A DNA stretch of 64,000 nt from the NCBI RefSeq assembly GCF_019704555.1, contig NZ_AP024745.1:11645501-11709500 (forward strand), written 5' to 3'. The notes beneath the pieces were generated by a model. That model saw nothing but the letters and a program-made list of their open reading frames with translations, made no database searches and was not told where the DNA came from. This document shows, one piece after another, positions 1 to 64,000 of the stretch. The position numbers were made by a program, and so were the translations under genes. This stretch comes from Actinoplanes sp. L3-i22. Lineage in GTDB: Bacteria > Actinomycetota > Actinomycetes > Mycobacteriales > Micromonosporaceae. Each line of letters begins with the position of its first letter. Position 1 is the stretch's first letter.

Positions 1-17
1 CCCTTCGGCGGTGCCCG

Positions 18-1475
18 TTGCTGAGCGGACGCCGTTTCGGGGCGGCGGCCCTGGCCGGATTCATCGCGTTGGCGCCGGCGACCGCACCCGCTTTCGCGGC
101 CGAGCCCGTGCGCGCTTTAACTGAGCCGGTTCTCGGCTCGCCTGCGCTGGCCGCACCCGTCCTCGCCGTGCCGGTTCGCGGCGCGCCTGCCCTGGCCGCG
201 CCCGTCGTCGCTGAGCCGGTTCGCGGCGCGCCTGCGCTGGCCGCACCCGTCCTCGCTGAGCCCGGTGTCGCCGACGAGATGGTTGAGGACAGCACGCTGG
301 GCCGGCCGCTCGCCGATCCCGGCGCCGCGATCGACACCGTCCGGGCCGACGAGTGGCAGCTGCAGACCCTCGACCTGGCCGACGCGTGGACCTATGCGGA
401 CGGCACCGGCGTCACCGTCGCGGTGATCGACTCCGGGGTCGACGCGCACCACCCCGACCTGGAGGGTCAGGTCCTGCCCGGGCTGGACCTGGTCAACACC
501 AAGGGCGACGGCGACACCGACCCGGTCGGCCACGGCACCACGGTCTCCGCGATCATCGCCGGCCGCAACGACGACAGCACCGGCGTGGTCGGCATCGCCC
601 CGAAAGCCAAGATCCTCCCGGTCCGGGTGCTGAACGAGGAGAACCGGTACGACGACGCGCTCATCGTGGCCAAGGGCCTGCGCTGGGCCGTCGACCACGG
701 CGCCCGGGTGGTGAACCTGTCGCTCGGCGGCAGTGCGAACAGTCCCGCGCTGGCCGCCGCCCTGGACTACGCGTTCGCCAAGGACGTGGTCGTCGTCGCC
801 TGCACCGGCAACGTGAACGCGTCCTCGTCGACCGCGCGCGGCGTGTGGTACCCGGCGCGCGAGCCCGGGGTGATCGCGGTCGCCGGCATGGAACGCAACG
901 GCACCGACCTCTGGGACGGTTCGATCACCGGCAAGGAGACCGTGGTCACCGCGCCCGCGACCGAGCTGGTCGGGGCGAAGCCGGGTGGATACTGGCGGGT
1001 GCAGGGCACCAGCTTCGCCGCGCCGATGGTGACCGGCACCGCGGCGCTGATCCGCTCCCGCTGGCCGGACATGTCGGCCAGCGACGTGATCAACCGGATC
1101 ATCCGGACCGCGAAGGACCGGGGCTTGCCGGGCCGCGACGACGTCTTCGGCTTCGGCCTGATCGACCCGACCGGGGCACTCACCGCCACCGTGCCGGAAG
1201 CCGCGACCAACCCGCTGGACAACACGCCGCCGGCCGGGGTGGCCCGGTTCGGCAGTGCTCCGGCTTCGGGCGAGGCGCAGTCCGCGCCGAGCAGCGAGGC
1301 CGGTCGCCAGACGGAGGCGGCGGCCCCGGGCACGAACGCTGGGGGCTGGGCAGCTCCGGCGACCGCTGAGCCCGGCGGGTCGCATCGGGGGCGCTTTGTC
1401 GCGATCGCTCTGTTCGTGATCTCCGCGCTGGCGGCTCTCGTGACCATCCGCCGCTTCGCCAGCACCGCCGGCTGA
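18..1475 (+). CDS. Mycosin-like secreted subtilisin (S8) with C-terminal membrane anchor
   Basis: Predicted exported serine protease of the type VII secretion-associated mycosin kind. The S8 triad is visible: Asp138 in VIDSGVD, His172 in GHGTTV and Ser332 in GTSFAAP, with oxyanion Asn265 in CTGN. The N-terminus (about residues 5-28) is an Arg-led signal peptide ending in Ala-rich sequence. A C-terminal hydrophobic helix near residues 456-478 followed by RR fits a mycosin membrane anchor. Residues 36-80 are three 15-residue Ala/Pro/Val repeats between signal and catalytic domain. The TTG start lies 17 bases from the window edge and the frame stays open upstream, so the true start may be outside the window. 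No ESX genes are visible here. Confidence 0.85.
   Translation: MLSGRRFGAAALAGFIALAPATAPAFAAEPVRALTEPVLGSPALAAPVLAVPVRGAPALAAPVVAEPVRGAPALAAPVLAEPGVADEMVEDSTLGRPLADPGAAIDTVRADEWQLQTLDLADAWTYADGTGVTVAVIDSGVDAHHPDLEGQVLPGLDLVNTKGDGDTDPVGHGTTVSAIIAGRNDDSTGVVGIAPKAKILPVRVLNEENRYDDALIVAKGLRWAVDHGARVVNLSLGGSANSPALAAALDYAFAKDVVVVACTGNVNASSSTARGVWYPAREPGVIAVAGMERNGTDLWDGSITGKETVVTAPATELVGAKPGGYWRVQGTSFAAPMVTGTAALIRSRWPDMSASDVINRIIRTAKDRGLPGRDDVFGFGLIDPTGALTATVPEAATNPLDNTPPAGVARFGSAPASGEAQSAPSSEAGRQTEAAAPGTNAGGWAAPATAEPGGSHRGRFVAIALFVISALAALVTIRRFASTAG
123..257 (+). repeat. 45-bp in-frame coding repeat, three units
   Basis: Three consecutive 45-bp units encode the 15-residue motif EPVRGAPALAAPVLA with small changes, at residues 36-50, 51-65 and 66-80 of the protease. 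The unit is a multiple of three, so copy-number change would keep the frame. Confidence 0.8.
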
Positions 1476-1609
1476 CCCACCCACCACCAGCCGTTCCCCA
1501 CCTCCAGTCGCGCGCTGGCGGAGGGTTGGCCACGCGTTGGGCCGCCGGAGCCCGCCAACGGAGGTTGGCCACAGGACCAGGCTGCCTCAAAGGTCAGGGG
1601 GCGCCGAGG

Positions 1610-1727
1610 TCAGGCGGGCTCGGGGGTCAGGCGGGCCTGGGGGTCAGGCGGGCTCGGAGGCCAGGCGGGCCTGGGGGTCAGGCGGGCTCGGAGGCCAGGC
1701 GGGCCTGGGGTCAGGCGGGCCTGGGGG
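1610..1727. repeat. 17-bp tandem repeat, seven units
   Basis: Seven near-identical 17-bp units with core TCAGGCGGGCCTGGGGG; one unit is 16 bp. Units alternate between CCTGGGGG and CTCGGAGG endings, giving a 34-bp higher-order period. The array ends directly at the marP stop codon and fills much of the gap between the two convergent proteases. Confidence 0.9.
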
Positions 1728-2906
1728 TCAGGCGCACTCGCCGGTCTTGACGGCTCGGGTGCTTTCGCGGCCCAGCTTCGCGATCGGCGCCGCCTCCGCG
1801 GCCGTCAGAGCGAAGCCCACGTTCTTGTCATCAGCGGCCGCCGCGAAGATCACGCCCAGGACGTCGCCGTTGGGAGCGATCAGCGGCCCACCCGAGTTGC
1901 CGCTCCGGACCAGGGACTTGATCGTGTAGATCTCCCGGGTCACGTCACCCGACTCGTAGATGTCCGGCCCGGTGATGTCGCCCACGTCCCGGACCCGGGC
2001 GGACTGCGCGTTGTACGGCCCGTCTTGCGGATACCCCAGCACGATCGCGCTCGCCCCGGTCGCCGCCTTCTTCGCGACGAACGGCATGACCGGCGCCTTC
2101 AGCCCGGGCACCCGGATCACCGCGAGGTCGCGTTTCGGGTCGTACACCACCACGGTGCCTTCCAGCTGCCCACGGGTCGTCTCGACGACCACGTCCCGGG
2201 TCCCGGCGACCACGTGCGCGTTGGTCATCACCCGCTCGTCCGCGTAGACGAAGCCGGTCCCCTCGATCCGCCGGGAGCAGCTGGGCGCGGCGCCGAGCAC
2301 CTTGAGCACGGACTGCTTGGAGGTCTGCACGATCTTCGAGTTCCGCAGCGCCGGGTCCGGCTCGGCGACCTCTTTGGCCTGGGTCCGGGCGAGCCCGCCG
2401 AACACGTCCGGGAAGCCGTTGGTGTCCAGCGTCTCGCGCAGCGCCGAGGAGAGCGCCTGCGCCTGCTCCGGCATCAGCCCGTTGATGCCGCCGAGGATCG
2501 CGCTGCTCCGGACCGCCTTGTTGATCCCGGGGAACGGGGTCGAGCCCATCGGCACGGCGACCAGCCACGCGGCGAGCAGGACCGCGACCACCGACACGAG
2601 CGCGCCACCGGCGTCGTCGACGTGCTGCAGCGGGCGGTTGAAGATCGCCTTGCGCAGGCTGGTGCCGAGCCAGCCGGCCAGCGTCTGCCCGAGCACGGCC
2701 AGCGCGAGGATCACGGCGAGGGCGACGACCATGCGGACTGTGCCGTCGGCGAACTGCTTGGCCAGCAGCGGACCGAGCTGCAGCCCGATCAGGACGCCGC
2801 TGAAGAAGCCGCCGAGGGACAGCGCGCCGATCACGAACCCCTGGCGGTAGCCGCTGATCGCGAACAGCAGCATGAGCACGATCAGGAAGACATCGACCAC
2901 GGGCAC
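1728..2906 (-). CDS. marP: MarP-like membrane serine protease (CvpA domain plus trypsin-like domain)
   Basis: Membrane-bound periplasmic serine protease; the M. tuberculosis homologue Rv3671c is needed for acid resistance. Residues 1-120 hold four hydrophobic segments of the CvpA/colicin V type. The trypsin-like domain carries His231 (NAHVV), Asp260 (KRDLAVI) and Ser338 (GNSGGP). Cys210 and Cys391 sit where the regulatory disulfide of mycobacterial MarP lies. Length (392 aa) is typical. GTG start. Follows the Nudix gene by 27 bp, so probably part of the nth-tlpA-Nudix-marP transcript. Confidence 0.92.
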   Translation of the reverse strand: MPVVDVFLIVLMLLFAISGYRQGFVIGALSLGGFFSGVLIGLQLGPLLAKQFADGTVRMVVALAVILALAVLGQTLAGWLGTSLRKAIFNRPLQHVDDAGGALVSVVAVLLAAWLVAVPMGSTPFPGINKAVRSSAILGGINGLMPEQAQALSSALRETLDTNGFPDVFGGLARTQAKEVAEPDPALRNSKIVQTSKQSVLKVLGAAPSCSRRIEGTGFVYADERVMTNAHVVAGTRDVVVETTRGQLEGTVVVYDPKRDLAVIRVPGLKAPVMPFVAKKAATGASAIVLGYPQDGPYNAQSARVRDVGDITGPDIYESGDVTREIYTIKSLVRSGNSGGPLIAPNGDVLGVIFAAAADDKNVGFALTAAEAAPIAKLGRESTRAVKTGECA

Positions 2907-2933
2907 TCACTCAACATAGAAGTCAGGTGCACG

Positions 2934-3662
2934 TCACGGCACCACCTCGTCGGGCGCACCGCCACGCGCCGCCGGAACCGGGGCCGCGGCGTCGGGCAGC
3001 TCGACGATACGACCCGGCTCCCAGGGTGCCGCCCAGCCCGCCATGTCCAGCAGAACCGAGATCACCCCCGCCGTGAAACCCCAGACGAGCAGTCCGCGGA
3101 CCTGGAAGGCCGGTCCGATCCAGCCGCTCGGGTGTCGCACCCGGATACGGTTCGCGGGGTCGGCAAGTTCACTGATCGGCAATCTGGCCACGTGGGCGAC
3201 CTCGGTCACCTGCCGCGGCCGGACCGGGTGCGGGCGCCGCCACCAGGCCAGCACCGGGGTGACCGAGAACCCGCTGACCGGGATCCACAGCTCGGGCAGC
3301 AGGGCCAGCGGCTCGGCGCTGGCCGGGTCCAGCCCGACCTCCTCGTCGGCCTCGCGCAGCGCGGTGGCGATCGCGTCGGCGTCCTCCGGGTCGGTGGCGC
3401 CGCCCGGGAACGCGGGCTGGCCGGCGTGGTTCCGCATGGTCGCGGCGCGTTGCAGGATCAGCAGGTCGGGGCCGCCCGGGGTGTCGGCGGCCGGCGGGCT
3501 CTCGCCGAGCAGCACGAGCACCGCGCTGGCCCGCCCGGCGGCGCCGGCCGGCTTGCGCAGCACGCTGAAATCCTCGGTGCGACAGGCGGCGACCCGGGTG
3601 AGCAGCGGCTCGAACCACGACGGCAGATCATCGGGCCGGTCCAGCAGCATTCCGCCGCTCAT
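2934..3662 (-). CDS. Nudix hydrolase, CoA-pyrophosphatase-like
   Basis: 242-aa protein with a Nudix box around residues 87-111 (GG...TALREADEEVGL) preceded by FPGG, as in the NUDT7/CoA diphosphatase-like group (Rv3672c is the syntenic homologue). Expected to cleave a nucleoside diphosphate derivative; substrate unproven. ATG start with a TCGGAT -10-like hexamer 7 nt upstream. A 58-bp gap separates it from the TlpA-like gene, so a separate promoter is possible. Confidence 0.88.
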   Translation of the reverse strand: MSGGMLLDRPDDLPSWFEPLLTRVAACRTEDFSVLRKPAGAAGRASAVLVLLGESPPAADTPGGPDLLILQRAATMRNHAGQPAFPGGATDPEDADAIATALREADEEVGLDPASAEPLALLPELWIPVSGFSVTPVLAWWRRPHPVRPRQVTEVAHVARLPISELADPANRIRVRHPSGWIGPAFQVRGLLVWGFTAGVISVLLDMAGWAAPWEPGRIVELPDAAAPVPAARGGAPDEVVP

Positions 3663-3720
3663 GCGACCGATCCGAAAAATCCAGAATCAGGGGTACGCCC
3701 CGGAGCAGTCCCGCCACCAT

Positions 3721-4383
3721 TCACAGCTGCACCGAGATTCCGGTGTGCTCGCGCACCAGTTCGGTCAGCCCGGCGGCGTCCATCGGATAGCGGTGGACAT
3801 ACGTCTTCCCGCTCGCGTCGACGAAGATCGTGCTGGGCAGGTTGACCACGCCGAGCCGGCTGATCGCCGTGCGGTCGGGGTCGTAGAGGGTCGGCATGGT
3901 CACGCCGTGATCGGATCCGAACGACGCGGCCGCCTGCCGGCTGTCCCCGGTGTCCAGGCCGAGCACGGTCAGCTTGCCGGTGTCGGCCAGCCGCTGCACG
4001 ACCGGCAGCTCTTCCCGGCAGGGCCCGCAGTACGTGGCCCAGACGTTGATCACCGCGGGACCGCGCAGCTCCCGCAGATTGACCGCGTCACCCCCGGCAA
4101 AGCACTCAACCGAAATATCCGGAAGATCGGACACCCCGGAGGAAGCCGCAGCACCGGCAAGCGCGGCAGCGGAAGCGCTGGAAGCAGAGGCACCGGGCGA
4201 GCCTGCAGCGGACGAAAGAGCGTCCGGCGAGGCAGCAGCGGACGAAGGAGCTTCAGCCGGCGGAGTGCAAGCCGTGAACGGCGAAGAGACCGCCGCCGAC
4301 TCCTCGGACCGAGCCGCCGCCGAGCACCCGGCCAGCAGCACCGCGCCCACCGCGCCGGCAACGATCGGAAGACCAGCCCTCAC
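3721..4383 (-). CDS. TlpA/ResA-like thioredoxin-fold lipoprotein
   Basis: 220-aa extracytoplasmic redoxin. A lipobox LLAGC puts the lipidated Cys at residue 20. Residues 22-88 are a Ser/Ala/Pro-rich linker. The thioredoxin domain follows with Cys119-Gly-Pro-Cys122 (WATYCGPC) and a cis-proline segment NLPST. Probably a thiol reductase/oxidase at the membrane outer face; the M. tuberculosis counterpart is Rv3673c. GTG start chosen because it overlaps the nth stop as GTGA and starts a clean signal sequence. Confidence 0.88.
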
Positions 4384-5246
4384 GGTTCCTCCGGCGCGAG
4401 CACGGCCGCGGCCGGCACCAGCTCCGGGTCGACCCCGGCGGCCGCCGCCAGATCCCGGGCCCGGGGCCCCTTGAGGAGCTTGGCGGCCGGCGCCGCCTCG
4501 GTCGGCCCGGTCCCGTACGACGGGCAGGACGCCGCCAGCGTGCAGGCCCCGCAGGCCGGCTTCCGCGCGTGGCAGACCCGCCGCCCGTGGAAGATCACCC
4601 GGTGCGACAGCATCGTCCAGTCGCGCTTCTCGATCAGGTCGGCGACCAGGAACTCGATCTTGACCGGATCCTCCTCGTGGACCCAGCCGAACCGGTTGGT
4701 GAGCCGCCGGAAGTGCGTGTCGACGGTGATCCCGGGCACGTCGAACGCGTTGCCGAGGATCACGTTGGCGGTCTTGCGCCCGATGCCGGGCAGCTTCACC
4801 AGCTCGTCGAGCTTGCCGGGCAGCCGGCCGTCGTGCGTGGCCAGCAGCGTCTGACCGAGGTTGATCAGCGAGTTCGTCTTGGCCCGGAAGAACCCGGTCG
4901 GCCGGAGGATCTCCTCCATCTCGGCCCGGTCGGCGGAGGCGTAGTCGGCCGCCGACTGATATTTCCGGAACAGCCGCGGGGTCACCTGGTTGACCCGGAC
5001 GTCGGTGGTCTGCGCGGACAGGATCGTCGCCACGGCCAGCTCCAGCGGCGTGCTGAAGTCGAGCTCGCAGTGCGCGTCCGGATGGGTGTCGGCGAGCACC
5101 CGGGCCATCTTCCTGGCCCGGCGCTTCACACCGATCGGCGTCTCGCCCGCGAAACGCTTCATCGACCGCGCCAGCACGGCTGGCCCGGGGTCGGCGGGCG
5201 CGGTGCGGGGACGGGTCACCGGTAAAGAGTACGTCGGCCCGCCCAC
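4380..5246 (-). CDS. nth: Endonuclease III, [4Fe-4S] DNA glycosylase/AP lyase
   Basis: Base-excision repair enzyme for oxidised pyrimidines. The helix-hairpin-helix [13 protein letters not shown] contains the catalytic Lys158, and Asp176 lies in VDTH. The Fe-S cluster motif C-x6-C-x2-C-x5-C is complete (Cys225, 232, 235, 241). A ~40-residue tail follows the cluster. GTG at 5246 is the most upstream start; Met29 (5162) is an equally plausible one. Translationally coupled to the TlpA-like gene. Confidence 0.93.
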
Positions 5247-5255
5247 CGCTTCGCC

Positions 5256-6440
5256 TCACGCCGACGGCTTGATCGTCCCGTCGTCGCCGATCGTCACTCC
5301 GGTCTGCGGGAAGTCCGCCGCCGTCAGGGAGGTGACCAGCTCACGGCCGTGCTCCCCGGCGGCGTCCCGGGTGGGCAGGCCGTTGCTGTTCAGGGCGGTC
5401 GAGACGAACTTCCCGCCGCCGTACGACCCGTCCTTGCGCAGGGTCACGCGCAGGATCCCGGCGTACTTCAGGATGCCGTCCTTGGAGAGCGTGTGGCCCC
5501 CGCCGGCGAAGTTGCCGAGGCTGTACGCGATCAGCTTGCCCCGGTAGAACTCCATGCCCCGGACCACGTGCGGCCCGTGCCCGATGACCAGGTCGGCCCC
5601 GGCGTCGACGGCCGCGTGGGTGAACTTGACCGGGTCGCCGCGGTTCTCCCCGAGGTAGTTCTCGGTGCCCGGCGTGACGTGGTTCTTCGTGACCCCTTCG
5701 GCACCCATGTGCACCTGGACCACGACCAGGTCGGCCGCCGCCTTGGCCTGCTTGATGACGGTCCGGGTGTGCGCCAGGTCGTTCAGGTTGTTGGTGCCCG
5801 CGTACGGCGAGAACCCGATCACCGCGATCTTGATGCCCTTGACGTCGACGGTCGTGATCTCGTCGGTCGCGCCGGTGTGTTCGAGCCCGGCGCCCTCGAG
5901 CGCCTCGATGGTGTTGCGGTTGCCGGTCGTACCGAAATCTTTGGCGTGGTTGTTGGCCAAATTCATCAGCTGGAAGCCGCCGGCCTTGAGGTGCCCGGCA
6001 TAGGAGGGCGGCGAGCGGAACGCGAAGCAGCCGCTGCGAGCCGGCGAACCGCACTTGGAGGCGCCGGTGTCCTCGGTGAGCGGCTGTTCGAGATTGCCCA
6101 TCACCAGATCGGAGGCGAGGTCCTTGCGAACCGCGTCGAAGAATCCGGCGCCGTTCTTCGGCGGCAACCCGTTCGGCGCGCTGGACATCATGATGTCGCC
6201 GGTGGCCGAAAGTGTCACGGATTCGACGGTGGTCGACTCCTCGCGGACGGCGGCGGTCTTGCCCGGGACTGCGGTGCCGGGTGCGGATGCGGAATGCCAG
6301 CTCGCGTCGCTGCCGCTCCCCCGATTGGCCAGGGCGACGCCACCCACGGCCACGCCGGCGGCAACGGCGAGGACAAGGGTGATATTCAGGGCAGAACGCC
6401 CAGAAAAGCTTTTGCGGTGGGACCGGGGGTGCGAATTCAT
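5256..6440 (-). CDS. CapA-family (PGA_cap) membrane-anchored metallophosphatase-like protein
   Basis: 394-aa protein with an N-terminal signal/anchor helix at about residues 18-38 and a CapA fold marked by GDIMMSS, GNLEQPLT, NLANNHAKDFG, HMGAEG and GHGPHVVRG. The family includes the poly-gamma-glutamate capsule factor CapA and relates to calcineurin-like phosphoesterases; no other capsule genes are nearby, so the role is unknown. Divergent from crp. Confidence 0.85.
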   Translation of the reverse strand: MNSHPRSHRKSFSGRSALNITLVLAVAAGVAVGGVALANRGSGSDASWHSASAPGTAVPGKTAAVREESTTVESVTLSATGDIMMSSAPNGLPPKNGAGFFDAVRKDLASDLVMGNLEQPLTEDTGASKCGSPARSGCFAFRSPPSYAGHLKAGGFQLMNLANNHAKDFGTTGNRNTIEALEGAGLEHTGATDEITTVDVKGIKIAVIGFSPYAGTNNLNDLAHTRTVIKQAKAAADLVVVQVHMGAEGVTKNHVTPGTENYLGENRGDPVKFTHAAVDAGADLVIGHGPHVVRGMEFYRGKLIAYSLGNFAGGGHTLSKDGILKYAGILRVTLRKDGSYGGGKFVSTALNSNGLPTRDAAGEHGRELVTSLTAADFPQTGVTIGDDGTIKPSA

Positions 6441-6601
6441 CGACCGGGACGATACCGTCGGCTCGCAAGCGGGAGCGACCGACGAAAGTGCCGTCCCGAA
6501 TTACCCGTACCGTCGAATTGTCACCGACGGTCCAGGCGATTCTGGTTACCGTCCAGTATCTGGATCAAGGGGTGGCCGCCCGTTTCCCGCCCGCGTGCGC
6601 C

Positions 6602-6607
6602 TAGACT
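6602..6607 (+). promoter_or_regulatory. Candidate -10 element of crp
   Basis: TAGACT lies 38 bp upstream of the crp ATG in the 205-bp gap to the divergent capA-like gene. A clear -35 at 16-18 bp is missing. The gap also holds ACCGTC...GACGGT inverted arms around 6510-6530 that could be an operator. I see no gene in this gap. Confidence 0.35.
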
Positions 6608-6645
6608 GATCGAGCGCAGACGTTGCGCGTTTCGGAGGTGCGGCG

Positions 6646-7323
6646 ATGGATGAGGTACTGGCGCGCAGCGGAATCTTCCAGGGCGTTGACCCGGAAGCCG
6701 CAGAGGCGCTCGCCAAGGAGATGGACACGATCGAGGTCCGCAAGGGCGACGTGGTCTTCAACGAGGGCGAGGCCGGCGACAGCCTGTATATCGTTCTGTC
6801 GGGAAAGATCAAGCTCGGTCGCCGTGCTGCGGACGGACGGCAGAACCTCGTCTCCATCATGGGTCCGTCCGACATGCTGGGCGAGTTGTCCCTCTTCGAC
6901 CCTGGCCCGCGTACGGCCACGGCGACCGCGGTGACCGACAGCCGGCTCGCCCGGCTGAAGAAGTCGTCGCTGCGTCCGTGGCTGAACAATCGGCCGGAGA
7001 TCGCGGAGCAGCTGCTGCGGGTCCTGGCCCGTCGGCTGCGGCGGACGAACGACGCCCTGGCCGACCTGATCTTCACGGACGTGCCCGGTCGGGTGGCGAA
7101 GAATCTGCTGCAGATGGCCGGCCGGTTCGGTACCCGGGACGGTGGTGTGTTGCGCGTCACGCACGACCTCACCCAGGAGGAGCTGGCCCAGCTGGTCGGC
7201 GCGTCCCGCGAGACGGTGAACAAGGCACTTGCCGACTTCGCCTCGCGCGCGTGGCTGCGACTGGACGGTAAGAGCGTCATCATTCTCGATCCGGAACGAC
7301 TCGCCCGGCGCGCTCGCGTCTGA
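6646..7323 (+). CDS. crp: Crp/Fnr-family cAMP receptor protein
   Basis: 225-aa global regulator. The cyclic-nucleotide pocket is intact: [15 protein letters not shown] with Glu80, Arg89 and Thr90, the same numbering as M. tuberculosis CRP (Rv3676). The C-terminal winged HTH is [23 protein letters not shown] preceded by GGAGGT at 8 nt. A strong hairpin follows the stop. A class III cyclase gene lies about 5 kb downstream, so a local cAMP source exists. Confidence 0.95.
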
Positions 7324-7344
7324 CGTTCCGAGGCATCACGTAAT

Positions 7345-7372
7345 AAGGGGCTGTCCAGGTGGACAGCCCCTT
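7345..7372 (+). terminator. Intrinsic terminator of crp
   Basis: Perfect 12-bp stem AAGGGGCTGTCC / GGACAGCCCCTT with loop AGGT, 22 bp after the crp stop; only a weak T tract. The remaining bases to 7536 hold no gene that I can support. Confidence 0.85.
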
Positions 7373-7536
7373 AAACGTGCTTGATCCACTCTTCCCGGTG
7401 ACCGGCCCATGCAGGCCGGATCCGTGTCGCGCCCGCACAGCCGCTCGTTACGGAGGTGGCCGAGAGGCACCGGCGTGACAGGGAAGGGCGCGGCATTGAA
7501 CGCAGGCAGGCGCGTAACGGGCATCGGGGTGTCGTC

Positions 7537-8910
7537 GTGACCGTGCTCGACACCACGCTGGACCCGCGCGACCCCGCGTACCTGGAGGGTCGCGGCACCA
7601 CCATGCAGTGGCTCGCCTCGTTGGAGGGCGCGCTCGACGAGGCGCGCGCCGGCGGCGGCGAGAAGTGGGTGACCCGGCACCACGCGCGGGGGAAACTCCT
7701 GCCCCGGGAACGCATCGAGATGTTGCTCGACCAGGACGGCCCGTTCCTCGAGCTGTCCCCGGTGGCGGCCCGCGGCTCGGAGTTCCCGGTCGGCGCGAGC
7801 GTGGTCACCGGCATCGGCGTGGTCGAGGGCATCGAGTGCGTGGTGATCGCGAACGACCCGACGGTGGCCGGGGGCGCGGTCAACCCGTACACCGCGGAGA
7901 AGATCCGCCGGGCCGCCCGGATCGCCTCGGAGAACCGGTTGCCGCTGGTCAACCTGGTCGAGTCGTCCGGCGAGGCGGCACCGGCCGGGAGCATCGCCCG
8001 CGAGCTGAGCCGGCTGACCGCCGACCGGGTGCCGACCGTCTGCGTGGTCTTCGGGTCCACCAGCGGGGACGCGGCGTACCTGCCGGCGCTCTCCGACTAC
8101 ACGATCGTGGTGCGGGGGCACGCCAAGGTGCTGACCATCCACCCGCAGCGCAGCGGGGTCGAGGTGCGGGCCACCCCGGTGGTGCCGGCCGGTCCGCCCG
8201 GGCCCGCCGACCAGCTGGCCGAGGACGAGCGGGACGGGCTGCGGCTGGCCCGCCAGTGCGTGCGCCGCTTCAACTGGCGCAAACAGGGGCTGTCGGCCCG
8301 GACCACCCGTCCGGGCGAGCCCCGTCACGACCCGGAGGCCCTGCTCAGCCTGGCCGCCGCGGACCCGGCGACGTTCGATCCCCGGGAGGTGCTGGCCCGG
8401 ATCCTGGACGACTCCGACTTCGACGAGTTCAAGCCGGGCCAGGGCAGCGTGCTGGTGGCCGGCTGGGGCGAGCTGCACGGCTACCCGCTCGGCGTACTGG
8501 CCGGCCCGGGCGTCTGGCTCTCCCCGGCCGAGTCGCAGAAGGCCGTGCACTTCCTGCAGCTGGCGAACGCGACCGCGACGCCGGTGCTGTTCCTGCGGTA
8601 TCGAGGGGAGATCAAGAACAACGACGAGGCCGGCGTACGGCAACACGACGCCCCCCTGGTCCACGCCGTTGCCAAGTCGACCGTGCCGCACCTGGTCGTC
8701 ACCATCGGCCCGGAGCCCGGGGGCCCACCGGACCGCGCCGACCAGCCCCGATTCCAGTTCAGCTGGCCGCGTCCCCCGGCGGAGCCCGCCGCGGCCGACG
8801 ACGGCGTCATCGACCCCCGCGACACCCGTACGGTCCTCGGCCTCTGCCTCTCCGCAGTGCACAGCGCCGCCGTGGCTGGTGCCGAGCACGTCGGCGTGTT
8901 CCGACCTTGA
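7537..8910 (+). CDS. Divergent acyl-CoA carboxyltransferase (AccD-like), likely altered catalysis
   Basis: 457 aa, shorter than the ~520-540 aa of usual acyl-CoA carboxylase beta subunits. The fold is recognisable from HHARGKLLPRERIEMLLDQ (residues 48-66), VVTGIGVVEG (89-98) and SPAESQKAVHFLQL (329-342). The glycine-rich oxyanion loops are not conserved: the usual GAGARIQEG region reads ESSGEAAPAG (142-151), GGHVYSPAL reads SGDAAYLPAL (176-185), and the C-terminal GSYGAGNYGM reads GPEPGGPPDR (391-400). GTG at 7537 is chosen because homology begins just after it; the frame opens earlier, at 7456. Followed 11 bp later by the biotin carboxylase-like gene. Confidence 0.75.
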   Translation: MTVLDTTLDPRDPAYLEGRGTTMQWLASLEGALDEARAGGGEKWVTRHHARGKLLPRERIEMLLDQDGPFLELSPVAARGSEFPVGASVVTGIGVVEGIECVVIANDPTVAGGAVNPYTAEKIRRAARIASENRLPLVNLVESSGEAAPAGSIARELSRLTADRVPTVCVVFGSTSGDAAYLPALSDYTIVVRGHAKVLTIHPQRSGVEVRATPVVPAGPPGPADQLAEDERDGLRLARQCVRRFNWRKQGLSARTTRPGEPRHDPEALLSLAAADPATFDPREVLARILDDSDFDEFKPGQGSVLVAGWGELHGYPLGVLAGPGVWLSPAESQKAVHFLQLANATATPVLFLRYRGEIKNNDEAGVRQHDAPLVHAVAKSTVPHLVVTIGPEPGGPPDRADQPRFQFSWPRPPAEPAAADDGVIDPRDTRTVLGLCLSAVHSAAVAGAEHVGVFRP

Positions 8911-8921
8911 AAGGTAGACCC

Positions 8922-10925
8922 GTGATCCGACGACTCTTGGTCGCCGACCGTGGTGAGATCGCCCGCCGGGTGTTCGCCACCTGCCGTCTGGTCGGTATCG
9001 AGACGGTCGCCGTCTACTCGGACGTCGACACCGACGCCCCGCACGTCAACGAGGCCGACTACGCCGTCCATCTGGAGGGCAACACCCCGGCCACGACGTA
9101 CCTGGAGCAGCACGCGCTGATCGCCGCCGCCAAGCGGGCCGGCGCGAACGCGGTGCACCCGGGCAACGGGATGCTCGCCGAGGATCCGGAGTTCGCCGCC
9201 GCGGTCACCGACGCCGGGATGATCTGGGTCGGCCCGCCCGCCGCGACGCTGCGCACCCTGCACCGCAAGAGCGAGACGAAGAAGCTGGTCGCCGAGGCGA
9301 AGGTGCCGGTGCTGCCGACCTTCACCGACCCGGCGACGGTGCCCGGGTTCCCGGTCCTGATCAAGCCGGACGCCGGCATCGGGGGCGCCGGCATGCGCGT
9401 GGTCCGGGACGCGTCGACGCTGGCCGAGGCGGTCGCGTCGGCCCGGCGCGAGGTGGACGGCGACGTGTTCTGCGAGCCGTACGTCGCCAACGTCCGGCAC
9501 ATCGAGGTGCCGATCCTGGCCGACGCGATGGGCGCGGTGGTGCCGTTCGGCGAGCGGGAGTGCTCGGTGCAGCGGCGCTACCAGAAGATCGTCGAGGAGA
9601 CCCCGTCCCCGGCGGTCGACGCGGCGCTGCGCGAGGACCTGTGCCGGGCGGCGATCGTCGCGGTCCGGGCGCTCGGGTTCGTCGGCGCCGGCGCGGTTGA
9701 GTTCCTGCTCGACTCGGACGGCGACTTCTGGTTCCTGGAGCTCACCCCGACCCTGCAGACCGATCACGCGGTCACCGAGTGCACCTCCGGCTACGACCTG
9801 GTCCGGCTGCAGCTGCTGATCGCCGAGGGCGGCAGCCTGCCGATGCCCGGGCCGCCGCCGATCCGCGGGCACGCCATCGAGGTGCGGATCTGCGCCGAGG
9901 ACCCGGCCTACGCCTGGTTGCCGAGCGCCGGCACCCTGCACCGGTTCGCGGTGCCGGACGTGGCCGGCGCGTTCCGCCCGCTGCCGCAGCCCGGCCTGCG
10001 CCTGGACTCCGGCGTCGCGGACGGCTCGGTGACCGGGGTCCAGTACGACCCGATGCTGGCCAAGCTGATCGCCTGGGCGCCGTCCCGGCAGGAGGCGGCC
10101 CGGATGCTGGCGTCCGCGCTGGCCCGGGCCCAGCTGCACGGCGTGGTCACCAACCGGGACCTGCTGGTCCGCACGTTGCGGCACCACTCGTTCCGGGCCG
10201 GCGACATCGACACCGGCTTCCTGGACCGGCATCCCGAGGTGTTCGCCCCGCTGCTCTCCTCGGTGGACGCGGTCCGGCTCTCCTGCCTGGCGTCCGCGCT
10301 GGCCGGGGCCGCCGACCGGCGGGCCAGCGCGCCCGTGCTCGGCACCCTGCCGTCCGGCTGGCGCAACGTCCCGTCCGGCTCGCAGACCGCGGTCTACGAC
10401 GGCCCGACCGGCCCGGTCGAGGTCGGCTACCGGATGAACCGGCACGGCGAGCTGGCCGGCTGGTGGGTCCGCTCGGTCGACCCGGAGGAGCTGGATCTGG
10501 CCGGTCTCGGTCAGGCGCCGGTCGACGAGCACCCGCCGATCACCGTCGTCTCGGCGAGCCGCGACCGGGTGGTCCTGAACGTCCAGGGCATCCGCCTGGC
10601 GGTCCTGGTGCACCGCGTCGGGGACGTCTCCTACGTGGACAGCCCCGAAGGATCGGTCACGCTGCGTGAGATCTCACGCTTCCCGCTGCCGGCCCCGGAG
10701 GCCGCGGAGAGCTCGCTGATCGCTCCGCTGCCGGGGGCGGTCCGCCGGGTCCTGGTGGTGCCGGGGCAGCGGGTCCGGGCCGGGGAGCTGCTGCTCACGC
10801 TGGAGGCGATGAAGCTGGAGCACCCGGTGCACGCGCCGTCCGCGGGCGTGGTCTCCTCGCTGCCGGTTCATCCGGGAGCCGAGGTGGACACCGGCGAGCT
10901 GTTGGCGATTCTTGACCCTGAGTAA
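8922..10925 (+). CDS. Divergent biotin carboxylase-BCCP fusion (acyl-CoA carboxylase alpha-like)
   Basis: 667 aa: biotin-carboxylase N-domain (RGEIA at 10-14), ATP-grasp, BC C-domain, and a biotinyl domain with intact EAMKLE, biotin acceptor Lys631. Active-site erosion is clear by comparison with E. coli AccC: EMNTRIQVEH reads ELTPTLQTDH at 273-282, so Asn290 and Arg292 equivalents are Thr and Glu296 is Asp. The ATP-binding glycine loop reads AGIGGAGM (151-158) rather than GGGG(K/R)GM, and GYGFLSEN reads GNGMLAED. QRRYQKIVEE (218-227) and Glu273 are kept. GTG start with AAGG upstream; coupled with the preceding gene. Confidence 0.8.
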   Translation: MIRRLLVADRGEIARRVFATCRLVGIETVAVYSDVDTDAPHVNEADYAVHLEGNTPATTYLEQHALIAAAKRAGANAVHPGNGMLAEDPEFAAAVTDAGMIWVGPPAATLRTLHRKSETKKLVAEAKVPVLPTFTDPATVPGFPVLIKPDAGIGGAGMRVVRDASTLAEAVASARREVDGDVFCEPYVANVRHIEVPILADAMGAVVPFGERECSVQRRYQKIVEETPSPAVDAALREDLCRAAIVAVRALGFVGAGAVEFLLDSDGDFWFLELTPTLQTDHAVTECTSGYDLVRLQLLIAEGGSLPMPGPPPIRGHAIEVRICAEDPAYAWLPSAGTLHRFAVPDVAGAFRPLPQPGLRLDSGVADGSVTGVQYDPMLAKLIAWAPSRQEAARMLASALARAQLHGVVTNRDLLVRTLRHHSFRAGDIDTGFLDRHPEVFAPLLSSVDAVRLSCLASALAGAADRRASAPVLGTLPSGWRNVPSGSQTAVYDGPTGPVEVGYRMNRHGELAGWWVRSVDPEELDLAGLGQAPVDEHPPITVVSASRDRVVLNVQGIRLAVLVHRVGDVSYVDSPEGSVTLREISRFPLPAPEAAESSLIAPLPGAVRRVLVVPGQRVRAGELLLTLEAMKLEHPVHAPSAGVVSSLPVHPGAEVDTGELLAILDPE

Positions 10926-10940
10926 TATTTATTTCCTACG

Positions 10941-11045
10941 CTGCGGCCAATAACTGATCGTCGCTCCCGCGGGGACCCTCGCGACCCTCGCAGGGCGCTG
11001 GCGCGCCCAGAACGCGAGGGCCGCAAGGGCGATGTCCGAGGGTGG
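10941..11045 (+). repeat. Dispersed structured element, copy 1
   Basis: First of three same-orientation copies of a ~105-bp intergenic element; others at 26313 and 51802. It has the hairpin GGGCGC-TGGC-GCGCCC enclosed by CCCTCGC / GCGAGGG, and outer arms GTCGC / GCGAT. It lies 3' of the biotin carboxylase-like gene in a convergent gap with the kinase gene, where no ordinary terminator is seen. Short frames in it are not genes. The rest of the gap to 11183 holds nothing else I can support. Confidence 0.85.
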
Positions 11046-11183
11046 TCACTCAAAAAAGAATGGGCGGACCACCGCGAGGAAACGCCTCAGCCCGGATGCG
11101 GCCCAGCGGCCCGGAGGGGCAGCGGCCTGGCGCTGCTCCCACGGGGCTCGGCCCAGGCCGTACCAAAGCATGATCTTAAAAAG

Positions 11184-12164
11184 TCACCAGCTGAACCACT
11201 TGGCGAAGAAGCCCTTGCGGTCCTGGGTGTGCACGGTCGGGGTCTCGTCGAGTGTCGGCGTGGACGGCGGGATCGGCCGCGGGCGTGGCGCCACATACGT
11301 CGACGCGGAGCGGTAGACGGTCGGTGGCGGCCCGTTCGGGTCCAGGCGCAGGTTGCCCAGCTCCTCGAGCAGACCGGACGCGGACGGGCGCCCACGCGGG
11401 TCGTTGTGCATGCCTCGGCGCAGCACCTCGAGGAGGGCGCGCGGCACCCCGGGCAGGTCCGGGATCGGCCGCAGGAAGAGGTCCATCAGCGTGATCAGAC
11501 TCGGACTGCGGTCGGTGTCCCAGCGCGGCGGGCGACCGCTCATCACCGCGTAGAGCGTGGCGCACAGCGAATACACGTCGGCGGCGCCGGACGGCTGCTC
11601 GTGGCGGAACATCTCGGGCGGCGCGTAGGCCGGCGTCAGCACCTCGAGGGTGACCGACGAATCCCGCATCTCGCCCAGCACGGCCAGCCCGAAATCGGCC
11701 AGCACCGCCTGGTTGAACTGCGAGTAGAGGATGTTGGCCGGCTTCACGTCGCGGTGCAGCACGCCGTTGGCGTGGGTGTGCACCAGCGCGTCGGCGATCT
11801 TCACCCCGACGTCGCGCGCCTCGGCCGGGGTGAGCGGCTTGACCCGCATCCGGTCCAGGTACGACCCGTCGCAGAGCTCCATGATCAGGTACGGATGCTG
11901 GTCGACCGTGACGCCCACGTCGAACAGGTCGACCACGTGCGGGTGCGAGGACATCCGCCCGGCGGCGCGCGCCTCCCGCAGGAAGCGGGCCTGGTCCCGG
12001 GCGTTGTCCAGGGTCCGGTTCTCCATCTTGATGGCGACTTCCCGCCCGACGGAGTCCTGGGTGGCTCGGTAGACGGTCGCGTATCCCCCGCGGGCCATGA
12101 CCGACAAGCCGGACATGCCCGGGACATACGGCACGGGCAGGGCCCCAGGCGGTGTATCGGTCAC
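11184..12164 (-). CDS. Ser/Thr protein kinase without a transmembrane sensor
   Basis: 326-aa Hanks-type kinase: Gly loop RGGYATVY (25-32), Lys46 in VAIKM, catalytic HRDVKPANIL with Asp139 and Asn144, DFG at 157-159, and TPAYAPPE (177-184). The domain ends near residue 275 and a Pro/Thr-rich tail ends in KWFSW. No membrane helix or PASTA/NHL sensor is present, so it is probably cytosolic. The GTG start has TATTTT 7 nt upstream, a leaderless arrangement. Lies 31 bp after the cyclase-ATPase gene on the same strand. Confidence 0.9.
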   Translation of the reverse strand: MTDTPPGALPVPYVPGMSGLSVMARGGYATVYRATQDSVGREVAIKMENRTLDNARDQARFLREARAAGRMSSHPHVVDLFDVGVTVDQHPYLIMELCDGSYLDRMRVKPLTPAEARDVGVKIADALVHTHANGVLHRDVKPANILYSQFNQAVLADFGLAVLGEMRDSSVTLEVLTPAYAPPEMFRHEQPSGAADVYSLCATLYAVMSGRPPRWDTDRSPSLITLMDLFLRPIPDLPGVPRALLEVLRRGMHNDPRGRPSASGLLEELGNLRLDPNGPPPTVYRSASTYVAPRPRPIPPSTPTLDETPTVHTQDRKGFFAKWFSW

Positions 12165-12171
12165 GGCTTAG

Positions 12172-12177
12172 AAAATA
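12172..12177 (-). promoter_or_regulatory. Leaderless-type -10 of the kinase gene
   Basis: On the minus strand TATTTT ends 7 nt before the GTG start at 12164, so transcription would begin at or near the start codon. No good -35 is seen. Confidence 0.4.
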
Positions 12178-12195
12178 CGCCAGCGTCGGGGGAGA

Positions 12196-15100
12196 TCATC
12201 CGGGCATGTCAGACGCGTAGGCGACAGTTTCCGCCGGAGGGGGTTCGATCTCGGTCACCGCGAGGGTGTCCCGCAGTTCCTCGGCGGCATTCCGCTCGCT
12301 CGCCTGCTCGGTCGAGTAGGCCAACCGGACGGCGTCCTCGGCCGACGCGCGGGCCGCCACGAACCGCTCCGACGCGGCCAGCACCCGGGCCCGGACCATC
12401 GCGGCCAGCACCCCGCTGCGGACATCCTCGGCCTGCGCCTCCCGGGCCCGGTCGATCCAGGTCAGCGCCTCGTCGACGCGACCCTCGGCGAGCAGGGCGG
12501 ACGAGTACGACGCGAGCGCGTGCCGCCGCGAGAACAGCAGCGACGGCGCGGACGTGTCACTCGCGATCGGCGCCAGCAGCCCGATCGCGGTCGCCGCGTC
12601 CCCGGCCCGGGACCGCGCCTCGGCGAGCAGCACCCGCGGGCCGACCTGGGCCGGCGCCAGCGCGTTGTGCGGCTCCACCGCGGTCATCACCCGGCGCGCG
12701 TCCGCCTCGGCGGTGGTCAGGTCGCCCAGCTGCATCGCGACGAACCCGTGCAGTGTCCCGGCCATCCCGAGCAGCAGCGGGTGCCCGGTCCGGTCGGCGA
12801 ACCAGAGCGCGTCCCCGAGCAGGTCCAGAGCGTGATCGAACTCACCCAGCCCGCGCGCGATCGCCCCGCGGACCACCATCGCCAGCCCGCAGCCCCAGTC
12901 GTCGGAGACCTCCTGGAACTCCCGGTAGGCCCGCCGCGCCTGGCTGTCGGCCGCGCCCAGGTCGCCCAGCTCGGCGGCGGCGTACGCCTCGACGACCCGC
13001 AGCGTGCCGACCGCCCAGCCCTCGCCGACCCGGTCACCGAAGGGCAGGAAGATCCGGGCCAGCCGGCGCGCCTCCTGCAACCGGCCGGCCAGCAGCCGGG
13101 CGAACGCCGTGGTGCCGCGCAGCCAGGACCGGCCGACCGGGTCGCCGAGCTCGGCGAAGAGCCGGGCAGCCCGGCCCAGCACCGCGTCGGTGCCGGCGAA
13201 GTCGCCCCGGGTGGTGGTCACCCAGGCCAGGTTCTGCAGCGCCCAGGCCTGGCCGTGCCGGTCACCGGCGGCCAGCGTCACCTGGTAGGCCGCGGCGAAC
13301 CGGCTGCTCGCCTGGCTCAGCCGCCCGTTCAGGAAGTCGGCCATGCCGAGCCGGCGCATCGCGTTGGCGCGCTCCGGCAGCAGCTGCGCCTCGGTCGCCA
13401 CCTCGAGCGCCTCCTGCCAGGCCGCGACGGCCCGGCCGCTGTCGCCGAGCGCCTCGTGCGCGCGCCCGACCACGATCATCGCCTCGGCCCGGCAGACCGG
13501 GTCCTCGGCGGCGCTCTTGGTGATCTTCTCGCCGTAGGCCAGCGCCTCGTCGGCCCGGCCCAGCCGCAGCAGCGCCCGGGCCAGCACCAGCTGGTCGGGC
13601 AGCGGCAGGTCGCCGCCGGTCAGCACGGTGGCGCGCTCCGCGTACTCGATCGCGGCGGCCGGCTCGATGTTGGCCAGCGCCCGCCGGGCCATCCGGCCCA
13701 GCGCGGCCACCGCCAGGGCGACCACCTCGCGGACCGTGGCGTCCGGCCGGAGCCGGACCGCGTCGGCCAGCTCGATCGCGGCCTCCGCGTGGGCGGCCAC
13801 GAACGCGTCCCGCTCGTTGTCGGTCAGGTTCAGCCGGGTCGCGTCGACGGTGTGCCGGCCGACCGACTCCGGCGCGGCCCAGGTCGCCAGGTAGGCGTGC
13901 CGCTCGGCCAGGTCGGCCTTGCCGATGCCGGCGTACGCCCCCTCGCGCATCAGCGGGGTGGTGAACTGGAACCCGCCCCGGCTGCGGTGCAGCATCCGCC
14001 GTTGCAGCAGCTCGTCGACGGCCGGCTCGAGATCCTCCCCGGGCGCGCGGCGCTCCTGCAGCGCCTCCAGCACCCCGGTCGGCACGGTCGTCCCGGCCAC
14101 CGAGGCGTCCCGCAGCACCGCCCGCGGCTCGGCCGGCAGCGCGTCGATACGCGCCGCGAGCACCGCCGCGAGGTCCCGGGAGAGCAGCTGGCTGCCGAGC
14201 GAGCCGGCCGCGAGCTGCCACTTGCCGGCTGCGTTGGCCCCCACCGCCGGGGTGAGCGCGCCGCGCTCCATCAGCAGGGTGACCATCTCGGCCAGGTAGA
14301 ACGGGTTGCCCTGGGCGGTGGCCAGCATCCGGTCGGTGTCCGGCTGCGGCAGCTTCCCGCCGGTCAGGTACGACGTCAGCAGGCGCGACGCGTCCGCCCC
14401 GCGCAGCGGTGGCAGGTTGTGCACCTCGGCGTCGGCCACCCGGGTCAGCGCGCCGGTCCGGACCAGCTCCGGCCGGCCCAGCAGGAGCACCACGACCGGA
14501 CCCTCCAGCAGCGACAACGTGCTGCCCAGCGCGTCGACCGTGGTGGCGGTGGCGTCGTGCAGGTCGTCGACGATCACCATCAGCGGGGTGGTGGTGGCCA
14601 TCGCGTTCAGCAGGTCGGCGACCGCGATCGAGATCGCCTCGGCGTCGACCCGCTTGGCGCTGCGCGGCCAGTCGGCGGGCGCGGCCGGGCCACCCGGGTT
14701 GACCGGGGCCTCGCCGTACCCCAGCAGGACCAGCAGCCGGTCGATGTCCAGCGGCACGCCGAGCCGCTGGGCGACCTTGCGCAGGCGCTCCTCGACGACC
14801 GTGCGGCCGACCGAGGAGACCACGTCCTTGGGCAGGCCGGCGGCCTTGCGGACCAGGTCGGCCAGCGGCGCGTAGCGACGGCGCTCACCGAACGCGCGAC
14901 ACCGCACCCGCAGCACCCGGGCGCCGTGCCCGGCATAGGGCCCGGTGCCGACCTCGTAGCCGGCCGCGAGCCGTTTCACCTCGCCGGCGAAGCGGGACTT
15001 GCCGATCCCGGCCTCGGCGGTCATCACCAGGACCCGGGGCGTGCCCGAGTCGATCGCCTCGGCGAGCCGGCCGGAGACCCGGCCCAGCTCGGTCTCCCGG

Positions 15101-15795
15101 CCCACGAACGGCGCCTCGTCGCCCAGCCCGGAGCGGGTGCCCGGGGCGTCGTGCAGGCCGAGCAGCTCGAACGTCGGCACCGGCTCGCGCTTGCCCTTGA
15201 GCCGCAGCGGCCGCAGCTGCCGCCAGGAGGCGACGTGCCGGGTCCCGTTGCTGGTGCGCTCGCCGGCGTAGACCGCGCCGACCGCGGCGGCGTCGGCCAG
15301 CCGGGCGGCGGTGTTCACGGTGTCGCCGATGACGGTGTATTCGATGCCGGCCTGCATGCCGGCGACCACCTCACCGGTGTTCAGCCCGACCCGCAGGCCG
15401 AGCGGGGCGCCACCGCCGCGCTCGTCGTCCAGCACCCGGCGGACCGCGCGCTGCATGCTCAGCGCGGCCCGGACCGCCCGCTCGGCGTCGTCCTCGTGTG
15501 CGACCGGGGCGCCGAAGACCGCCATGATCCCGTCGCCGGTCAGCTTGTCCACGTGGCCGCCGAACGTCTTCACCGCGCCGGCCAGCGCGGCGAGCACCCG
15601 GTCGGTGACCGCGCCGACGCGTTCCGGGTCGAGGTCCTCGGACCAGGAGGTGAAGTCGGAGAGGTCGCCGAAGAGCACGGTGACGATGCGGCGCTCGGCG
15701 GCCGGCAGCAGCGCGGTCGTCGGCAGCGCCGAACCGCAGTGATGGCAGAAACGCGCACCGGGGACCGCGACGGTGCCACACACAGGGCAGGTCAC
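12196..15795 (-). CDS. Class III nucleotide cyclase - AAA ATPase - TPR regulator with N-terminal zinc ribbon
   Basis: 1199-aa signalling protein. Order: zinc ribbon (Cys3, 6, 17, 20); class III cyclase domain at about 35-215 with metal Asp44 (FGDLSDF) and Asp88 (KLTGDGIMAVFG), Lys84, Asp158, and transition-state Asn161/Arg165 (DTVNTAAR); P-loop ATPase with Walker A EAGIGKSR (261-268) and Walker B MVIVDDLHD; a long Ala-rich TPR-like region from about 600 to the end. No LuxR HTH follows. All cyclase catalytic positions are present, so it should make cAMP or cGMP. GTG at 15795 overlaps the stop of the MBL gene as GTGA. Similar architecture occurs in mycobacterial cyclases. Confidence 0.88.
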   Translation of the reverse strand: MTCPVCGTVAVPGARFCHHCGSALPTTALLPAAERRIVTVLFGDLSDFTSWSEDLDPERVGAVTDRVLAALAGAVKTFGGHVDKLTGDGIMAVFGAPVAHEDDAERAVRAALSMQRAVRRVLDDERGGGAPLGLRVGLNTGEVVAGMQAGIEYTVIGDTVNTAARLADAAAVGAVYAGERTSNGTRHVASWRQLRPLRLKGKREPVPTFELLGLHDAPGTRSGLGDEAPFVGRETELGRVSGRLAEAIDSGTPRVLVMTAEAGIGKSRFAGEVKRLAAGYEVGTGPYAGHGARVLRVRCRAFGERRRYAPLADLVRKAAGLPKDVVSSVGRTVVEERLRKVAQRLGVPLDIDRLLVLLGYGEAPVNPGGPAAPADWPRSAKRVDAEAISIAVADLLNAMATTTPLMVIVDDLHDATATTVDALGSTLSLLEGPVVVLLLGRPELVRTGALTRVADAEVHNLPPLRGADASRLLTSYLTGGKLPQPDTDRMLATAQGNPFYLAEMVTLLMERGALTPAVGANAAGKWQLAAGSLGSQLLSRDLAAVLAARIDALPAEPRAVLRDASVAGTTVPTGVLEALQERRAPGEDLEPAVDELLQRRMLHRSRGGFQFTTPLMREGAYAGIGKADLAERHAYLATWAAPESVGRHTVDATRLNLTDNERDAFVAAHAEAAIELADAVRLRPDATVREVVALAVAALGRMARRALANIEPAAAIEYAERATVLTGGDLPLPDQLVLARALLRLGRADEALAYGEKITKSAAEDPVCRAEAMIVVGRAHEALGDSGRAVAAWQEALEVATEAQLLPERANAMRRLGMADFLNGRLSQASSRFAAAYQVTLAAGDRHGQAWALQNLAWVTTTRGDFAGTDAVLGRAARLFAELGDPVGRSWLRGTTAFARLLAGRLQEARRLARIFLPFGDRVGEGWAVGTLRVVEAYAAAELGDLGAADSQARRAYREFQEVSDDWGCGLAMVVRGAIARGLGEFDHALDLLGDALWFADRTGHPLLLGMAGTLHGFVAMQLGDLTTAEADARRVMTAVEPHNALAPAQVGPRVLLAEARSRAGDAATAIGLLAPIASDTSAPSLLFSRRHALASYSSALLAEGRVDEALTWIDRAREAQAEDVRSGVLAAMVRARVLAASERFVAARASAEDAVRLAYSTEQASERNAAEELRDTLAVTEIEPPPAETVAYASDMPG

Positions 15796-16565
15796 AGCCG
15801 GTCCAAACCGTCGGCCCTCGCCGCTGATTCCCGGATCAGGTGATCGATCTGCGCGGCCGCCGACCACTCGGCTGCGAACCGCACCCGTGGGTCGATGTCC
15901 GGGTACACCACGTCGACCACCGCTTCCGGGGTCCGCGCGCCGGCCGCCATCGCGGCCCTGACCTGGGCAAGGCGTTCCGTCCGGTGCTTCAGGTACTCCT
16001 CGGCCAGGGCCGCGGTGTCGGCGCGGGCCGGTCCGTGGCCGGGCAACATAATTACTTTTTCGTACGCCCGGAGCAGCTCGAGACTCGCCAGATAGTCGCT
16101 CAGGTTCCCGTCGGGTGCGGCCACCACCGTGGTGCCGCGGCCCAGGATCGTGTCGCCGGTGAACATCACCCGCTCGCCCTCACACTCGACGAGGAAGCAC
16201 ACCGAATCACCGGTGTGTCCCGGAGTGTTCAGGACCTGTATTTCCAGACCGTTCCCACCGGGGCTCTCGCGTGGGTCGAAAGACTCACCGAGGATCTCGA
16301 CGAGCCGCGGGACGCCCTCGACATGATCATGGTGACCATGCGTGACCAAGATCGACTGATAGGGCCCCGACTCGGCGATCCGCCGCAGGTGCCCCTCGTC
16401 GAGCGGACCGGGATCGATCACCGTGGCGAACTCCGCCCCGGGCGCGCGCAGGATCCAGGTGTTCGTGCCGTCCAGCGTCATCGGGCCCGGGTTGGGAGCA
16501 CGCAGCAGCGACACCCAACCCGGCAGCCGGTCGACCTCGGCCGACGTGGGCTCAGCACCCCCCAT
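15792..16565 (-). CDS. MBL-fold metallohydrolase (Rv3677c-like, glyoxalase II/LACTB2 type)
   Basis: 257-aa metallo-beta-lactamase fold enzyme with the metal motif THGHHDHVEG (His76, His78, Asp80, His81), NTPGHTGDS and TGDTILGRG. Predicted Zn-dependent hydrolase; the M. tuberculosis homologue sits beside crp. Start at ATG 16565 is preferred over an upstream in-frame codon because the sequence before it is not family-like and TACGAT lies 7 nt upstream, a leaderless layout. Translationally coupled to the cyclase gene. Confidence 0.9.
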   Translation of the reverse strand: MGGAEPTSAEVDRLPGWVSLLRAPNPGPMTLDGTNTWILRAPGAEFATVIDPGPLDEGHLRRIAESGPYQSILVTHGHHDHVEGVPRLVEILGESFDPRESPGGNGLEIQVLNTPGHTGDSVCFLVECEGERVMFTGDTILGRGTTVVAAPDGNLSDYLASLELLRAYEKVIMLPGHGPARADTAALAEEYLKHRTERLAQVRAAMAAGARTPEAVVDVVYPDIDPRVRFAAEWSAAAQIDHLIRESAARADGLDRL

Positions 16566-16660
16566 GCCGAGAATCGTACGTCGCGATCCCGGTGTGAGCG
16601 GAGACACGATGTCCGTTCCGGTCACCATGGGTGAGCAAACCCGGCCGAACCCGCACAAGA

Positions 16661-17146
16661 TCACGCCACTTCGGCGATGACCTCTACTTCCACCGGCGCG
16701 CCCAGCGGCAGCTCGGCCACGCCGACCGCGCTGCGGGCGTGCCGCCCCTGCTCCCCGAAAACCTCGCCGAACAGGTTCGACGCGCCGTTGATCACGGCCG
16801 GCTGACCGGTGAAGCCCGGGGCCGAGGCCACGAACCCGGTCACCTTGACGATCTTGACGAGCCGGCCCAGGCCGACCAGCGACTCGATCGCGGCCAGCGC
16901 GTTCAGCGCGCAGACCTTGGCCAGCTCGGCGGCCTCCTCGGCGGTCACCTCGGCGCCGACCTTGCCGGTCTGCGACAGCTTGCCCTCGACCATCGGCAGC
17001 TGGCCGGAGACGTAGACGTAGTTGCCGGACTGGACGGCCGGCACGTACGACGCCAGCGGCGGGACCACGGTCGGCAGGGTCAGGCCCAGCTCGGCCAGCC
17101 TCGCGTAGGCGTCCACGCCACCCTCGCCGGCCACCGGCGTCGTCAT
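16661..17146 (-). CDS. RidA family protein (Rv3678c-like)
   Basis: 161-aa YjgF/YER057c/UK114 family member, the larger variant (usual RidA ~130 aa). Visible family features are YVYVSGQLPM (76-85), ALAAIE and VGVAELPLGAPVEVEV at the C-terminus. RidA proteins hydrolyse reactive enamine/imine intermediates or bind small ligands. ATG overlaps the DUF4177 stop as ATGA, so the pair is coupled. A 95-bp gap follows to the MBL start. Confidence 0.9.
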   Translation of the reverse strand: MTTPVAGEGGVDAYARLAELGLTLPTVVPPLASYVPAVQSGNYVYVSGQLPMVEGKLSQTGKVGAEVTAEEAAELAKVCALNALAAIESLVGLGRLVKIVKVTGFVASAPGFTGQPAVINGASNLFGEVFGEQGRHARSAVGVAELPLGAPVEVEVIAEVA

Positions 17147-17298
17147 GCCTTGGCCCGCTTCATGTAGGCGATCAAATTGTCCGGGTTGGGACCCGGCACG
17201 ACCTGGACCAGCTCCCAGCCGTCCTCGCCCCAGTTGTCGAGAATCTGCTTGGTCGCGTGTACCAGCAGGGGCACGGTCACGTACTCCCACTTCTGCAT
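17143..17298 (-). CDS. Small DUF4177-type protein (Rv3678A-like)
   Basis: 51 aa, starting MQKWEYVTVPLL and containing GEDGWELVQVVPGP. Small proteins of this kind sit directly upstream of RidA in many actinobacteria; function unknown. AAGGAG 8 nt before the ATG supports this start. Divergent from the membrane protein at 17414. Confidence 0.88.
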   Translation of the reverse strand: MQKWEYVTVPLLVHATKQILDNWGEDGWELVQVVPGPNPDNLIAYMKRAKA

Positions 17299-17413
17299 GC
17301 TCGGACACTCCTTAGTCGGGTATCGGCACAGCTTAGGGCCCGATGTTCCCGCCGGTTGGCTAGGCTGAGCGGGAAAACGCACGGAAAGCACGTAAGTGAT
17401 CGCGGAGGGTTAC

Positions 17414-18136
17414 GTGACGCAGGCCGAGCCCGAGCCCGAGCCGTCCCATCACGCCCGGCACGCCCTTCCCGACGCGACCATGGAGCACCCGGCCGTCGAG
17501 CCCTGGCACCAGCCGCCCCCGCAGGGCCCCTGGCACGCCCGGCACGAGAAGCCCGGCGAGTGGCAGCACCCGCCGCCCGAGCACCTGGCCTGGGAGCACT
17601 CCCCGCCGGCCGAGGTCCAGCCGCCCGAGCCGGAGCCGATCTGGGTGAGCCTGACCGGCTCGGGCCCGCACGCGCCGGCGCCGGACACCGCCACCGAGCG
17701 GCGCTCCTCGTTCTTCATCTCCGCCGCCCTGGTGGCCACGCTCGCGCTCTGCGGGGGCGGGGGCGTCTCGGCGTACCTGCTGTTCCGCGACACCGACAAC
17801 CCCGGCTCGCCGGACCCGACCACCGCGGTCAACCGGTTCCTCACCGCGGTCTACACCCAGCAGGACCCGGCCGCCGCGCAGGACCTGGTCTGCCGCAAGG
17901 CCCGGGACGAGACCAAGCTGGCCGACCAGGTGCGGCAGATCCGCGACTACGCCGACGGCTACGAGGGCGCCAGCTTCCGCTGGGACGAGCCCGCGGTGAG
18001 CAACAACACCACCAACCAGGCCGAGGTCGGCGTACGCGTGGTGATGTCGACCGAGGACGAGCGAACCGCCGCTCAGGACCTGGAATTCACCGTCGTCCGC
18101 AAGAGCGGGTGGCTGGTCTGCGAAGTCTCCGGCTGA
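17414..18136 (+). CDS. Single-pass membrane protein with Pro/Glu/His-rich cytoplasmic region
   Basis: 240 aa. Residues 1-95 are low-complexity and rich in Pro, Glu, His and Trp. One transmembrane helix lies at about 99-122 ([19 protein letters not shown]). The outer ~110 residues resemble the NTF2-like/DUF4878 class of small extracytoplasmic domains, with two Cys (VCRK, VCEVSG) that could pair. GTG 17414 is preferred because GGAGG lies 5 nt before it; 17396 is an alternative. Confidence 0.75.
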
Positions 18137-18162
18137 GCCACCTTTCCCGAACGCCGTAACGT
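18133..18162 (+). promoter_or_regulatory. Leaderless promoter of the ArsA/Get3 pair
   Basis: CTGAGC (18133-18138), 18-bp spacer, TAACGT (18157-18162), then 7 nt to the ATG at 18170. The -35 overlaps the stop of the preceding gene. Confidence 0.45.
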
Positions 18163-18169
18163 GGACGAC

Positions 18170-19123
18170 ATGGGCGAGCATCACGGCAACTGGCCGGAAC
18201 GACTGCACATCGTCACCGGCAAGGGCGGCACCGGCAAGACCAGCGTCGCCGCCGCGCTGGCCCTGGGTCTGGCCGCCGGCGGCCGCCGCACGCTGCTGGT
18301 CGAGGTCGAGGGCCGGCAGGGCATCGCCCAGCTGTTCGGGCTCGACCCGTTGCCGTACGCGGAGCGCCGGATCGCCACCACCACCGGCGGCGGCGAGGTC
18401 CGCGCCCTGCCGGTCGACCCCGAGGAAGCCCTCCTCGAATACCTCGACATGTTCTACAAGCTCGGCGCGGCCGGCCGGGCGCTGCGCAAGGTCGGCGCCA
18501 TCGACTTCGCCACCACGATCGCCCCGGGCCTGCGGGACGTGCTGCTGACCGGCAAGGTCAAGGAGGCCACCACCCGGTCCTCGGACGGCCGCCGGGTCTA
18601 CGACGCGGTGGTGCTCGACGCCCCGCCCACCGGCCGGATCGGCCGCTTCCTGAACGTGACCGCGGAGACCGCCCGGCTGGCCAAGATGGGCCCGATCAAG
18701 ACCCAGAGCGACGGCGTCTCCTCCCTGCTGCGCTCGCCGATCACCGCCGTGCACATCGTCACGCTGCTGGAGGAGATGCCGGTGCAGGAGACCCTGGACG
18801 CGGCCGAGGAGCTGACCGGCCTGGGTATCCGGGTCGGGCGGATCATCCTGAACGGCGCCCGGCCACCGCTGCTGGCCGGCGGGAAGGTGACCAAGGCGGA
18901 GCTCAAGCGCGGCCTGGCCGCCGCCGGGCTGCCGACCGCCCCGGCCACGGTCAACCAGCTGGCCGCCGAGGCGCAGGCCCACCTGACCCGGCGGGAGCTG
19001 GAGGAATCGCTCCGGGTCGAGCTGGCCGAGCGCCGCCGCCCGATGGTCGAGCTGCCGCAACTCCCCGACGGAGTGGATCGGGCGGGGCTGGATGTCCTCG
19101 CCGACCGCCTGATGAGCGTTTGA
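18170..19123 (+). CDS. ArsA/Get3-type ATPase, subunit 1 (Rv3679-like)
   Basis: 317 aa with deviant Walker A GKGGTGKT (17-24), including signature Lys18, and motifs EVEGRQGIAQLF, TIAPGLRDVLL and DAPPTGR. With its neighbour it forms a conserved actinobacterial pair; the mycobacterial pair has been linked to stress and metalloid or lipid phenotypes, but the client is not established. ATG 18170 is preferred over GTG 18161 because TAACGT lies 7 nt before it, with CTGAGC 18 bp further up. Stop overlaps the next frame. Confidence 0.88.
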   Translation: MGEHHGNWPERLHIVTGKGGTGKTSVAAALALGLAAGGRRTLLVEVEGRQGIAQLFGLDPLPYAERRIATTTGGGEVRALPVDPEEALLEYLDMFYKLGAAGRALRKVGAIDFATTIAPGLRDVLLTGKVKEATTRSSDGRRVYDAVVLDAPPTGRIGRFLNVTAETARLAKMGPIKTQSDGVSSLLRSPITAVHIVTLLEEMPVQETLDAAEELTGLGIRVGRIILNGARPPLLAGGKVTKAELKRGLAAAGLPTAPATVNQLAAEAQAHLTRRELEESLRVELAERRRPMVELPQLPDGVDRAGLDVLADRLMSV

Positions 19124-19161
19124 TCACCTCGCGTCCGATCAAGACGCATTACTCTGGAGTA

Positions 19162-20301
19162 GTGGTTGACGTGACCGCTCCCCGACTCGACGTCGACGGC
19201 CTGCTCGCCGATCCGGGCATCCGGATCGTGGTCTGCTGCGGTTCCGGTGGGGTCGGCAAGACCACCACCGCCGCCGCACTCGGGCTGCGGGCCGCCGAGG
19301 TGCACGGCCGGCGCACGGTGGTGTTGACCATCGACCCGGCCCGCCGGCTGGCCCAGTCCATGGGCCTGACCGAGCTGGACAACACCCCTCGCCAGGTCAA
19401 GGGCATCGACGCCGGCGCCTCCGGCGGTGAGCTGCACGCCATGATGCTGGACATGAAGCGCACCTTCGACGAGGTGGTGGAGCAGCACACCCGGCCGGAC
19501 CGCGCCGCGGAGATCTTCGCGAACCCGTTCTACCAGGCCATGAGCTCGACCTTCGCCGGCACGCAGGAGTACATGGCGATGGAGAAGCTGGGCCAGCTGC
19601 GGGCCGGCGACGAGTGGGACCTGATCATCGTGGACACCCCGCCGTCGCGTTCCGCGCTGGACTTCCTGGACGCGCCGGCCCGGCTCTCCCGGTTCCTCGA
19701 CGGCCGGATGCTGCGGATGCTGGTGGCTCCCGCACGCAGCGGCGGGCGGAGTGTGTTCAGCCTGGTCACCGCGTCGTTCGGGCTGTTCTCCCGGGCGGTG
19801 CAGAAGATTCTGGGCGCGCAGCTGCTGACCGACCTGTCGGGCTTCGTCGCCGCGCTGGACTCGATGTTCGGCGGCTTCCGGCAGCGCGCCGACCAGACGT
19901 ACCGGATCCTGCAGGACCCGCAGACCTCGTTCCTGCTGGTCGCCGCCCCGGAACGGGACGCGATCCGGGAGGCGGCCTACTTCGCCGAGCGGCTGGTCGC
20001 GGAGCGGATGCCGCTCAGCGGTCTGGTGCTGAACCGGATGCACGAGACCGAGCCGGCCGGCGTGCCGGCGGCGGAGAGCGAGGCCGCGGCGGAGCGCCTG
20101 GCCGCCGCGGGCGACCAGGCGGTCACCGCGGACGTGCTGCGGATCCACGCCGCGCTGCTGCGCCAGTCCGAGCGGGAGATCCGGGTCGCGGCCGCCTTCA
20201 CCGAGGCGTTCCCGGAGGTGCCGACGACCTCGGTCGCAGCACAGCCCGCCGACGTCCATGACGTCGACGGGCTGCGAACGATCGGCGCGTTGCTCGCCTA
20301 G
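19162..20301 (+). CDS. ArsA/Get3-type ATPase, subunit 2 (Rv3680-like)
   Basis: 379 aa. Walker A is GSGGVGKT (27-34): the signature lysine of deviant Walker A is Ser28, unlike its neighbour. Other motifs are LTIDPARRLAQ, MMLDMKRTFDE, GTQEYMAMEKLGQL and VDTPPSR. Probably a heteromeric partner of the preceding ATPase. GTG at 19162 or 19171 fits homologues best; an upstream TTG (19120) would overlap the preceding stop. Confidence 0.87.
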   Translation: MVDVTAPRLDVDGLLADPGIRIVVCCGSGGVGKTTTAAALGLRAAEVHGRRTVVLTIDPARRLAQSMGLTELDNTPRQVKGIDAGASGGELHAMMLDMKRTFDEVVEQHTRPDRAAEIFANPFYQAMSSTFAGTQEYMAMEKLGQLRAGDEWDLIIVDTPPSRSALDFLDAPARLSRFLDGRMLRMLVAPARSGGRSVFSLVTASFGLFSRAVQKILGAQLLTDLSGFVAALDSMFGGFRQRADQTYRILQDPQTSFLLVAAPERDAIREAAYFAERLVAERMPLSGLVLNRMHETEPAGVPAAESEAAAERLAAAGDQAVTADVLRIHAALLRQSEREIRVAAAFTEAFPEVPTTSVAAQPADVHDVDGLRTIGALLA

Positions 20302-20320
20302 GCAAGCGCTGCTCGCCTGA

Positions 20321-20623
20321 TCAGCGGGTGGAGACCAGCACCTTGTCGGCGCCTTTCTCCTTCAGAGCGGCCTCGAACATCTTCCGCCAGCTCGCCACGT
20401 GCGGGTGGCGGCGCAGCAGGGCCCGCCGCTCCCGTTCCGTCATGCCTCCCCAGACGCCGAACTCGATCCGGTTGTCCAGGGCGTCGGCGAGGCATTCGTA
20501 GCGCACCGGGCAGCTGCGGCAGATCCTCTTCGCCACGTTCTGCTCGGCGCCCTGCACGAACAGCGCGTCAGGGTCGCCACTCTGACATGCCGCCATGCTG
20601 GGCCAGTCGCTGATCATCCCCAT
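20321..20623 (-). CDS. whiB4: WhiB-family Fe-S transcription factor (WhiB4-like)
   Basis: 100 aa with the four cluster Cys (13, 35, 38, 44), GVWGG at 56-60 and a basic ERERRALLRRH region for DNA binding. The position between the ArsA/Get3 pair and a ponA2-like gene matches M. tuberculosis whiB4 (Rv3681c), an O2/NO-responsive regulator. ATG at 20623, with a second in-frame ATG two codons on. Divergent from the PBP gene. Confidence 0.92.
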   Translation of the reverse strand: MGMISDWPSMAACQSGDPDALFVQGAEQNVAKRICRSCPVRYECLADALDNRIEFGVWGGMTERERRALLRRHPHVASWRKMFEAALKEKGADKVLVSTR

Positions 20624-20774
20624 TGGTAAACGTCCCCCCTTGCTTTCACCCCCGAACGTCCAGCGCGGCTGCCCATGTCCCCCAAGGCCGCGCAGACGTC
20701 ATGCGAGATGTCTCGCCGGACCATCATGCTCTGTAGTTGGGTGATTACGCAACGTTGTCCCTCAAATACGTATA

Positions 20775-20944
20775 GCCCGGTAGTTCCGGGCAAAGCGACC
20801 GCAGCGCAAGGGCCGGTCGGGGGTATCTTTGGTGCAGATGGGGGAAATCGACCCGCCGAAGCGGGTGACAGGTCACACTCATAACGGGCGAAGGCCACCC
20901 TCTCGACGGGCGGTCGCGTGCACTGTTCGCGTATCCTGCCTCGG
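20775..20944 (+). promoter_or_regulatory. Structured region upstream of ponA2 (candidate 5' leader)
   Basis: Hairpins in series: GCCCGG-TAGTT-CCGGGC (20775-20791), CGACCG...CGGTCG (20796-20819), ACCCGC-CGAA-GCGGGT (20851-20866), and inverted repeat GTGAC-AG-GTCAC (20865-20876). A possible promoter TTACGC-16-TACGTA lies just upstream (~20744-20771). Alternatively TATCCT (20932-20937), 7 nt before the GTG, would give a leaderless start and make this region an operator array. No known riboswitch class can be assigned. I see no gene between whiB4 and ponA2. Confidence 0.45.
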
Positions 20945-23350
20945 GTGACCTCCTGGATGCGCAGACGCGATCACAACATCTTCACCAACGCGACATCGCT
21001 GCTGGTCTGTGGCCTGCTGGCGGGTGTGGTGGTGGCTGCGGCCGCCTTCCCTGCCGCCGCGATGTCCGGCCTCGCGGCGAAAGCTGGTGGGACGGGGTTC
21101 GCGAGTCTGCCCAGTGAGCTCAAGGACTTCAGCTCCCCGCAGATCACCCGGGTCTATGCCTCGGACGGTCGCACGCTGCTGACCACCTTCTTCGACGAGT
21201 TCCGCAGCGACGTTCCGCTGAAGGACATCTCGAAGAACGTGCAGACCGCGATCATCGCGGCCGAGGACCGGAAGTTCTACGAGCACAACGGCGTCGACCT
21301 CAAGGGTGTCGCCCGCGCGTTCGTGAGCAACAACCAGGGCGGCGCCCAGCAGGGCGCCTCGACCCTGACCATGCAGTACGTGCGGATGTCGCTGGCCTAT
21401 TCGGCCACCAACCCGCAGGAGGTGGTCGACGCGACGAAGGACACCCCGAAGCGCAAGATCACCGAGATGAAGTACGCGCTGCAGGTCGAGAAGCAGCTCT
21501 CCAAGGAGCAGATCCTGGAGCGCTACCTGAACATCGCGCCCTTCGGCAACCAGGCCTACGGCATCTACGCCGCGAGCCAGGTCTACTTCAACAAGAAGCC
21601 GAAGGACCTGGACGTCGCCGAGGCCGCGATGCTGGCCGGCATGGTGAAGGCCCCGTCCAGCTTCAACCCGACGGTGAAGTCCGGGCACGACCAGATCCAG
21701 GCCCGCCGCGACAACTACATCATCCCGGGGATGGTGGAGATGGGCGCGATCACGCAGGCGGACGCGGACAAGGCCAAGAAGGAGAAGATCCCGACCAAGG
21801 TCAAGTCGGTCGGGAACGGCTGTGTCTCGGTCACCAAGAACAGCTGGGGCTTCTTCTGTGACTACTTCTACCGCTGGTGGATGAGCCAGGAGGCGTTCGG
21901 CGCCACGTCGTACGACCGGGAGCGGCGGCTCAAGAGCGGCGGCTACAAGGTGGTCACCTCGATCGACCTGAAGGGCACCGAGTCGGCCCGCGCCGAGATC
22001 GCCGACCGCCAGTCCGACAGCAGCCAGAACGCTCTGCTGCTGGCCGGCGTCGAGCCCGGCACCGGCAAGGTCCGGCTGCTCGCCACGAACCGTAAGTACG
22101 CGCTGGACGACTCGGCACACCCGACGAACAAGCTCTCGCCGGACCCGGCCAAGAAGAAGAAAAAGATCCGCGGCTCGTTCCCGAAGACCACGAACCCGCT
22201 GATCACCGGTGGTGGCGACATCACCGGTTACCAGGCCGGCTCGGTGTTCAAGATGTTCACCATGGTGACCGCCCTGGAGAAGGGCATCCCGCTCAACTAC
22301 CCGATCAACGCGCCGGCGGTCTTCCACTCGAAGTACAAGACCTCCCCGACCGACAGCTCGGCCTGCCCGGGCTCGGACGACTGGTGCCCGCGCAACGCCA
22401 GCGCCAAGGAGGCCGGCGTCTTCAACATGTGGACCGGCTTCGGCGCCTCGGTGAACACGTTCTTCGTGCCGCTGGAGCAGAAGGTCGGCGCGGACAACGT
22501 GGTCGCCACGGCCAAGCGGTTCGGCATCCAGTTCCGCACGAGCACGGACATCCTCCAGGCCAAGAACGCGGCCGGCTGGGGCTCGTTCACCCTCGGCGTC
22601 ATGAACTCCACACCGCTGGAGATGGCCAACGCCTACGCGACGCTCGCCGGTGACGGCAAGTACTGCGAGCCCACCCCGATCGAGCAGATCACCACCCAGG
22701 ACGGCGAGAAGATCGACGTCGGCAAGCCGCACTGCATCCAGGCCACCACCAAGGACGTCGCCCGTGCGGCGCTGGACGCGGCCCGCTGCCCGGTCGGCGA
22801 CTCGTCGCAGCTCGGTAGCTGTGGCGGCCACTCCACCGCCGGCAACACCCACGGCATCGTCGACCACCCGGTCTTCGGCAAGACCGGAACCACCGACGAC
22901 AGCAAGACCGCGTCGCTGATCATCGGCACGACGTCCCTGGTGGTCGCCGGTTACATGGCCAACCCGGACTGGCAGAACCACCACGACCAGATGTCGCACC
23001 CGATCATCAACGCGGCGGTGCAGTACACGCTCAAGGACTACATGAAGGGCAAGCCGAAGGTTCAGTTCAAGACGCCGGGCAACGACAAGATCTCGACCGG
23101 CGACCTGCGCAGCATCCCGGACGTGACCTGCGACTCGATGAGTTCGGCCAAGGACAAGATCAGCGGCGCCGGCTTCGACCCGGTGACCGGCCCGACGGTC
23201 GACTCGGACTGCCCGGCCGGCACCGCCGCGGGCACCTCGGAGGACCGCACGATCAAGGGCGGCGCGGTGACCATCGAGGTCAGCAACGGCAAGAAGAACC
23301 AGCAGCAGAACCCGCAGCCGGGCACCACCACCAAACCCGGCAGACGGTAG
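20945..23350 (+). CDS. ponA2: Bifunctional class A penicillin-binding protein with PASTA domain (PonA2-like)
   Basis: 801-aa peptidoglycan synthase. An N-terminal helix lies at about 17-45; the GT51 glycosyltransferase domain has catalytic Glu107 in AAEDRKFYEHNG, plus QGASTLTMQ. The transpeptidase domain has Ser433-x-x-Lys436 (GSVFKM), Ser502-Val-Asn504 and Lys646-Thr-Gly. One PASTA-like domain lies at about 700-760, then a Gln/Pro-rich tail. GTG 20945 starts MTSWMRRRDHN. Syntenic with Rv3682. Ends at a strong terminator. Confidence 0.94.
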   Translation: MTSWMRRRDHNIFTNATSLLVCGLLAGVVVAAAAFPAAAMSGLAAKAGGTGFASLPSELKDFSSPQITRVYASDGRTLLTTFFDEFRSDVPLKDISKNVQTAIIAAEDRKFYEHNGVDLKGVARAFVSNNQGGAQQGASTLTMQYVRMSLAYSATNPQEVVDATKDTPKRKITEMKYALQVEKQLSKEQILERYLNIAPFGNQAYGIYAASQVYFNKKPKDLDVAEAAMLAGMVKAPSSFNPTVKSGHDQIQARRDNYIIPGMVEMGAITQADADKAKKEKIPTKVKSVGNGCVSVTKNSWGFFCDYFYRWWMSQEAFGATSYDRERRLKSGGYKVVTSIDLKGTESARAEIADRQSDSSQNALLLAGVEPGTGKVRLLATNRKYALDDSAHPTNKLSPDPAKKKKKIRGSFPKTTNPLITGGGDITGYQAGSVFKMFTMVTALEKGIPLNYPINAPAVFHSKYKTSPTDSSACPGSDDWCPRNASAKEAGVFNMWTGFGASVNTFFVPLEQKVGADNVVATAKRFGIQFRTSTDILQAKNAAGWGSFTLGVMNSTPLEMANAYATLAGDGKYCEPTPIEQITTQDGEKIDVGKPHCIQATTKDVARAALDAARCPVGDSSQLGSCGGHSTAGNTHGIVDHPVFGKTGTTDDSKTASLIIGTTSLVVAGYMANPDWQNHHDQMSHPIINAAVQYTLKDYMKGKPKVQFKTPGNDKISTGDLRSIPDVTCDSMSSAKDKISGAGFDPVTGPTVDSDCPAGTAAGTSEDRTIKGGAVTIEVSNGKKNQQQNPQPGTTTKPGRR

Positions 23351-23360
23351 GACCACGAGA

Positions 23361-23391
23361 AACGGGCGGGAGACGCGATCTCCCGCCCGTT
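23361..23391 (+). terminator. Intrinsic terminator of ponA2
   Basis: Perfect 13-bp stem AACGGGCGGGAGA / TCTCCCGCCCGTT, loop CGCGA, followed by TTT. Lies 10 bp after the stop; may also serve the convergent YqeY gene. Confidence 0.92.
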
Positions 23392-23437
23392 TTTCGTTGC
23401 CTGGCCAAAGCTCGGGGAAAGCCCCTGAGACGCGGCG

Positions 23438-23890
23438 TCAGGCGAGCCGGCGGCGCACCTCGGCAGCCACCCGGCCGCCCTCCGCACGCCCCGCCACGGC
23501 CGCCTGAGCGGCCTTCATCGCCGGGCCCATCTGCGCCTTGCCGGTGAAGCCACCGGCCGCCAGCGCCCCGCCCACGATCTCGGCGATCTCCGCGTCGGTC
23601 AGCTGCTTCGGCAGGTACCGGTCGAGGACCTCGCCCTCGGCCGTCTCCTTGGCCGCCTGGTCGACCCGGCCCGCGCCGGCGAACGCGGTGGCCGCCTCGC
23701 GACGCTTCTTCGCCTCCCTGGTCAGCACCGCCAGCACCTCGTCGTCGGAGAGCTCCCGGGCCTCGTCGCCGGCGACCTCGGCGGTCCGCACCGCGGACAG
23801 GGCCATCCGCAGCGTCGAGGTGATCAGTTCGTCCCGGGACTTCATCGCGGCGTGCAGGTCATCGTTCAGGCGGTCTTTCAGCGTTCCCAT
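23438..23890 (-). CDS. GatB/YqeY domain protein
   Basis: 150 aa, the usual YqeY length, starting MGTLKDRLNDDLHAAMKS and containing YLPKQLTDAEI and MGPAMKA. The domain resembles the GatB tail of the tRNA amidotransferase; free-standing members have no firm function. ATG 23890 fits the family N-terminus. Divergent by 25 bp from the phosphoesterase gene. Confidence 0.9.
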   Translation of the reverse strand: MGTLKDRLNDDLHAAMKSRDELITSTLRMALSAVRTAEVAGDEARELSDDEVLAVLTREAKKRREAATAFAGAGRVDQAAKETAEGEVLDRYLPKQLTDAEIAEIVGGALAAGGFTGKAQMGPAMKAAQAAVAGRAEGGRVAAEVRRRLA

Positions 23891-23915
23891 GGACGGAGAA
23901 ACTACCCTTGCCGTC

Positions 23916-24809
23916 ATGCGTAAGCGCTCCCTTATTACCACCGCCGCCGCGCTGGCCGCCGTCGGCGGCGCGACGTTCGCCTATGCCTCCCTCGTCGAGC
24001 GGAACATGTTCACGCTCCGGCGCTTCGACGTGCCGGTCCTCGAGCCGGACGCGGAGCCGCTGCGCATCCTGCATCTGTCCGATCTGCACATGATGCCGGA
24101 CCAGCGGCGCAAGCAGGAGTGGGTGGCCGGGCTGATCGGCACCGACCCGGACCTGGTCGTGGTCACCGGCGACAACATGGCCTCGCCGTACGCGGTGCCC
24201 GGCGTCCTGCGCGCCCTGGAACCCCTGCTCGACGTCCCCGGCGTGTTCGTCTTCGGCAGCAACGACTACCGCGGCCCGGTCTTCAAGAACCCCCTGCAGT
24301 ACCTGCTCCCCGACCGGGAGTACGTGCAGGGCGTCGAGCTGCCCGCCGAGGACCTGCGCGCCGCGTTCACCGACGCCGGCTGGGCCGACCTGAACAACGC
24401 CCGCATCGTCCTGAAGGCCGGCGGCCGCTCGATCGAGCTGGCCGGTGTGGACGATCCGCACGTCGAGCGGGACGACTACCCCGCGGTGGCCGGCCCGATC
24501 AGCGCCGGCGCCGACCTGCACCTCGGGGTCACCCACACGCCGGCCTCCCGGGTGCTGGACCCGATGGCGGCGGACGGCTTCGAGCTGCTGCTGGCCGGGC
24601 ACACGCACGGCGGCCAGGTGTGCGTGCCCGGCTACGGCGCCCTGACCACCAACTGCGACCTGCCCACCCGGATGGCGAAGGGCCTGCACCGCTGGCCCGG
24701 CTCGGACGCGTGGCTGCACGTCTCGGCCGGATTGGGCACACACCCGACCGCACCGATCCGCTTCGCCTGCCGCCCGGAGGCCTCGATCCTCACCCTGATC
24801 CCGCGCTGA
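23916..24809 (+). CDS. Membrane-anchored calcineurin-like metallophosphoesterase (Rv3683-like)
   Basis: 297 aa with an N-terminal signal/anchor (about 6-25). Metal motifs in order: SDLHMM (Asp56, His58), TGDNM, GSNDY, and GHTHGGQ near the C-terminal third. Expected phosphodiesterase or phosphatase; substrate unknown. Ends the run syntenic with M. tuberculosis. ATG 23916 starts MRKRSLITT. Confidence 0.88.
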   Translation: MRKRSLITTAAALAAVGGATFAYASLVERNMFTLRRFDVPVLEPDAEPLRILHLSDLHMMPDQRRKQEWVAGLIGTDPDLVVVTGDNMASPYAVPGVLRALEPLLDVPGVFVFGSNDYRGPVFKNPLQYLLPDREYVQGVELPAEDLRAAFTDAGWADLNNARIVLKAGGRSIELAGVDDPHVERDDYPAVAGPISAGADLHLGVTHTPASRVLDPMAADGFELLLAGHTHGGQVCVPGYGALTTNCDLPTRMAKGLHRWPGSDAWLHVSAGLGTHPTAPIRFACRPEASILTLIPR

Positions 24810-24840
24810 CCTGCACAAACAGCGTTTAGGGGTCCCGGAT

Positions 24841-24869
24841 TTCGGGGGTGCTCCGGAGTCCGCTAGTAT
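24841..24869 (+). promoter_or_regulatory. Promoter of tRNA-Pro
   Basis: TTCGGG (24841-24846), 17-bp spacer, TAGTAT (24864-24869), 14 bp before the mature 5' end. The same -35 and spacing recur at tRNA-Ser(CGA). Confidence 0.45.
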
Positions 24870-24883
24870 TCTTTCTGCAGCAC

Positions 24884-24960
24884 CGGGGTGTGGCGCAGTT
24901 TGGTAGCGCGCTACGTTCGGGACGTAGAGGCCGTGGGTTCAAATCCCGCCACCCCGACCA
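24884..24960 (+). tRNA. tRNA-Pro (anticodon CGG)
   Basis: 77 nt with CCA encoded. Acceptor CGGGGTG / CACCCCG, anticodon stem CTACG / CGTAG with loop TTCGGGA (anticodon CGG, codon CCG), and T-arm GTGGGTTCAAATCCCGC. Confidence 0.97.
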
Positions 24961-24970
24961 GCTTGCAGAC

Positions 24971-25002
24971 AGGCCCGGCTTCCGGAAACGGAGGTCGGGC
25001 CT
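24971..25002 (+). terminator. Terminator of tRNA-Pro
   Basis: 14-bp stem (two G-U pairs) AGGCCCGGCTTCCG / CGGAGGTCGGGCCT with GAAA tetraloop, followed by GACTTCTTT; starts 11 bp after the CCA. Confidence 0.88.
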
Positions 25003-25014
25003 GACTTCTTTCCA

Positions 25015-25140
25015 GGGCGCTGCCGCTCCGGCGATCCCCGGGCTTCCGGGGCGCTGCCACCCGGGCGATCCGCAGGCTTCCGGGGCGCTGCCACCCGGGC
25101 GATCCGCAGGCTTCCGGGGCACTGTCGCCCAGGTGATCCC
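25015..25140. repeat. 34-bp tandem repeat, about 3.7 units
   Basis: Units start at 25041, 25075 and 25109, preceded by a partial diverged unit from 25015. Core GGCTTCCGGGGCGCTGCCAC, then CCGGGCGATCCGCA. Lies directly after the tRNA-Pro terminator. No spacers, so not CRISPR. Nothing else is seen up to the gene end at 25200. Confidence 0.85.
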
Positions 25141-25199
25141 GCGCACGACAAAACGCCCCGCGCTTCTCTAACGCGAGGCTGCGACCTGCTCCGGACGGG

Positions 25200-25496
25200 T
25201 CAGACCGCGAACCCCGGCCGCACCGGCACCCCGGCCACCGCCGGCCCGACCGGTCGCGGCGCCATCTGCTGCGGCACCGCGTACGGCCCGAGCATGGTCT
25301 CCACCACCGGCGCGATCGTCTGCCGCTCGCCGAGCTGCATGAGCCGCGTGGCCCGGGCCAGCGAGCCGGTCTCGCCGTCCCGAAAGCCCTCCCGGTAGCC
25401 GCGCTCGTAACGCTCGCCACGTCCGAAGGCCCGGCCGACCGCGAAGCAGGACGATCCGGCGAAGGCGAGCAGGAAGAGGATGGCGAAGGGTGTCAC
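25200..25496 (-). CDS. Small membrane-anchored protein
   Basis: 98 aa. One hydrophobic helix (residues 3-20, FAILFLLAFAGSSCFAV), then a charged RGERYERGYREGFRDGE stretch and a Pro/Val-rich tail. GTG 25496 is chosen because GGAAGGA lies about 8 nt upstream; GTG 25517 would put that site inside the gene. No family recognised. Confidence 0.65.
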   Translation of the reverse strand: MTPFAILFLLAFAGSSCFAVGRAFGRGERYERGYREGFRDGETGSLARATRLMQLGERQTIAPVVETMLGPYAVPQQMAPRPVGPAVAGVPVRPGFAV

Positions 25497-25647
25497 AGCA
25501 ATGTTCCTTCCGGGCACAAGCCGCTAATTAGGCGAAAACTACCCCAAACAGACATAGAATGCCGTATTGCGGAGATCAAGTACGCCAACGAGTGACGACC
25601 GGGGTGGTCGCGCGTCGCCGTACCCTCGCCTGACAAGCTCAGACCTT

Positions 25648-26178
25648 GTGACTGACTCCATCGACCTCGCCCGCCAGGTGCGTTCCGTGAGCCGCCTGAC
25701 CGGCGAATTCACGCTGCGTTCCGGCCGCATCGCCAACGAATACTTCGACAAGTACCAGTTCGAGGCCGACCCGGTGCTGCTCGACCGGCTCGCCGAGCGG
25801 CTCGCCGTGCTGATCCCGGACGGCACCGAGGTGCTCGCCGGCCTGGAGATGGGCGGCATCGCGGTGGTCACCGCGCTCGCCCGGCACGCCCAGCTGCCGA
25901 CCGCCTTCGTCCGCAAGGAGGCGAAGAAGTACGGCACCGCCCGGCTCGTCGAGGGCGCCGAGATCGCCGGCCGCCGCGTGCTGGTCGTCGAGGACGTGGT
26001 GACCTCCGGCGGCCAGGTCGTCATCTCCACCGGCGAGCTACGCAAACTCGGCGCGCACGTGGACCACGCGCTCTGCGTGATCGACCGGCAGGAGGGCGGC
26101 TCCCAGGCCCTGGCCGCCGACGGCATCACCCTCCGCGCCCTGCTCACCCGCGCCGACCTGGACGCCGCCGCGTCCTGA
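25648..26178 (+). CDS. pyrE: Orotate phosphoribosyltransferase
   Basis: 176 aa. Makes OMP from orotate and PRPP in pyrimidine synthesis. The PRPP loop VLVVEDVVTSGGQ lies at 111-123; FVRKEAKKYGTA (88-99) is the flexible catalytic loop with Lys. GTG 25648 matches the usual PyrE N-terminus. Stands alone, away from other pyr genes. A 41-bp tandem repeat overlaps its 3' end. Confidence 0.93.
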   Translation: MTDSIDLARQVRSVSRLTGEFTLRSGRIANEYFDKYQFEADPVLLDRLAERLAVLIPDGTEVLAGLEMGGIAVVTALARHAQLPTAFVRKEAKKYGTARLVEGAEIAGRRVLVVEDVVTSGGQVVISTGELRKLGAHVDHALCVIDRQEGGSQALAADGITLRALLTRADLDAAAS

Positions 26179-26292
26179 CCGCCCCTGGCTCGATATGGCG
26201 CGTCCCGGGCGCGTCCTGACCTGCTCTGGCTCAATGTGGCGCGTCCCGGGCGCATCATGACCTGCCCTGGCTCGATGTGGCGCGTCCCGGCG
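26171..26292. repeat. 41-bp tandem repeat, three units, overlapping the pyrE stop
   Basis: Units begin at 26171, 26212 and 26253 and share CTGGCTCGATGTGGCGCGTC with few changes; the third is slightly shorter. The first unit contains the last codons and stop of pyrE. Confidence 0.85.
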
Positions 26293-26312
26293 CGTCACAT
26301 CGAACCCAGGAT

Positions 26313-26443
26313 CAACTTCAAGACCTTTCTTGCCTCGGCTGCGGCCAATAACTGATCGTCGCTCCCGCGGGGACCCTTCCGGGCCTCGCAGGGCGCTGGC
26401 GCGCCCAGAACGCGAGCCCCTACAGGGCGACGTCCGAGGGTGG
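26313..26443 (+). repeat. Dispersed structured element, copy 2
   Basis: Nearly identical to copy 3 from CCTCGG onward and to copy 1 from 26339. Inner hairpin GGGCGC-TGGC-GCGCCC, flanking arms GGGCCTCGC / GCGAGCCCC and outer GTCGC / GCGAC. Similarity to copy 3 extends upstream through TTCAAGA-CTTT-TTGCCTCGG. Between convergent pyrE and asd. Bases 26450-26720 hold only weak CCCAACCCGCCGCG-like repeats; no gene is seen there. Confidence 0.85.
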
Positions 26444-26746
26444 GCACGGTCTAAAAGGTCCGCAAACCTGCAGCCCACTCCCACCCCGGCCGCCGCGCCC
26501 CACGGTCGCCGGCCGGCACTCACGGCTCGCTCTGACGCCGCACACGACCGCAAGCGCCGGCCAAGGACCGCAACCACCAAGCAAACTCAACCGCCGCGCA
26601 GACCCAGCCCGCCACAAGCCCAACCCGCCGCGTGAACCCAACCGCCACGCGACTCAACCGCGCGCAGACCCAACCCGCCGCGCGGACTCAGCCGGCAACG
26701 CGGCTCGCGGTCAGTGGACCCTGTTGAGCGGGGCTGGCGGCGCGTT

Positions 26747-26843
26747 GTCATGTTGATGTGTTGACTCGACTGTTGACTGCACTTGACGGCTGTCTCAAAT
26801 CAACATGTTGAGTGCGTCAAGTCGAGTCAACATGTCAACATGA
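26747..26843. repeat. 97-bp imperfect inverted repeat with TGTTGA/TCAACA motifs
   Basis: Left arm from 26747 (GTCATGTTGA, two mismatches, TGTTGACTCGAC) matches the reverse complement of the right arm ending at 26843. The inner part carries a further perfect palindrome TCAACATGTTGA (26800-26811). Five TGTTGA and three TCAACA hexamers occur in 26722-26840. Far more AT-rich than its surroundings. Ends 36 bp from the asd stop. Confidence 0.85.
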
Positions 26844-26878
26844 CCGGCTCCCGGGGGCTGTCTGACGCCGCCGGCGGG

Positions 26879-27934
26879 TCACTTGCTCAGTTCGGCGGCG
26901 AGAAGCTCGGCGGTCTGGACCGTGTTGAGGGCGGCGCCCTTGCGCATGTTGTCGCCGGTCACGAAGAAGTCCAGGGCGCGTGGGTCGTCCATCGCCCGCC
27001 GGATCCGGCCGACCCAGGACGGGTCGGTGCCGACCGCGTCGATCGGCATCGGGAACTCGCCGGCCTCCGGGTCGTCGACCAGGATCACGCCGGGCGCGTT
27101 GCGCAGCACCTGGCGGGCGCCGTCCGCGGTCACCTCGGCGGCGAAGACCGCGTGCACGGCGACCGAGTGCCCGGTCACCACCGGCACCCGGACGCAGGTC
27201 GCGGAGACCTTCAGCGCGCCGATCCCGAGGATCTTGCGGGTCTCGTTGCGGAGCTTGAGCTCCTCGGCGGACCAGCCGAGCGGCCCCAGATCGCCGGCCC
27301 ACGGCACCACGTTCAGCGCCAGCGGGGCCGGGAACGGCCCGAGGTCGTCGCCGACCGCCTGCCGTACGTTCCCCGGCCGCGACCCGAGCAGCCGGTCACC
27401 GGCCACCTTGGTCAGCTGGTCGTGCAGCGTGTCCACGCCGATCTGGCCGACCCCGGAGGCGGACTGGTAGGTCGCCAGCACCAGCTCGCGCAGGCCGTAC
27501 TCGTAGTGCAGCGGGGCCACCGCCATGATCATCGCGGCGACCGTGCAGTTCGCGCTGGAGACGATGCCGCGCGGGCGGTACCCGAGCATGTCGCGGTTGA
27601 TCTCGGGCACGACGAGCGGCACGTCCGGTTCCATCCGGAACTGGGCGGAGTTGTCGACCACGACGGCGCCCCGGGACACCGCGATCGGCGCCCAGTGCGC
27701 GGCCACGTCGTCGGGCACGTCGAACATCGCCACGTCGACGCCGTCGAAGACCTCGGCGGTCAACGCCCGTACCTCAAGGGTCTCGCCTCGGCAGGTCAGT
27801 GACTTGCCGGCGGACCGTGCCGAAGCGACCAGCCGAATCTCGCCCCAGACGTCACGCCGGGACGAGAGCAGGTCGAGCATGACGGTCCCGACGGAACCGG
27901 TGGCTCCGACGACGGCGAGCGTGGGCCGCGCCAT
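26879..27934 (-). CDS. asd: Aspartate-semialdehyde dehydrogenase
   Basis: 351 aa. NADPH-dependent reduction of aspartyl phosphate in the Lys/Met/Thr/DAP pathway. NADP loop GATGSVG (10-16), catalytic Cys130 in SSANCTV, and the active-site His in VTGHSVAVH. Lies 8 bp after ask on the same strand, so they form an ask-asd operon. Confidence 0.95.
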   Translation of the reverse strand: MARPTLAVVGATGSVGTVMLDLLSSRRDVWGEIRLVASARSAGKSLTCRGETLEVRALTAEVFDGVDVAMFDVPDDVAAHWAPIAVSRGAVVVDNSAQFRMEPDVPLVVPEINRDMLGYRPRGIVSSANCTVAAMIMAVAPLHYEYGLRELVLATYQSASGVGQIGVDTLHDQLTKVAGDRLLGSRPGNVRQAVGDDLGPFPAPLALNVVPWAGDLGPLGWSAEELKLRNETRKILGIGALKVSATCVRVPVVTGHSVAVHAVFAAEVTADGARQVLRNAPGVILVDDPEAGEFPMPIDAVGTDPSWVGRIRRAMDDPRALDFFVTGDNMRKGAALNTVQTAELLAAELSK

Positions 27935-27942
27935 CGTGCGGC

Positions 27943-29208
27943 TTACCGGCCTGTACCGCCGTAGACGACGGCCTCCTCGGCCCCGCCGAGCTCGAACTGG
28001 TCGTGCACGGCGCGGACCGCGGTGTCGAGGTCGGTGTCCCGGCAGACGACCGAGACCCGGATCTCCGACGTGGAGATCATCTCGATGTTCACCCCGGCCT
28101 CACCGATGCAGGCGAAGAAGGAGGCGGCGACGCCCGGGTGCGAGCGCATGCCGGCGCCGATCAGCGAGACCTTGCCGACGTGGTCGTCGAAGAGCAGGCT
28201 CTTGAACTTGATCTGGCCCTTGATCTTGTCGAGGGCGCTCATCGCGGTCGACCCGTCCGCCTTCGGCAGGGTGAACGAGATGTCGGTGCGGCCGGTGCCC
28301 TCGGTCGACACGTTCTGCACGATCATGTCGATGTTGATCTCGGCCTGCGCGACGGTCTCGAAGATCCGCCCGGCCGAACCCGGCTCGTCGGGCACGCCGA
28401 CGATCGTGATCTTGGCCTCGCTGCGGTCGTGCGCGACCCCGGTGATCAGTGCTTGTTCCACGTCAGGGTCCTCCATCGAGCCGGTGACGAGCGTGCCTTC
28501 TTTGTTCGAGTACGAAGATCGTACGTGGATCGGCACCTTGAAGCGCCGCGCGTACTCCACGCATCGCAACATCAGCACCTTCGCACCGCCGGCCGCGAGC
28601 TCCAGCATCTCCTCGTAGGTGATCTTCTTGATGTGCTGGGCGTCCGGGACGATCCGGGGGTCGGCGGTGAAGACGCCGTCCACATCCGTGTAGATCTCGC
28701 AGACGTCGGCGTGCAGCGCCGCGGCGAGCGCGACCGCGGTGGTGTCCGACCCGCCCCGGCCGAGCGTGGTGATGTCCTTGGTGTCCTGCGACACGCCCTG
28801 GAAGCCGGCGACGATGGCGATGGCGCCCTCGTCCAGCGCGGTCCGCAGGCGGCCGGGGGTCACATCGATGATCCGGGCCTTGCCGTGCACCGAGGTGGTC
28901 AGCACGCCGGCCTGGGAGCCGGTGTAGGACCGCGCCTCGTAACCCAGGTTGTGGATCGCCATGGCCAGCAGCGCCATCGAGATCCGCTCGCCCGAGGTGA
29001 GCAGCATGTCCAGTTCCCGGCCCGGCGGCAGCGGGCTGACCTGGTTGGCCAGGTCCATCAGCTCGTCGGTGGTGTCGCCCATCGCGGAGACGACCACGAC
29101 GACGTCGTCACCGGACTTGCGGGCGGCCACGATGCGCTCGGCCACGCGCTTGATGCGCTCGGCGTTCGCCACCGACGAGCCACCGTACTTCTGCACCACA
29201 AGAGCCAC
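27943..29208 (-). CDS. ask: Aspartokinase
   Basis: 421 aa. Phosphorylates aspartate, feeding DAP, lysine, methionine and threonine synthesis. The N-terminus [12 protein letters not shown] and the [12 protein letters not shown] segment mark the kinase domain; two ACT domains follow ([17 protein letters not shown] and [13 protein letters not shown]) for feedback control. GTG 29208 gives the family N-terminus; TTG 29214 is possible, with AAGGA upstream of both. An internal ATG at 28476 lies where corynebacterial ask starts its separate beta subunit, but I see no good Shine-Dalgarno there. Confidence 0.94.
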
Positions 29209-29366
29209 GGCCAACCAATCCTTTCAGGGCAATCGCCACCACCCTAGCCGCGCGAGGTCGCGACCTCGACAGACGATCCCAGAATCCGGCCGTTCCGGCG
29301 CGACACGCCGGGCGGCCGGGACCGGCGTGTCGCACGCATCGGGCGGTATGAGGCGAGAATGTCTCG

Positions 29367-30176
29367 GTGCGCCTTCCCTCCGGATCCGGGCGCGGCCTGT
29401 CCGCGCTGACCGTCGCCGTGCTGGCCCTCGGCCTGGCCGGCTGCGGCGGTGACGACCCACCCGACGCCGCCCCGGCGAGCTCGGCCCCCGCCTCGGCGAC
29501 CGCGACCGCCGGCGGCCCGGACTTCCGGGTCCAGCTGGCCGGCCTGGCCGCGCTCGCGATGGACCGGCACTACGCCGCGCTCTACTCCTTCACCGGCGGT
29601 GACGGGGTGGCCCGCAACGTGGTCGCCACGGTCGCCAACGACGGCAGCTGGCGGGTCGACATCGCGAACGGCGCGCTCGGCGGCTCCGCGGACGTGTCGA
29701 TCGTGCACAACCCGAACGGCGTCTACCAGTGCACGATCTCGATGACCGGGGCGCCGATCACGCCCGGCTGCGTGCACGTGGCGTCGAAGGGGGAGAAGGT
29801 GCCGAGCCGGTACGACCCGAAGGTGCAGCGACTGTTCCGGCAGTGGCTGCCGGTCTTCACCGACCGGGACGCGGCGCTCGCGGTCTCCGCGGTGCAGCCG
29901 CTGGCCGGCGCGCAGGGCGGCACCTGCTACTCGGTCGACTCGATCACCGCCGGGTTGGACGCGCCGGTCGACGTCGGCGTCTACTGCTACGCGCCGGACG
30001 GGCTGCTCACCGCGGCCCGGGTCGGCTTCGGCGTGCTCAAACTGGTCCGCCAGGTCGCCGCCCCGGCCGCCGTGCAGTTCCCCGGGCCGGAGGTCGGTGG
30101 CGAGGCGATGGGCATGTCGGACCAGCCGGGTACGCCGTCCGAGCAGGACACCGCCCCCTCCGCGGCGGCCGGCTGA
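29367..30176 (+). CDS. Putative lipoprotein of unknown function
   Basis: 269 aa. Signal peptide with lipobox LGLAGC (lipidated Cys26), Ala/Pro linker to about residue 50, then a globular domain with four Cys (YQCTIS, PGCVHV, GTCYSV, VYCYAP) that could form two disulfides. No family recognised. Starts at GTG just downstream of the divergent ask gene. Confidence 0.75.
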   Translation: MRLPSGSGRGLSALTVAVLALGLAGCGGDDPPDAAPASSAPASATATAGGPDFRVQLAGLAALAMDRHYAALYSFTGGDGVARNVVATVANDGSWRVDIANGALGGSADVSIVHNPNGVYQCTISMTGAPITPGCVHVASKGEKVPSRYDPKVQRLFRQWLPVFTDRDAALAVSAVQPLAGAQGGTCYSVDSITAGLDAPVDVGVYCYAPDGLLTAARVGFGVLKLVRQVAAPAAVQFPGPEVGGEAMGMSDQPGTPSEQDTAPSAAAG

Positions 30177-30211
30177 CCGGCATGCGGAAATCCCACGATC
30201 CGGTCGTACGG

Positions 30212-30241
30212 TTAGCCGCCCCGATCGGGATCACGTAACGT
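30212..30241 (+). promoter_or_regulatory. Candidate leuA promoter
   Basis: TTAGCC (30212-30217), 18-bp spacer, TAACGT (30236-30241), 10 bp before the leader-peptide ATG. Confidence 0.35.
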
Positions 30242-30260
30242 GGGCTGCGACATGTGGCAG

Positions 30261-32096
<1,836 letters not shown>

Positions 32097-32110
32097 GGTA
32101 ACAAAGTCAC

Positions 32111-32146
32111 TCCCCCGCGTGCTGCCAGGAGGCGACACGCGGGGGA
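32111..32146 (+). terminator. Hairpin terminator of leuA
   Basis: Perfect 11-bp stem TCCCCCGCGTG / CACGCGGGGGA with a 14-nt loop, 15 bp after the leuA stop; no T tract. Confidence 0.75.
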
Positions 32147-32152
32147 CGGCCT

Positions 32153-32158
32153 TACTCT
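32153..32158 (+). promoter_or_regulatory. Leaderless-type -10 of the HNH gene
   Basis: TACTCT, 6 nt before the GTG at 32165; no convincing -35. Confidence 0.4.
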
Positions 32159-32164
32159 GAGCGA

Positions 32165-32842
32165 GTGCCCCCACGTAACGCTGTTCGATGGTTCCTTCCG
32201 TTCCTGATCACCGCCTCCCTCACCGCCGGCTGCGAGACCGTCGACGCCGGTGATCCCGGTGGCACCGCGCCGACCAGCGGCTCGGGTTCCACCTCGGGTG
32301 CCAAACCGGGCTCCGCGAAGGACGCCCACGCGCTGCTCGGCAAGCTGACCGTCGTCGCCAAGACCGGGACGATGGCCGGCTACAGCCGGGAGAAGTTCCC
32401 GCACTGGAAGAGCACCGGCAAGAACTGCGACGTCCGGGACTCGGTGCTGGAGCGCGACGGCACCAAGGTGAAGCTCTCCGGCTGCAATGTGGTCGCCGGC
32501 ACCTGGAAGAGCCTCTACGACGACAAGACCGTGACCACGCCGGGCGCGGTGGACATCGACCACATGGTCCCGCTGGCCGCCGCGTGGCGCTCGGGCGCCG
32601 CGGCGTGGACCACCGATCAGCGCGAGGCGTTCGCCAACGACCTGGACCGCCCGCAGCTGGTGGCGGTCTCGGCCGGCTCGAACCGGTCGAAGGGCGACCA
32701 GGACCCGTCGACCTGGAAACCGCCGGCGCAGGATGCCTGGTGCTCCTACGCCCAGGACTGGGTAACTGTGAAGAGCTACTACAAGCTCAACGTCACCCAG
32801 AAGGAGAAGGACGCCTTGAAGGACATGCTGGGAACCTGCTGA
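32165..32842 (+). CDS. Secreted/lipoprotein HNH nuclease (DUF1524-like)
   Basis: 225 aa. Signal peptide with possible lipobox LTAGC (Cys23). The core DIDHMVPLAAAW (130-141, Asp132-His133) and SNRSKGDQDPSTW (172-184) are the HNH metal/catalytic segments of the DUF1524 (GmrSD C-terminal-like) family, common as secreted actinobacterial nucleases. Cys89 and Cys107 may pair. Stop overlaps the next start as TGATG. Confidence 0.82.
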   Translation: MPPRNAVRWFLPFLITASLTAGCETVDAGDPGGTAPTSGSGSTSGAKPGSAKDAHALLGKLTVVAKTGTMAGYSREKFPHWKSTGKNCDVRDSVLERDGTKVKLSGCNVVAGTWKSLYDDKTVTTPGAVDIDHMVPLAAAWRSGAAAWTTDQREAFANDLDRPQLVAVSAGSNRSKGDQDPSTWKPPAQDAWCSYAQDWVTVKSYYKLNVTQKEKDALKDMLGTC

Positions 32843-33213
32843 TGACCGAATCTGACCAGAGCAAGGCGCCGCCGGCCGAGAAGCCCGCCGAGCCCGCGGC
32901 CGCCGAACCAGCGGCGGCCGCGGCGCCGGCCGCCGAAACACCCCCGGCCGCGCCGGAGGCGACGGGCCCGAGCAAGACGACCGACATCGTGCCCGGCCCG
33001 GGCGGCGTAATGACCGACGAGGTCGGCGTCGTCACCGGCGACCTGACGCTGCGCACCGAGCTCGTCGGGACCGATCTGACCCTGCGCGTGCAGTACAAGG
33101 ACGCCGAGGAGTGGTACGTCGTCACCGGCGGCAAGGCCAAGCTGGCCGATCCGGCCGACCTGGACGCCGTGCACAACATCGCCGTCGGGATCCTCAACCG
33201 CCCCGAGGGTTGA
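32842..33213 (+). CDS. Small protein with Ala/Pro/Glu-rich N-terminus
   Basis: 123 aa. Residues 1-45 are low-complexity Ala/Pro/Glu; residues 50-123 look like a compact folded domain (LTLRTELVGTDLTLRVQYKD, EEWYVVTGGKAKL). No family recognised. Translationally coupled to the HNH gene. Confidence 0.75.
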   Translation: MTESDQSKAPPAEKPAEPAAAEPAAAAAPAAETPPAAPEATGPSKTTDIVPGPGGVMTDEVGVVTGDLTLRTELVGTDLTLRVQYKDAEEWYVVTGGKAKLADPADLDAVHNIAVGILNRPEG

Positions 33214-33225
33214 TCGACATTCGTA

Positions 33226-34815
33226 GTGTTCGGGGGCGTGCCTACCCGAATGCTGTTCCGGATGGTCGTCGCGGCGGGCCTGGTGCTGGCCGCGACGACC
33301 GGCTCGGCGGCGCACCGGCCACCGCCCGCGACGACGCTGGGCAGCGTGATCCCGGTTCCGGTCGAGGTCGTACCGTCGAAATCTGATCCTTTTCGGCTCA
33401 CCGCGGCCACCGTGCTCACCGCGACCGGTGCCGCGACGCCGGTCGCCGAGCAGCTCGCCGCGATCCTGCGCCCGGCCACCGGCTATCCGTTCCCGGTCCG
33501 CCCGGCCGACGGGACCGATGGGAACGCCGTCGACCTGCGGATCAACACCGTCACCGACCCGTGGCTGGGTGCCGAGGGCTATCGGCTGGAGATCGACAGC
33601 ACGGCCGTGGCGCTGCGCGCCAACGGCCCGGCCGGGCTCTTCGCCGGCGTGCAGACCCTGCGCCAGCTGGTCCCGCCGGCGATCGAAGCGACGACGGTAC
33701 GACACCAGGACTGGGCCATTCCCGCCGGCGTGATCCGGGACCGGCCGCGGTTCGCGTACCGCGGCGCGATGCTCGACCTGGCCCGGCACTTCCACCCGCC
33801 GGCCGACGTGAAGCGCTACGTCGACGAGCTCAGCCGCCTGAAGATCAACTATCTGCACCTGCACCTCGCCGACGACCAGGGCTGGCGGATCGAGATCGAC
33901 GGCTGGCCCCGGCTGACCACGGTCGGCGGCGGGCCGGGCACCGGGGTGCGCGGGATCGGCGGCGGCTACCTGACCCAGGACGACTATCGGGACCTGGTCG
34001 ACTACGCGGCGCGGCGGTTCGTGACGATCGTCCCGGAGATCGACATGCCCGGGCACGTGAACGCGGCCCAGGTGGCGTACCCGGAGCTGACCTGCGACGG
34101 GGTGGCGCCGCGGCCGCGGATCGACATCCGGGTCGGGTACAGCTCGCTCTGCGCCGGCAAGGAGGTCACGTACCGGTTCGCCGAGGACGTGATCCGCCAG
34201 CTCGCCGCGCTGACCCCGGGCCCCTACCTGCACCTGGGCGGGGACGAGGCGATGTCCACCCCGCACACCGACTACCTGGCGTTCGAGCAGCGGGTGCTGC
34301 CGCTGGTCGCGAAGTACGGAAAGACCGCGACCGGCTGGGAGGAGATCGCGAACGCGCCCGCGGCGACGGACGCGGTGATCCAGTACTGGGCGGTCACCCG
34401 GGACCGGCCCTCGGTCGCCGCGGCGGCGCGGGGCGGGGCGAAGGTGATCCTGTCCCCGGCCGACCGCACCTACCTGGACATGCAGTACGACCTGCTCACC
34501 CCGGGCGGGCTGCACTGGGCGGGGACGATCGAGATGCGGACCGCGTACGACTGGGACCCGGCGACCTGGGCGCACGGCGTCCCGTCGAGCGCGGTGCTGG
34601 GGGTGGAGGGGCCGCTCTGGTCGGAGACCCTGCGCGACTACGACGACGTGGAGTTCCACGCGTTCCCGCGGATGGCGGCGATCGCCGAGCTGGGCTGGTC
34701 ACCGTGGGCGACGCACGACTGGATCTCGTTCCGGGACCGGCTCGGTGGGTACGGCGAGCGATGGATCCGCCGGGACGTGCACTTCTACCGGTCGCCCGAG
34801 GTCAGATGGTCCTGA
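33226..34815 (+). CDS. Secreted beta-N-acetylhexosaminidase, GH20
   Basis: 529 aa with signal peptide (about 9-30), an N-terminal GH20b-like domain and the catalytic barrel from about 170. The catalytic pair Asp340-Glu341 lies in HLGGDEAMST; Trp-rich substrate-site segments (TGWEEI, YWAV) follow. Removes terminal GlcNAc/GalNAc, probably in chitin or peptidoglycan turnover. Start uncertain: GTG 33226, GTG 33238 or ATG 33250. Confidence 0.93.
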   Translation: MFGGVPTRMLFRMVVAAGLVLAATTGSAAHRPPPATTLGSVIPVPVEVVPSKSDPFRLTAATVLTATGAATPVAEQLAAILRPATGYPFPVRPADGTDGNAVDLRINTVTDPWLGAEGYRLEIDSTAVALRANGPAGLFAGVQTLRQLVPPAIEATTVRHQDWAIPAGVIRDRPRFAYRGAMLDLARHFHPPADVKRYVDELSRLKINYLHLHLADDQGWRIEIDGWPRLTTVGGGPGTGVRGIGGGYLTQDDYRDLVDYAARRFVTIVPEIDMPGHVNAAQVAYPELTCDGVAPRPRIDIRVGYSSLCAGKEVTYRFAEDVIRQLAALTPGPYLHLGGDEAMSTPHTDYLAFEQRVLPLVAKYGKTATGWEEIANAPAATDAVIQYWAVTRDRPSVAAAARGGAKVILSPADRTYLDMQYDLLTPGGLHWAGTIEMRTAYDWDPATWAHGVPSSAVLGVEGPLWSETLRDYDDVEFHAFPRMAAIAELGWSPWATHDWISFRDRLGGYGERWIRRDVHFYRSPEVRWS

Positions 34816-34839
34816 CCTCGGGCGCGGTGCGCACGTCGT

Positions 34840-34857
34840 ACCGAATAATCGGTTTTT
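34840..34857 (+). terminator. Terminator of the hexosaminidase gene
   Basis: Short stem ACCGA / TCGGT with loop ATAA followed by TTTT, between the convergent hexosaminidase and dppF genes. Confidence 0.7.
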
Positions 34858-34862
34858 GAGCC

Positions 34863-35900
34863 TTAAGCCGGCGCGGAGGCCGGCGTGCGGCCCGCGACCG
34901 CCTCGTCGTCGACCACCGGGAAGTGGCAGGCGGTCTGGTGCGACTCCGGGTCGTCCAGCCGCGTGACCAGCGGCGGCTCCTCGGTCGCGCAGATGTCCTG
35001 CGCCTTCCAGCAGCGGGTGCGGAACCGGCAGCCGGACGGCGGGTTGATCGGGCTCGGCACGTCGCCGGTGAGCAGCACCCGGTTGCGCTGCGCGCGGTCG
35101 CGCCGGACCGGGTCCGGCACCGGGACGGCCGACATCAGCGCCACGGTGTACGGGTGCCGCGGGCTCTTGTAGAGATCGTCGCGGTTGGCGATCTCCATGA
35201 CCTTCCCGAGGTACATCACGGCGACGCGGTCGGAGATGTGCCTGACCACCGACAGGTCGTGCGCGATGAAGACGTAGGTCAGGTCGAACTCGCTCTGCAG
35301 GTCCTCCAGCAGGTTGACCACCTGCGCCTGGATCGACACGTCGAGCGCGGAAACCGGCTCGTCGGCGATGATCAGTTTCGGCCGCAGCGCGAGCGCCCGG
35401 GCGATGCCGATGCGCTGGCGCTGGCCGCCGGAGAACTCGTGCGGGTACCGGTTGTAGTGCTCCGGGTTGAGCCCGACCAGCTCCAACAGGTCCTGCACGG
35501 CCTTCTTCAGGCCCTGCGGGGTCGGGATGTTCTGGATCTGCAGCGGCGCGGAGATGATCGTGCCGATGGTGTGCCGCGGGTTCAGCGACGAGTACGGGTC
35601 CTGGAAGATCATCTGGACGTCCCGGCGCAGCGGCCGCAACTGGACCATGTTCCGGTGACTGATGTCCTGGCCCTCGAAGAGGACCTTGCCACCGGTCGGC
35701 TCCAGGATCCGGGTAAAGAGCCGGCCGGCCGTCGACTTGCCGCAGCCGGACTCGCCGACCAGGCCCAGCGTCTCGCCGGACCGGACGGTCAGGTCGATGC
35801 CGTCCACCGCGCGGACCGCGCCGACCTGGCGCTTGAACAGCCCCTTCGTGATCGGGAAGTGTTTCTGCAGCCCGGTCACCTCGAGCAGGTTCTCGCTCAT
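34863..35900 (-). CDS. dppF: Oligopeptide/dipeptide ABC transporter ATPase, DppF/OppF type
   Basis: 345 aa. Walker [10 protein letters not shown] (49-57), signature FSGGQRQR (156-163), Walker B LIIADEP with Asp180/Glu181, and the C-terminal oligopeptide-family region [18 protein letters not shown]. Energises peptide import with dppD. Last gene of the dppC-A-B-D-F operon; 19 bp after dppD. Confidence 0.93.
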
Positions 35901-35919
35901 GGTTCTCTCTCTTCCCCGC

Positions 35920-36942
35920 TCAGAGGTTCGGTGCTACTTCTTCCTTGAACAACCGGGTGCGTTCCTCCGGCGGCAGGTGGCAGGCGACCGCGTGCCCCTC
36001 ACCGATCAGGAGCGGCGTCTCGGTGAACGACCGGTCGCCGTTGCGGCCCGCGTACGGGCAGCGCGGGTGGAAGGCGCAGCCGGACGGCAGGTTGATCAGG
36101 CTGGGCGGCGTGCCCTTGACCGGGGTGAGCCGGTCGCGCACCTCACGGTCCAGCCGCGGCATCGAGCCGAGCAGACCCCAGGTGTACGGGTGCTGGGGCC
36201 GCTGGAACAGGTCGATCGTCGGGCCCCGCTCGATCACCTTGCCGCCGTACATCACCAGGACGTCGTCGGCCAGCTCGGCCACCACACCCAGGTCGTGCGT
36301 GATCATGATGACCGCCGAGCCGAACTCGTTCTGCAGGTCCCGGATCAGGTCCAGGATCTGCGCCTGGACGGTCACGTCCAGGGCCGTGGTCGGCTCGTCG
36401 GCGATCAGCAGCTTCGGGTCGTTGACCAGCGCCATCGCGATCATCGCGCGCTGCCGCATACCCCCGGAGAACTGGTGGGCGTAGTCGTTGAAGCGGCGCG
36501 CCGGCTGCGGGATGCCGACCCGGGCGAGCATGTCGATCGCCCGCTCGCGGGCCACCTTCTTGTTCACCCCGGGGTGGTGCACCCGGTACGCCTCGACGAT
36601 CTGCGAACCGACCGTGAAGTACGGGTGCATCGCGCTCAGCGGGTCCTGGAAGATCATCGACATCTTGCCGCCACGCAGGCCGCGGACGGCCTCGTCGCCG
36701 GCGGTGACCAGTTCCTGGTCGTCCAGCCAGATCTCGCCGCTGACCTTGGCGTTGCTACGCGTCCGGTGCAGGCCGAGCAGGGCCAGCGAAGTGACGCTCT
36801 TGCCGGAGCCGGACTCGCCGACGATGCCGAGCGTCTTGCCGGCCTCCAGCGAGAACGTCGAGCCGGAGACCGCCTGCACGATGCCGTCGTCCGTCTCGAA
36901 CCGGACGTTGAGATCCTTGACCTCGAGGAATGGGCGTGACAT
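35920..36942 (-). CDS. dppD: Oligopeptide/dipeptide ABC transporter ATPase, DppD/OppD type
   Basis: 340 aa. Walker A GESGSGKS (42-49), signature [15 protein letters not shown], Walker [13 protein letters not shown] and C-terminal [19 protein letters not shown], the oligopeptide-family tail with conserved Cys. Starts 11 bp after dppB. Confidence 0.93.
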
Positions 36943-36953
36943 TCGCTCTCCCC

Positions 36954-37955
36954 TCAGCCCAGCCGCACGCGCGGGTCGATGGCGCTGTAAACCAGATCGA
37001 CGATCAGGTTCGCGGTGACGATGAAGAACGCGGCGATCAGGGTGACGCCCAGGATCACCGGCAGGTCGCTGGTCTTGATCGCCTGGAACGCCTGGTAGCC
37101 CAGGCCGCGCAGGTTGAAGACGGTCTCGGTGAGCAGCGCGCCACCGAGCAGCGCGCCGAGGTCGAGGCCGAAGACGGTGACGATCGGGGTCAGGCCCGAA
37201 CGCAGCGCGTGCTTGCCGATCACCGCCCGCTCCCGCAGGCCCTTGGCCCGGGCCGTCCGGATGTAGTCCTCGCCGAGGGTCTCCAGCATGTTCGCCCGGG
37301 TCAGCCGGGCGTAGGTGGCCGCGAAGAGGAACGCCAGCGTGATCCAGGGCAGCAGCATCTGGATGAACCAGTCACTGGGACTCTCCAGGAAGGGCACGTA
37401 GTTGCCCTCCGGAAGCCAGCCGAGCCAGTTCACGAAGATCTGTTTGGACAGCAGGCCGGTGAAGTAGATGGGTAACGAGACGCCGGCCAACGCGACGATC
37501 ATCACCGAGCGATCGGAGATCGAGCCCTTTTTCAGGGCCGAGATCACCCCCGCGACGACGCCGCCGAGCAGCCAGAGGATCGCCGCGCCGACAGCCAGCG
37601 AGAACGTCACCGGCAGGTCGTCCATCAGGAGCGGGGTCACCTCCTGCTCGGTCTTGAACGAGTAGCCGAGGCAGGGCGCGTCGCAGTGCTGGACGTCCGG
37701 GCCGTTCGCGTAGTCGCGGCCCACGACGATGCCTTTGAGGAACTTGCCGTACTGCACCAGGATCGGGTCGTTGAGGCCCATCTTCTCCCGGATGCCCTCG
37801 AGCGCGACCTTGTCGGCGGTCTTACCGATGTAGAGCAACGCCGGGTCACTGCCGGTGAGCTTCGGAACCATGAAGAAGATGCCGAAAGTCACGAGTGTGA
37901 CCACGAGCAGCGTGACGACGGCGTTGATCAGCCGCCGGATGAGATAAGCCACCAC
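36954..37955 (-). CDS. dppB: Peptide ABC transporter permease, DppB type
   Basis: 333 aa with about six transmembrane helices and the EAA loop (GEDYIRTARAKGLRERAVI). A long outer loop at about 45-100 with two Cys (HCDAPC) follows helix 1, typical of OppB. GTG start. A hairpin lies between it and dppA. Confidence 0.92.
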   Translation of the reverse strand: MVAYLIRRLINAVVTLLVVTLVTFGIFFMVPKLTGSDPALLYIGKTADKVALEGIREKMGLNDPILVQYGKFLKGIVVGRDYANGPDVQHCDAPCLGYSFKTEQEVTPLLMDDLPVTFSLAVGAAILWLLGGVVAGVISALKKGSISDRSVMIVALAGVSLPIYFTGLLSKQIFVNWLGWLPEGNYVPFLESPSDWFIQMLLPWITLAFLFAATYARLTRANMLETLGEDYIRTARAKGLRERAVIGKHALRSGLTPIVTVFGLDLGALLGGALLTETVFNLRGLGYQAFQAIKTSDLPVILGVTLIAAFFIVTANLIVDLVYSAIDPRVRLG

Positions 37956-37973
37956 GTCGTTCGGCCGAAGGAC

Positions 37974-38005
37974 GGGCGGGCACCGGTGTGACCCGGCACC
38001 CGCCC
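37974..38005 (-). terminator. Intra-operon hairpin between dppA and dppB
   Basis: GGGCGGG / CCCGCCC arms with inner CCGG pairs in the 104-bp gap after dppA. No T tract. Such hairpins after a binding-protein gene commonly protect its mRNA or attenuate the downstream genes. Confidence 0.55.
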
Positions 38006-38059
38006 GCCGCGGGCGGCCTTCACCAACCCTTCGAATTTCCCGGTGCGATCAGGGACTGG

Positions 38060-39844
38060 TTACTTGCCGTCGCTGGTGCCGAGGGCCTGGAAGTCCACCA
38101 TGCCGAACGCGTCGTGGATGTAGACGTTCGTCAGCCGCGGGTTGCGGTAGTTGAGCGCCTTGTCGACCACGAACGGCATGTAGTAGGCGCCTTCCATGAT
38201 CTTGTGGTTGATCTGCGAGTAGATGTCCGCCGCCTTGGTGGCGTCGGTCTCGCCCGCGGCCTGGTCGAACAGCGCGTCGATCGACGGGTCCTTGATGAGC
38301 GGCAGGTTGTAGTTGCCGTTCTTCAGGATGAACCGGCTGTCGGCCAGCGGCTGCAGGTAGCCCGAACCGGTCGGGTAGTCGGCGCCCCAGCCGGCGATCT
38401 CGATGCCGTAGCCCTTGGCCTTGACGTTGTCCGGCGCACCGATGACGGAGGAGATGTTGCCACCGTCGTACTGCTCGATCTGCGCGTTGATGCCGACCTG
38501 CTTCAGAGCGGCCTGCAGCGCCTCGGCGGTCTTGACCTCAGCCGGCTTGTTGTTCCGGACCGCGATCTTGGTGTCGAAGCCGGTCGGCTTGCCACACGCG
38601 GCGAGGGCCTTCTTGGCCTCCTCGGCCTGCGGCTTGCCCTGGAGGCGGTTGAACGGGTCGTACTTGGTGTCCGAGCCGGCGATGTTCGGCGGCAGCATGC
38701 TGGTGCCGATGTCGCCACCCGCGATCGGGCCGCCACGGGCGGTCTGCAGCGAGGTCGGGTCGGCGGCGTAGATGACCGCCTTGCGGCACTCGACGTTGTC
38801 GAACGGCGCGACGTTGGTGCTGAGCGCGGCGTAGCGGAGGAAGCCGGTGGTCGGGGTGTCCGCGTTCGCCTTCAGGGTCGGGTCCTGGAGGATCTTGGTC
38901 CGCGCGGCCGCCTGCACACCGGTCTGGCCGACGTCGAGGTCCGCGGTACCGGCGATGAGCCGGCTGTCCATGTCCTCGGCGTTGGTGGTGACGGTCAGGT
39001 TGATCTGGTCCGGCAGCGCCTTGCGGATGGTGTCCGTGGACGCGTCCCAGTTCGGGTTGCGGACCCAGGTGGCACCCTTACCGGGCTGGATGCTGCCTTC
39101 CTTGAACATGTACGGGCCCGAGGAAGCCGGGGAGGCGTTGTACTGCGCGCCCTTGTCCCGCTTCTGCGGCACCGGGCCGGCGCCCGGCATGGCCAGCAGG
39201 TAGAGGAAGTCCGACTGCGCCTTCTTCAGGTGGAAGACGATCGTCGAGTCGTCCGGCGTCTCGACGGTCTTCAGGCCCAGCTTGTTCGGGTCGGTGTCCT
39301 TGTACGGACCCTTGTAGCCCTGGCCCTGGTCGAGGATGTCGATCAGGTAGACCGGGCCGCCCGGCAGCACGTCCTGCGCGAAGATGCGCTCGATGCCGTA
39401 CTTGATGTCCTTCGACGTGATCGCGGTGCCGTCGTCGAACTTGATGCCGCTCTTCAGCTTGAAGGTGTAGGTCAGCTTGTCCGCGCTGATCTCCGGCATC
39501 GCCGAGGCCAGGTCGGGCTGGAGCGCCAGACCGGCCTTCTCCGGCGCTGACGCGTAGTCGACGAGCTTGCGGGTGTAGAGCCGGTTCAGGTTCCAGACGA
39601 ACGCGTAGTAGCCACGCGCCGGGTCCCAGAAGTCGGCGTCCTGCGCGGACCACAGGTTGAGCGTGCCGCCCTTGGCAGTGGACGGGTTGACCACGCTGGT
39701 GATCGCGGCGTTGTATGCGGCCTTGCTGCCGCTGGAGCTGTCGCTCTTGTTGTCATCGCTCTTGGAACCGCCGCATGCGGCGGTCGTGAGGCCGAGCGCG
39801 AGCGCGACGCCGGCCGCCGCAATCGCCCTAGTCTTCCTGGACAC
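38060..39844 (-). CDS. dppA: Peptide ABC transporter substrate-binding lipoprotein (SBP family 5)
   Basis: 594-aa extracytoplasmic binding protein. Lipobox TAACG (Cys24), a Ser/Asp/Lys-rich linker, then the family 5 fold (LTYTFKLKSGIKFDDGTAIT, CRKAVIYAADP). GTG start. Placed between the two permease genes, unlike the usual A-B-C order. Ligand unknown. Confidence 0.93.
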   Translation of the reverse strand: MSRKTRAIAAAGVALALGLTTAACGGSKSDDNKSDSSSGSKAAYNAAITSVVNPSTAKGGTLNLWSAQDADFWDPARGYYAFVWNLNRLYTRKLVDYASAPEKAGLALQPDLASAMPEISADKLTYTFKLKSGIKFDDGTAITSKDIKYGIERIFAQDVLPGGPVYLIDILDQGQGYKGPYKDTDPNKLGLKTVETPDDSTIVFHLKKAQSDFLYLLAMPGAGPVPQKRDKGAQYNASPASSGPYMFKEGSIQPGKGATWVRNPNWDASTDTIRKALPDQINLTVTTNAEDMDSRLIAGTADLDVGQTGVQAAARTKILQDPTLKANADTPTTGFLRYAALSTNVAPFDNVECRKAVIYAADPTSLQTARGGPIAGGDIGTSMLPPNIAGSDTKYDPFNRLQGKPQAEEAKKALAACGKPTGFDTKIAVRNNKPAEVKTAEALQAALKQVGINAQIEQYDGGNISSVIGAPDNVKAKGYGIEIAGWGADYPTGSGYLQPLADSRFILKNGNYNLPLIKDPSIDALFDQAAGETDATKAADIYSQINHKIMEGAYYMPFVVDKALNYRNPRLTNVYIHDAFGMVDFQALGTSDGK

Positions 39845-39919
39845 CTGTACTCCTACCTCCTCGAACAGCGGAACCGTGCGGTCCGCGAAACATGCGATGT
39901 TCCAGCCGCAGCTGAAGAA

Positions 39920-40927
39920 TCAGCGGGCCTTCGGGTCGAGCGCGTCACGCAGGCCGTCACCGAAGAGGTTGAAGGCCAGGACGGTAATGAAGATCAACGT
40001 GCCTGGAATGATCATGAACATCGGGTCGATCTGGTAGATCGGCACCGCCGACGAGAGCATGCCGCCCCACGACGGGTTGGGCGGCGGGATACCGACGCCG
40101 AGGAAGCTGAGCGCGGCCTCGGTGAGAATGTTCGTCGGGATGATCAGCGTGGTGTAGACCAGGATCGGCGCCGCCAGGTTCGGCAGCAGCTCCCGCACCA
40201 GGATCCGGGGGGAGCGGGCGCCCATGCTGCGGGCCGCCTCGACGAACTCACGTTCGCGCAGCGACAGCGTCTGCCCACGGACGATCCGGCCGATGTACGG
40301 CCAGCCGAAGAAGCCGATCACGCAGACCAGCACCGCGACCCGGGACCATCGGGCGTTGAGCCCCAACAGTTCGTACGGCAGAACCGAGACCAGTGCGATC
40401 GAGAAGAGCAACTGGGGGAAGGCGAGCAGGAAGTCCATCACCCGGCTGATCACCGAGTCGACCCAGCCGCCGAGGAAGCCGGCCGCCAGGCCGAAGGCCA
40501 CGCCGAGGATGGTGGAGACGAGCGCGGAGAGGAAGGCGACCGTCAGCGAAGTCTGCGCGCCGTAGAGGACCCGGCTGAAGATGTCCCGGCCGGAGTCCGG
40601 CTCGACGCCGAGGATGTATTCCTTGCTGATGCCACCGAACGCGCCCTTCGGAGTACCGAAGGTCGGGTCCAGGGTGTCGTTGTGGAACTCGTCGATCGGA
40701 TGACCGAGCCATTTCGACAGCAACGGCGCCAGGATCGCGACCACGATCAGGAAGATGACGACACAGGCGCCACCGAGGGCCACCTTGTCCCTCTTCAGAC
40801 GGCGCCACGCGATCTGCCTCAGCGAGCGGCCGGCGATCGCCTTCTCGGCGGGCCCCCGCACATCAGCCGCGTCGGCCGCCGGTGCCGAGTCCTCGTCGGT
40901 GACCGACGCTTCTGGGCCAAGCGACAT
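39920..40927 (-). CDS. dppC: Peptide ABC transporter permease, DppC type
   Basis: 335 aa from ATG 40927. A ~45-residue acidic N-terminal region precedes the OppC N-terminal helix (VALGGACVVIFLIVVAIL). EAA loop VEAARSMGARSPRILVRELL is present. ATG 40927 is preferred because AGAGGA lies upstream; GTG 40954 has no site. First gene of the operon. Confidence 0.92.
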   Translation of the reverse strand: MSLGPEASVTDEDSAPAADAADVRGPAEKAIAGRSLRQIAWRRLKRDKVALGGACVVIFLIVVAILAPLLSKWLGHPIDEFHNDTLDPTFGTPKGAFGGISKEYILGVEPDSGRDIFSRVLYGAQTSLTVAFLSALVSTILGVAFGLAAGFLGGWVDSVISRVMDFLLAFPQLLFSIALVSVLPYELLGLNARWSRVAVLVCVIGFFGWPYIGRIVRGQTLSLREREFVEAARSMGARSPRILVRELLPNLAAPILVYTTLIIPTNILTEAALSFLGVGIPPPNPSWGGMLSSAVPIYQIDPMFMIIPGTLIFITVLAFNLFGDGLRDALDPKAR

Positions 40928-41337
40928 CTGTTTCGCCGGTCCTCTCCCGGCCACCGCGCAGCAGAGAGCCCACAGCCTTCAGACGCGTGGTACACGGAAG
41001 CTCCCACGGCCCGGAGACGATGGCCCACGCTGCAAGCGGTAAACCGATCGGTTATCGCATGCCTCGAGTGCCGGCCCTCGTCGCGGCCGGCCAAGATCGG
41101 GCCGGAGCCACGAAGGCACCTGACAGCGGGTGTGGCCGCCATCGAGAGGAACATTCACCTAGTGCGGTGCCCGGGTCAAGCTCACCGACCGCACGCGGAT
41201 GCTTCCGTGTCTCCCTCGTGATGTCACCGTGACCTAGACGCCGAACAAACGGAAGGTACCGCGTAAGGGGCCCGCAAGTAGCCAATCCGGGCCAAACTGG
41301 CTGCGAGGCGTTACGTCCGCGTTACGACGTGTAAATT
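40928..41337 (-). promoter_or_regulatory. 410-bp non-coding region upstream of the dpp operon
   Basis: No gene with support is seen between recR and dppC. The region contains the palindrome at 41042-41053 and an AT-richer segment near 41240-41337. Promoter elements for dppC are presumably here, but I cannot pick a clear pair. Confidence 0.5.
41042..41053. promoter_or_regulatory. Perfect 12-bp palindrome, candidate operator of the dpp operon
   Basis: AACCGATCGGTT, 115 bp upstream of dppC. Size and sequence are like TetR/AcrR-type operators; no TetR gene is nearby. Confidence 0.5.
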
Positions 41338-41931
41338 TCAGACCGCGCGGCGGCCCTCGAAGGCCCTACCGAGGGTGATCTCGTCCGCGTACTCCAAGTC
41401 ACCGCCGACCGGCAGACCACTCGCCAGCCGGGTCACCGCGATCCCCATCGGCTTCACGAGCAGCGCCAGATAGGTCGCCGTCGCCTCACCCTCGGTGTTC
41501 GGATCGGTGGCCAGGATCAGCTCCTTGATCTCCCCGGTACCGAGGCGGATCAGCAGCTCACGGATCTTCAGGTTATCCGGCCCGACGCCCTCCAGCGGGT
41601 TGATCGCCCCGCCGAGCACGTGGTACCGCCCACGGAACTCACCGGTCCGCTCGATCGCGACGACGTCCTTCGGCTCCTCGACCACACACAGCACCTCGTT
41701 GGTGCGGCGCGGATCGCGGCAGACCCGGCACTGCTCGGACTCGGCCACGTTGAAACAGGTGGTGCAGAAGCGGACCAGCTCCTTCACCTTGCGCAGAGCC
41801 GTCGACAGCCGATTCACGTCGGCCGGATCCGCGGAAAGCACATGGAACGCGATGCGCTGGGCCGACTTCGGGCCGACGCCCGGCAACCGGCCCAGCTCAT
41901 CGATCAGGTCCTGGATGGCGCCCTCATACAC
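41338..41931 (-). CDS. recR: Recombination mediator RecR
   Basis: 197 aa, the usual RecR length. HhH at [15 protein letters not shown] (16-30), zinc finger Cys56, 59, 68, 71, then the TOPRIM domain ([15 protein letters not shown]) and the C-terminal Walker B-like segment. Acts with RecF/RecO to load RecA at gaps. GTG 41931 starts 4 nt after the ybaB stop; a longer frame upstream is ybaB read out of phase. Confidence 0.94.
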
Positions 41932-41935
41932 GGGA

Positions 41936-42259
41936 TCAGAACCCCGGCAGGGACAGGCCACCGGTGGCCGGACCCATCTTCTCCTCGGCCAGCTCCCGCT
42001 GCGCCTCGGCGGCATTGTGGATCGCGGCGAGCACCAGATCCTCCAGCGTCTCGACGTCGTCGGCGTCGACCACCTTCGGGTCGATCTTGACGGCCTTGTA
42101 CTCACCCAGGCCGGTCACCGTCACCGTCACCAGGCCACCGCCGGCCGTACCGGTCAGCTCGGCCTCGGCCAGCTCGGCCTGCGCCTGGGCGACCTGCTGC
42201 TGCATCTTCTGCGCCTGCTTCATCAGCTGCTGCATGTTCGGCTGTCCACCGGGGCGCAT
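41936..42259 (-). CDS. ybaB: YbaB/EbfC nucleoid-associated protein
   Basis: 107 aa. N-terminal coiled coil [18 protein letters not shown], beta core and [12 protein letters not shown] helix typical of the DNA-binding YbaB dimer. Sits between dnaX and recR as in most bacteria. Confidence 0.94.
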
Positions 42260-42685
42260 CGCATTGCTCCTCTGATTAGTCGCTCATACCTTCGGACCGG
42301 ACAACCACCGTCAATGACCGGCGGGCTGTCCCGTCAACCGCCGCCAGCGTAGCCGCCGCCCTCCCGGATCCCGGTCAGCCCACCGCCGCGCCGCGCCTTT
42401 CCCCCAACCACCGCCGGCCGGCGGTACTTCCCGTTACCCGCGGCCCGGTCCGCCGTCACCTCCAGGCTGCGGCGTGGTCGCCAATTGCCGGCTTTCCGGT
42501 ACGTCGTTCTGCCGGCCGCCCCATTCGTCCAAGCCCCGGTGCCGAACCCAAGCCGGCAGTACTACACCGATTCGGCGGCGAATGGTCCGGCCACTCCGCA
42601 CGGGCGACCGGCCCGGCCTCGCCGACGGCGAATGGCGTGCGTCGACATGTCTGCCACCGATGCCGCGCGTGGCGGACATGAAGAA
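42260..42685. other. 426-bp gap without a supported gene
   Basis: Between the dnaX terminator and ybaB. GC-rich, with GCCGGCCGGCGG-type inverted runs near 42410. Open frames here lack homology and are continuations of antisense frames. A promoter for ybaB-recR is expected close to 42260-42320. Confidence 0.5.
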
Positions 42686-42715
42686 CCGCCGGCCCCGCAC
42701 TCGCGGGACCGGCGG
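42686..42715 (-). terminator. Terminator of dnaX
   Basis: 13-bp stem CCGCCGGCCCCGC / GCGGGACCGGCGG with 4-nt loop. The single non-Watson-Crick position is a U-G wobble only on the minus strand, in line with termination of dnaX. Confidence 0.8.
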
Positions 42716-42727
42716 CTCGTCCGGGTT

Positions 42728-45700
42728 CTACATCTCGCCGATCTTCTCGGCACCGAAGGCGTCGCGGAGCAGTTGGAGGGCGTGTTCCTCGCTGCTCTGG
42801 CGGGCCGTCTTCTCGTCGATGACCTCGTCCGACGGCTCATCCCCCGGGTCGAAGCCCTCGAATCCGCCGGCCTGGGGAGGCGGCGCGCCGTCGTATTCCG
42901 GGTCGTAGGGCGCCTCGCCGATCGGCGTGCCGTCCGACCAGGCAGAACCGCCCGGGCCGCCGGACGGGGCCGCGGCCTTGGTCGTCGGCTTTCCGGCGTT
43001 GGCGGCGGCCGCGCGGGCGGCGGCCAGCCCGCTGTTCGGGCTCGCGTTCCCCCCACGCGACGCGGCAGCCCGAGCCGCCTCCATCGCCGCCGACCGAGCC
43101 GGCGCCCCCGAAACCGCGCCGGCCCCCGAAGCGGACGCCCCCGCATTCGCAGCCGACGCGGCCGCCTGCGGAGCGATCGCCGCCGCCCGCGCCGCAGCAA
43201 TCGCCGACCCAGCCGGCCCATCCGAACCAGACCCAACCGAACCAGACCCAACCGAACCAGACCCGGCCGGAACACCGGCCCCAGGGCCCGCCGAGACGCC
43301 GGCCCCCGGCCCAGGCGCGCTGCCGGAGCCGCGATCTTCCACAGTCGGCGCCGGCGCGGCCGAGGCAGCCGCGGACCCGGCGGGATTCATCGCCGGGCCG
43401 GTCGAGGCCGCGGAGATGCCGCCATCCGACGCCGAATAAGCAGTCGAGCCGAGGCCCGCGGGCACCGCGGTGGCCCGAGCGCTGTCAGCCACCTGGCCGG
43501 CAGGTGCCGCGGAGGCGTAGGCGCTGCCGGCCGGGACCGCTCCGCCGGCCTGCGGCTGGGAGCCGGGTTTGACCGGTTCCGGCCAGTCATCGTCAGCCGG
43601 GGGCGGGACCGACCGCAGAGTCGCCGTGCCCGGACGAACCGGCTCCGGCCAGTCGGTGTCGGCGCTCTGCTGAACCTCACCGGCGGACGGCTCGGAAGGG
43701 CTCGCGGAGTCGGCGTAAGGATCATCGGCAGGTTCCGGCGGCAACGGGCCGGGATCGGCCGGAGCAGACCGGCTGTCACCCGCCGACTCGGGCGGGCGCG
43801 CGCCGGACGGAGCCGAACGGGCTGCCGCCGGGCCGTGGTCGTCGGTCGGCTCGGGCGGGAGTGGCGTGGACGGGGCCGGCTGGGAAGCCGCCGGCCAGTC
43901 GTCGGCATCGTCGGTGGCCGGGGCTCGCTGCGGCCGGGACGGGCGGGACTCCGTGCGCCCGGTGTTGCGCTCGGGCGCCGCCGACGAGGGCGCCGCCGAA
44001 GAGGTGGCCGCGGGCGAGCCGGCGGACGACGGCGGGCGGGCGGCCGGCATCCGGCGGCCCGCGGACTGGTCCCGGCCGGTCGCCTGGTCGCGGCCCGCGG
44101 CCTGGTCGGCGGACGGAGCGCGCCCCTGGGGAGCCACGTTGTCGCGGGCCGGAGCCTCGGCGACGGCGTCACCCACGTCGCAGCGGATCTGCCAGCGGCC
44201 GCCGAGCTCGCCGGCGAACTCCGCCGCGATCCGGTCGGTGTAGGTGAGGAAACGTTCCGCATACCTCGGGTTCGGGGCGGTGAACCGGACCGTCTCGCCG
44301 TCCACGTCCCGCAGGCCGATGCCGTGCGCCTGCATCGCCTGGATCTTGTCGTCCTTCGCGCCGAAGGCCAGCCAGACCGTGCGGACCTGGGGCAGCCCGG
44401 CCCGGGGCGGCGCCGGCGCGGCCGGTTCCGAGTCGGCCGGCGGTTCCTCGTCCCACGGCGGCTCGTCGTCGTAGTAACCGCCGTCGGCCACCTGGTTCCA
44501 GTCAGCCTCCGCAGGCCCACCCCCGGGAGCAGCCGAAACCGGCGCCACAGAAGCAGGAGCAGGAGCGACCGGCGCGGCCGAAACCGCAGGCGCGGCAGAA
44601 ACCGGCGCAACAGCAGGAGGAGCCGGGTCAGCCACCGCCGGAGCGGGCGCAGACGCGGGCACAGCGGAGACCGGAGCAGCCGCCGGCGAGACGGGACGTG
44701 CCGACCCGGCCGCCTTCCCCCGAGCCGCCGCCGCGGCAGCCGCCCGTGCGGCAGCCAGCCCACCACCGCCGGCGGAGTCCGGCGCGACCGCGACCGGCCC
44801 ACCGGCGGGCGCCACGACCTCAGCGCCCGACGACGGGACCGGAGCCACCGCCCGTACGTCGGAAATCGGTCCTTGTTTTTCCAGACGCTCCAACCGCTGC
44901 AGCAGCGCCCCGGCCGAGTCGTCGGCCCCGGGAAGCAGCATCCGTGCGGTGATCAGCTCCAGCAGGAGCCGCGGTGCGGTCGTCCCGCGCATCTCGACCA
45001 GACCGTTGTGCACGATGTCCGCGCAGCGGGAGAGGGTCGCCGCGCCGAGGACGGCGGCCTGGCCGTGCATCGCCTCGAGCTGGTCGGCCGGGCCGTCGAT
45101 CAGGCCCTTGGCGACCGCGTCCGGCACCTGCTGCAGGATGATCAGATCGCGGAGGCGTTCGAGCAGGTCGGACGCGTACCGCCGGGGGTCGTGGCCGGCC
45201 TCGGCGACCCGGTCGATGGTCTCGTAGGCCGCGGCGCCGTCCCCGGCGGCCAGGGCGTTGCACATCTCGTCGATCAGGGCCGCGTCGGTGACGCCGAGCA
45301 GGGCGACCGCGCGGGCGTAGCTCACCCCGTCCGGCCCGGCGCCGGCGATCAGCTGGTCGAGGACCGAGAGCGAGTCCCGCGCGCTGCCGCCGCCGGCCCG
45401 CACCACCAGTGGGAACACCGCCGGCTCGACCTTGACGCCCTCGGCCTCGGTGAGGGTCTGCAGGTATGGCCGGAGCGTCGCGGGCGGGATCAGCCGGAAC
45501 GGGTAGTGATGCGTCCGCGAGCGGATCGTGCCGAGCACCTTGTCCGGCTCGGTGGTGGCGAAGATGAACTTCACATATTCCGGCGGCTCCTCGACGAGCT
45601 TGAGCAGCGCGTTGAAGCCGGCCGACGAGACCATGTGCGCCTCGTCGATCACGTAGATCTTGTAGCGGCTGTTGGCCGGCGCGAAGAACGCCTTCTCCCG

Positions 45701-46024
45701 CAGCTCACGGGCGTCGTCGACACCGCCGTGACTGGCCGCGTCGATCTCGATCACGTCGATCGAGCCGGCGCCGTCGTTGGCGAGCGACTTGCAGGACAGG
45801 CAGACGCCGCACGGCTCCGGCGTGGGGCCCTGCTCACAGTTGAGCGAGCGGGCCAGGATGCGCGCGCTGGACGTCTTGCCGCAGCCGCGTGGCCCGGAGA
45901 AGAGATAGGCGTGGTTCAGCCGGCCGCTGCGCAATGCCTGCGACAGCGGCTCGGTCACGTGCTCCTGACCGATGACCTCGGCGAACGTGCGAGGTCGGTA
46001 CTTGCGGTAGAGGGCGAGAGCCAC
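42728..46024 (-). CDS. dnaX: DNA polymerase III subunit gamma/tau
   Basis: 1098-aa clamp-loader subunit. Walker A GPRGCGKT (44-51), zinc module Cys63, 72, 75, 78, Walker B/DEAH as VIDEAHM and sensor GGSARDSLS. Domain III ends near residue 370; the rest is a very long Ala/Pro/Ser/Asp-rich tail interrupted at about 540-640 by a folded segment (RTVWLAFGAKDDKIQAMQ). GTG 46024 with GGAGG 8 nt upstream. No A-rich slippery site for a programmed frameshift was seen. SRP RNA lies just upstream. Confidence 0.94.
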   Translation of the reverse strand: MALALYRKYRPRTFAEVIGQEHVTEPLSQALRSGRLNHAYLFSGPRGCGKTSSARILARSLNCEQGPTPEPCGVCLSCKSLANDGAGSIDVIEIDAASHGGVDDARELREKAFFAPANSRYKIYVIDEAHMVSSAGFNALLKLVEEPPEYVKFIFATTEPDKVLGTIRSRTHHYPFRLIPPATLRPYLQTLTEAEGVKVEPAVFPLVVRAGGGSARDSLSVLDQLIAGAGPDGVSYARAVALLGVTDAALIDEMCNALAAGDGAAAYETIDRVAEAGHDPRRYASDLLERLRDLIILQQVPDAVAKGLIDGPADQLEAMHGQAAVLGAATLSRCADIVHNGLVEMRGTTAPRLLLELITARMLLPGADDSAGALLQRLERLEKQGPISDVRAVAPVPSSGAEVVAPAGGPVAVAPDSAGGGGLAAARAAAAAAARGKAAGSARPVSPAAAPVSAVPASAPAPAVADPAPPAVAPVSAAPAVSAAPVAPAPASVAPVSAAPGGGPAEADWNQVADGGYYDDEPPWDEEPPADSEPAAPAPPRAGLPQVRTVWLAFGAKDDKIQAMQAHGIGLRDVDGETVRFTAPNPRYAERFLTYTDRIAAEFAGELGGRWQIRCDVGDAVAEAPARDNVAPQGRAPSADQAAGRDQATGRDQSAGRRMPAARPPSSAGSPAATSSAAPSSAAPERNTGRTESRPSRPQRAPATDDADDWPAASQPAPSTPLPPEPTDDHGPAAARSAPSGARPPESAGDSRSAPADPGPLPPEPADDPYADSASPSEPSAGEVQQSADTDWPEPVRPGTATLRSVPPPADDDWPEPVKPGSQPQAGGAVPAGSAYASAAPAGQVADSARATAVPAGLGSTAYSASDGGISAASTGPAMNPAGSAAASAAPAPTVEDRGSGSAPGPGAGVSAGPGAGVPAGSGSVGSGSVGSGSDGPAGSAIAAARAAAIAPQAAASAANAGASASGAGAVSGAPARSAAMEAARAAASRGGNASPNSGLAAARAAAANAGKPTTKAAAPSGGPGGSAWSDGTPIGEAPYDPEYDGAPPPQAGGFEGFDPGDEPSDEVIDEKTARQSSEEHALQLLRDAFGAEKIGEM

Positions 46025-46120
46025 TCCTGCCACCTCCTGAACGACCGCGTCATTCTCCGTCGAGGGTGTGACAAGAACAAACGACATGCCCCGGGAGTGC
46101 ATGCCAAGCCGGAGACATAA

Positions 46121-46210
46121 AGGACCCCTCGTGCACCCGCCAGAGCCCGCTTATCCTTGCTGCCTTCCGGCCCTGGGGAGGTTCACAGGATGACGCCGCA
46201 CGAGGGGCTG
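46121..46210 (-). ncRNA. ffs: Signal recognition particle RNA (small bacterial type)
   Basis: On the minus strand the arms CCCCTCGTGC / GCACGAGGGG close the molecule, and the conserved apical domain reads CCAGGGCCGGAAGGCAGCAAGG in two parts around the GGAA tetraloop. Position upstream of dnaX and beside a tRNA-Ser is typical. Possible -10 TAGGCT upstream. Ends are approximate. Confidence 0.93.
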
Positions 46211-46260
46211 ATCGACAGCCTACCTGCCCGGCGAAACCCGGTCGGGCCGACCCCCGTGCG

Positions 46261-46288
46261 TTGAACGCCGGGCCCAGGTCTGTACTCT
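46261..46288 (+). promoter_or_regulatory. Promoter of tRNA-Ser(GGA)
   Basis: TTGAAC (46261-46266), 16-bp spacer, TACTCT (46283-46288), 8 bp before the mature tRNA. Confidence 0.6.
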
Positions 46289-46295
46289 GGAGCGC

Positions 46296-46383
46296 GGAGG
46301 ATTCGCCTAGTGGCCTAGGGCGCACGCTTGGAAAGCGTGTTGGGTTAACACCCTCACGAGTTCGAATCTCGTATCCTCCGCCA
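46296..46383 (+). tRNA. tRNA-Ser (anticodon GGA)
   Basis: 88 nt with CCA encoded. Acceptor GGAGGAT / ATCCTCC, anticodon stem CACGC / GCGTG with loop TTGGAAA (GGA), a long variable arm and T-arm ACGAGTTCGAATCTCGT. Confidence 0.97.
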
Positions 46384-46390
46384 GCCGGAA

Positions 46391-46416
46391 AAGGCCGGGC
46401 CCTCGGGTCCGGCCTT
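46391..46416 (+). terminator. Terminator of tRNA-Ser(GGA)
   Basis: 8-bp stem AAGGCCGG / CCGGCCTT with a 10-nt loop, shortly after the CCA. Confidence 0.7.
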
Positions 46417-46528
46417 CGGCATTTCAAAACCCTTTCGCCGTACGACCCCAACCCCGCCCCGTGACTAGAGGACGCCCCTGCGTGCGGCCCCGCCGGATCT
46501 CGTATGCTCCGGCACGAAAACAGTGCAG

Positions 46529-46560
46529 GCGAGGGCCGGCCCGATCGGGCCGGCCCTCGC
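46529..46560 (-). terminator. 32-bp perfect palindrome, terminator-like
   Basis: GCGAGGGCCGGCCC-GATC-GGGCCGGCCCTCGC. On the minus strand it lies 7 bp after the stop of the broken secreted-protein gene and is followed by CTGCACTGTTTTCG, so it probably terminated that gene. Confidence 0.8.
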
Positions 46561-46566
46561 CGTCTG

Positions 46567-47140
46567 TCAGCGCTTGATCGTCAGCGAGGACCCGGTCGCG
46601 CCCCTGATCACCTTGCCGTTCAGCAGCCACTGGTACCGGTAGGCGTCCGGCCGCGGCGTCCACGTGCCGATCGACACCGTGACCTTGCGGCCGGCCCGGA
46701 CCGTGCCGCTGACCTTTGACGCCTTGGTGGCCTTCGGCGCGGCAGGTGTAGGCGTAGCTGTCCAGCGTGACGTCGGCGATCTGCGCGTCGCTGAGCTTGC
46801 CGAACCCGCCCTGGGCCAGGGTCTCGCAGCCGGTCGGGCGGTCGGTGCGGACCAGCCGCAGCGGGTAGTCGAGCGGGCTGCCGTTGTCGTCGGTGCGGAA
46901 GAACGTGTGCGTCCCGTCCCCGGTCAGCGTGCAGGTCCCGCCGGTGTACCGGATCGGGCAGACCGGGTCGCCGGCCGCGGTCCACACCGTGCCCTGCAGC
47001 GACGCGGTCTGGCCGTCGACCCGGCTGGCGGCGCTCGTCTCGACGTCGAGCCGCATCCCGGCCTCGCCGGCGAAGCGGTAGCAGTCGCCCGCGGCGGGCG
47101 CTCGGGAGATCCGCTCGCCGGGCAGCGGCGCTCCAACGCC
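46567..47140 (-). pseudogene. Frameshifted remnant of a secreted protein with Ig-like C-terminal module
   Basis: The minus frame open from 47140 (after an in-frame TGA) encodes GDCYRFAGEAGMRLDVETS... TLDSYAYTCR, a Cys-containing extracytoplasmic domain. Near 46740 the coding sense switches frame into PKATKASKVSGTVRAGRKVT and ...YQWLLNGKVIRGATGSSL, a typical actinobacterial Ig-like surface repeat, ending at 46567. So it lacks a 5' end with start and signal peptide, and carries one frameshift. A terminator still follows. Sequencing error could explain the frameshift but not the missing N-terminus. Confidence 0.7.
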
Positions 47141-47267
47141 TCACGACATCCCCCGGACTGTCGACGATCAAATCGACAGGATCTTGCCAGGGTAAATATC
47201 TACCGACGCGACTATTCCACTAGTTCGGAATCAGCAGCTCCAAGGAGGCGACGGGTCCGTTGCGGCG

Positions 47268-47609
47268 TCACAGCTGGCCGGCCGCGATGGCGTCGTCCAC
47301 CTCCGGGAAGATCGCGAAGTAACGGGCCAGCCCGACGGTCACCAGCAGTCTGGTGAGAAACGGGTTCGCGGAGGCGAAGCTGAGCCAGCCGCCCCGGGCC
47401 GCGATGACCTCTTTACTGATGATGAACGTGCTCAACCCGATCGAGTCGCAGAATTTCAGCTCGGTCAGGTCCACCACGATCCGTGGCACCGGGCGATCCA
47501 ACAGTCCGGAGAAGACGACGCGCAGCTCGTCGGCGGTGTCCGCGTCGAGCTCGCCCTTGAGGTGCAGCACGGCAACATCAGGCCGGTGCTCGGTGACGGT
47601 GGCGCGCAT
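47268..47609 (-). CDS. STAS-domain anti-anti-sigma factor
   Basis: 113 aa, the normal single-domain SpoIIAA/RsbV-like size. Conserved FCDSIGLS with the phosphorylatable Ser56. Should bind an anti-sigma kinase when unphosphorylated; no kinase or sigma gene is adjacent. AGAAAG upstream of the ATG is a weak ribosome-binding site. Confidence 0.9.
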   Translation of the reverse strand: MRATVTEHRPDVAVLHLKGELDADTADELRVVFSGLLDRPVPRIVVDLTELKFCDSIGLSTFIISKEVIAARGGWLSFASANPFLTRLLVTVGLARYFAIFPEVDDAIAAGQL

Positions 47610-47767
47610 GGCAATCGCTTTCTACCCAGTTTCGACGGAATTTAAAGGGTAGATTGCGCCGAATCGCGTACATCGGACTGCCGGTGCGTCGTGGACCGGC
47701 TTGACATCCGCCCCGGAGCGCTATCCGCGAAAAATCTTGGGAGTCGCCAAAACCCCCACGAATAGGA

Positions 47768-47798
47768 ACGGGCCGGACCCCAGTGGGGTCCGGCCCGT
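47768..47798 (-). terminator. Terminator of the small gene at 47861
   Basis: Perfect 14-bp stem ACGGGCCGGACCCC / GGGGTCCGGCCCGT with loop AGT, 62 bp after the small gene. The 47610-47767 part of the gap shows no gene; it should hold the STAS promoter. Confidence 0.75.
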
Positions 47799-47860
47799 CT
47801 CAAAGGCTGGCCGAGACAGTCAAGCACCGACGGCACAGCCCAAAGGGCTCCTGGCGCGAC

Positions 47861-48070
47861 TTACAACTCGCGCCACCGCCAGCGTGGACCTCGCCACGCG
47901 TCGGCCAGGATCATCGCTGACGCCCGGCCGGGACACTGCTGCACCTTCGACTTCCCGTCGGGTCCGCCCAGTTGGGCTTCGACCTCCCAGGTGCTGCCGT
48001 CGGTGCGGACGTAGACATCGCGGCGCTGGAGCCGGACGTCGCCATTCCACCAGTGATGCTCAACTCTCAC
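47861..48070 (-). CDS. Small Trp/Arg-rich protein of unknown function
   Basis: 69 aa, MRVEHHWWNGDVRLQRRDVY..., with a beta-rich look and ending WRGPRWRWREL. Support: TAGATT 6 nt before the GTG (leaderless layout), lower-GC 5' end, strong downstream terminator. Six Trp in 69 residues is unusual. No family recognised. Confidence 0.6.
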   Translation of the reverse strand: MRVEHHWWNGDVRLQRRDVYVRTDGSTWEVEAQLGGPDGKSKVQQCPGRASAMILADAWRGPRWRWREL

Positions 48071-48383
48071 ATGTCAAATCTACGACAGGCATCGACGAAC
48101 CTGCGTTGGGGCGTTTCTGTGAATGTTTCTCACCGCCCGGTCGGAACCGCATTGTCTGATCCGGTGTATTTGGTCTGCGTGACTTGCGCAACACCCTATG
48201 TCGCTGGGCCGTCCATGATTCACTACGCACCGTAATTCAAGGCGTTGACGTGCGACGACATCCCGTTGTTACAAACCCGGCGCTGATCATGTGGAACGAC
48301 CGAACGGACGAGCCGCACGCGGTACGCGCGAACGATCCGGATTCAGGGCACACAGAGTGACGTATGTGACGGGAGAAAACAAG
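48071..48383. other. ~310-bp gap without a supported gene
   Basis: Noticeably more AT-rich than its flanks. Holds the likely promoter of the small gene at its left end; a few TTGAC-like hexamers (48240-48260) have no paired -10 or gene. Confidence 0.4.
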
Positions 48384-48412
48384 AGAGCCCGATCCATGAA
48401 GGATCGGGCTCT
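48384..48412 (-). terminator. Terminator of tRNA-Ser(CGA)
   Basis: Perfect 12-bp stem AGAGCCCGATCC / GGATCGGGCTCT with 5-nt loop, 2 bp after the CCA; on the minus strand followed by CTTGTTTTC. Confidence 0.9.
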
Positions 48413-48414
48413 AC

Positions 48415-48504
48415 TGGCGGTGGCGGCGGGATTTGAACCCGCGGAGGGCGTAAACCCTCACACGCTTTCGAGGCGTGCTCCTTAGGCCACTCGGACACGC
48501 CACC
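48415..48504 (-). tRNA. tRNA-Ser (anticodon CGA)
   Basis: 90 nt with CCA encoded. Acceptor GGTGGCG / CGCCACC, anticodon stem CACGC / GCGTG with loop CTCGAAA (CGA, codon UCG), long variable arm and T-arm GCGGGTTCAAATCCCGC. Confidence 0.97.
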
Positions 48505-48511
48505 GACGAGT

Positions 48512-48540
48512 ACGTTACCGGACGCCTCGCGCGCCCCGAA
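48512..48540 (-). promoter_or_regulatory. Promoter of tRNA-Ser(CGA)
   Basis: Minus strand TTCGGG (48540-48535), 17-bp spacer, TAACGT (48517-48512), 7 nt before the mature tRNA. Confidence 0.5.
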
Positions 48541-48620
48541 GCCGGGTCACCCATAACCTCCCGGGCCCTCGTTGACCTGGCAAGATCGGCGAGAGTAGTC
48601 AAACGAGACGGAGATACGGC

Positions 48621-49334
48621 ATGAGCGTGCACATCGGGGCGAAGCCCGGGGAGATCGCCGAGCGGGTGCTGCTGCCCGGTGACCCGGTGCGGGCCAAGTG
48701 GATCGCGGAGACGTTCCTCGAGGACGCGGTCTGCTACACCCAGGTCCGCGGGATGCTCGGCTTCACCGGCACCTGGCAGGGGCAGCGGGTCTCGGTGCAG
48801 GGCTCCGGCATGGGTATGCCGTCGGCGTCCATCTACACCCACGAGCTGATCAACGAGTACGGGGTGAAGTCGGTCATCCGGATCGGCTCCTGCGGCGCGC
48901 TCGCGATGGACCTGAACCTCGGTGACGTCGTCGCCGCGATCGGTTCGGCGACCGATTCCAACATGAACCGGGCCCGCTTCGACGGCCTGATCGACTACGC
49001 CCCGGTGGCCGACTTCGGCCTGCTGCGCACCGCGGTCGACATCGCCGAGGCGCGCGGCGTCCCGATGCGGGTCGGCCCGATCCTGGCCGCCGACGCGTTC
49101 TACACCGACCGCCCCGACCTGTACGACGCGCTGGCCCTCTACGGCGTGCTCGCGGTCGAGATGGAGTCCGCCGCGATCTACACCATCGCGGCCCGCTACG
49201 GCGCCAAGGCGCTGACCATCCTGACCGTGAGCGATCACATCAAGCGGGGCGAGGCGATGGCCGCGGACCAGCGCGAGCAGGGCTTCAGCAACATGGTCAA
49301 GATCGGTCTCGACACGATCATCGCCGGCGCCTGA
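48621..49334 (+). CDS. deoD: Purine-nucleoside phosphorylase, DeoD type
   Basis: 237 aa, hexameric-PNP size. [14 protein letters not shown] (phosphate site), [29 protein letters not shown] (ribose/base contact) and TVSDHI with the catalytic Asp. Cleaves purine (deoxy)nucleosides with phosphate for salvage. ATG with GGAG upstream. Convergent with tadA. Confidence 0.95.
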
Positions 49335-49340
49335 CGGCGG

Positions 49341-49787
49341 TCAGCGGAAGAAGTCCCGCATCAACCGGGCGCACTCGGGCTCCAGGATGCCGCCGTAGAC
49401 CTCCGGCCGATGGTTCAGCCGGGGGTCGCGGACCACGTCCCACAGCGACCCGACCGCCCCGGTCTTCGGCTCCCAGGCGCCGAAGACCAGCGTCGAGATC
49501 CGGGCGAGCACCAGCGCGCCGGCGCACATCGTGCACGGCTCCAGGGTGACCACCAGGGTGCAGCCGTCCAGCCGCCACTCACCGCGGACCGCGGCCGCCC
49601 GGCGCAGCGCCAGGATCTCGGCGTGCGCGGTCGGGTCCCCGGTGAGCTCACGTTCGTTGCCGGCGACGGCCAGCTCGGCGCCGTCCGGGTCGAGGACGAT
49701 CGCCCCGACCGGCACGTCCGACGGCGAGGTGGACGCGACGGACAGGGCCCGCCGCATCCACAGCTCATGCCGCCCGCGACGAATCAC
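49341..49787 (-). CDS. tadA: tRNA-specific adenosine deaminase
   Basis: 148 aa. Zinc deaminase motifs His55-Ala-Glu57 and Pro84-Cys85-x-x-Cys88. Makes inosine-34 in tRNA-Arg(ACG). GTG 49787 overlaps the partner gene stop as GTGA; Met11 (49757) also fits. Confidence 0.93.
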   Translation of the reverse strand: MIRRGRHELWMRRALSVASTSPSDVPVGAIVLDPDGAELAVAGNERELTGDPTAHAEILALRRAAAVRGEWRLDGCTLVVTLEPCTMCAGALVLARISTLVFGAWEPKTGAVGSLWDVVRDPRLNHRPEVYGGILEPECARLMRDFFR

Positions 49788-50299
49788 GCCTCGCGCAGCT
49801 CCTCCATCTCGTCACCGCACCCGATCTTCTGACAGATCTCGGCGGTGATGTCGGACGGCAACATGCCCTCCATGCCGCACAGCGACAGCAGCCGCTGCGC
49901 GGGGATGCCCAGGTCGTTCAACAGGTCGGCATCGCCGATCGGATCGGCGTCCGGGTCCGCGGCCGGCCGGTCGTCCTCATCCTCGTCGTCGTGCGCGGCC
50001 AGGTCGTCGACCTCGACAGCCGGTGTCTCCACCTCACCGAGCAGCACCGATCCGATCCGGGACTCCTCGGCGAAGCCCGAGTCCGACCCGAAGACCCGCA
50101 GGTCCTCCCCCTCGTCGAGGCGCAGGATCGACAGGTACTCGTCGTCGCTCTCGACGAACAACAGCGCCAGCTCGGCATCCGGCTCGGCATCCCGGAGCGC
50201 ATCCACCACCTCGTCGATGTCGGCCAGGCCTGAAAGGTCCAGCTCCGACGCAGTCCACCCGTTCTTTCCCCGGGCGACAGCGGCAGCGAAAATCGACAC
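49784..50299 (-). CDS. TadA-associated protein
   Basis: 171 aa, acidic, with an Asp/Glu-rich stretch at about 101-115 and a C-terminal PAQRLLSLCGMEGMLPSD segment. This matches the actinobacterial tRNA adenosine deaminase-associated family, always upstream of tadA. Function unknown; coupling suggests a TadA partner. Confidence 0.9.
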   Translation of the reverse strand: MSIFAAAVARGKNGWTASELDLSGLADIDEVVDALRDAEPDAELALLFVESDDEYLSILRLDEGEDLRVFGSDSGFAEESRIGSVLLGEVETPAVEVDDLAAHDDEDEDDRPAADPDADPIGDADLLNDLGIPAQRLLSLCGMEGMLPSDITAEICQKIGCGDEMEELREA

Positions 50300-50389
50300 G
50301 ATTCCCCCAACGCGGTTCTAATCCTCAGCGCCTGACGGTAGCTGGTGGGGCGGCGGGCGCGACGCGCCACGCCCTTTCTCGTAGCGAGA

Positions 50390-50557
50390 TCAGTTCGTAG
50401 TACGGCGGCGGGTGGCGATCAGCTCGCGCAACCGCATGTCACGCGCACGCAGCGGGGGCGCCGACGCACGCGCGGATTTCGCCTGGGCCAGGGCCGCCAG
50501 CAGTTCCAGACGACGACGGCAGCGTTCCGCGTCCAAGCGCTGCGGTGAGGGCGACAT
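50390..50557 (-). CDS. Possible small Arg/Ala-rich protein
   Basis: 55 aa from ATG 50557 (MSPSPQRLDAERCRRRLELLAALAQ), predicted helical and strongly basic. No ribosome-binding site and no family; may be a chance frame. Confidence 0.3.
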   Translation of the reverse strand: MSPSPQRLDAERCRRRLELLAALAQAKSARASAPPLRARDMRLRELIATRRRTTN

Positions 50558-50670
50558 GCTGCCGAGAGTGCCGAGCCGACCGGCGTTCGTCAAGGGTCGA
50601 TCCGCACTTCAGGAGGACCCGTGCGGAGGGCGATCAAGGCCCTCCGGAGCGTCGCCGACGGTGAGTCCGA

Positions 50671-51009
50671 TCACCACAACGGGAAGTTCAGCGTGTCGAT
50701 CCAGCGCAGCGCCACGAAGCCCAGCGCGACGGCCAGGCCGACCCCGCTCGAACAGGCCACGCCGAGCGCCACCCCACGGTCCCCGATCAGGGTCAGGACC
50801 AGGGAGATCAGCCAGCCGGCGACGGTGGCGGCGATGGTCCACCACGCATACGACGCCAGGTCGTGCCCGAGGCTGCCGAAGAGCAGCAGCCAAACGGCCC
50901 CGGCCGCGAGACCGCTGAACACCGGGCCGGCCCCGATCGGGTTCGGCTCGCGGTAGACCGGGCGCGGCGGCAGCCCGGCGTAGTAGCCCGGCGGCGGCTG
51001 CGGCTGCAT
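50671..51009 (-). CDS. Small integral membrane protein
   Basis: 112 aa. A Pro-rich cytoplasmic N-terminus (about 28 residues) then three hydrophobic helices (GAVWLLLFGSLG, WTIAATVAGWLISLVLTLI, GVGLAVALGFVAL). ATG with GGAGGGAG 5 nt upstream. No family recognised. Confidence 0.75.
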   Translation of the reverse strand: MQPQPPPGYYAGLPPRPVYREPNPIGAGPVFSGLAAGAVWLLLFGSLGHDLASYAWWTIAATVAGWLISLVLTLIGDRGVALGVACSSGVGLAVALGFVALRWIDTLNFPLW

Positions 51010-51096
51010 GGGATCTCCCTCCGAACTCCTGGAAGAGGTCGTGGAACCAGACTATCCGGGACAACGGAAAACACGGATGTCTGCCAGGATGTCGCG

Positions 51097-51786
51097 GTGC
51101 GCGTACCCCGAATCCTCTCCGGCCTGACCATCGCGGCCGTGCTTCTGACCGGATACGGCATCGCCTCCGCGGCGGAGCCCGCCACCCAGTCGGTCGCCGT
51201 CGTCACGGATGTGGCCCTGCCCGTCCCGACGGTGAAGCCGACCAGTGCGATCGCGGCGATCAAGGCCGCCACCGCGACCAAGAAGTACGCCTTCCCGGTC
51301 GCCGTCAAGAACGCTTCCTGGCACAACACCCACTCCGGCTACCCGGCCACCGACATCTTCGCGGCCTGCGGTTCCAAGGTGGTCGCCACCACGACCGGCG
51401 TGGTCCTGGAGATCAGCCTGAAGGACAAGTTCAAGAAGGGCATGAAGGACGGGCCGTACAACGGCGGCCTGTTCGTCTCGATCCTCGGCGACGACGGTGT
51501 GCGGTACTACGGGTCGCACCTGCAGTCGGTGACCACGGGCATCAAGAAGGGCGTCCGGGTCAAGGTCGGCCAGCAGATCGGCAAGGTCGGCCACACCGGC
51601 AACGCGAGCGGCGTCTGCCACCTGCACTACGGCATCTCGCCGTCGTGCGCCAAGGTCGGCGACTGGAAGGTCCGCCGCGGCGTGATCTGGCCGTACTCGT
51701 ACCTCGCCTCGTGGCGCAAGGGCGGCCAGAAGAGCGCGGTCTCCGCGGTCAAGGCCTGGCAGAAGAAGCACGGCTGCAAGGCCTAG
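51097..51786 (+). CDS. Secreted M23 peptidase (LytM-like)
   Basis: 229 aa with signal peptide (cleavage after about residue 26). LytM active-site residues His79-x6-Asp86 (HSGYPATD), His141, and HLH at 175-177. Predicted peptidoglycan endopeptidase. GTG 51097 begins the Arg-led signal. Lys-rich C-terminal half. Copy 3 of the dispersed element follows. Confidence 0.88.
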   Translation: MRVPRILSGLTIAAVLLTGYGIASAAEPATQSVAVVTDVALPVPTVKPTSAIAAIKAATATKKYAFPVAVKNASWHNTHSGYPATDIFAACGSKVVATTTGVVLEISLKDKFKKGMKDGPYNGGLFVSILGDDGVRYYGSHLQSVTTGIKKGVRVKVGQQIGKVGHTGNASGVCHLHYGISPSCAKVGDWKVRRGVIWPYSYLASWRKGGQKSAVSAVKAWQKKHGCKA

Positions 51787-51801
51787 TTTCAAAGGCAAGT
51801 T

Positions 51802-51930
51802 CAAGTTCAAGATCTTTTTTGCCTCGGTCCGCCGGGGTACAGATCGTCGCTCCCGCGGGGACCCTTCCGGGCCTCGCAGGGCGCGGGGCGCCCAGAACGC
51901 GAGCCCCTACAGGGCGACGTCCGAGGGTGG
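51802..51930 (+). repeat. Dispersed structured element, copy 3
   Basis: Matches copy 2 from TTCAAGATC through GAGGGTGG with few changes. Inner hairpin is GGGCGC-GGG-GCGCCC, loop one base shorter than in copies 1 and 2 with the stem kept. Flanked by a perfect 10-bp direct repeat TCAAAGGCAA (51789-51798, 51950-51959). Between the M23 gene and tyrA. Confidence 0.85.
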
Positions 51931-51963
51931 TTGCGGTCAGAGCACAAGATCAAAGGCAAAACC

Positions 51964-52003
51964 CGGGGCCCGTGCTGACTGCGCGGGCCCCGGCGTCTAT
52001 AAC
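51964..52003 (+). promoter_or_regulatory. tyrA promoter within an inverted repeat, leaderless start
   Basis: CTGACT (51975-51980), 17-bp spacer, TATAAC (51998-52003), 6 nt before the GTG. The inverted repeat CGGGGCCCG / CGGGCCCCG (51964-51972, 51984-51992) brackets the -35, so it could be an operator or a terminator for the upstream gene. Confidence 0.65.
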
Positions 52004-52009
52004 CGATAC

Positions 52010-52987
52010 GTGCGGATTGCAGTCATCGGACTGGGACTGATCGGCGGGTCGCTGCTGCGGGCCCTGGCCGCGGCGGGACATGAGGTATCCGGTTTCGACG
52101 CCGACGCGGCGACCCGGGAGCTGGCCCGGGCGGCGGGGCACCGGGTGCCGGACTCCGCGCCCGAGGCGGTCGACGGGACCGAGGTGGTGGCTCTCGCCGT
52201 ACCCCTGCCGCATCTGCCGCAAGCCATCGCCGACCTGGCGGATTACCGCGGCCTGGTGACCGATGTGACCTCGGTGAAGGGCCCGGTACGGGCCCTCGCC
52301 GAGGAACGCGGGTTGCGCCGTTTCGTCGGCGGGCACCCGATGGCCGGCACCGCCGCGTCCGGCTTCGCCGCCTCCGACCCGGAGCTGTTCCAGGGCTGCA
52401 TGTGGGTGCTCTGCGTGGAGCCGCACGGCACCGACCTGGACGACTGGCTGACGCTGGCCCGGCTCTACACCGCGCTGGGCGCCCGGGTGCTGCCGATCAC
52501 CGCGGCCGAGCACGACAACGCGGTCGCCGCGATCAGCCACGTCCCGCACCTGCTCGCCGCCGCCCTGACCGAGTCGATCAACGAGCGCCCGCTGGCCGCG
52601 GCGCTGGCCGCCGGCTCGTTCCGGGACGGCACCCGGGTCGCGGCGACCCGGGCCGAGCTGACCGCGGCGATGTGCGGCGGCAACGCGAACGAGGTCATCC
52701 GCGAGCTGAACCACGTGATCGACGATCTCGAGCAGTTGCGGGACCAACTGGAGCTCGACGATCCGGTGAGCGCGCTGGTGCCGCATCTGAAAGCCACCGA
52801 GGAGCTCCGGCGGGCCTGGCCGCCCGCGCCGGGGGCCACGGAACGCCTGGCCTGGCCGCCGACCGCGACCTTCCTGGCCGCGCCGGCGCACACGCTGCTG
52901 GAGCTGGGCCGGGCCGGCGGCTGGGTGACCGCGGTCGGCGACGGCGAACTCGTCGTGGTGCGACCGAAAGAAGCGGCCGGAAACTGA
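52010..52987 (+). CDS. tyrA: Prephenate dehydrogenase
   Basis: 325 aa. NAD-binding GLGLIGGS (7-14), TDVTSVKGPV, GGHPMAGT (active-site His) and HDNAVAAISHVPHLLA. Converts prephenate to 4-hydroxyphenylpyruvate for tyrosine synthesis. No ACT domain is evident; the ~50-residue tail is Ala/Trp/Pro-rich. GTG start is leaderless. Confidence 0.93.
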   Translation: MRIAVIGLGLIGGSLLRALAAAGHEVSGFDADAATRELARAAGHRVPDSAPEAVDGTEVVALAVPLPHLPQAIADLADYRGLVTDVTSVKGPVRALAEERGLRRFVGGHPMAGTAASGFAASDPELFQGCMWVLCVEPHGTDLDDWLTLARLYTALGARVLPITAAEHDNAVAAISHVPHLLAAALTESINERPLAAALAAGSFRDGTRVAATRAELTAAMCGGNANEVIRELNHVIDDLEQLRDQLELDDPVSALVPHLKATEELRRAWPPAPGATERLAWPPTATFLAAPAHTLLELGRAGGWVTAVGDGELVVVRPKEAAGN

Positions 52988-53043
52988 CCGCTATTCCTTC
53001 TAGCGTGGTTCTCGACGGAGAAACCACGACAGAGGAGTCGGCA

Positions 53044-53616
53044 ATGCCCGGTCAGGTCGGACCCATCAGCAACGAGCAGGAAGGCCTGCTCGCCTACCTC
53101 GCCCAGATGCGTTACGTGCTCAAACTGACCGCCCACGGCCTCACCCCGGAGCAGCTCCGGGCCACGCCGAGCGCCAGCCCGCTGAGCGTGGGCGGCCTGA
53201 TCAAACACTGCGTCTCCACCGAGGAGGGCTGGATCGCGCAGCTGACCGGCGGCGACCAGAAGCCGGACTTCGCGAAGTACCAGGAGAACTTCGCGCTGAC
53301 CGACGACGAGACCATCGAGGACGTGTTCGCCCGCTACGACCGGGCCGCGACGACGACCGAGAAGACCATCGCCGAGATCGGTGACCTCGGCCACCGCGTC
53401 CCGATCGTCGACGCGGCGCCGTGGAACCGCCCGGACCTCGACCACTTCACGCCGCGCTGGGTCCTGCTGCACCTGATCCAGGAGACCGCGCGGCACGCCG
53501 GCCACGCCGACATCATCCGCGAGTCGGTCGACGGCGCCACGGCGTACCCGCTGATGGCGGCCGCCGAGGGCTGGCCGGAGTCGCCGTGGCTCAAGCCGTG
53601 GAGCAAGGAGAGCTAG
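53044..53616 (+). CDS. DinB-family protein (DUF664, mycothiol-dependent enzyme-like)
   Basis: 190 aa. Four-helix DinB fold with metal-type His in LIKHCVSTEEGW (residues 57-68) and ETARHAGHADIIRE near 152-165. Actinobacterial members are metal-dependent mycothiol S-transferases. ATG with AGGAG 7 nt upstream. Its stop overlaps the convergent mtnA stop by 4 bp. Confidence 0.87.
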   Translation: MPGQVGPISNEQEGLLAYLAQMRYVLKLTAHGLTPEQLRATPSASPLSVGGLIKHCVSTEEGWIAQLTGGDQKPDFAKYQENFALTDDETIEDVFARYDRAATTTEKTIAEIGDLGHRVPIVDAAPWNRPDLDHFTPRWVLLHLIQETARHAGHADIIRESVDGATAYPLMAAAEGWPESPWLKPWSKES

Positions 53617-54575
53617 GGCCGCTCGCCGCGGTCCAGCCGGATCACCCGGCGGTCGGTGACGATCGCGGTGACCAGGTCGTGCGGGGTCACGTCGAAGGCC
53701 GGGTTGACCGCGTCACTCCACGCGGTCACCTCGGTCGCGCCGCGGTCCTCGATCTCGACGTGCCCGCCGGTCGGCGTCGTCACGTCCACCGTGGACTCCG
53801 GCGCCACCACCAGGAACGGGATACCGGCGCGACGGGCGCCGAGCGCGTGCGCGTACGTCCCGATCTTGTTGATCACGTCGCCGTTGGCGCAGATCCGGTC
53901 GGCGCCCAGGATCACCGCGTCCACCTCGCCGCGGGCCATCAGGAACGGGCCGGCCGAGTCGACCGCGACCCGGTGCTCGATGCCCCACCGGGTCAGCTCC
54001 CACGAGGTCAGCCGCGCGCCCTGCAACAGCGGCCGGGTCTCGCTGGCGATCACCCCGCCGAGCTGCCCGCGCCGGTGCAGCTCGCCGACCACGCCGAGCG
54101 CGGTGCCGATCACCACGGTGGCCAGCCCGCCGGTGTTGCAGTGGGTGAGCAGCCGCGGCCGGTCGCCGCGCAGCTCGACGACCAGGTCGGCGCCACGGAC
54201 CGCCATCGCCTCGGACGCCGCGATCTCCTCGTCCCGGATCGCGCAGGCCTCGGCCAGCACCGCGTCCGGCCCGGTGGACAGCCAACTCGCCGCGCGCCGG
54301 GCGCCGCGGGCCAGGTTCACCGCGGTCGGCCGGGCGGTCTCGATCCGGTGCACGGCGTTGTGCAGCGCGGCCGGATCGTCGGCGTGCACCCGGGCGGCCA
54401 GTGCGACCCCGAACGCCCCGGCCACGCCGAGCGCCGGCGCGCCCCGGACCGCCAGCGACTGGATCGCCGCGATCAGCTCGCCGACCGTGTGCAGCCGGAG
54501 CACCCGCAACTCCCCGGGAAGCACCGTCTGGTCAATGATCTCGACAGCGCCATCCACCCAGTCGATCGTCCGCAT
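53613..54575 (-). CDS. mtnA: S-methyl-5-thioribose-1-phosphate isomerase
   Basis: 320 aa. Aldose-ketose isomerase of methionine salvage. RGAPALG (44-50), catalytic Cys146 in THCNTGG and Asp226 in GADRICANGD. ATG 54575 (MRTIDW) is preferred over the slightly longer frame. 10 bp after the M48 gene. Confidence 0.93.
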   Translation of the reverse strand: MRTIDWVDGAVEIIDQTVLPGELRVLRLHTVGELIAAIQSLAVRGAPALGVAGAFGVALAARVHADDPAALHNAVHRIETARPTAVNLARGARRAASWLSTGPDAVLAEACAIRDEEIAASEAMAVRGADLVVELRGDRPRLLTHCNTGGLATVVIGTALGVVGELHRRGQLGGVIASETRPLLQGARLTSWELTRWGIEHRVAVDSAGPFLMARGEVDAVILGADRICANGDVINKIGTYAHALGARRAGIPFLVVAPESTVDVTTPTGGHVEIEDRGATEVTAWSDAVNPAFDVTPHDLVTAIVTDRRVIRLDRGERP

Positions 54576-54585
54576 GCCCCGAAGG

Positions 54586-56442
54586 CTAGCGGTCACCCTT
54601 ATTTCTGATCTCGGCCAGGATCTCGCGGAAGACGTCGTCGCTCTTGCCGACCCGGTCCGAGGTCCAGCGCTCCTGCACGGTGACCGTCCGGCCGCCGTGC
54701 AGCAGCAGGGTCGCGTTCAACGGCACCTGCCGGTCGATCCGGGCGGTCTCGACGTCCTCGTAGGCCACGTACCGGTAGCGCGCGGCCAGCTCGGCCGGGC
54801 TGTGGTGGGCCAGCAGCGCGGCGATCCGCTTCTCGCCGTCGTCGGTGTCCTTCGGGCAGGGCACGAAGACCAGGCCCTCGTCCAGCAGGATCACGTCCGC
54901 GTGCCCGCCGTCGACCTTGGCGTTCGGCATCGCGCCGAGCACGTCCGCGCCGGTCGCGGTGGCCCGGGCGGCCATCACCTGGACCGCCTCGACCCGGATG
55001 CCGGTCTCGGCGAGCCGGGCCCGGGCCTCGTCCACGCTCTCCTTGGCGACCGCGAGCTTGGCGATCTCGCTGTAGTCGACCGGCTCGCCGTCGGTGCCGA
55101 CCAGCCGGGCCGGCCCGGACCAGGAGTGCTGCCAGCGGGCCAGGCCGGAGCGGACCGCGGCCAGCTCGATCAGGGTGTCCATCACGACCACGAACTTGCC
55201 GGCCGCCTCGCGCCGGGTCGCGTTCGGGAAGAACTCGGCCGCGACCTCGCCCAGCTTCCCGTTCTCGACCAGGCCGAGCACCTCGGCGAGGCCGGGCTGG
55301 GCGACGCCGGTGCGCCGGGCCACCGCGCGGAACACCCGGTCGGCCTGGCCCTGGACCCGCAGCGTGGTGGCCGCGGCGGTGAAGTCCGGCCAGGGCAGGA
55401 CGGTCCGCCGCCCGAAGTCGACCACCTCCCGCTGCAGCGCCAGCCCGAGCGCGGCGGCGTCGGGCACCAGCACGGTGGCCCGGCGGTCGTCCGCGGTGCG
55501 GTCGACGACCGGCGCATCCCGCATGGCGGCGGTCCGGTCGGCCAGCGACGGGTGGGTGTCCCAGCGGGACGTCTCGTGCTCCGGCGGGTTGTCGCGGAAC
55601 TCGGCGAGCTCGTCGGTGCGCGCGGCGTAGAGCTGGCCGAAGCCGCCGAACAGGTCGTCCGGGGCGTAGCCCAGCTCCAGCCCGTACTCGACGTACCGTC
55701 CGAAGTAGAAGTTCCAGGCCAGCTCGGTCGCCTCGACCTCGCGCAGCGCGCTGATCGCGGCGGCGGGGCCGGCGACCCGGACCGCGGCCCGGTCCGCCTC
55801 GTACTCCTTGTCCCGGCCGACCGCGGTGCTGACCAGGCGGTAGAGCCAGGCATAGGCCCGGAACGCCCAGCCGAACACGTTCCACGCGCTGACCTCGTCG
55901 ACCGTGCCGTGCATGGCGAGCCGGCCGCGGTACGCGATCGCGCCGAGGCGGGTGTGCGCGCCGGAGTAGTGCCCGAGCTCGTGCCCGATGACCGCGCGCA
56001 GCTGGTCGACGCTGAGCGCCTGCAGCAGCGGCAGGCCGAGCACCAGGATCCGCCGCCCGGGGATCAGGCCGAGCAGCTTGGTCTCCTCGGTGACGCCGGC
56101 GTTGACGTCCGGGATGAGCCGGATCTCGTCCGGTCCCCGGGTGCCCATCTCACCGGCCAGCTCGTGGATCTGCTGCCAGAGGGCCGGCGCCTGGTCCGGC
56201 GTGACCAGCAGGCCGCCGGGCGCGCCGGGCTTGGCCCGCATCGCGCGCCACAGGCCGGCCACCGCGGCGCCGACCCCGATGACCAGCAGGTAGCTGAGTT
56301 TGGCGGCACCCGGGCCGTGCCCGTGCGCGTGGGTCCAGATCGCGTACAGCAGCACACCGACGACGGCCAGCTGGACCAGGCCGAGCAGATAGAAACCGGC
56401 CAGCATGGCGACCGAGATCGCGGCGCGAAGCGAAGCGGGCAT
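54586..56442 (-). CDS. M48-family membrane metalloprotease
   Basis: 618 aa. Two N-terminal helices (about 12-36 and 51-64), zinc motif HELGH at 154-158 with the third ligand in EYEADRAAV. The C-terminal ~370 residues are a non-catalytic extension found in large actinobacterial M48 proteins. Relates to HtpX/Ste24-type quality control; substrate unknown. Divergent from the gene at 56566. Confidence 0.88.
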   Translation of the reverse strand: MPASLRAAISVAMLAGFYLLGLVQLAVVGVLLYAIWTHAHGHGPGAAKLSYLLVIGVGAAVAGLWRAMRAKPGAPGGLLVTPDQAPALWQQIHELAGEMGTRGPDEIRLIPDVNAGVTEETKLLGLIPGRRILVLGLPLLQALSVDQLRAVIGHELGHYSGAHTRLGAIAYRGRLAMHGTVDEVSAWNVFGWAFRAYAWLYRLVSTAVGRDKEYEADRAAVRVAGPAAAISALREVEATELAWNFYFGRYVEYGLELGYAPDDLFGGFGQLYAARTDELAEFRDNPPEHETSRWDTHPSLADRTAAMRDAPVVDRTADDRRATVLVPDAAALGLALQREVVDFGRRTVLPWPDFTAAATTLRVQGQADRVFRAVARRTGVAQPGLAEVLGLVENGKLGEVAAEFFPNATRREAAGKFVVVMDTLIELAAVRSGLARWQHSWSGPARLVGTDGEPVDYSEIAKLAVAKESVDEARARLAETGIRVEAVQVMAARATATGADVLGAMPNAKVDGGHADVILLDEGLVFVPCPKDTDDGEKRIAALLAHHSPAELAARYRYVAYEDVETARIDRQVPLNATLLLHGGRTVTVQERWTSDRVGKSDDVFREILAEIRNKGDR

Positions 56443-56565
56443 CGCGGTTGTTCTCCCCCTTGACGGCGCGCCTCCCCCGGCACGGCGCAGGGACCATACC
56501 GATGTGAATCTTTACTGGGCAAGCCCGTTACGATCTTCGATCAGTAAACGGGGGAGTTGATACCG

Positions 56566-57513
56566 ATGTGGCCGTTCCGGCGCGTACCGACCATTGATCC
56601 GACGAACGGCGATCCGCGGGCCCGGGCCCTGATCGCCGCGTTGACCGCTCGCGACCGCACCGCGGTCCGGGAGATCTTCGCGTCGACCACCGATCCGGAT
56701 CACCGGACCTTCCTGATGAACATCGTCAGCGACACGTCCGGCGTGCAGGACTGGATCGGGCAGTGGATCGCCGACGAGCCGGCGGCCACCCTGCCGCTGC
56801 TGATCCGGGGCTGCCACGCGGTGGGCTGGGCCTGGGACGCGCGCGGTGCCGCCTATGCCAGCCAGACCGGCTCGGAGCAGTTCGCCGAGTTCTTCCGCCG
56901 GCTGCGGATCGCCGAGGACTGCCTGGACGAGGTGACCGAACGCGACCCGGACGAGATCCTGGCCTGGACCTGGCTGATCACCTCGGCGCGGGGCCGGCAG
57001 CTCGGTCCGGAGCAGGCCGCGGCCCGCTTCCAGGAGGTGGTCAAGCGGGCGCCGTACCACCTGATGGCGCACTCGCAGCGACTGCAGCAGCTGTGCCAGA
57101 AGTGGAGCGGCAGCCACCAGGAGATGTTCGCGTTCGTCCGGGAGGCGACCGCCGCCGCGCCGGCCGGTCATCCGCTGCCGGCGCTGCTCGCCACCGCGCA
57201 CTTCGAGTACTGCATGGCGCTGCCTTCGGGAGAGCGCAGCTCGTACATCGGGAGCTGGCCGGTCCGGCAGGATCTGGTCGCCGCGGCTGACAAGTCCGTG
57301 CTGAACCCGGCGTTCGTCCGGGTGCCCGGCTGGGCGTCCCGGGCCAACACGTTCGCGATGCTGTTCTGGTTGAACGGGCACTACTCGTACGCCAATCGCG
57401 TCTTTGATCTGATCGGCGACCAGGTGACCGAGTCGCCGTGGGAGCACCTGTCGGACGAGCCGGCCGCACGGTTCGCCGCGGCCCGTCGTGAGGTGCGGCG
57501 CAACGGCGGGTGA
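56566..57513 (+). CDS. Conserved helical protein of unknown function
   Basis: 315 aa, soluble, mostly helical and TPR-like in pattern (RIAEDCLDEVTERDPDEILAW, RFQEVVKRAPYHLMAH). No catalytic motif recognised. ATG 56566 with GGGGAG 9 nt upstream is preferred over TTG 56557. Confidence 0.8.
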   Translation: MWPFRRVPTIDPTNGDPRARALIAALTARDRTAVREIFASTTDPDHRTFLMNIVSDTSGVQDWIGQWIADEPAATLPLLIRGCHAVGWAWDARGAAYASQTGSEQFAEFFRRLRIAEDCLDEVTERDPDEILAWTWLITSARGRQLGPEQAAARFQEVVKRAPYHLMAHSQRLQQLCQKWSGSHQEMFAFVREATAAAPAGHPLPALLATAHFEYCMALPSGERSSYIGSWPVRQDLVAAADKSVLNPAFVRVPGWASRANTFAMLFWLNGHYSYANRVFDLIGDQVTESPWEHLSDEPAARFAAARREVRRNGG

Positions 57514-57533
57514 TCCCGCCTAAGGTGGGGCGT

Positions 57534-58592
57534 ATGGCTTCTCGTGACCCGGTTGCTGACCTGCGGCGCATCGCGTTCCTGCTGGAGCGGGCGAACGAGG
57601 CGACGTACCGGGTGAAGGCGTTCCGGTCGGCGGCCGCGACGGTGGCGAAGACGCCGCACGACGAGCTGGCCGAGCGGGCCGCCGCCGGCACGCTGGCGAA
57701 ACTGGCCGGGGTCGGCGAGGTGACCGCCCGCTGCGTGACCGAGTCGCTGGCCGGTGAGGAGCCGGTCTACCTGCGGCGGCTGCTCAGCACCGAGGGCGCC
57801 GACCTGCCGGCCGAGGCGACCGCGCTGCGCGAGGCGTTGCGCGGCGACCTGCACGTGCACTCGGACTGGTCCGACGGCGGCTCGCCGATCGAGGAGATGG
57901 CGCTGGCCGCGGCCGAGGTCGGTCACGAGTACTTCGTGCTCACCGACCACTCGCCGCGGCTCACCGTGGCGCACGGCCTGACCGCCGAGCGGCTGCGCCG
58001 CCAGCTGGACCACGTGGCGAAGCTGAACGCGCAGATGCCGGACGGCTTCCGGATCCTGACCGGCATCGAGGTGGACATCCTCGAGGACGGCTCGCTCGAC
58101 CAGGAGGACGAGCTGCTGGCCCGGCTGGACGTGGTGGTCGGCTCGGTGCACAGCAAGCTGCGCGACGACTCGGCGAAGATGACCCGGCGGATGCTGGCCG
58201 CGATCGCGAACCCGCACCTGGACGTGCTCGGCCACATGACCGGGCGCAAGGTCGCCGCGGCCGGCGCCGGGGACGCCGCGCACCGGACCGCGCGGACCCG
58301 CCCGCCGAGCACGTTCGACCTGGAGAAGGTGCTGGCCGCGTGCGTCGAGCAGGACAAGGCCGTGGAGATCAACTCGCGGCCGGACCGGCTCGACCCGCCG
58401 AAGCGGATGCTGACCGTCGCGGTCGAGGCCGGCTGCCGGTTCAGCATCGACACCGACGCGCACGCCCCGGGCCAGCTGGATTGGCTCGGCAACGGCTGCG
58501 AGCGGGCCGCGCTGTGCGGGGTGCCGGCCGACCGGGTGGTGAACACCTGGACCGCCGATCGGCTGCTGGAATGGGCTCGATCGCATGGGTGA
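57534..58592 (+). CDS. PHP-domain phosphoesterase with N-terminal HhH (PolX C-terminal-like)
   Basis: 352 aa. Residues 1-75 form an HhH/pol-beta-like region (LAKLAGVGEVTARCV); the PHP domain starts at GDLHVHSDWSDG (His107, His109), with LTDHSP, GIEVDIL, GSVHS, GHMTG and IDTDAH metal motifs. Resembles PolX lacking the polymerase palm. ATG 57534 after AAGGTGG. Confidence 0.88.
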   Translation: MASRDPVADLRRIAFLLERANEATYRVKAFRSAAATVAKTPHDELAERAAAGTLAKLAGVGEVTARCVTESLAGEEPVYLRRLLSTEGADLPAEATALREALRGDLHVHSDWSDGGSPIEEMALAAAEVGHEYFVLTDHSPRLTVAHGLTAERLRRQLDHVAKLNAQMPDGFRILTGIEVDILEDGSLDQEDELLARLDVVVGSVHSKLRDDSAKMTRRMLAAIANPHLDVLGHMTGRKVAAAGAGDAAHRTARTRPPSTFDLEKVLAACVEQDKAVEINSRPDRLDPPKRMLTVAVEAGCRFSIDTDAHAPGQLDWLGNGCERAALCGVPADRVVNTWTADRLLEWARSHG

Positions 58593-58623
58593 AATGGGAT
58601 GACTCACGCAACCTGAGATCCCA

Positions 58624-58629
58624 TAGGGT
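58624..58629 (+). promoter_or_regulatory. Leaderless-type -10 of the DUF885 gene
   Basis: TAGGGT, 6 nt before the GTG at 58636; no clear -35. Confidence 0.35.
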
Positions 58630-58635
58630 CGGCTG

Positions 58636-60306
58636 GTGGGAAGAATTGACGAACTCGCCGACCGATACGTGGACGACTGGGCCGAGCTGAACCCGATCGG
58701 TGCGACCGCCGTCGGGATCTCGGGTCACGACGACAGGACCGACGACCTCTCCCCGGAGGGCTTCGCGGCTCAGGGGGAGCTGATCCGCCGTACCCTCAAT
58801 GATCTTGATGTGGTCGAATCGGAACACGAGAGCGAACAGGTCGCCAAGGACGCCATGATGGAGCGGCTGGGCCTGGAGCTGACCCGGCTCGACACCGGCT
58901 TCGCGGCGACCGAGGTCAACGTGATCTCCAGCGGGCTGCACAGCCTGCGGATGGCGCTCGACCTGATGCCCACCGAGGGCGAACAGGCGGTGGCCAACAT
59001 CGCCGCCCGGCTGGACGCGTTCCCGGCCGCGCTCACGCAGTACCGGCGGACCCTGCTGGAGGGCGCCGACCAGGGGCTGAACAACGCGAAGGCGCAGCTG
59101 GCGGCGGTCGCCGAGCAGTGCGACGCGTGGACCGACCCGGCTCGGGACAACTTCTTCCACGGCCTGACCGCCCGGCTGGACGCCTCCGGGGCGCTGGCCA
59201 CGAGCCTGCGCCAGGGGGCCGACGCGGCCGCCGCCGCGACCGCCGACTTCGGCCGGTTCCTGCGCGACGAGCTGGTTCCGCGCGGGCGGGAGAAGGAGGC
59301 GGCCGGGCCGGAGCGCTACGAACTGGCCTCGCAGTACTTCCTCGGCGCGAAGGTGGACCAGCACGAGACGTACCTCTGGGGGTTCGAGGAGCTGCACCGG
59401 CTGGAGCGGGAGATGCTCACGGTCTCCGCGGCGATCGCCGGCCACGGCGCCTCGGTGGACCTGGCGGTCGCCACGCTGGACGCCGACCCGGCCCGCAACA
59501 TCGAGGGCAAGGAGCGCTTCCGGGACTGGATGCAGTCGCTCTCCGACCGGGCGATTAGCGAGCTCGACGGCACCCACTTCGACATCGAGCCACCGGCCCA
59601 CAAGCTCGAGTGCTGCCTCACCCCGACCAGTGACGGCAGCATCTACTACACCGGCCCGAGCGAGGACTTCTCCCGTCCCGGGCGGATGTGGTGGGCGGTG
59701 CCGGAGGGGCAGGAGGTCTTCTCCACCTGGCGCGAGGTGACCACCGTCTACCACGAGGGCGTGCCCGGTCATCACCTGCAGGTCAGCCAGTCCCTGCTGC
59801 GGGCCGACTCGCTGAACCGCTGGCGCCGGCTGCTGGCCTGGTGCTCCGGGCACGGCGAAGGCTGGGCGCTGTACGCCGAGCGGCTGATGGACGAGCTCGG
59901 CTACCTCACCGACCCGGGCGACCGCCTCGGCATGCTGGACGCGCAGGCGCTCCGGGCGTGCCGGGTGATCGTCGACATCGGCATGCATCTCGAGCTGGAG
60001 ATCCCGAAGGACAATCCGTTCGGCTTCCATCCCGGTGAGCGGTGGACACCGGAGCTGGGCTGGGACTTCCTGCGCGAGCACACCCGGCAACCGGAGGAGG
60101 TGCTGCGCTTCGAGTGGAAGCGGTACCTGGGCTGGCCGGGGCAGGCGCCGTCGTACAAGATCGGCGAGCGGATCTGGTTGCTGGCCCGGGATGAGGCGAA
60201 ACACCGCAAAGGCAGTGACTTCGACCTCAAAGCCTTTCATCGGGACGCGCTGAACCTCGGCCCGCTCGGCCTGGACCCGCTGCGGAAGGCACTGAGCAGG
60301 ATTTGA
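58636..60306 (+). CDS. DUF885-family putative metallopeptidase
   Basis: 556 aa. Key motif YHEGVPGHHLQ with His373, Glu374, His379 and His380, plus GHGEGWALYAERLMDELG, the segments that mark DUF885 as zinc-peptidase-like. No signal peptide, so cytosolic. Full family length. Ends at a strong terminator. Confidence 0.9.
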   Translation: MGRIDELADRYVDDWAELNPIGATAVGISGHDDRTDDLSPEGFAAQGELIRRTLNDLDVVESEHESEQVAKDAMMERLGLELTRLDTGFAATEVNVISSGLHSLRMALDLMPTEGEQAVANIAARLDAFPAALTQYRRTLLEGADQGLNNAKAQLAAVAEQCDAWTDPARDNFFHGLTARLDASGALATSLRQGADAAAAATADFGRFLRDELVPRGREKEAAGPERYELASQYFLGAKVDQHETYLWGFEELHRLEREMLTVSAAIAGHGASVDLAVATLDADPARNIEGKERFRDWMQSLSDRAISELDGTHFDIEPPAHKLECCLTPTSDGSIYYTGPSEDFSRPGRMWWAVPEGQEVFSTWREVTTVYHEGVPGHHLQVSQSLLRADSLNRWRRLLAWCSGHGEGWALYAERLMDELGYLTDPGDRLGMLDAQALRACRVIVDIGMHLELEIPKDNPFGFHPGERWTPELGWDFLREHTRQPEEVLRFEWKRYLGWPGQAPSYKIGERIWLLARDEAKHRKGSDFDLKAFHRDALNLGPLGLDPLRKALSRI

Positions 60307-60312
60307 GTCATT

Positions 60313-60350
60313 AGGGCCTCTCCTTACCGAAAACGGGACGGAGAGGCCCT
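60313..60350 (+). terminator. Terminator of the DUF885 gene
   Basis: Perfect 11-bp stem AGGGCCTCTCC / GGAGAGGCCCT followed by TTCTTAT, 7 bp after the stop. Confidence 0.9.
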
Positions 60351-60710
60351 TTCTTATGTGATGGATCAGTTACCGAACGTATTTTTACTTCCTTTAGTAA
60401 TTGCGTTGGCACTATCTGTGGGTGGCACTGCACCCAAGACGTAACGAATCCGAAGTAGAACTCATATTCACGTCTCCCCCGCGGGCCGGATACCATCTGC
60501 CCGGCACTTGTCACCCAGCCGACAGAAATCCCCCGAGAGAGCGGGCGGCGGTGCTGCGTATCCCCCGATCAGCCGAGCGAACTCTGACCCTTGGAAAGGG
60601 GTTTCTTGAGGATTTCTCGGATAGATTGACCCGGATTGGTGCGCCCGCACGGCTACGTTCAGTAGCCCCCAATGGCCCATCGCGTGTGTGCATGGCGGAG
60701 GACGAAAGCA
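60351..60710 (+). other. 360-bp upstream region of the conservon-like genes
   Basis: No gene supported. Contains an AT-rich stretch (TATTTTTACTTCC near 60380) and direct repeats GGCACT (around 60409 and 60426). Probably holds the promoter of the 60711-61855 operon; I cannot choose one pair. Confidence 0.4.
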
Positions 60711-61868
60711 ATGTCAGTCTCGGTGAACAGCCGGCGAACCCGTTTACGCTCCACCCTCGCGGTGCTGCTGACGGTTCTTGTCCTGCTGCCTGCCGCAGGC
60801 CTGTTCCTGCGGGTCCTGCAAGAGAACTCGAAGCAGCGTGACAACGTCCAGCTGGAACAGGACGGCGTCGAATACCTCACCGCCCTGGGCCCGCTGATCT
60901 CGGCACTCGCCGAGTCCCAGTCCTCGGCGCTGCAGGGCGTCGCGGCGGAGCCGGCCTCGGTGACCGCCGCGGTGGCCCGCGTGCAGGGCGTGGACGAGCG
61001 TTTCGGCGAACAGCTGGGCACCAAGACCCGCTGGGCCGACCTCAAGGACAAGATCGCCAAGCTCCCGAAGGTCACCGGCTCCGACGACAAGGTCTACACG
61101 GCCCACGTCGAGGTCGCCGACCTGACCATCGAGCTGTTCGACGTGGTCCGGGAGTCCTCGACGCTGAACCGCGACCCGGACAGCGACATCTGGTTCCTCC
61201 AGGAGGTCGTGGCCCAGGAGATGCCGGTCGCCGTCACCGCCGTCTCGCGGATGAGCGACCTCGCGAACCGCGCCGCCGCCACCACCGGCAAGGTCCGGGC
61301 CGGTCTGATCGTGCAGTTCGGCTACCAGGCCCTGAAGGTCCAGGAGGTCGTCGGCGACCTGACCAACGGTCTCCAGGAGGCGGTCGACAACACCAACAGC
61401 GACACGCTCAGCGGCAACCTGGTCAGCAACCTCGACTCGTTCCGGCGTGGGATCGAGGCCGCCAACCGTGGTGCGAACCTCGGTGGCAGCCCGAACGTCT
61501 CCACCCTGGTGACCGCGCAGTCGACCCTGCAGACCGCGCTGAGCGCGCTGTCCGGCGTCATCCTGAAAGAGGTCTCCAGCCTCCTCGACGACCGCTCGAG
61601 CAGCCTGACCTACAAGCGCATCGAGGCGTTCCTGCTCTTCGGCATCGCGATCGTGCTGATCGCCGTGGCCGCCCTGTGGACCCGCGGCCGGGCTCGCCAG
61701 GCGCAGACCGGATTCACCGAGCAGCCGGGCGAGGCCAGCCGGGACCTGTCGGTCCAGGTCGGCAACGGCAACCCGTACGGCGGTAGCAACTCGTACGACT
61801 CGGTCCCCGGGTACGGCGAGGTCCCGAATTACGGCGGCGGGCGGGAGCGTTCCGGTGCTCTTCGGTAA
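60711..61868 (+). CDS. Two-helix membrane protein with extracytoplasmic sensor-like domain
   Basis: 385 aa. TM1 at about 13-33, an all-helical outer domain to ~310, TM2 near 317-338 (FLLFGIAIVLIAVAALW), and a short Gly/Tyr/Asn-rich cytoplasmic tail with no output domain. The layout is like the sensor half of a histidine kinase. ATG with GGAGG 10 nt upstream. Overlaps the kinase gene by 14 bp, so the two are co-translated. Confidence 0.8.
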   Translation: MSVSVNSRRTRLRSTLAVLLTVLVLLPAAGLFLRVLQENSKQRDNVQLEQDGVEYLTALGPLISALAESQSSALQGVAAEPASVTAAVARVQGVDERFGEQLGTKTRWADLKDKIAKLPKVTGSDDKVYTAHVEVADLTIELFDVVRESSTLNRDPDSDIWFLQEVVAQEMPVAVTAVSRMSDLANRAAATTGKVRAGLIVQFGYQALKVQEVVGDLTNGLQEAVDNTNSDTLSGNLVSNLDSFRRGIEAANRGANLGGSPNVSTLVTAQSTLQTALSALSGVILKEVSSLLDDRSSSLTYKRIEAFLLFGIAIVLIAVAALWTRGRARQAQTGFTEQPGEASRDLSVQVGNGNPYGGSNSYDSVPGYGEVPNYGGGRERSGALR

Positions 61869-64000
61869 GTTCCGCATCCTGGGCAAGCTTGCCCTGCTGG
61901 TGCTCGTGCCACTGCTGGGTGTTCTCGCCCTGACCGTGCCGATCATCGTGAACCGTGCCCAGGCGGCATCCGAGGCGCAGGACACCTCGGACACCGTCCA
62001 GTTGGCCACCCAGGTCAGTTCGGCCATCCTGGAACTCCAGGAGGAACGTCTGCTCTCGGTCGGCTACCTGATGAACCTGGTCGACGAGCCGACCCTGATC
62101 GTGCAGAGCGCCGAGGCCGCCGACAAGGTGGCCGGCCTGCTCGACAGCAACATCGCCCTGCCGACCTCGCTGCGCCGGTCGATCATCCTGGCGACCAAGC
62201 TGAACAGCACCCGGCAGAACGTGCTGAACGGCCAGATCGCCGCGACGGACATCGTCTCCGACTTCACCAACGTGATCACGCCGCTGATCGACGGCCTGGG
62301 CCTGAGCGCCCACGCCGACCTCACCACCGGCGTCGGCCAGCAGGTGTTCGCGCTGGAGCGCTCGATGCGCTCCGACGACCTGATCAGCCAGGCCTCCTGC
62401 TACCTCGCCTACAGCGCGGTGCTGAGCCGGTCGAGCAGCAGCGCGACCCGGGCCGCGGCGCCGCTGGTGCTGACCCTGTTCAACCAGACGTTCAGCCAGA
62501 TCCAGTCGGTCATCACCGAGTCGAAGCCGTACTTCACCGACGCGCAGTACAAGCTCTACCTGAACACCCAGGACGCGTTCCAGTCCCGGGTGGGCGCGAC
62601 GTTCACCACGCTGCTCGCGTCGAACCCGACCGCGGCACTGCGGAGCCTGAACGTCCGGACGCTGTTCCCGTCCCTGCAGTCCGTCATGGTCCTCGGTGGC
62701 TTCGTCGAGAAGCGCGTGGCGAAGGACGTGGACGTCACCGTTACCGACAACCGCTCCAGCGCCATCCAGCAGGCGGTGTACATCGGTGGCGGCGCGCTCG
62801 TGCTGCTGATCCTGGTGGTCACGCTGTCGATCTTCATGGCCCGCGCGGTCGCCCGGCCGCTGCGGCGTCTGACCGTCTCCGCGGACCGGATCGCCCGTGC
62901 CGCCGAGGCCGAGCTCGAACGAGTGGCCGACGACGAGGCCGAGGCCGCGGTGCGGCCGATCCGACTGGATCCGGTCGACGTCGAGGCCCAGGACGAGATC
63001 GGCGACCTGGCCCGGGCGTTCGACCGGGTGCAGACCACCGCCGCCCGGCTGGTGGAACGCCAGGTGCTCGGCCGCCGTAACGTCGCCCAGATGTTCGGCC
63101 ACGTCGGCCGGCGTACGCAGAACCTGGTCGGCCGTCAGCTCTCCCTGATCGACTCCCTGGAGCGCCGGGAGACCGACAGCGACCGCCTCCGCGAGCTGTA
63201 CCGACTGGACCACATGTCCAGCCGTCTGCGCCGGAACGCGTCCGCGCTGGTCGTGCTCTCCGGTAGTGCCGGCTCGAACGAGCACATGGCGCCGCTGCCG
63301 CTCTCCGACGTCGTCCGGCTCGCCCTCGGTGAGATCGAGGACTACACCCGTGTCGAGGTGGACGTCCCCGAGGAGATCGTCGTCGTGCCGGCCGTCCTGG
63401 CCGACCTCACGCTGCTCCTCGCCGAGCTGCTGGAGAACTCGACCACGTTCTCCCCGCCGCACACCAACGTCACGGTCTCCGCGGAGGAGCTGCGCGGCGG
63501 CGCCCGCCTGGCGATCATCGACCACGGCCTGGGCCTCGCGCCCGAGCGGCTGGCCGAGGAGAACGCCCGACTGACCCGCCGTGAGCGACTGGACCTGGCC
63601 CCCACCGAGGTGCTCGGTCTGTTCGTGGTCGGCCGGCTGGCCCGCCGGCACGGCATCGAGGTCACCCTGACCGACACGCCGGACGGCGGTCTGACCGCCT
63701 GGATCGACCTGAGCCCGCAGCACCTGATCACCCGGGTGGAGAGCCTCGCCCCGGCCGGTGCCCCGGTGCCGATGGCCGTTCCGGCGCCGGCCGCCATGCC
63801 GGAGATCCCGGCCGGCTACCAGACGGTCGGCCCGCCGATCAGCGGCGCGCTGCGCGGCAACACCGCCGAGGTGGCGATCGCCAGCACGTCGATCCGGACC
63901 GTTCCGGGCAGCCAGCAGCCGTTCGACCCGAACGTGCTGAACCGGGCCACCCGGACGCTCGAGTCGGTCCCGTCCTGGAACGCGTTCGGCGGCTCGCTGA
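61855..64000 (+). CDS. CvnA-type sensor histidine kinase (conservon), 3' end outside the window
   Basis: At least 715 residues, with no stop before the window end. TM1 about 11-31, helical nitrate/nitrite-sensor-like outer domain, TM2 near 307-330, HAMP-like linker, then RLDHMSSRLRRNASAL with His453, N-box LLAELLENSTTFSPP (Asn528) and G-box DHGLGL (556-561). The RLDH...RRN form of the H-box and the sensor type match CvnA of Streptomyces conservons, normally followed by roadblock, DUF742 and Ras-like GTPase genes. GTG 61855 overlaps the preceding gene; the next residues are MLFGKFRILGKLALLVLV. Confidence 0.85.
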   Translation, partial: MLFGKFRILGKLALLVLVPLLGVLALTVPIIVNRAQAASEAQDTSDTVQLATQVSSAILELQEERLLSVGYLMNLVDEPTLIVQSAEAADKVAGLLDSNIALPTSLRRSIILATKLNSTRQNVLNGQIAATDIVSDFTNVITPLIDGLGLSAHADLTTGVGQQVFALERSMRSDDLISQASCYLAYSAVLSRSSSSATRAAAPLVLTLFNQTFSQIQSVITESKPYFTDAQYKLYLNTQDAFQSRVGATFTTLLASNPTAALRSLNVRTLFPSLQSVMVLGGFVEKRVAKDVDVTVTDNRSSAIQQAVYIGGGALVLLILVVTLSIFMARAVARPLRRLTVSADRIARAAEAELERVADDEAEAAVRPIRLDPVDVEAQDEIGDLARAFDRVQTTAARLVERQVLGRRNVAQMFGHVGRRTQNLVGRQLSLIDSLERRETDSDRLRELYRLDHMSSRLRRNASALVVLSGSAGSNEHMAPLPLSDVVRLALGEIEDYTRVEVDVPEEIVVVPAVLADLTLLLAELLENSTTFSPPHTNVTVSAEELRGGARLAIIDHGLGLAPERLAEENARLTRRERLDLAPTEVLGLFVVGRLARRHGIEVTLTDTPDGGLTAWIDLSPQHLITRVESLAPAGAPVPMAVPAPAAMPEIPAGYQTVGPPISGALRGNTAEVAIASTSIRTVPGSQQPFDPNVLNRATRTLESVPSWNAFGGSL

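Follow-up and report, generated by a model that had tools for sequence, protein, structure and literature searches.

What kind of element recurs three times, in one orientation and nearly unchanged, between the genes of a single 64,000-nucleotide stretch of the Actinoplanes sp. L3-i22 genome (hereafter, the window), and why does it sit where it does? We find that the three segments are copies of a dispersed repeat of ~140 bases that occurs ~200 times in the genome of this soil bacterium, mostly directly 3′ of genes. Below we describe its spread, structure, location and inheritance.

Three copies of one repeat in the window

According to gene calls and Pfam domains, copy 1 (10928–11067, plus strand) starts directly after the stop codon (10923–10925) of a biotin-carboxylase gene and is followed by a convergent gene, and copy 2 with its AT-rich leader (26313–26465, plus strand) lies 142 nt 3′ of the stop codon of a phosphoribosyltransferase-domain gene, with the next predicted gene again convergent. 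Copy 3 with its AT-rich leader (51802–51952, plus strand) lies 22 nt 3′ of the stop codon of a gene assigned by Pfam to the M23 peptidases (gene end, 51786), and the next gene runs in the same direction. All three match our covariance model of the repeat, R1, on the plus strand, with 126.5 bits for copy 1, 138.0 bits for copy 2 (26326–26465) and 137.6 bits for copy 3 (51814–51952); the only other R1 matches in the window are two weak ones of 14.2 and 12.9 bits. Copies 1 and 2 are 88% identical over 122 nt, and a conserved 25-mer has three matches at up to three mismatches, compared to 0.00 expected from 100 shuffles.

Matches to the 25-mer and core, together with the alignment, delimit an invariant core, GATCGTCGCTCCCGCGGGGACC, composed of CGTC, a short TCCC/GGGA hairpin and CC (plus strand; 10956–10977, 26354–26375 and 51842–51863). 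The core is followed by a hairpin arm, P2a/P2/P3, which we annotate on the minus strand: it forms a stable minus-strand fold in copy 1 (10976–11029), a conserved fold is predicted on that strand in copy 2 (26374–26427), and sequence and alignment show the loop variant GGG in copy 3 (51862–51914). The near identity and common orientation of the three copies had been noted in a preliminary description made from the letters of the window. Its structural details are likewise seen in the sequences: the GGGCGC/GCGCCC hairpin is kept while the loop changes from TGGC to GGG, the next stem has C-G in copy 1 and G-C in copies 2 and 3, and the outer stem has a G-U pair in copy 1. Its further claim that the sites lack an ordinary terminator holds for a simple scan, which found none at any of the three, but is less secure for copy 3, where a strong GC-rich hairpin without a T run follows (51963–51993, plus strand; fold of 51926–52010, −38.9 kcal/mol, z = −2.98) and is possibly an ordinary terminator.

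Other features of the window include three 41-bp tandem repeats between the gene end and copy 2 (26169–26291), an array of 17-bp tandem repeats (1560–1761), and a small SRP RNA gene and three tRNA genes (46117–46212, minus strand; 24884–24960; 46296–46383; 48415–48504, minus strand).

A large, nearly genus-specific repeat family

The preliminary description had staked its reading beforehand on the existence of further copies, and these were found. Allowing up to three mismatches, the 22-base core has 98 forward and 101 reverse matches, 199 in total, in the genome, a single contig of 12,014,766 bases, and the reversed control pattern has none. Counts of genomic context in this genome refer to 138 of the 199 matches (hereafter, own copies). 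Copies too near the end of a locus were left out of the analysis. Among the first 100 matches listed, exact core copies number 13–23 per Mb up to 4 Mb and 1–7 per Mb at 4–8 Mb; among the exact matches listed, 37 plus-strand and 35 minus-strand copies in the first 4 Mb show no strand bias.

Across the genus, 56 of 67 genomes contain R1 matches at E ≤ 0.001; up to 48 candidates were scored per genome, so that the six genomes reaching this figure contain at least 48. Core matches range from 0 to 67 per genome in 59 relatives of the same genus, compared to 199 in Actinoplanes sp. L3-i22. In a family-level sample of 250 genomes, 55 had matches, of which 52 belonged to the same genus and the remaining three, with one or two weak matches each, to two other genera. 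Among the matches listed in a scan of public genomes, the named taxa were Actinoplanes, Paractinoplanes and Amorphoplanes, apart from five pattern matches in Streptomyces (2), Rhodococcus and two MAGs (L119, L125, L137, L156, L157), which we left out as likely chance after inspecting three of the five. The repeat had no match in plasmid and phage collections. Searched against Rfam at gathering score, the window gave no match at any of the three copies, and a search at a relaxed threshold around copy 3 gave nothing near the gathering score. A diverged subfamily, with different 3′ arms and a core mostly ending in GCCGAGACC, occurs in A. auranticolor and genome G049 (L085–L088, L164, L169, L192, L208).

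These elements form a large family of REP/ERIC-like repeats that lie at gene ends and are almost confined to the genus. The copy number, the genus-wide spread and the REP-like location bear out the earlier suggestion of a lineage-specific REP-like element. A literature search, largely outside subscription papers, found no published description of this repeat family, and relevant passages of two papers on Actinoplanes sp. SE50/110 (PMC3364876, PMC7682106) mention no such repeat.

Anatomy and covariation

Read along the preceding gene, the unit consists of an AT-rich leader, a variable 5′ part, the core, the arm P2a/P2/P3 and a conserved 3′ part with GTGG. The leader varies in length, contains words like GATCAAG/TTCAAGATC, and has an A+T content of 57% in own copies, compared to 30% for the window. 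We rejected the idea that stop codons are generally followed by a GATCAAG leader, since only one of 51 stops in the window has a leader-like word within 60 nt. About a quarter of own copies run on into a further repeated 3′ module, two motifs of which follow 26 and 35 of the 138 copies at no more than 200 nt and have 3 and 14 occurrences in the window plus 160 kb of background. Partial 5′ halves precede a full copy in P. ovalisporus (L127), G049 (L087) and P. lichenicola (L076); behind dnaJ in L127 (~3270–3500), two tandem 5′-half copies and then a full copy are spaced by nearly the same ~16-base word.

R1 was built from 26 diverse copies, comprising the three window copies and 23 chosen at less than ~80% similarity from 165 main-type copies, in which the nearly invariant core reads CGTCGCTCCCGC(G/C)G(G/A)GACC. 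Paired cells make up 92.3% of the structure on these copies, compared to 81.8% in shuffles. Covariation, another result on which the preliminary description had staked its reading, is present: 13 of 31 pairs, six of them in P2, change on both sides, and the 79 double-change cells compare with 28.9 in shuffles, a number reached in none of 500. Sliding the structure by one to three columns left at most 32 double-change cells, a control that favors the structure as drawn because the sequences used for counting pairs had also served to draw it. The compensatory changes in the hairpin arm support the proposed selection on structure.

Which strand folds

The plus strand, which had been assumed to carry the structure, is probably the wrong one. 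Among the P2 cells of the 138 own copies, 117 lack a standard pair; 88 of these are A-C or C-A mismatches at six column pairs, 29 are other mismatches, and plus-strand G-U cells are absent (0). Because A-C and C-A mismatches correspond to G-U wobbles on the opposite strand, this pattern suggests pairing on the minus strand, and it persists over 172 distinct copies that include the own sample (98 A-C/C-A versus 6 G-U cells). P3 was left out of the wobble counts because its one-base loop variants are misplaced by the fixed-length alignment.

Predicted stabilities agree. All 91 distinct own arms and 102 of 105 distinct arms of relatives (193/196) fold more stably as the minus strand, and for 96 of the 108 sequences sampled (45 distinct own sequences and up to 15 from each of five other species) the 80-nt region has its lower fold z-score on that strand; as all copies are homologous, this strand preference in stability amounts to about one observation. 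The A. cyaneus figures for arm stability, for z-scores and for the earlier sharing and identity sets may include one A. palleronii copy (L243, from G014). Copy 1 (10962–11038) folds with −53.3 kcal/mol (z = −4.57) on the minus strand and −42.6 kcal/mol (z = −1.83) on the plus strand. The corresponding values for copy 2 (26360–26440) are −48.3 kcal/mol (z = −1.65), with the arm as the dominant fold, and −40.9 kcal/mol (z = −0.54), with an energy minimum in which the arm is incomplete.

In the outer helix P1 the wobbles point the other way, with 31 plus-strand G-U cells versus 5 C-A cells in own copies. Given this conflict with P2, and with one double-change cell in the 26 copies, we downgraded P1 as an established pairing. 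The sequence and folding data therefore suggest, though not uniformly as to strand, that the hairpin arm is selected on the strand antisense to the neighboring gene. A fold with covariation would also suit a family of minus-strand small RNAs, a reading we consider very unlikely: ~200 similar copies would be unusual for such a family, and a simple scan, of a kind that does not cover actinobacterial promoters, found no promoter-like sites.

Position relative to genes

Using codon-usage gene calls made in this analysis, we found that none of the 138 own copies overlaps a predicted gene and that 112 are preceded by a gene in the same direction. By arrangement, 77 copies lie between convergent genes, 35 between tandem genes running along the element, 16 between tandem genes running against it and 9 between divergent genes; for the remaining copy, no gene was called behind the element. 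Convergent gaps are in excess (77 of the 137 copies with both neighbors called versus 20 of 116 baseline gaps, P = 1 × 10−10) and divergent gaps in deficit (9 own copies versus 29 of 116, P = 7 × 10−5), the baseline being gaps of at least 30 nt in the window and eight other stretches, with 52 closer gene pairs left out. A first sample of 118 copies from relatives gave a similar picture: 97 behind a same-direction gene, 67 convergent and none overlapping.

Over half of the own copies behind a same-direction gene (62/112) lie within 35 nt of its stop codon. TAA stops are enriched at these genes (20/62 versus 13 of 171 baseline genes, P = 8 × 10−6), as if the leader had supplied the stop codon. 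Farther out, 22 of the 45 copies at 36–260 nt have a recognizable terminator hairpin between stop and element, compared to 21 of 88 control genes; the five of 112 copies more than 260 nt behind the stop were left out of this test. The repeat thus has a preferred orientation, in which its leader adjoins the 3′ end of a gene, behind either the stop codon or the terminator.

The downstream position of 112 copies is what one would expect of a 3′ mRNA stabilizer or terminator working within the mRNA of the upstream gene, as had been proposed. We regard this role as improbable and do not favor it, because the fold is weaker on the plus strand than on the minus strand and because some copies lie beyond that gene's terminator. 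The convergent excess and the better minus-strand fold are instead compatible with a mainly transcriptional role on the other strand, in which the repeat would be a terminator or road-block that prevents antisense or convergent transcripts from running into the end of the gene. We view this as possible but doubtful as the main role: both neighbors of 35 of the 137 copies run in the element's own direction, and no U run was seen behind the arm. A further point in its favor, that 52 of the 62 copies near stops have no recognizable plus-strand terminator in the following 150 nt, means little, since only 21 of 88 control genes have one by the same test. Among the effects on transcription that we infer for the repeat, the one we think most likely at the site itself, and put forward tentatively, is that of a boundary that would stop or protect transcripts arriving from the convergent side before they enter the gene.

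Shared sites, gain and loss, and proposed homogenization

Whether such positions are inherited can be judged from sites in common between species, which we defined by a flanking gene product of at least 65% identity on the same side and strand. By this definition, 24 of the 46 A. cyaneus copies examined have one or more flanking products in common with the 138 own copies (L243 is not among the 24). Sharing in opposite orientation was seen for one of the 46, which is also shared in the same orientation; the A. palleronii copy L243 has a site in common with an own copy in opposite orientation only. Sites are rarely shared with more distant species (P. lichenicola, 2/16; P. ovalisporus, 1/9; P. 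bogorensis, 0/16). For 23 pairs of own and A. cyaneus copies, the distances from the upstream gene are correlated (rho = 0.78, P = 1 × 10−5), including far cases at 758/737 and 714/554 nt, a correlation that may reflect conserved landmarks rather than conserved insertions.

Two gene neighborhoods, each examined in loci from 30 of the 67 genomes, show the sites in different states. Behind rplT, where the loci inspected show a terminator hairpin, the element lies directly behind this hairpin in 8 of 30 loci and the rest are empty sites. Behind dnaJ, 12 of 30 loci have a model match at E ≤ 0.01, two of them weak; the element lies ~9–13, 60, 75 or 197 nt 3′ of the stop depending on the species, others lack it, and several have copies that look decayed or partial by eye. 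Because the dnaJ distances differ between species, some shared neighborhoods represent independent insertions. Gain and loss therefore both occur, and at dnaJ there was more than one insertion.

Orthologous copies are not especially similar. Between own and A. cyaneus copies, ortholog identity is 0.746, the 51st percentile of own copies, and own paralogs average 0.852. In a mixed set of many species, orthologs (0.766) compare with random cross-species pairs (0.733) and paralogs (0.82–0.84). Copy-poorer genomes give a mixed result: the rplT orthologs of P. maris, P. ovalisporus, G011 and G033 are 0.88–0.94 identical, above most paralogs, whereas other pairs in this clade rank low. Judged from these comparisons, the pattern fits inherited sites combined with genome-wide homogenization that is perhaps faster where copies are more numerous.

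The same observations could be read as the work of an actively moving non-autonomous transposon, similar to MITEs or REPs, that inserts repeatedly behind the same landmarks (stop codons, terminators) and whose uniformity reflects recent spread. The variable and missing dnaJ copies, the 8 filled rplT sites among 30, the range of 0 to 199 core matches per genome within one genus and the opposite-orientation site of A. palleronii all point in this direction, and for dnaJ repeated insertion behind the same landmarks is likely. For the family as a whole we judge it rather unlikely, given the correlated distances at 23 own/A. cyaneus sites, far ones included, the near absence of sites in opposite orientation between these two species, and the lack of a detectable target duplication.

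Search for a mover

The longest word shared by the two flanks of a copy averages 6.18, compared to 6.14 (sd 0.08) under shuffled pairing, across 138 copies whose ends are fuzzy. No terminal inverted repeats were apparent by eye in the alignments, in which the ends of the element are likewise fuzzy. The RAYT/Y1 transposase (PF01797) has no match in Actinoplanes sp. L3-i22 (G000); it is matched in 15 of 60 genomes of the genus, the copy-rich G010 and G014 among them, and is without a match in copy-rich G003, G022, G032, G048 and G051. Reverse transcriptase (PF00078) matches occur in 45 of 67 genomes, including five of the six that reach at least 48 copies, and G000 has a single match above the family cut-off (C1:6756341–6756856, 42.7 bits). 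A SINE-like element with a minus-strand tail was considered, since the tandem 5′-half copies in L127, L087 and L076 suggested 5′ truncation. A reverse-transcribed element would call for a reverse transcriptase in every copy-rich genome, and the idea was dropped when PF00078 gave no match in copy-rich G010 and G022.

The position behind stop codons and the predicted bottom-strand fold recall attC sites of integrons, the bottom-strand-folded recombination sites behind genes. This identification is almost certainly wrong: none of the 67 genomes has an integron integrase over the curated TIGR02249 cut-off, the copies are dispersed rather than arrayed, and the alignment has no conserved outer boxes, which in attC sites are AAC/GTT. 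Tyrosine-recombinase matches below the cut-off occur in all 67 genomes and in controls. On the basis of these searches, RAYT, reverse transcriptase and integron integrase have no consistent support as putative movers.

Comparison with known repeat systems

The closest parallels we found are the CGTC-tagged REPs described in the accessible text of Di Nocera et al. 2013 (PMC3733652). These are 20–40 bp long, with an unpaired CGTC beside a hairpin whose 8–9 bp stem starts with A-T pairs, a CC-type tail and no dedicated transposase known; most occupy gaps between genes that converge or run in one direction, and often the 3′ end of an ORF is no more than 20 bp away; the five phyla named there do not include Actinobacteria. 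The Actinoplanes repeat is similar in that CGTC precedes the core hairpin, with CGTCGCTCCCGC (nearly) invariant in the 26 aligned copies, and in its intergenic location at ORF 3′ ends with a convergent excess. It differs in its core stem (TCCC/GGGA, 4 bp, without an A-T start), in its unit length of ~140 nt and in its tail, where CC is followed by a variable base rather than completing CCA. Because of the 4-bp stem and the much longer unit, we do not class it as a CGTC REP. As far as the same text describes them, GTAG REPs with RAYT share the gene-end location and can supply stop codons, but the Actinoplanes core has no GTAG tag and its genome no PF01797 match.

In kind, the repeat is comparable to ERIC/IRU and to CIR of Caulobacter, a comparison that rests on their descriptions in the available text of PMC2229807 rather than on sequence. 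ERIC/IRU (ERIC, 127 bp) are small intergenic non-autonomous repeats with a hairpin, terminal inverted repeats and target duplications, neither of the latter two being detected in the Actinoplanes repeat; for CIR, the listing gives no terminal inverted repeats and an unknown target duplication. The filled and empty sites between relatives, as at rplT, resemble those of MITEs and ERIC. The STAR elements of staphylococci, as presented in the accessible part of PMC3532100, are likewise species-dependent intergenic repeats, but STAR loci differ by species and keep distinct sequences, whereas many Actinoplanes loci are common to two species and their orthologs have no extra similarity.

A model for the family and its implications

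We propose, with a probability of about 0.65, that these elements are genus-wide structured intergenic repeats of Actinoplanes sensu lato that work in the manner of REP/ERIC repeats, with inherited sites, rare spread, homogenization within genomes and an antisense-strand hairpin. Under this proposal, shared sites would mostly be inherited, and copies would spread rarely, through a factor that the searches above did not reveal, and be tolerated or kept at gene ends. Homogenization within each genome would most likely occur by ectopic gene conversion between copies, and the hairpin may be selected on the strand antisense to the neighboring gene either as single-stranded DNA during copying or as RNA read from the opposite side. 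A more speculative extension, which we consider quite unlikely as a whole, is that the ~200 copies keep their inherited positions while copying on the folded antisense strand, from a template of single-stranded DNA or RNA, overwrites the copies mutually, so that the family would evolve as one unit without free transposition.

The repeat adds a large REP/ERIC-like family, of which we found no earlier description, to the Actinobacteria. It bears on two questions, namely how dispersed bacterial repeats spread without a known transposase and how they keep their similarity within a genome, and the combination of shared sites, empty sites and ~200 copies makes both spread and within-genome similarity testable. 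Hairpins at so many gene ends are also relevant to the annotation and genetics of Actinoplanes.
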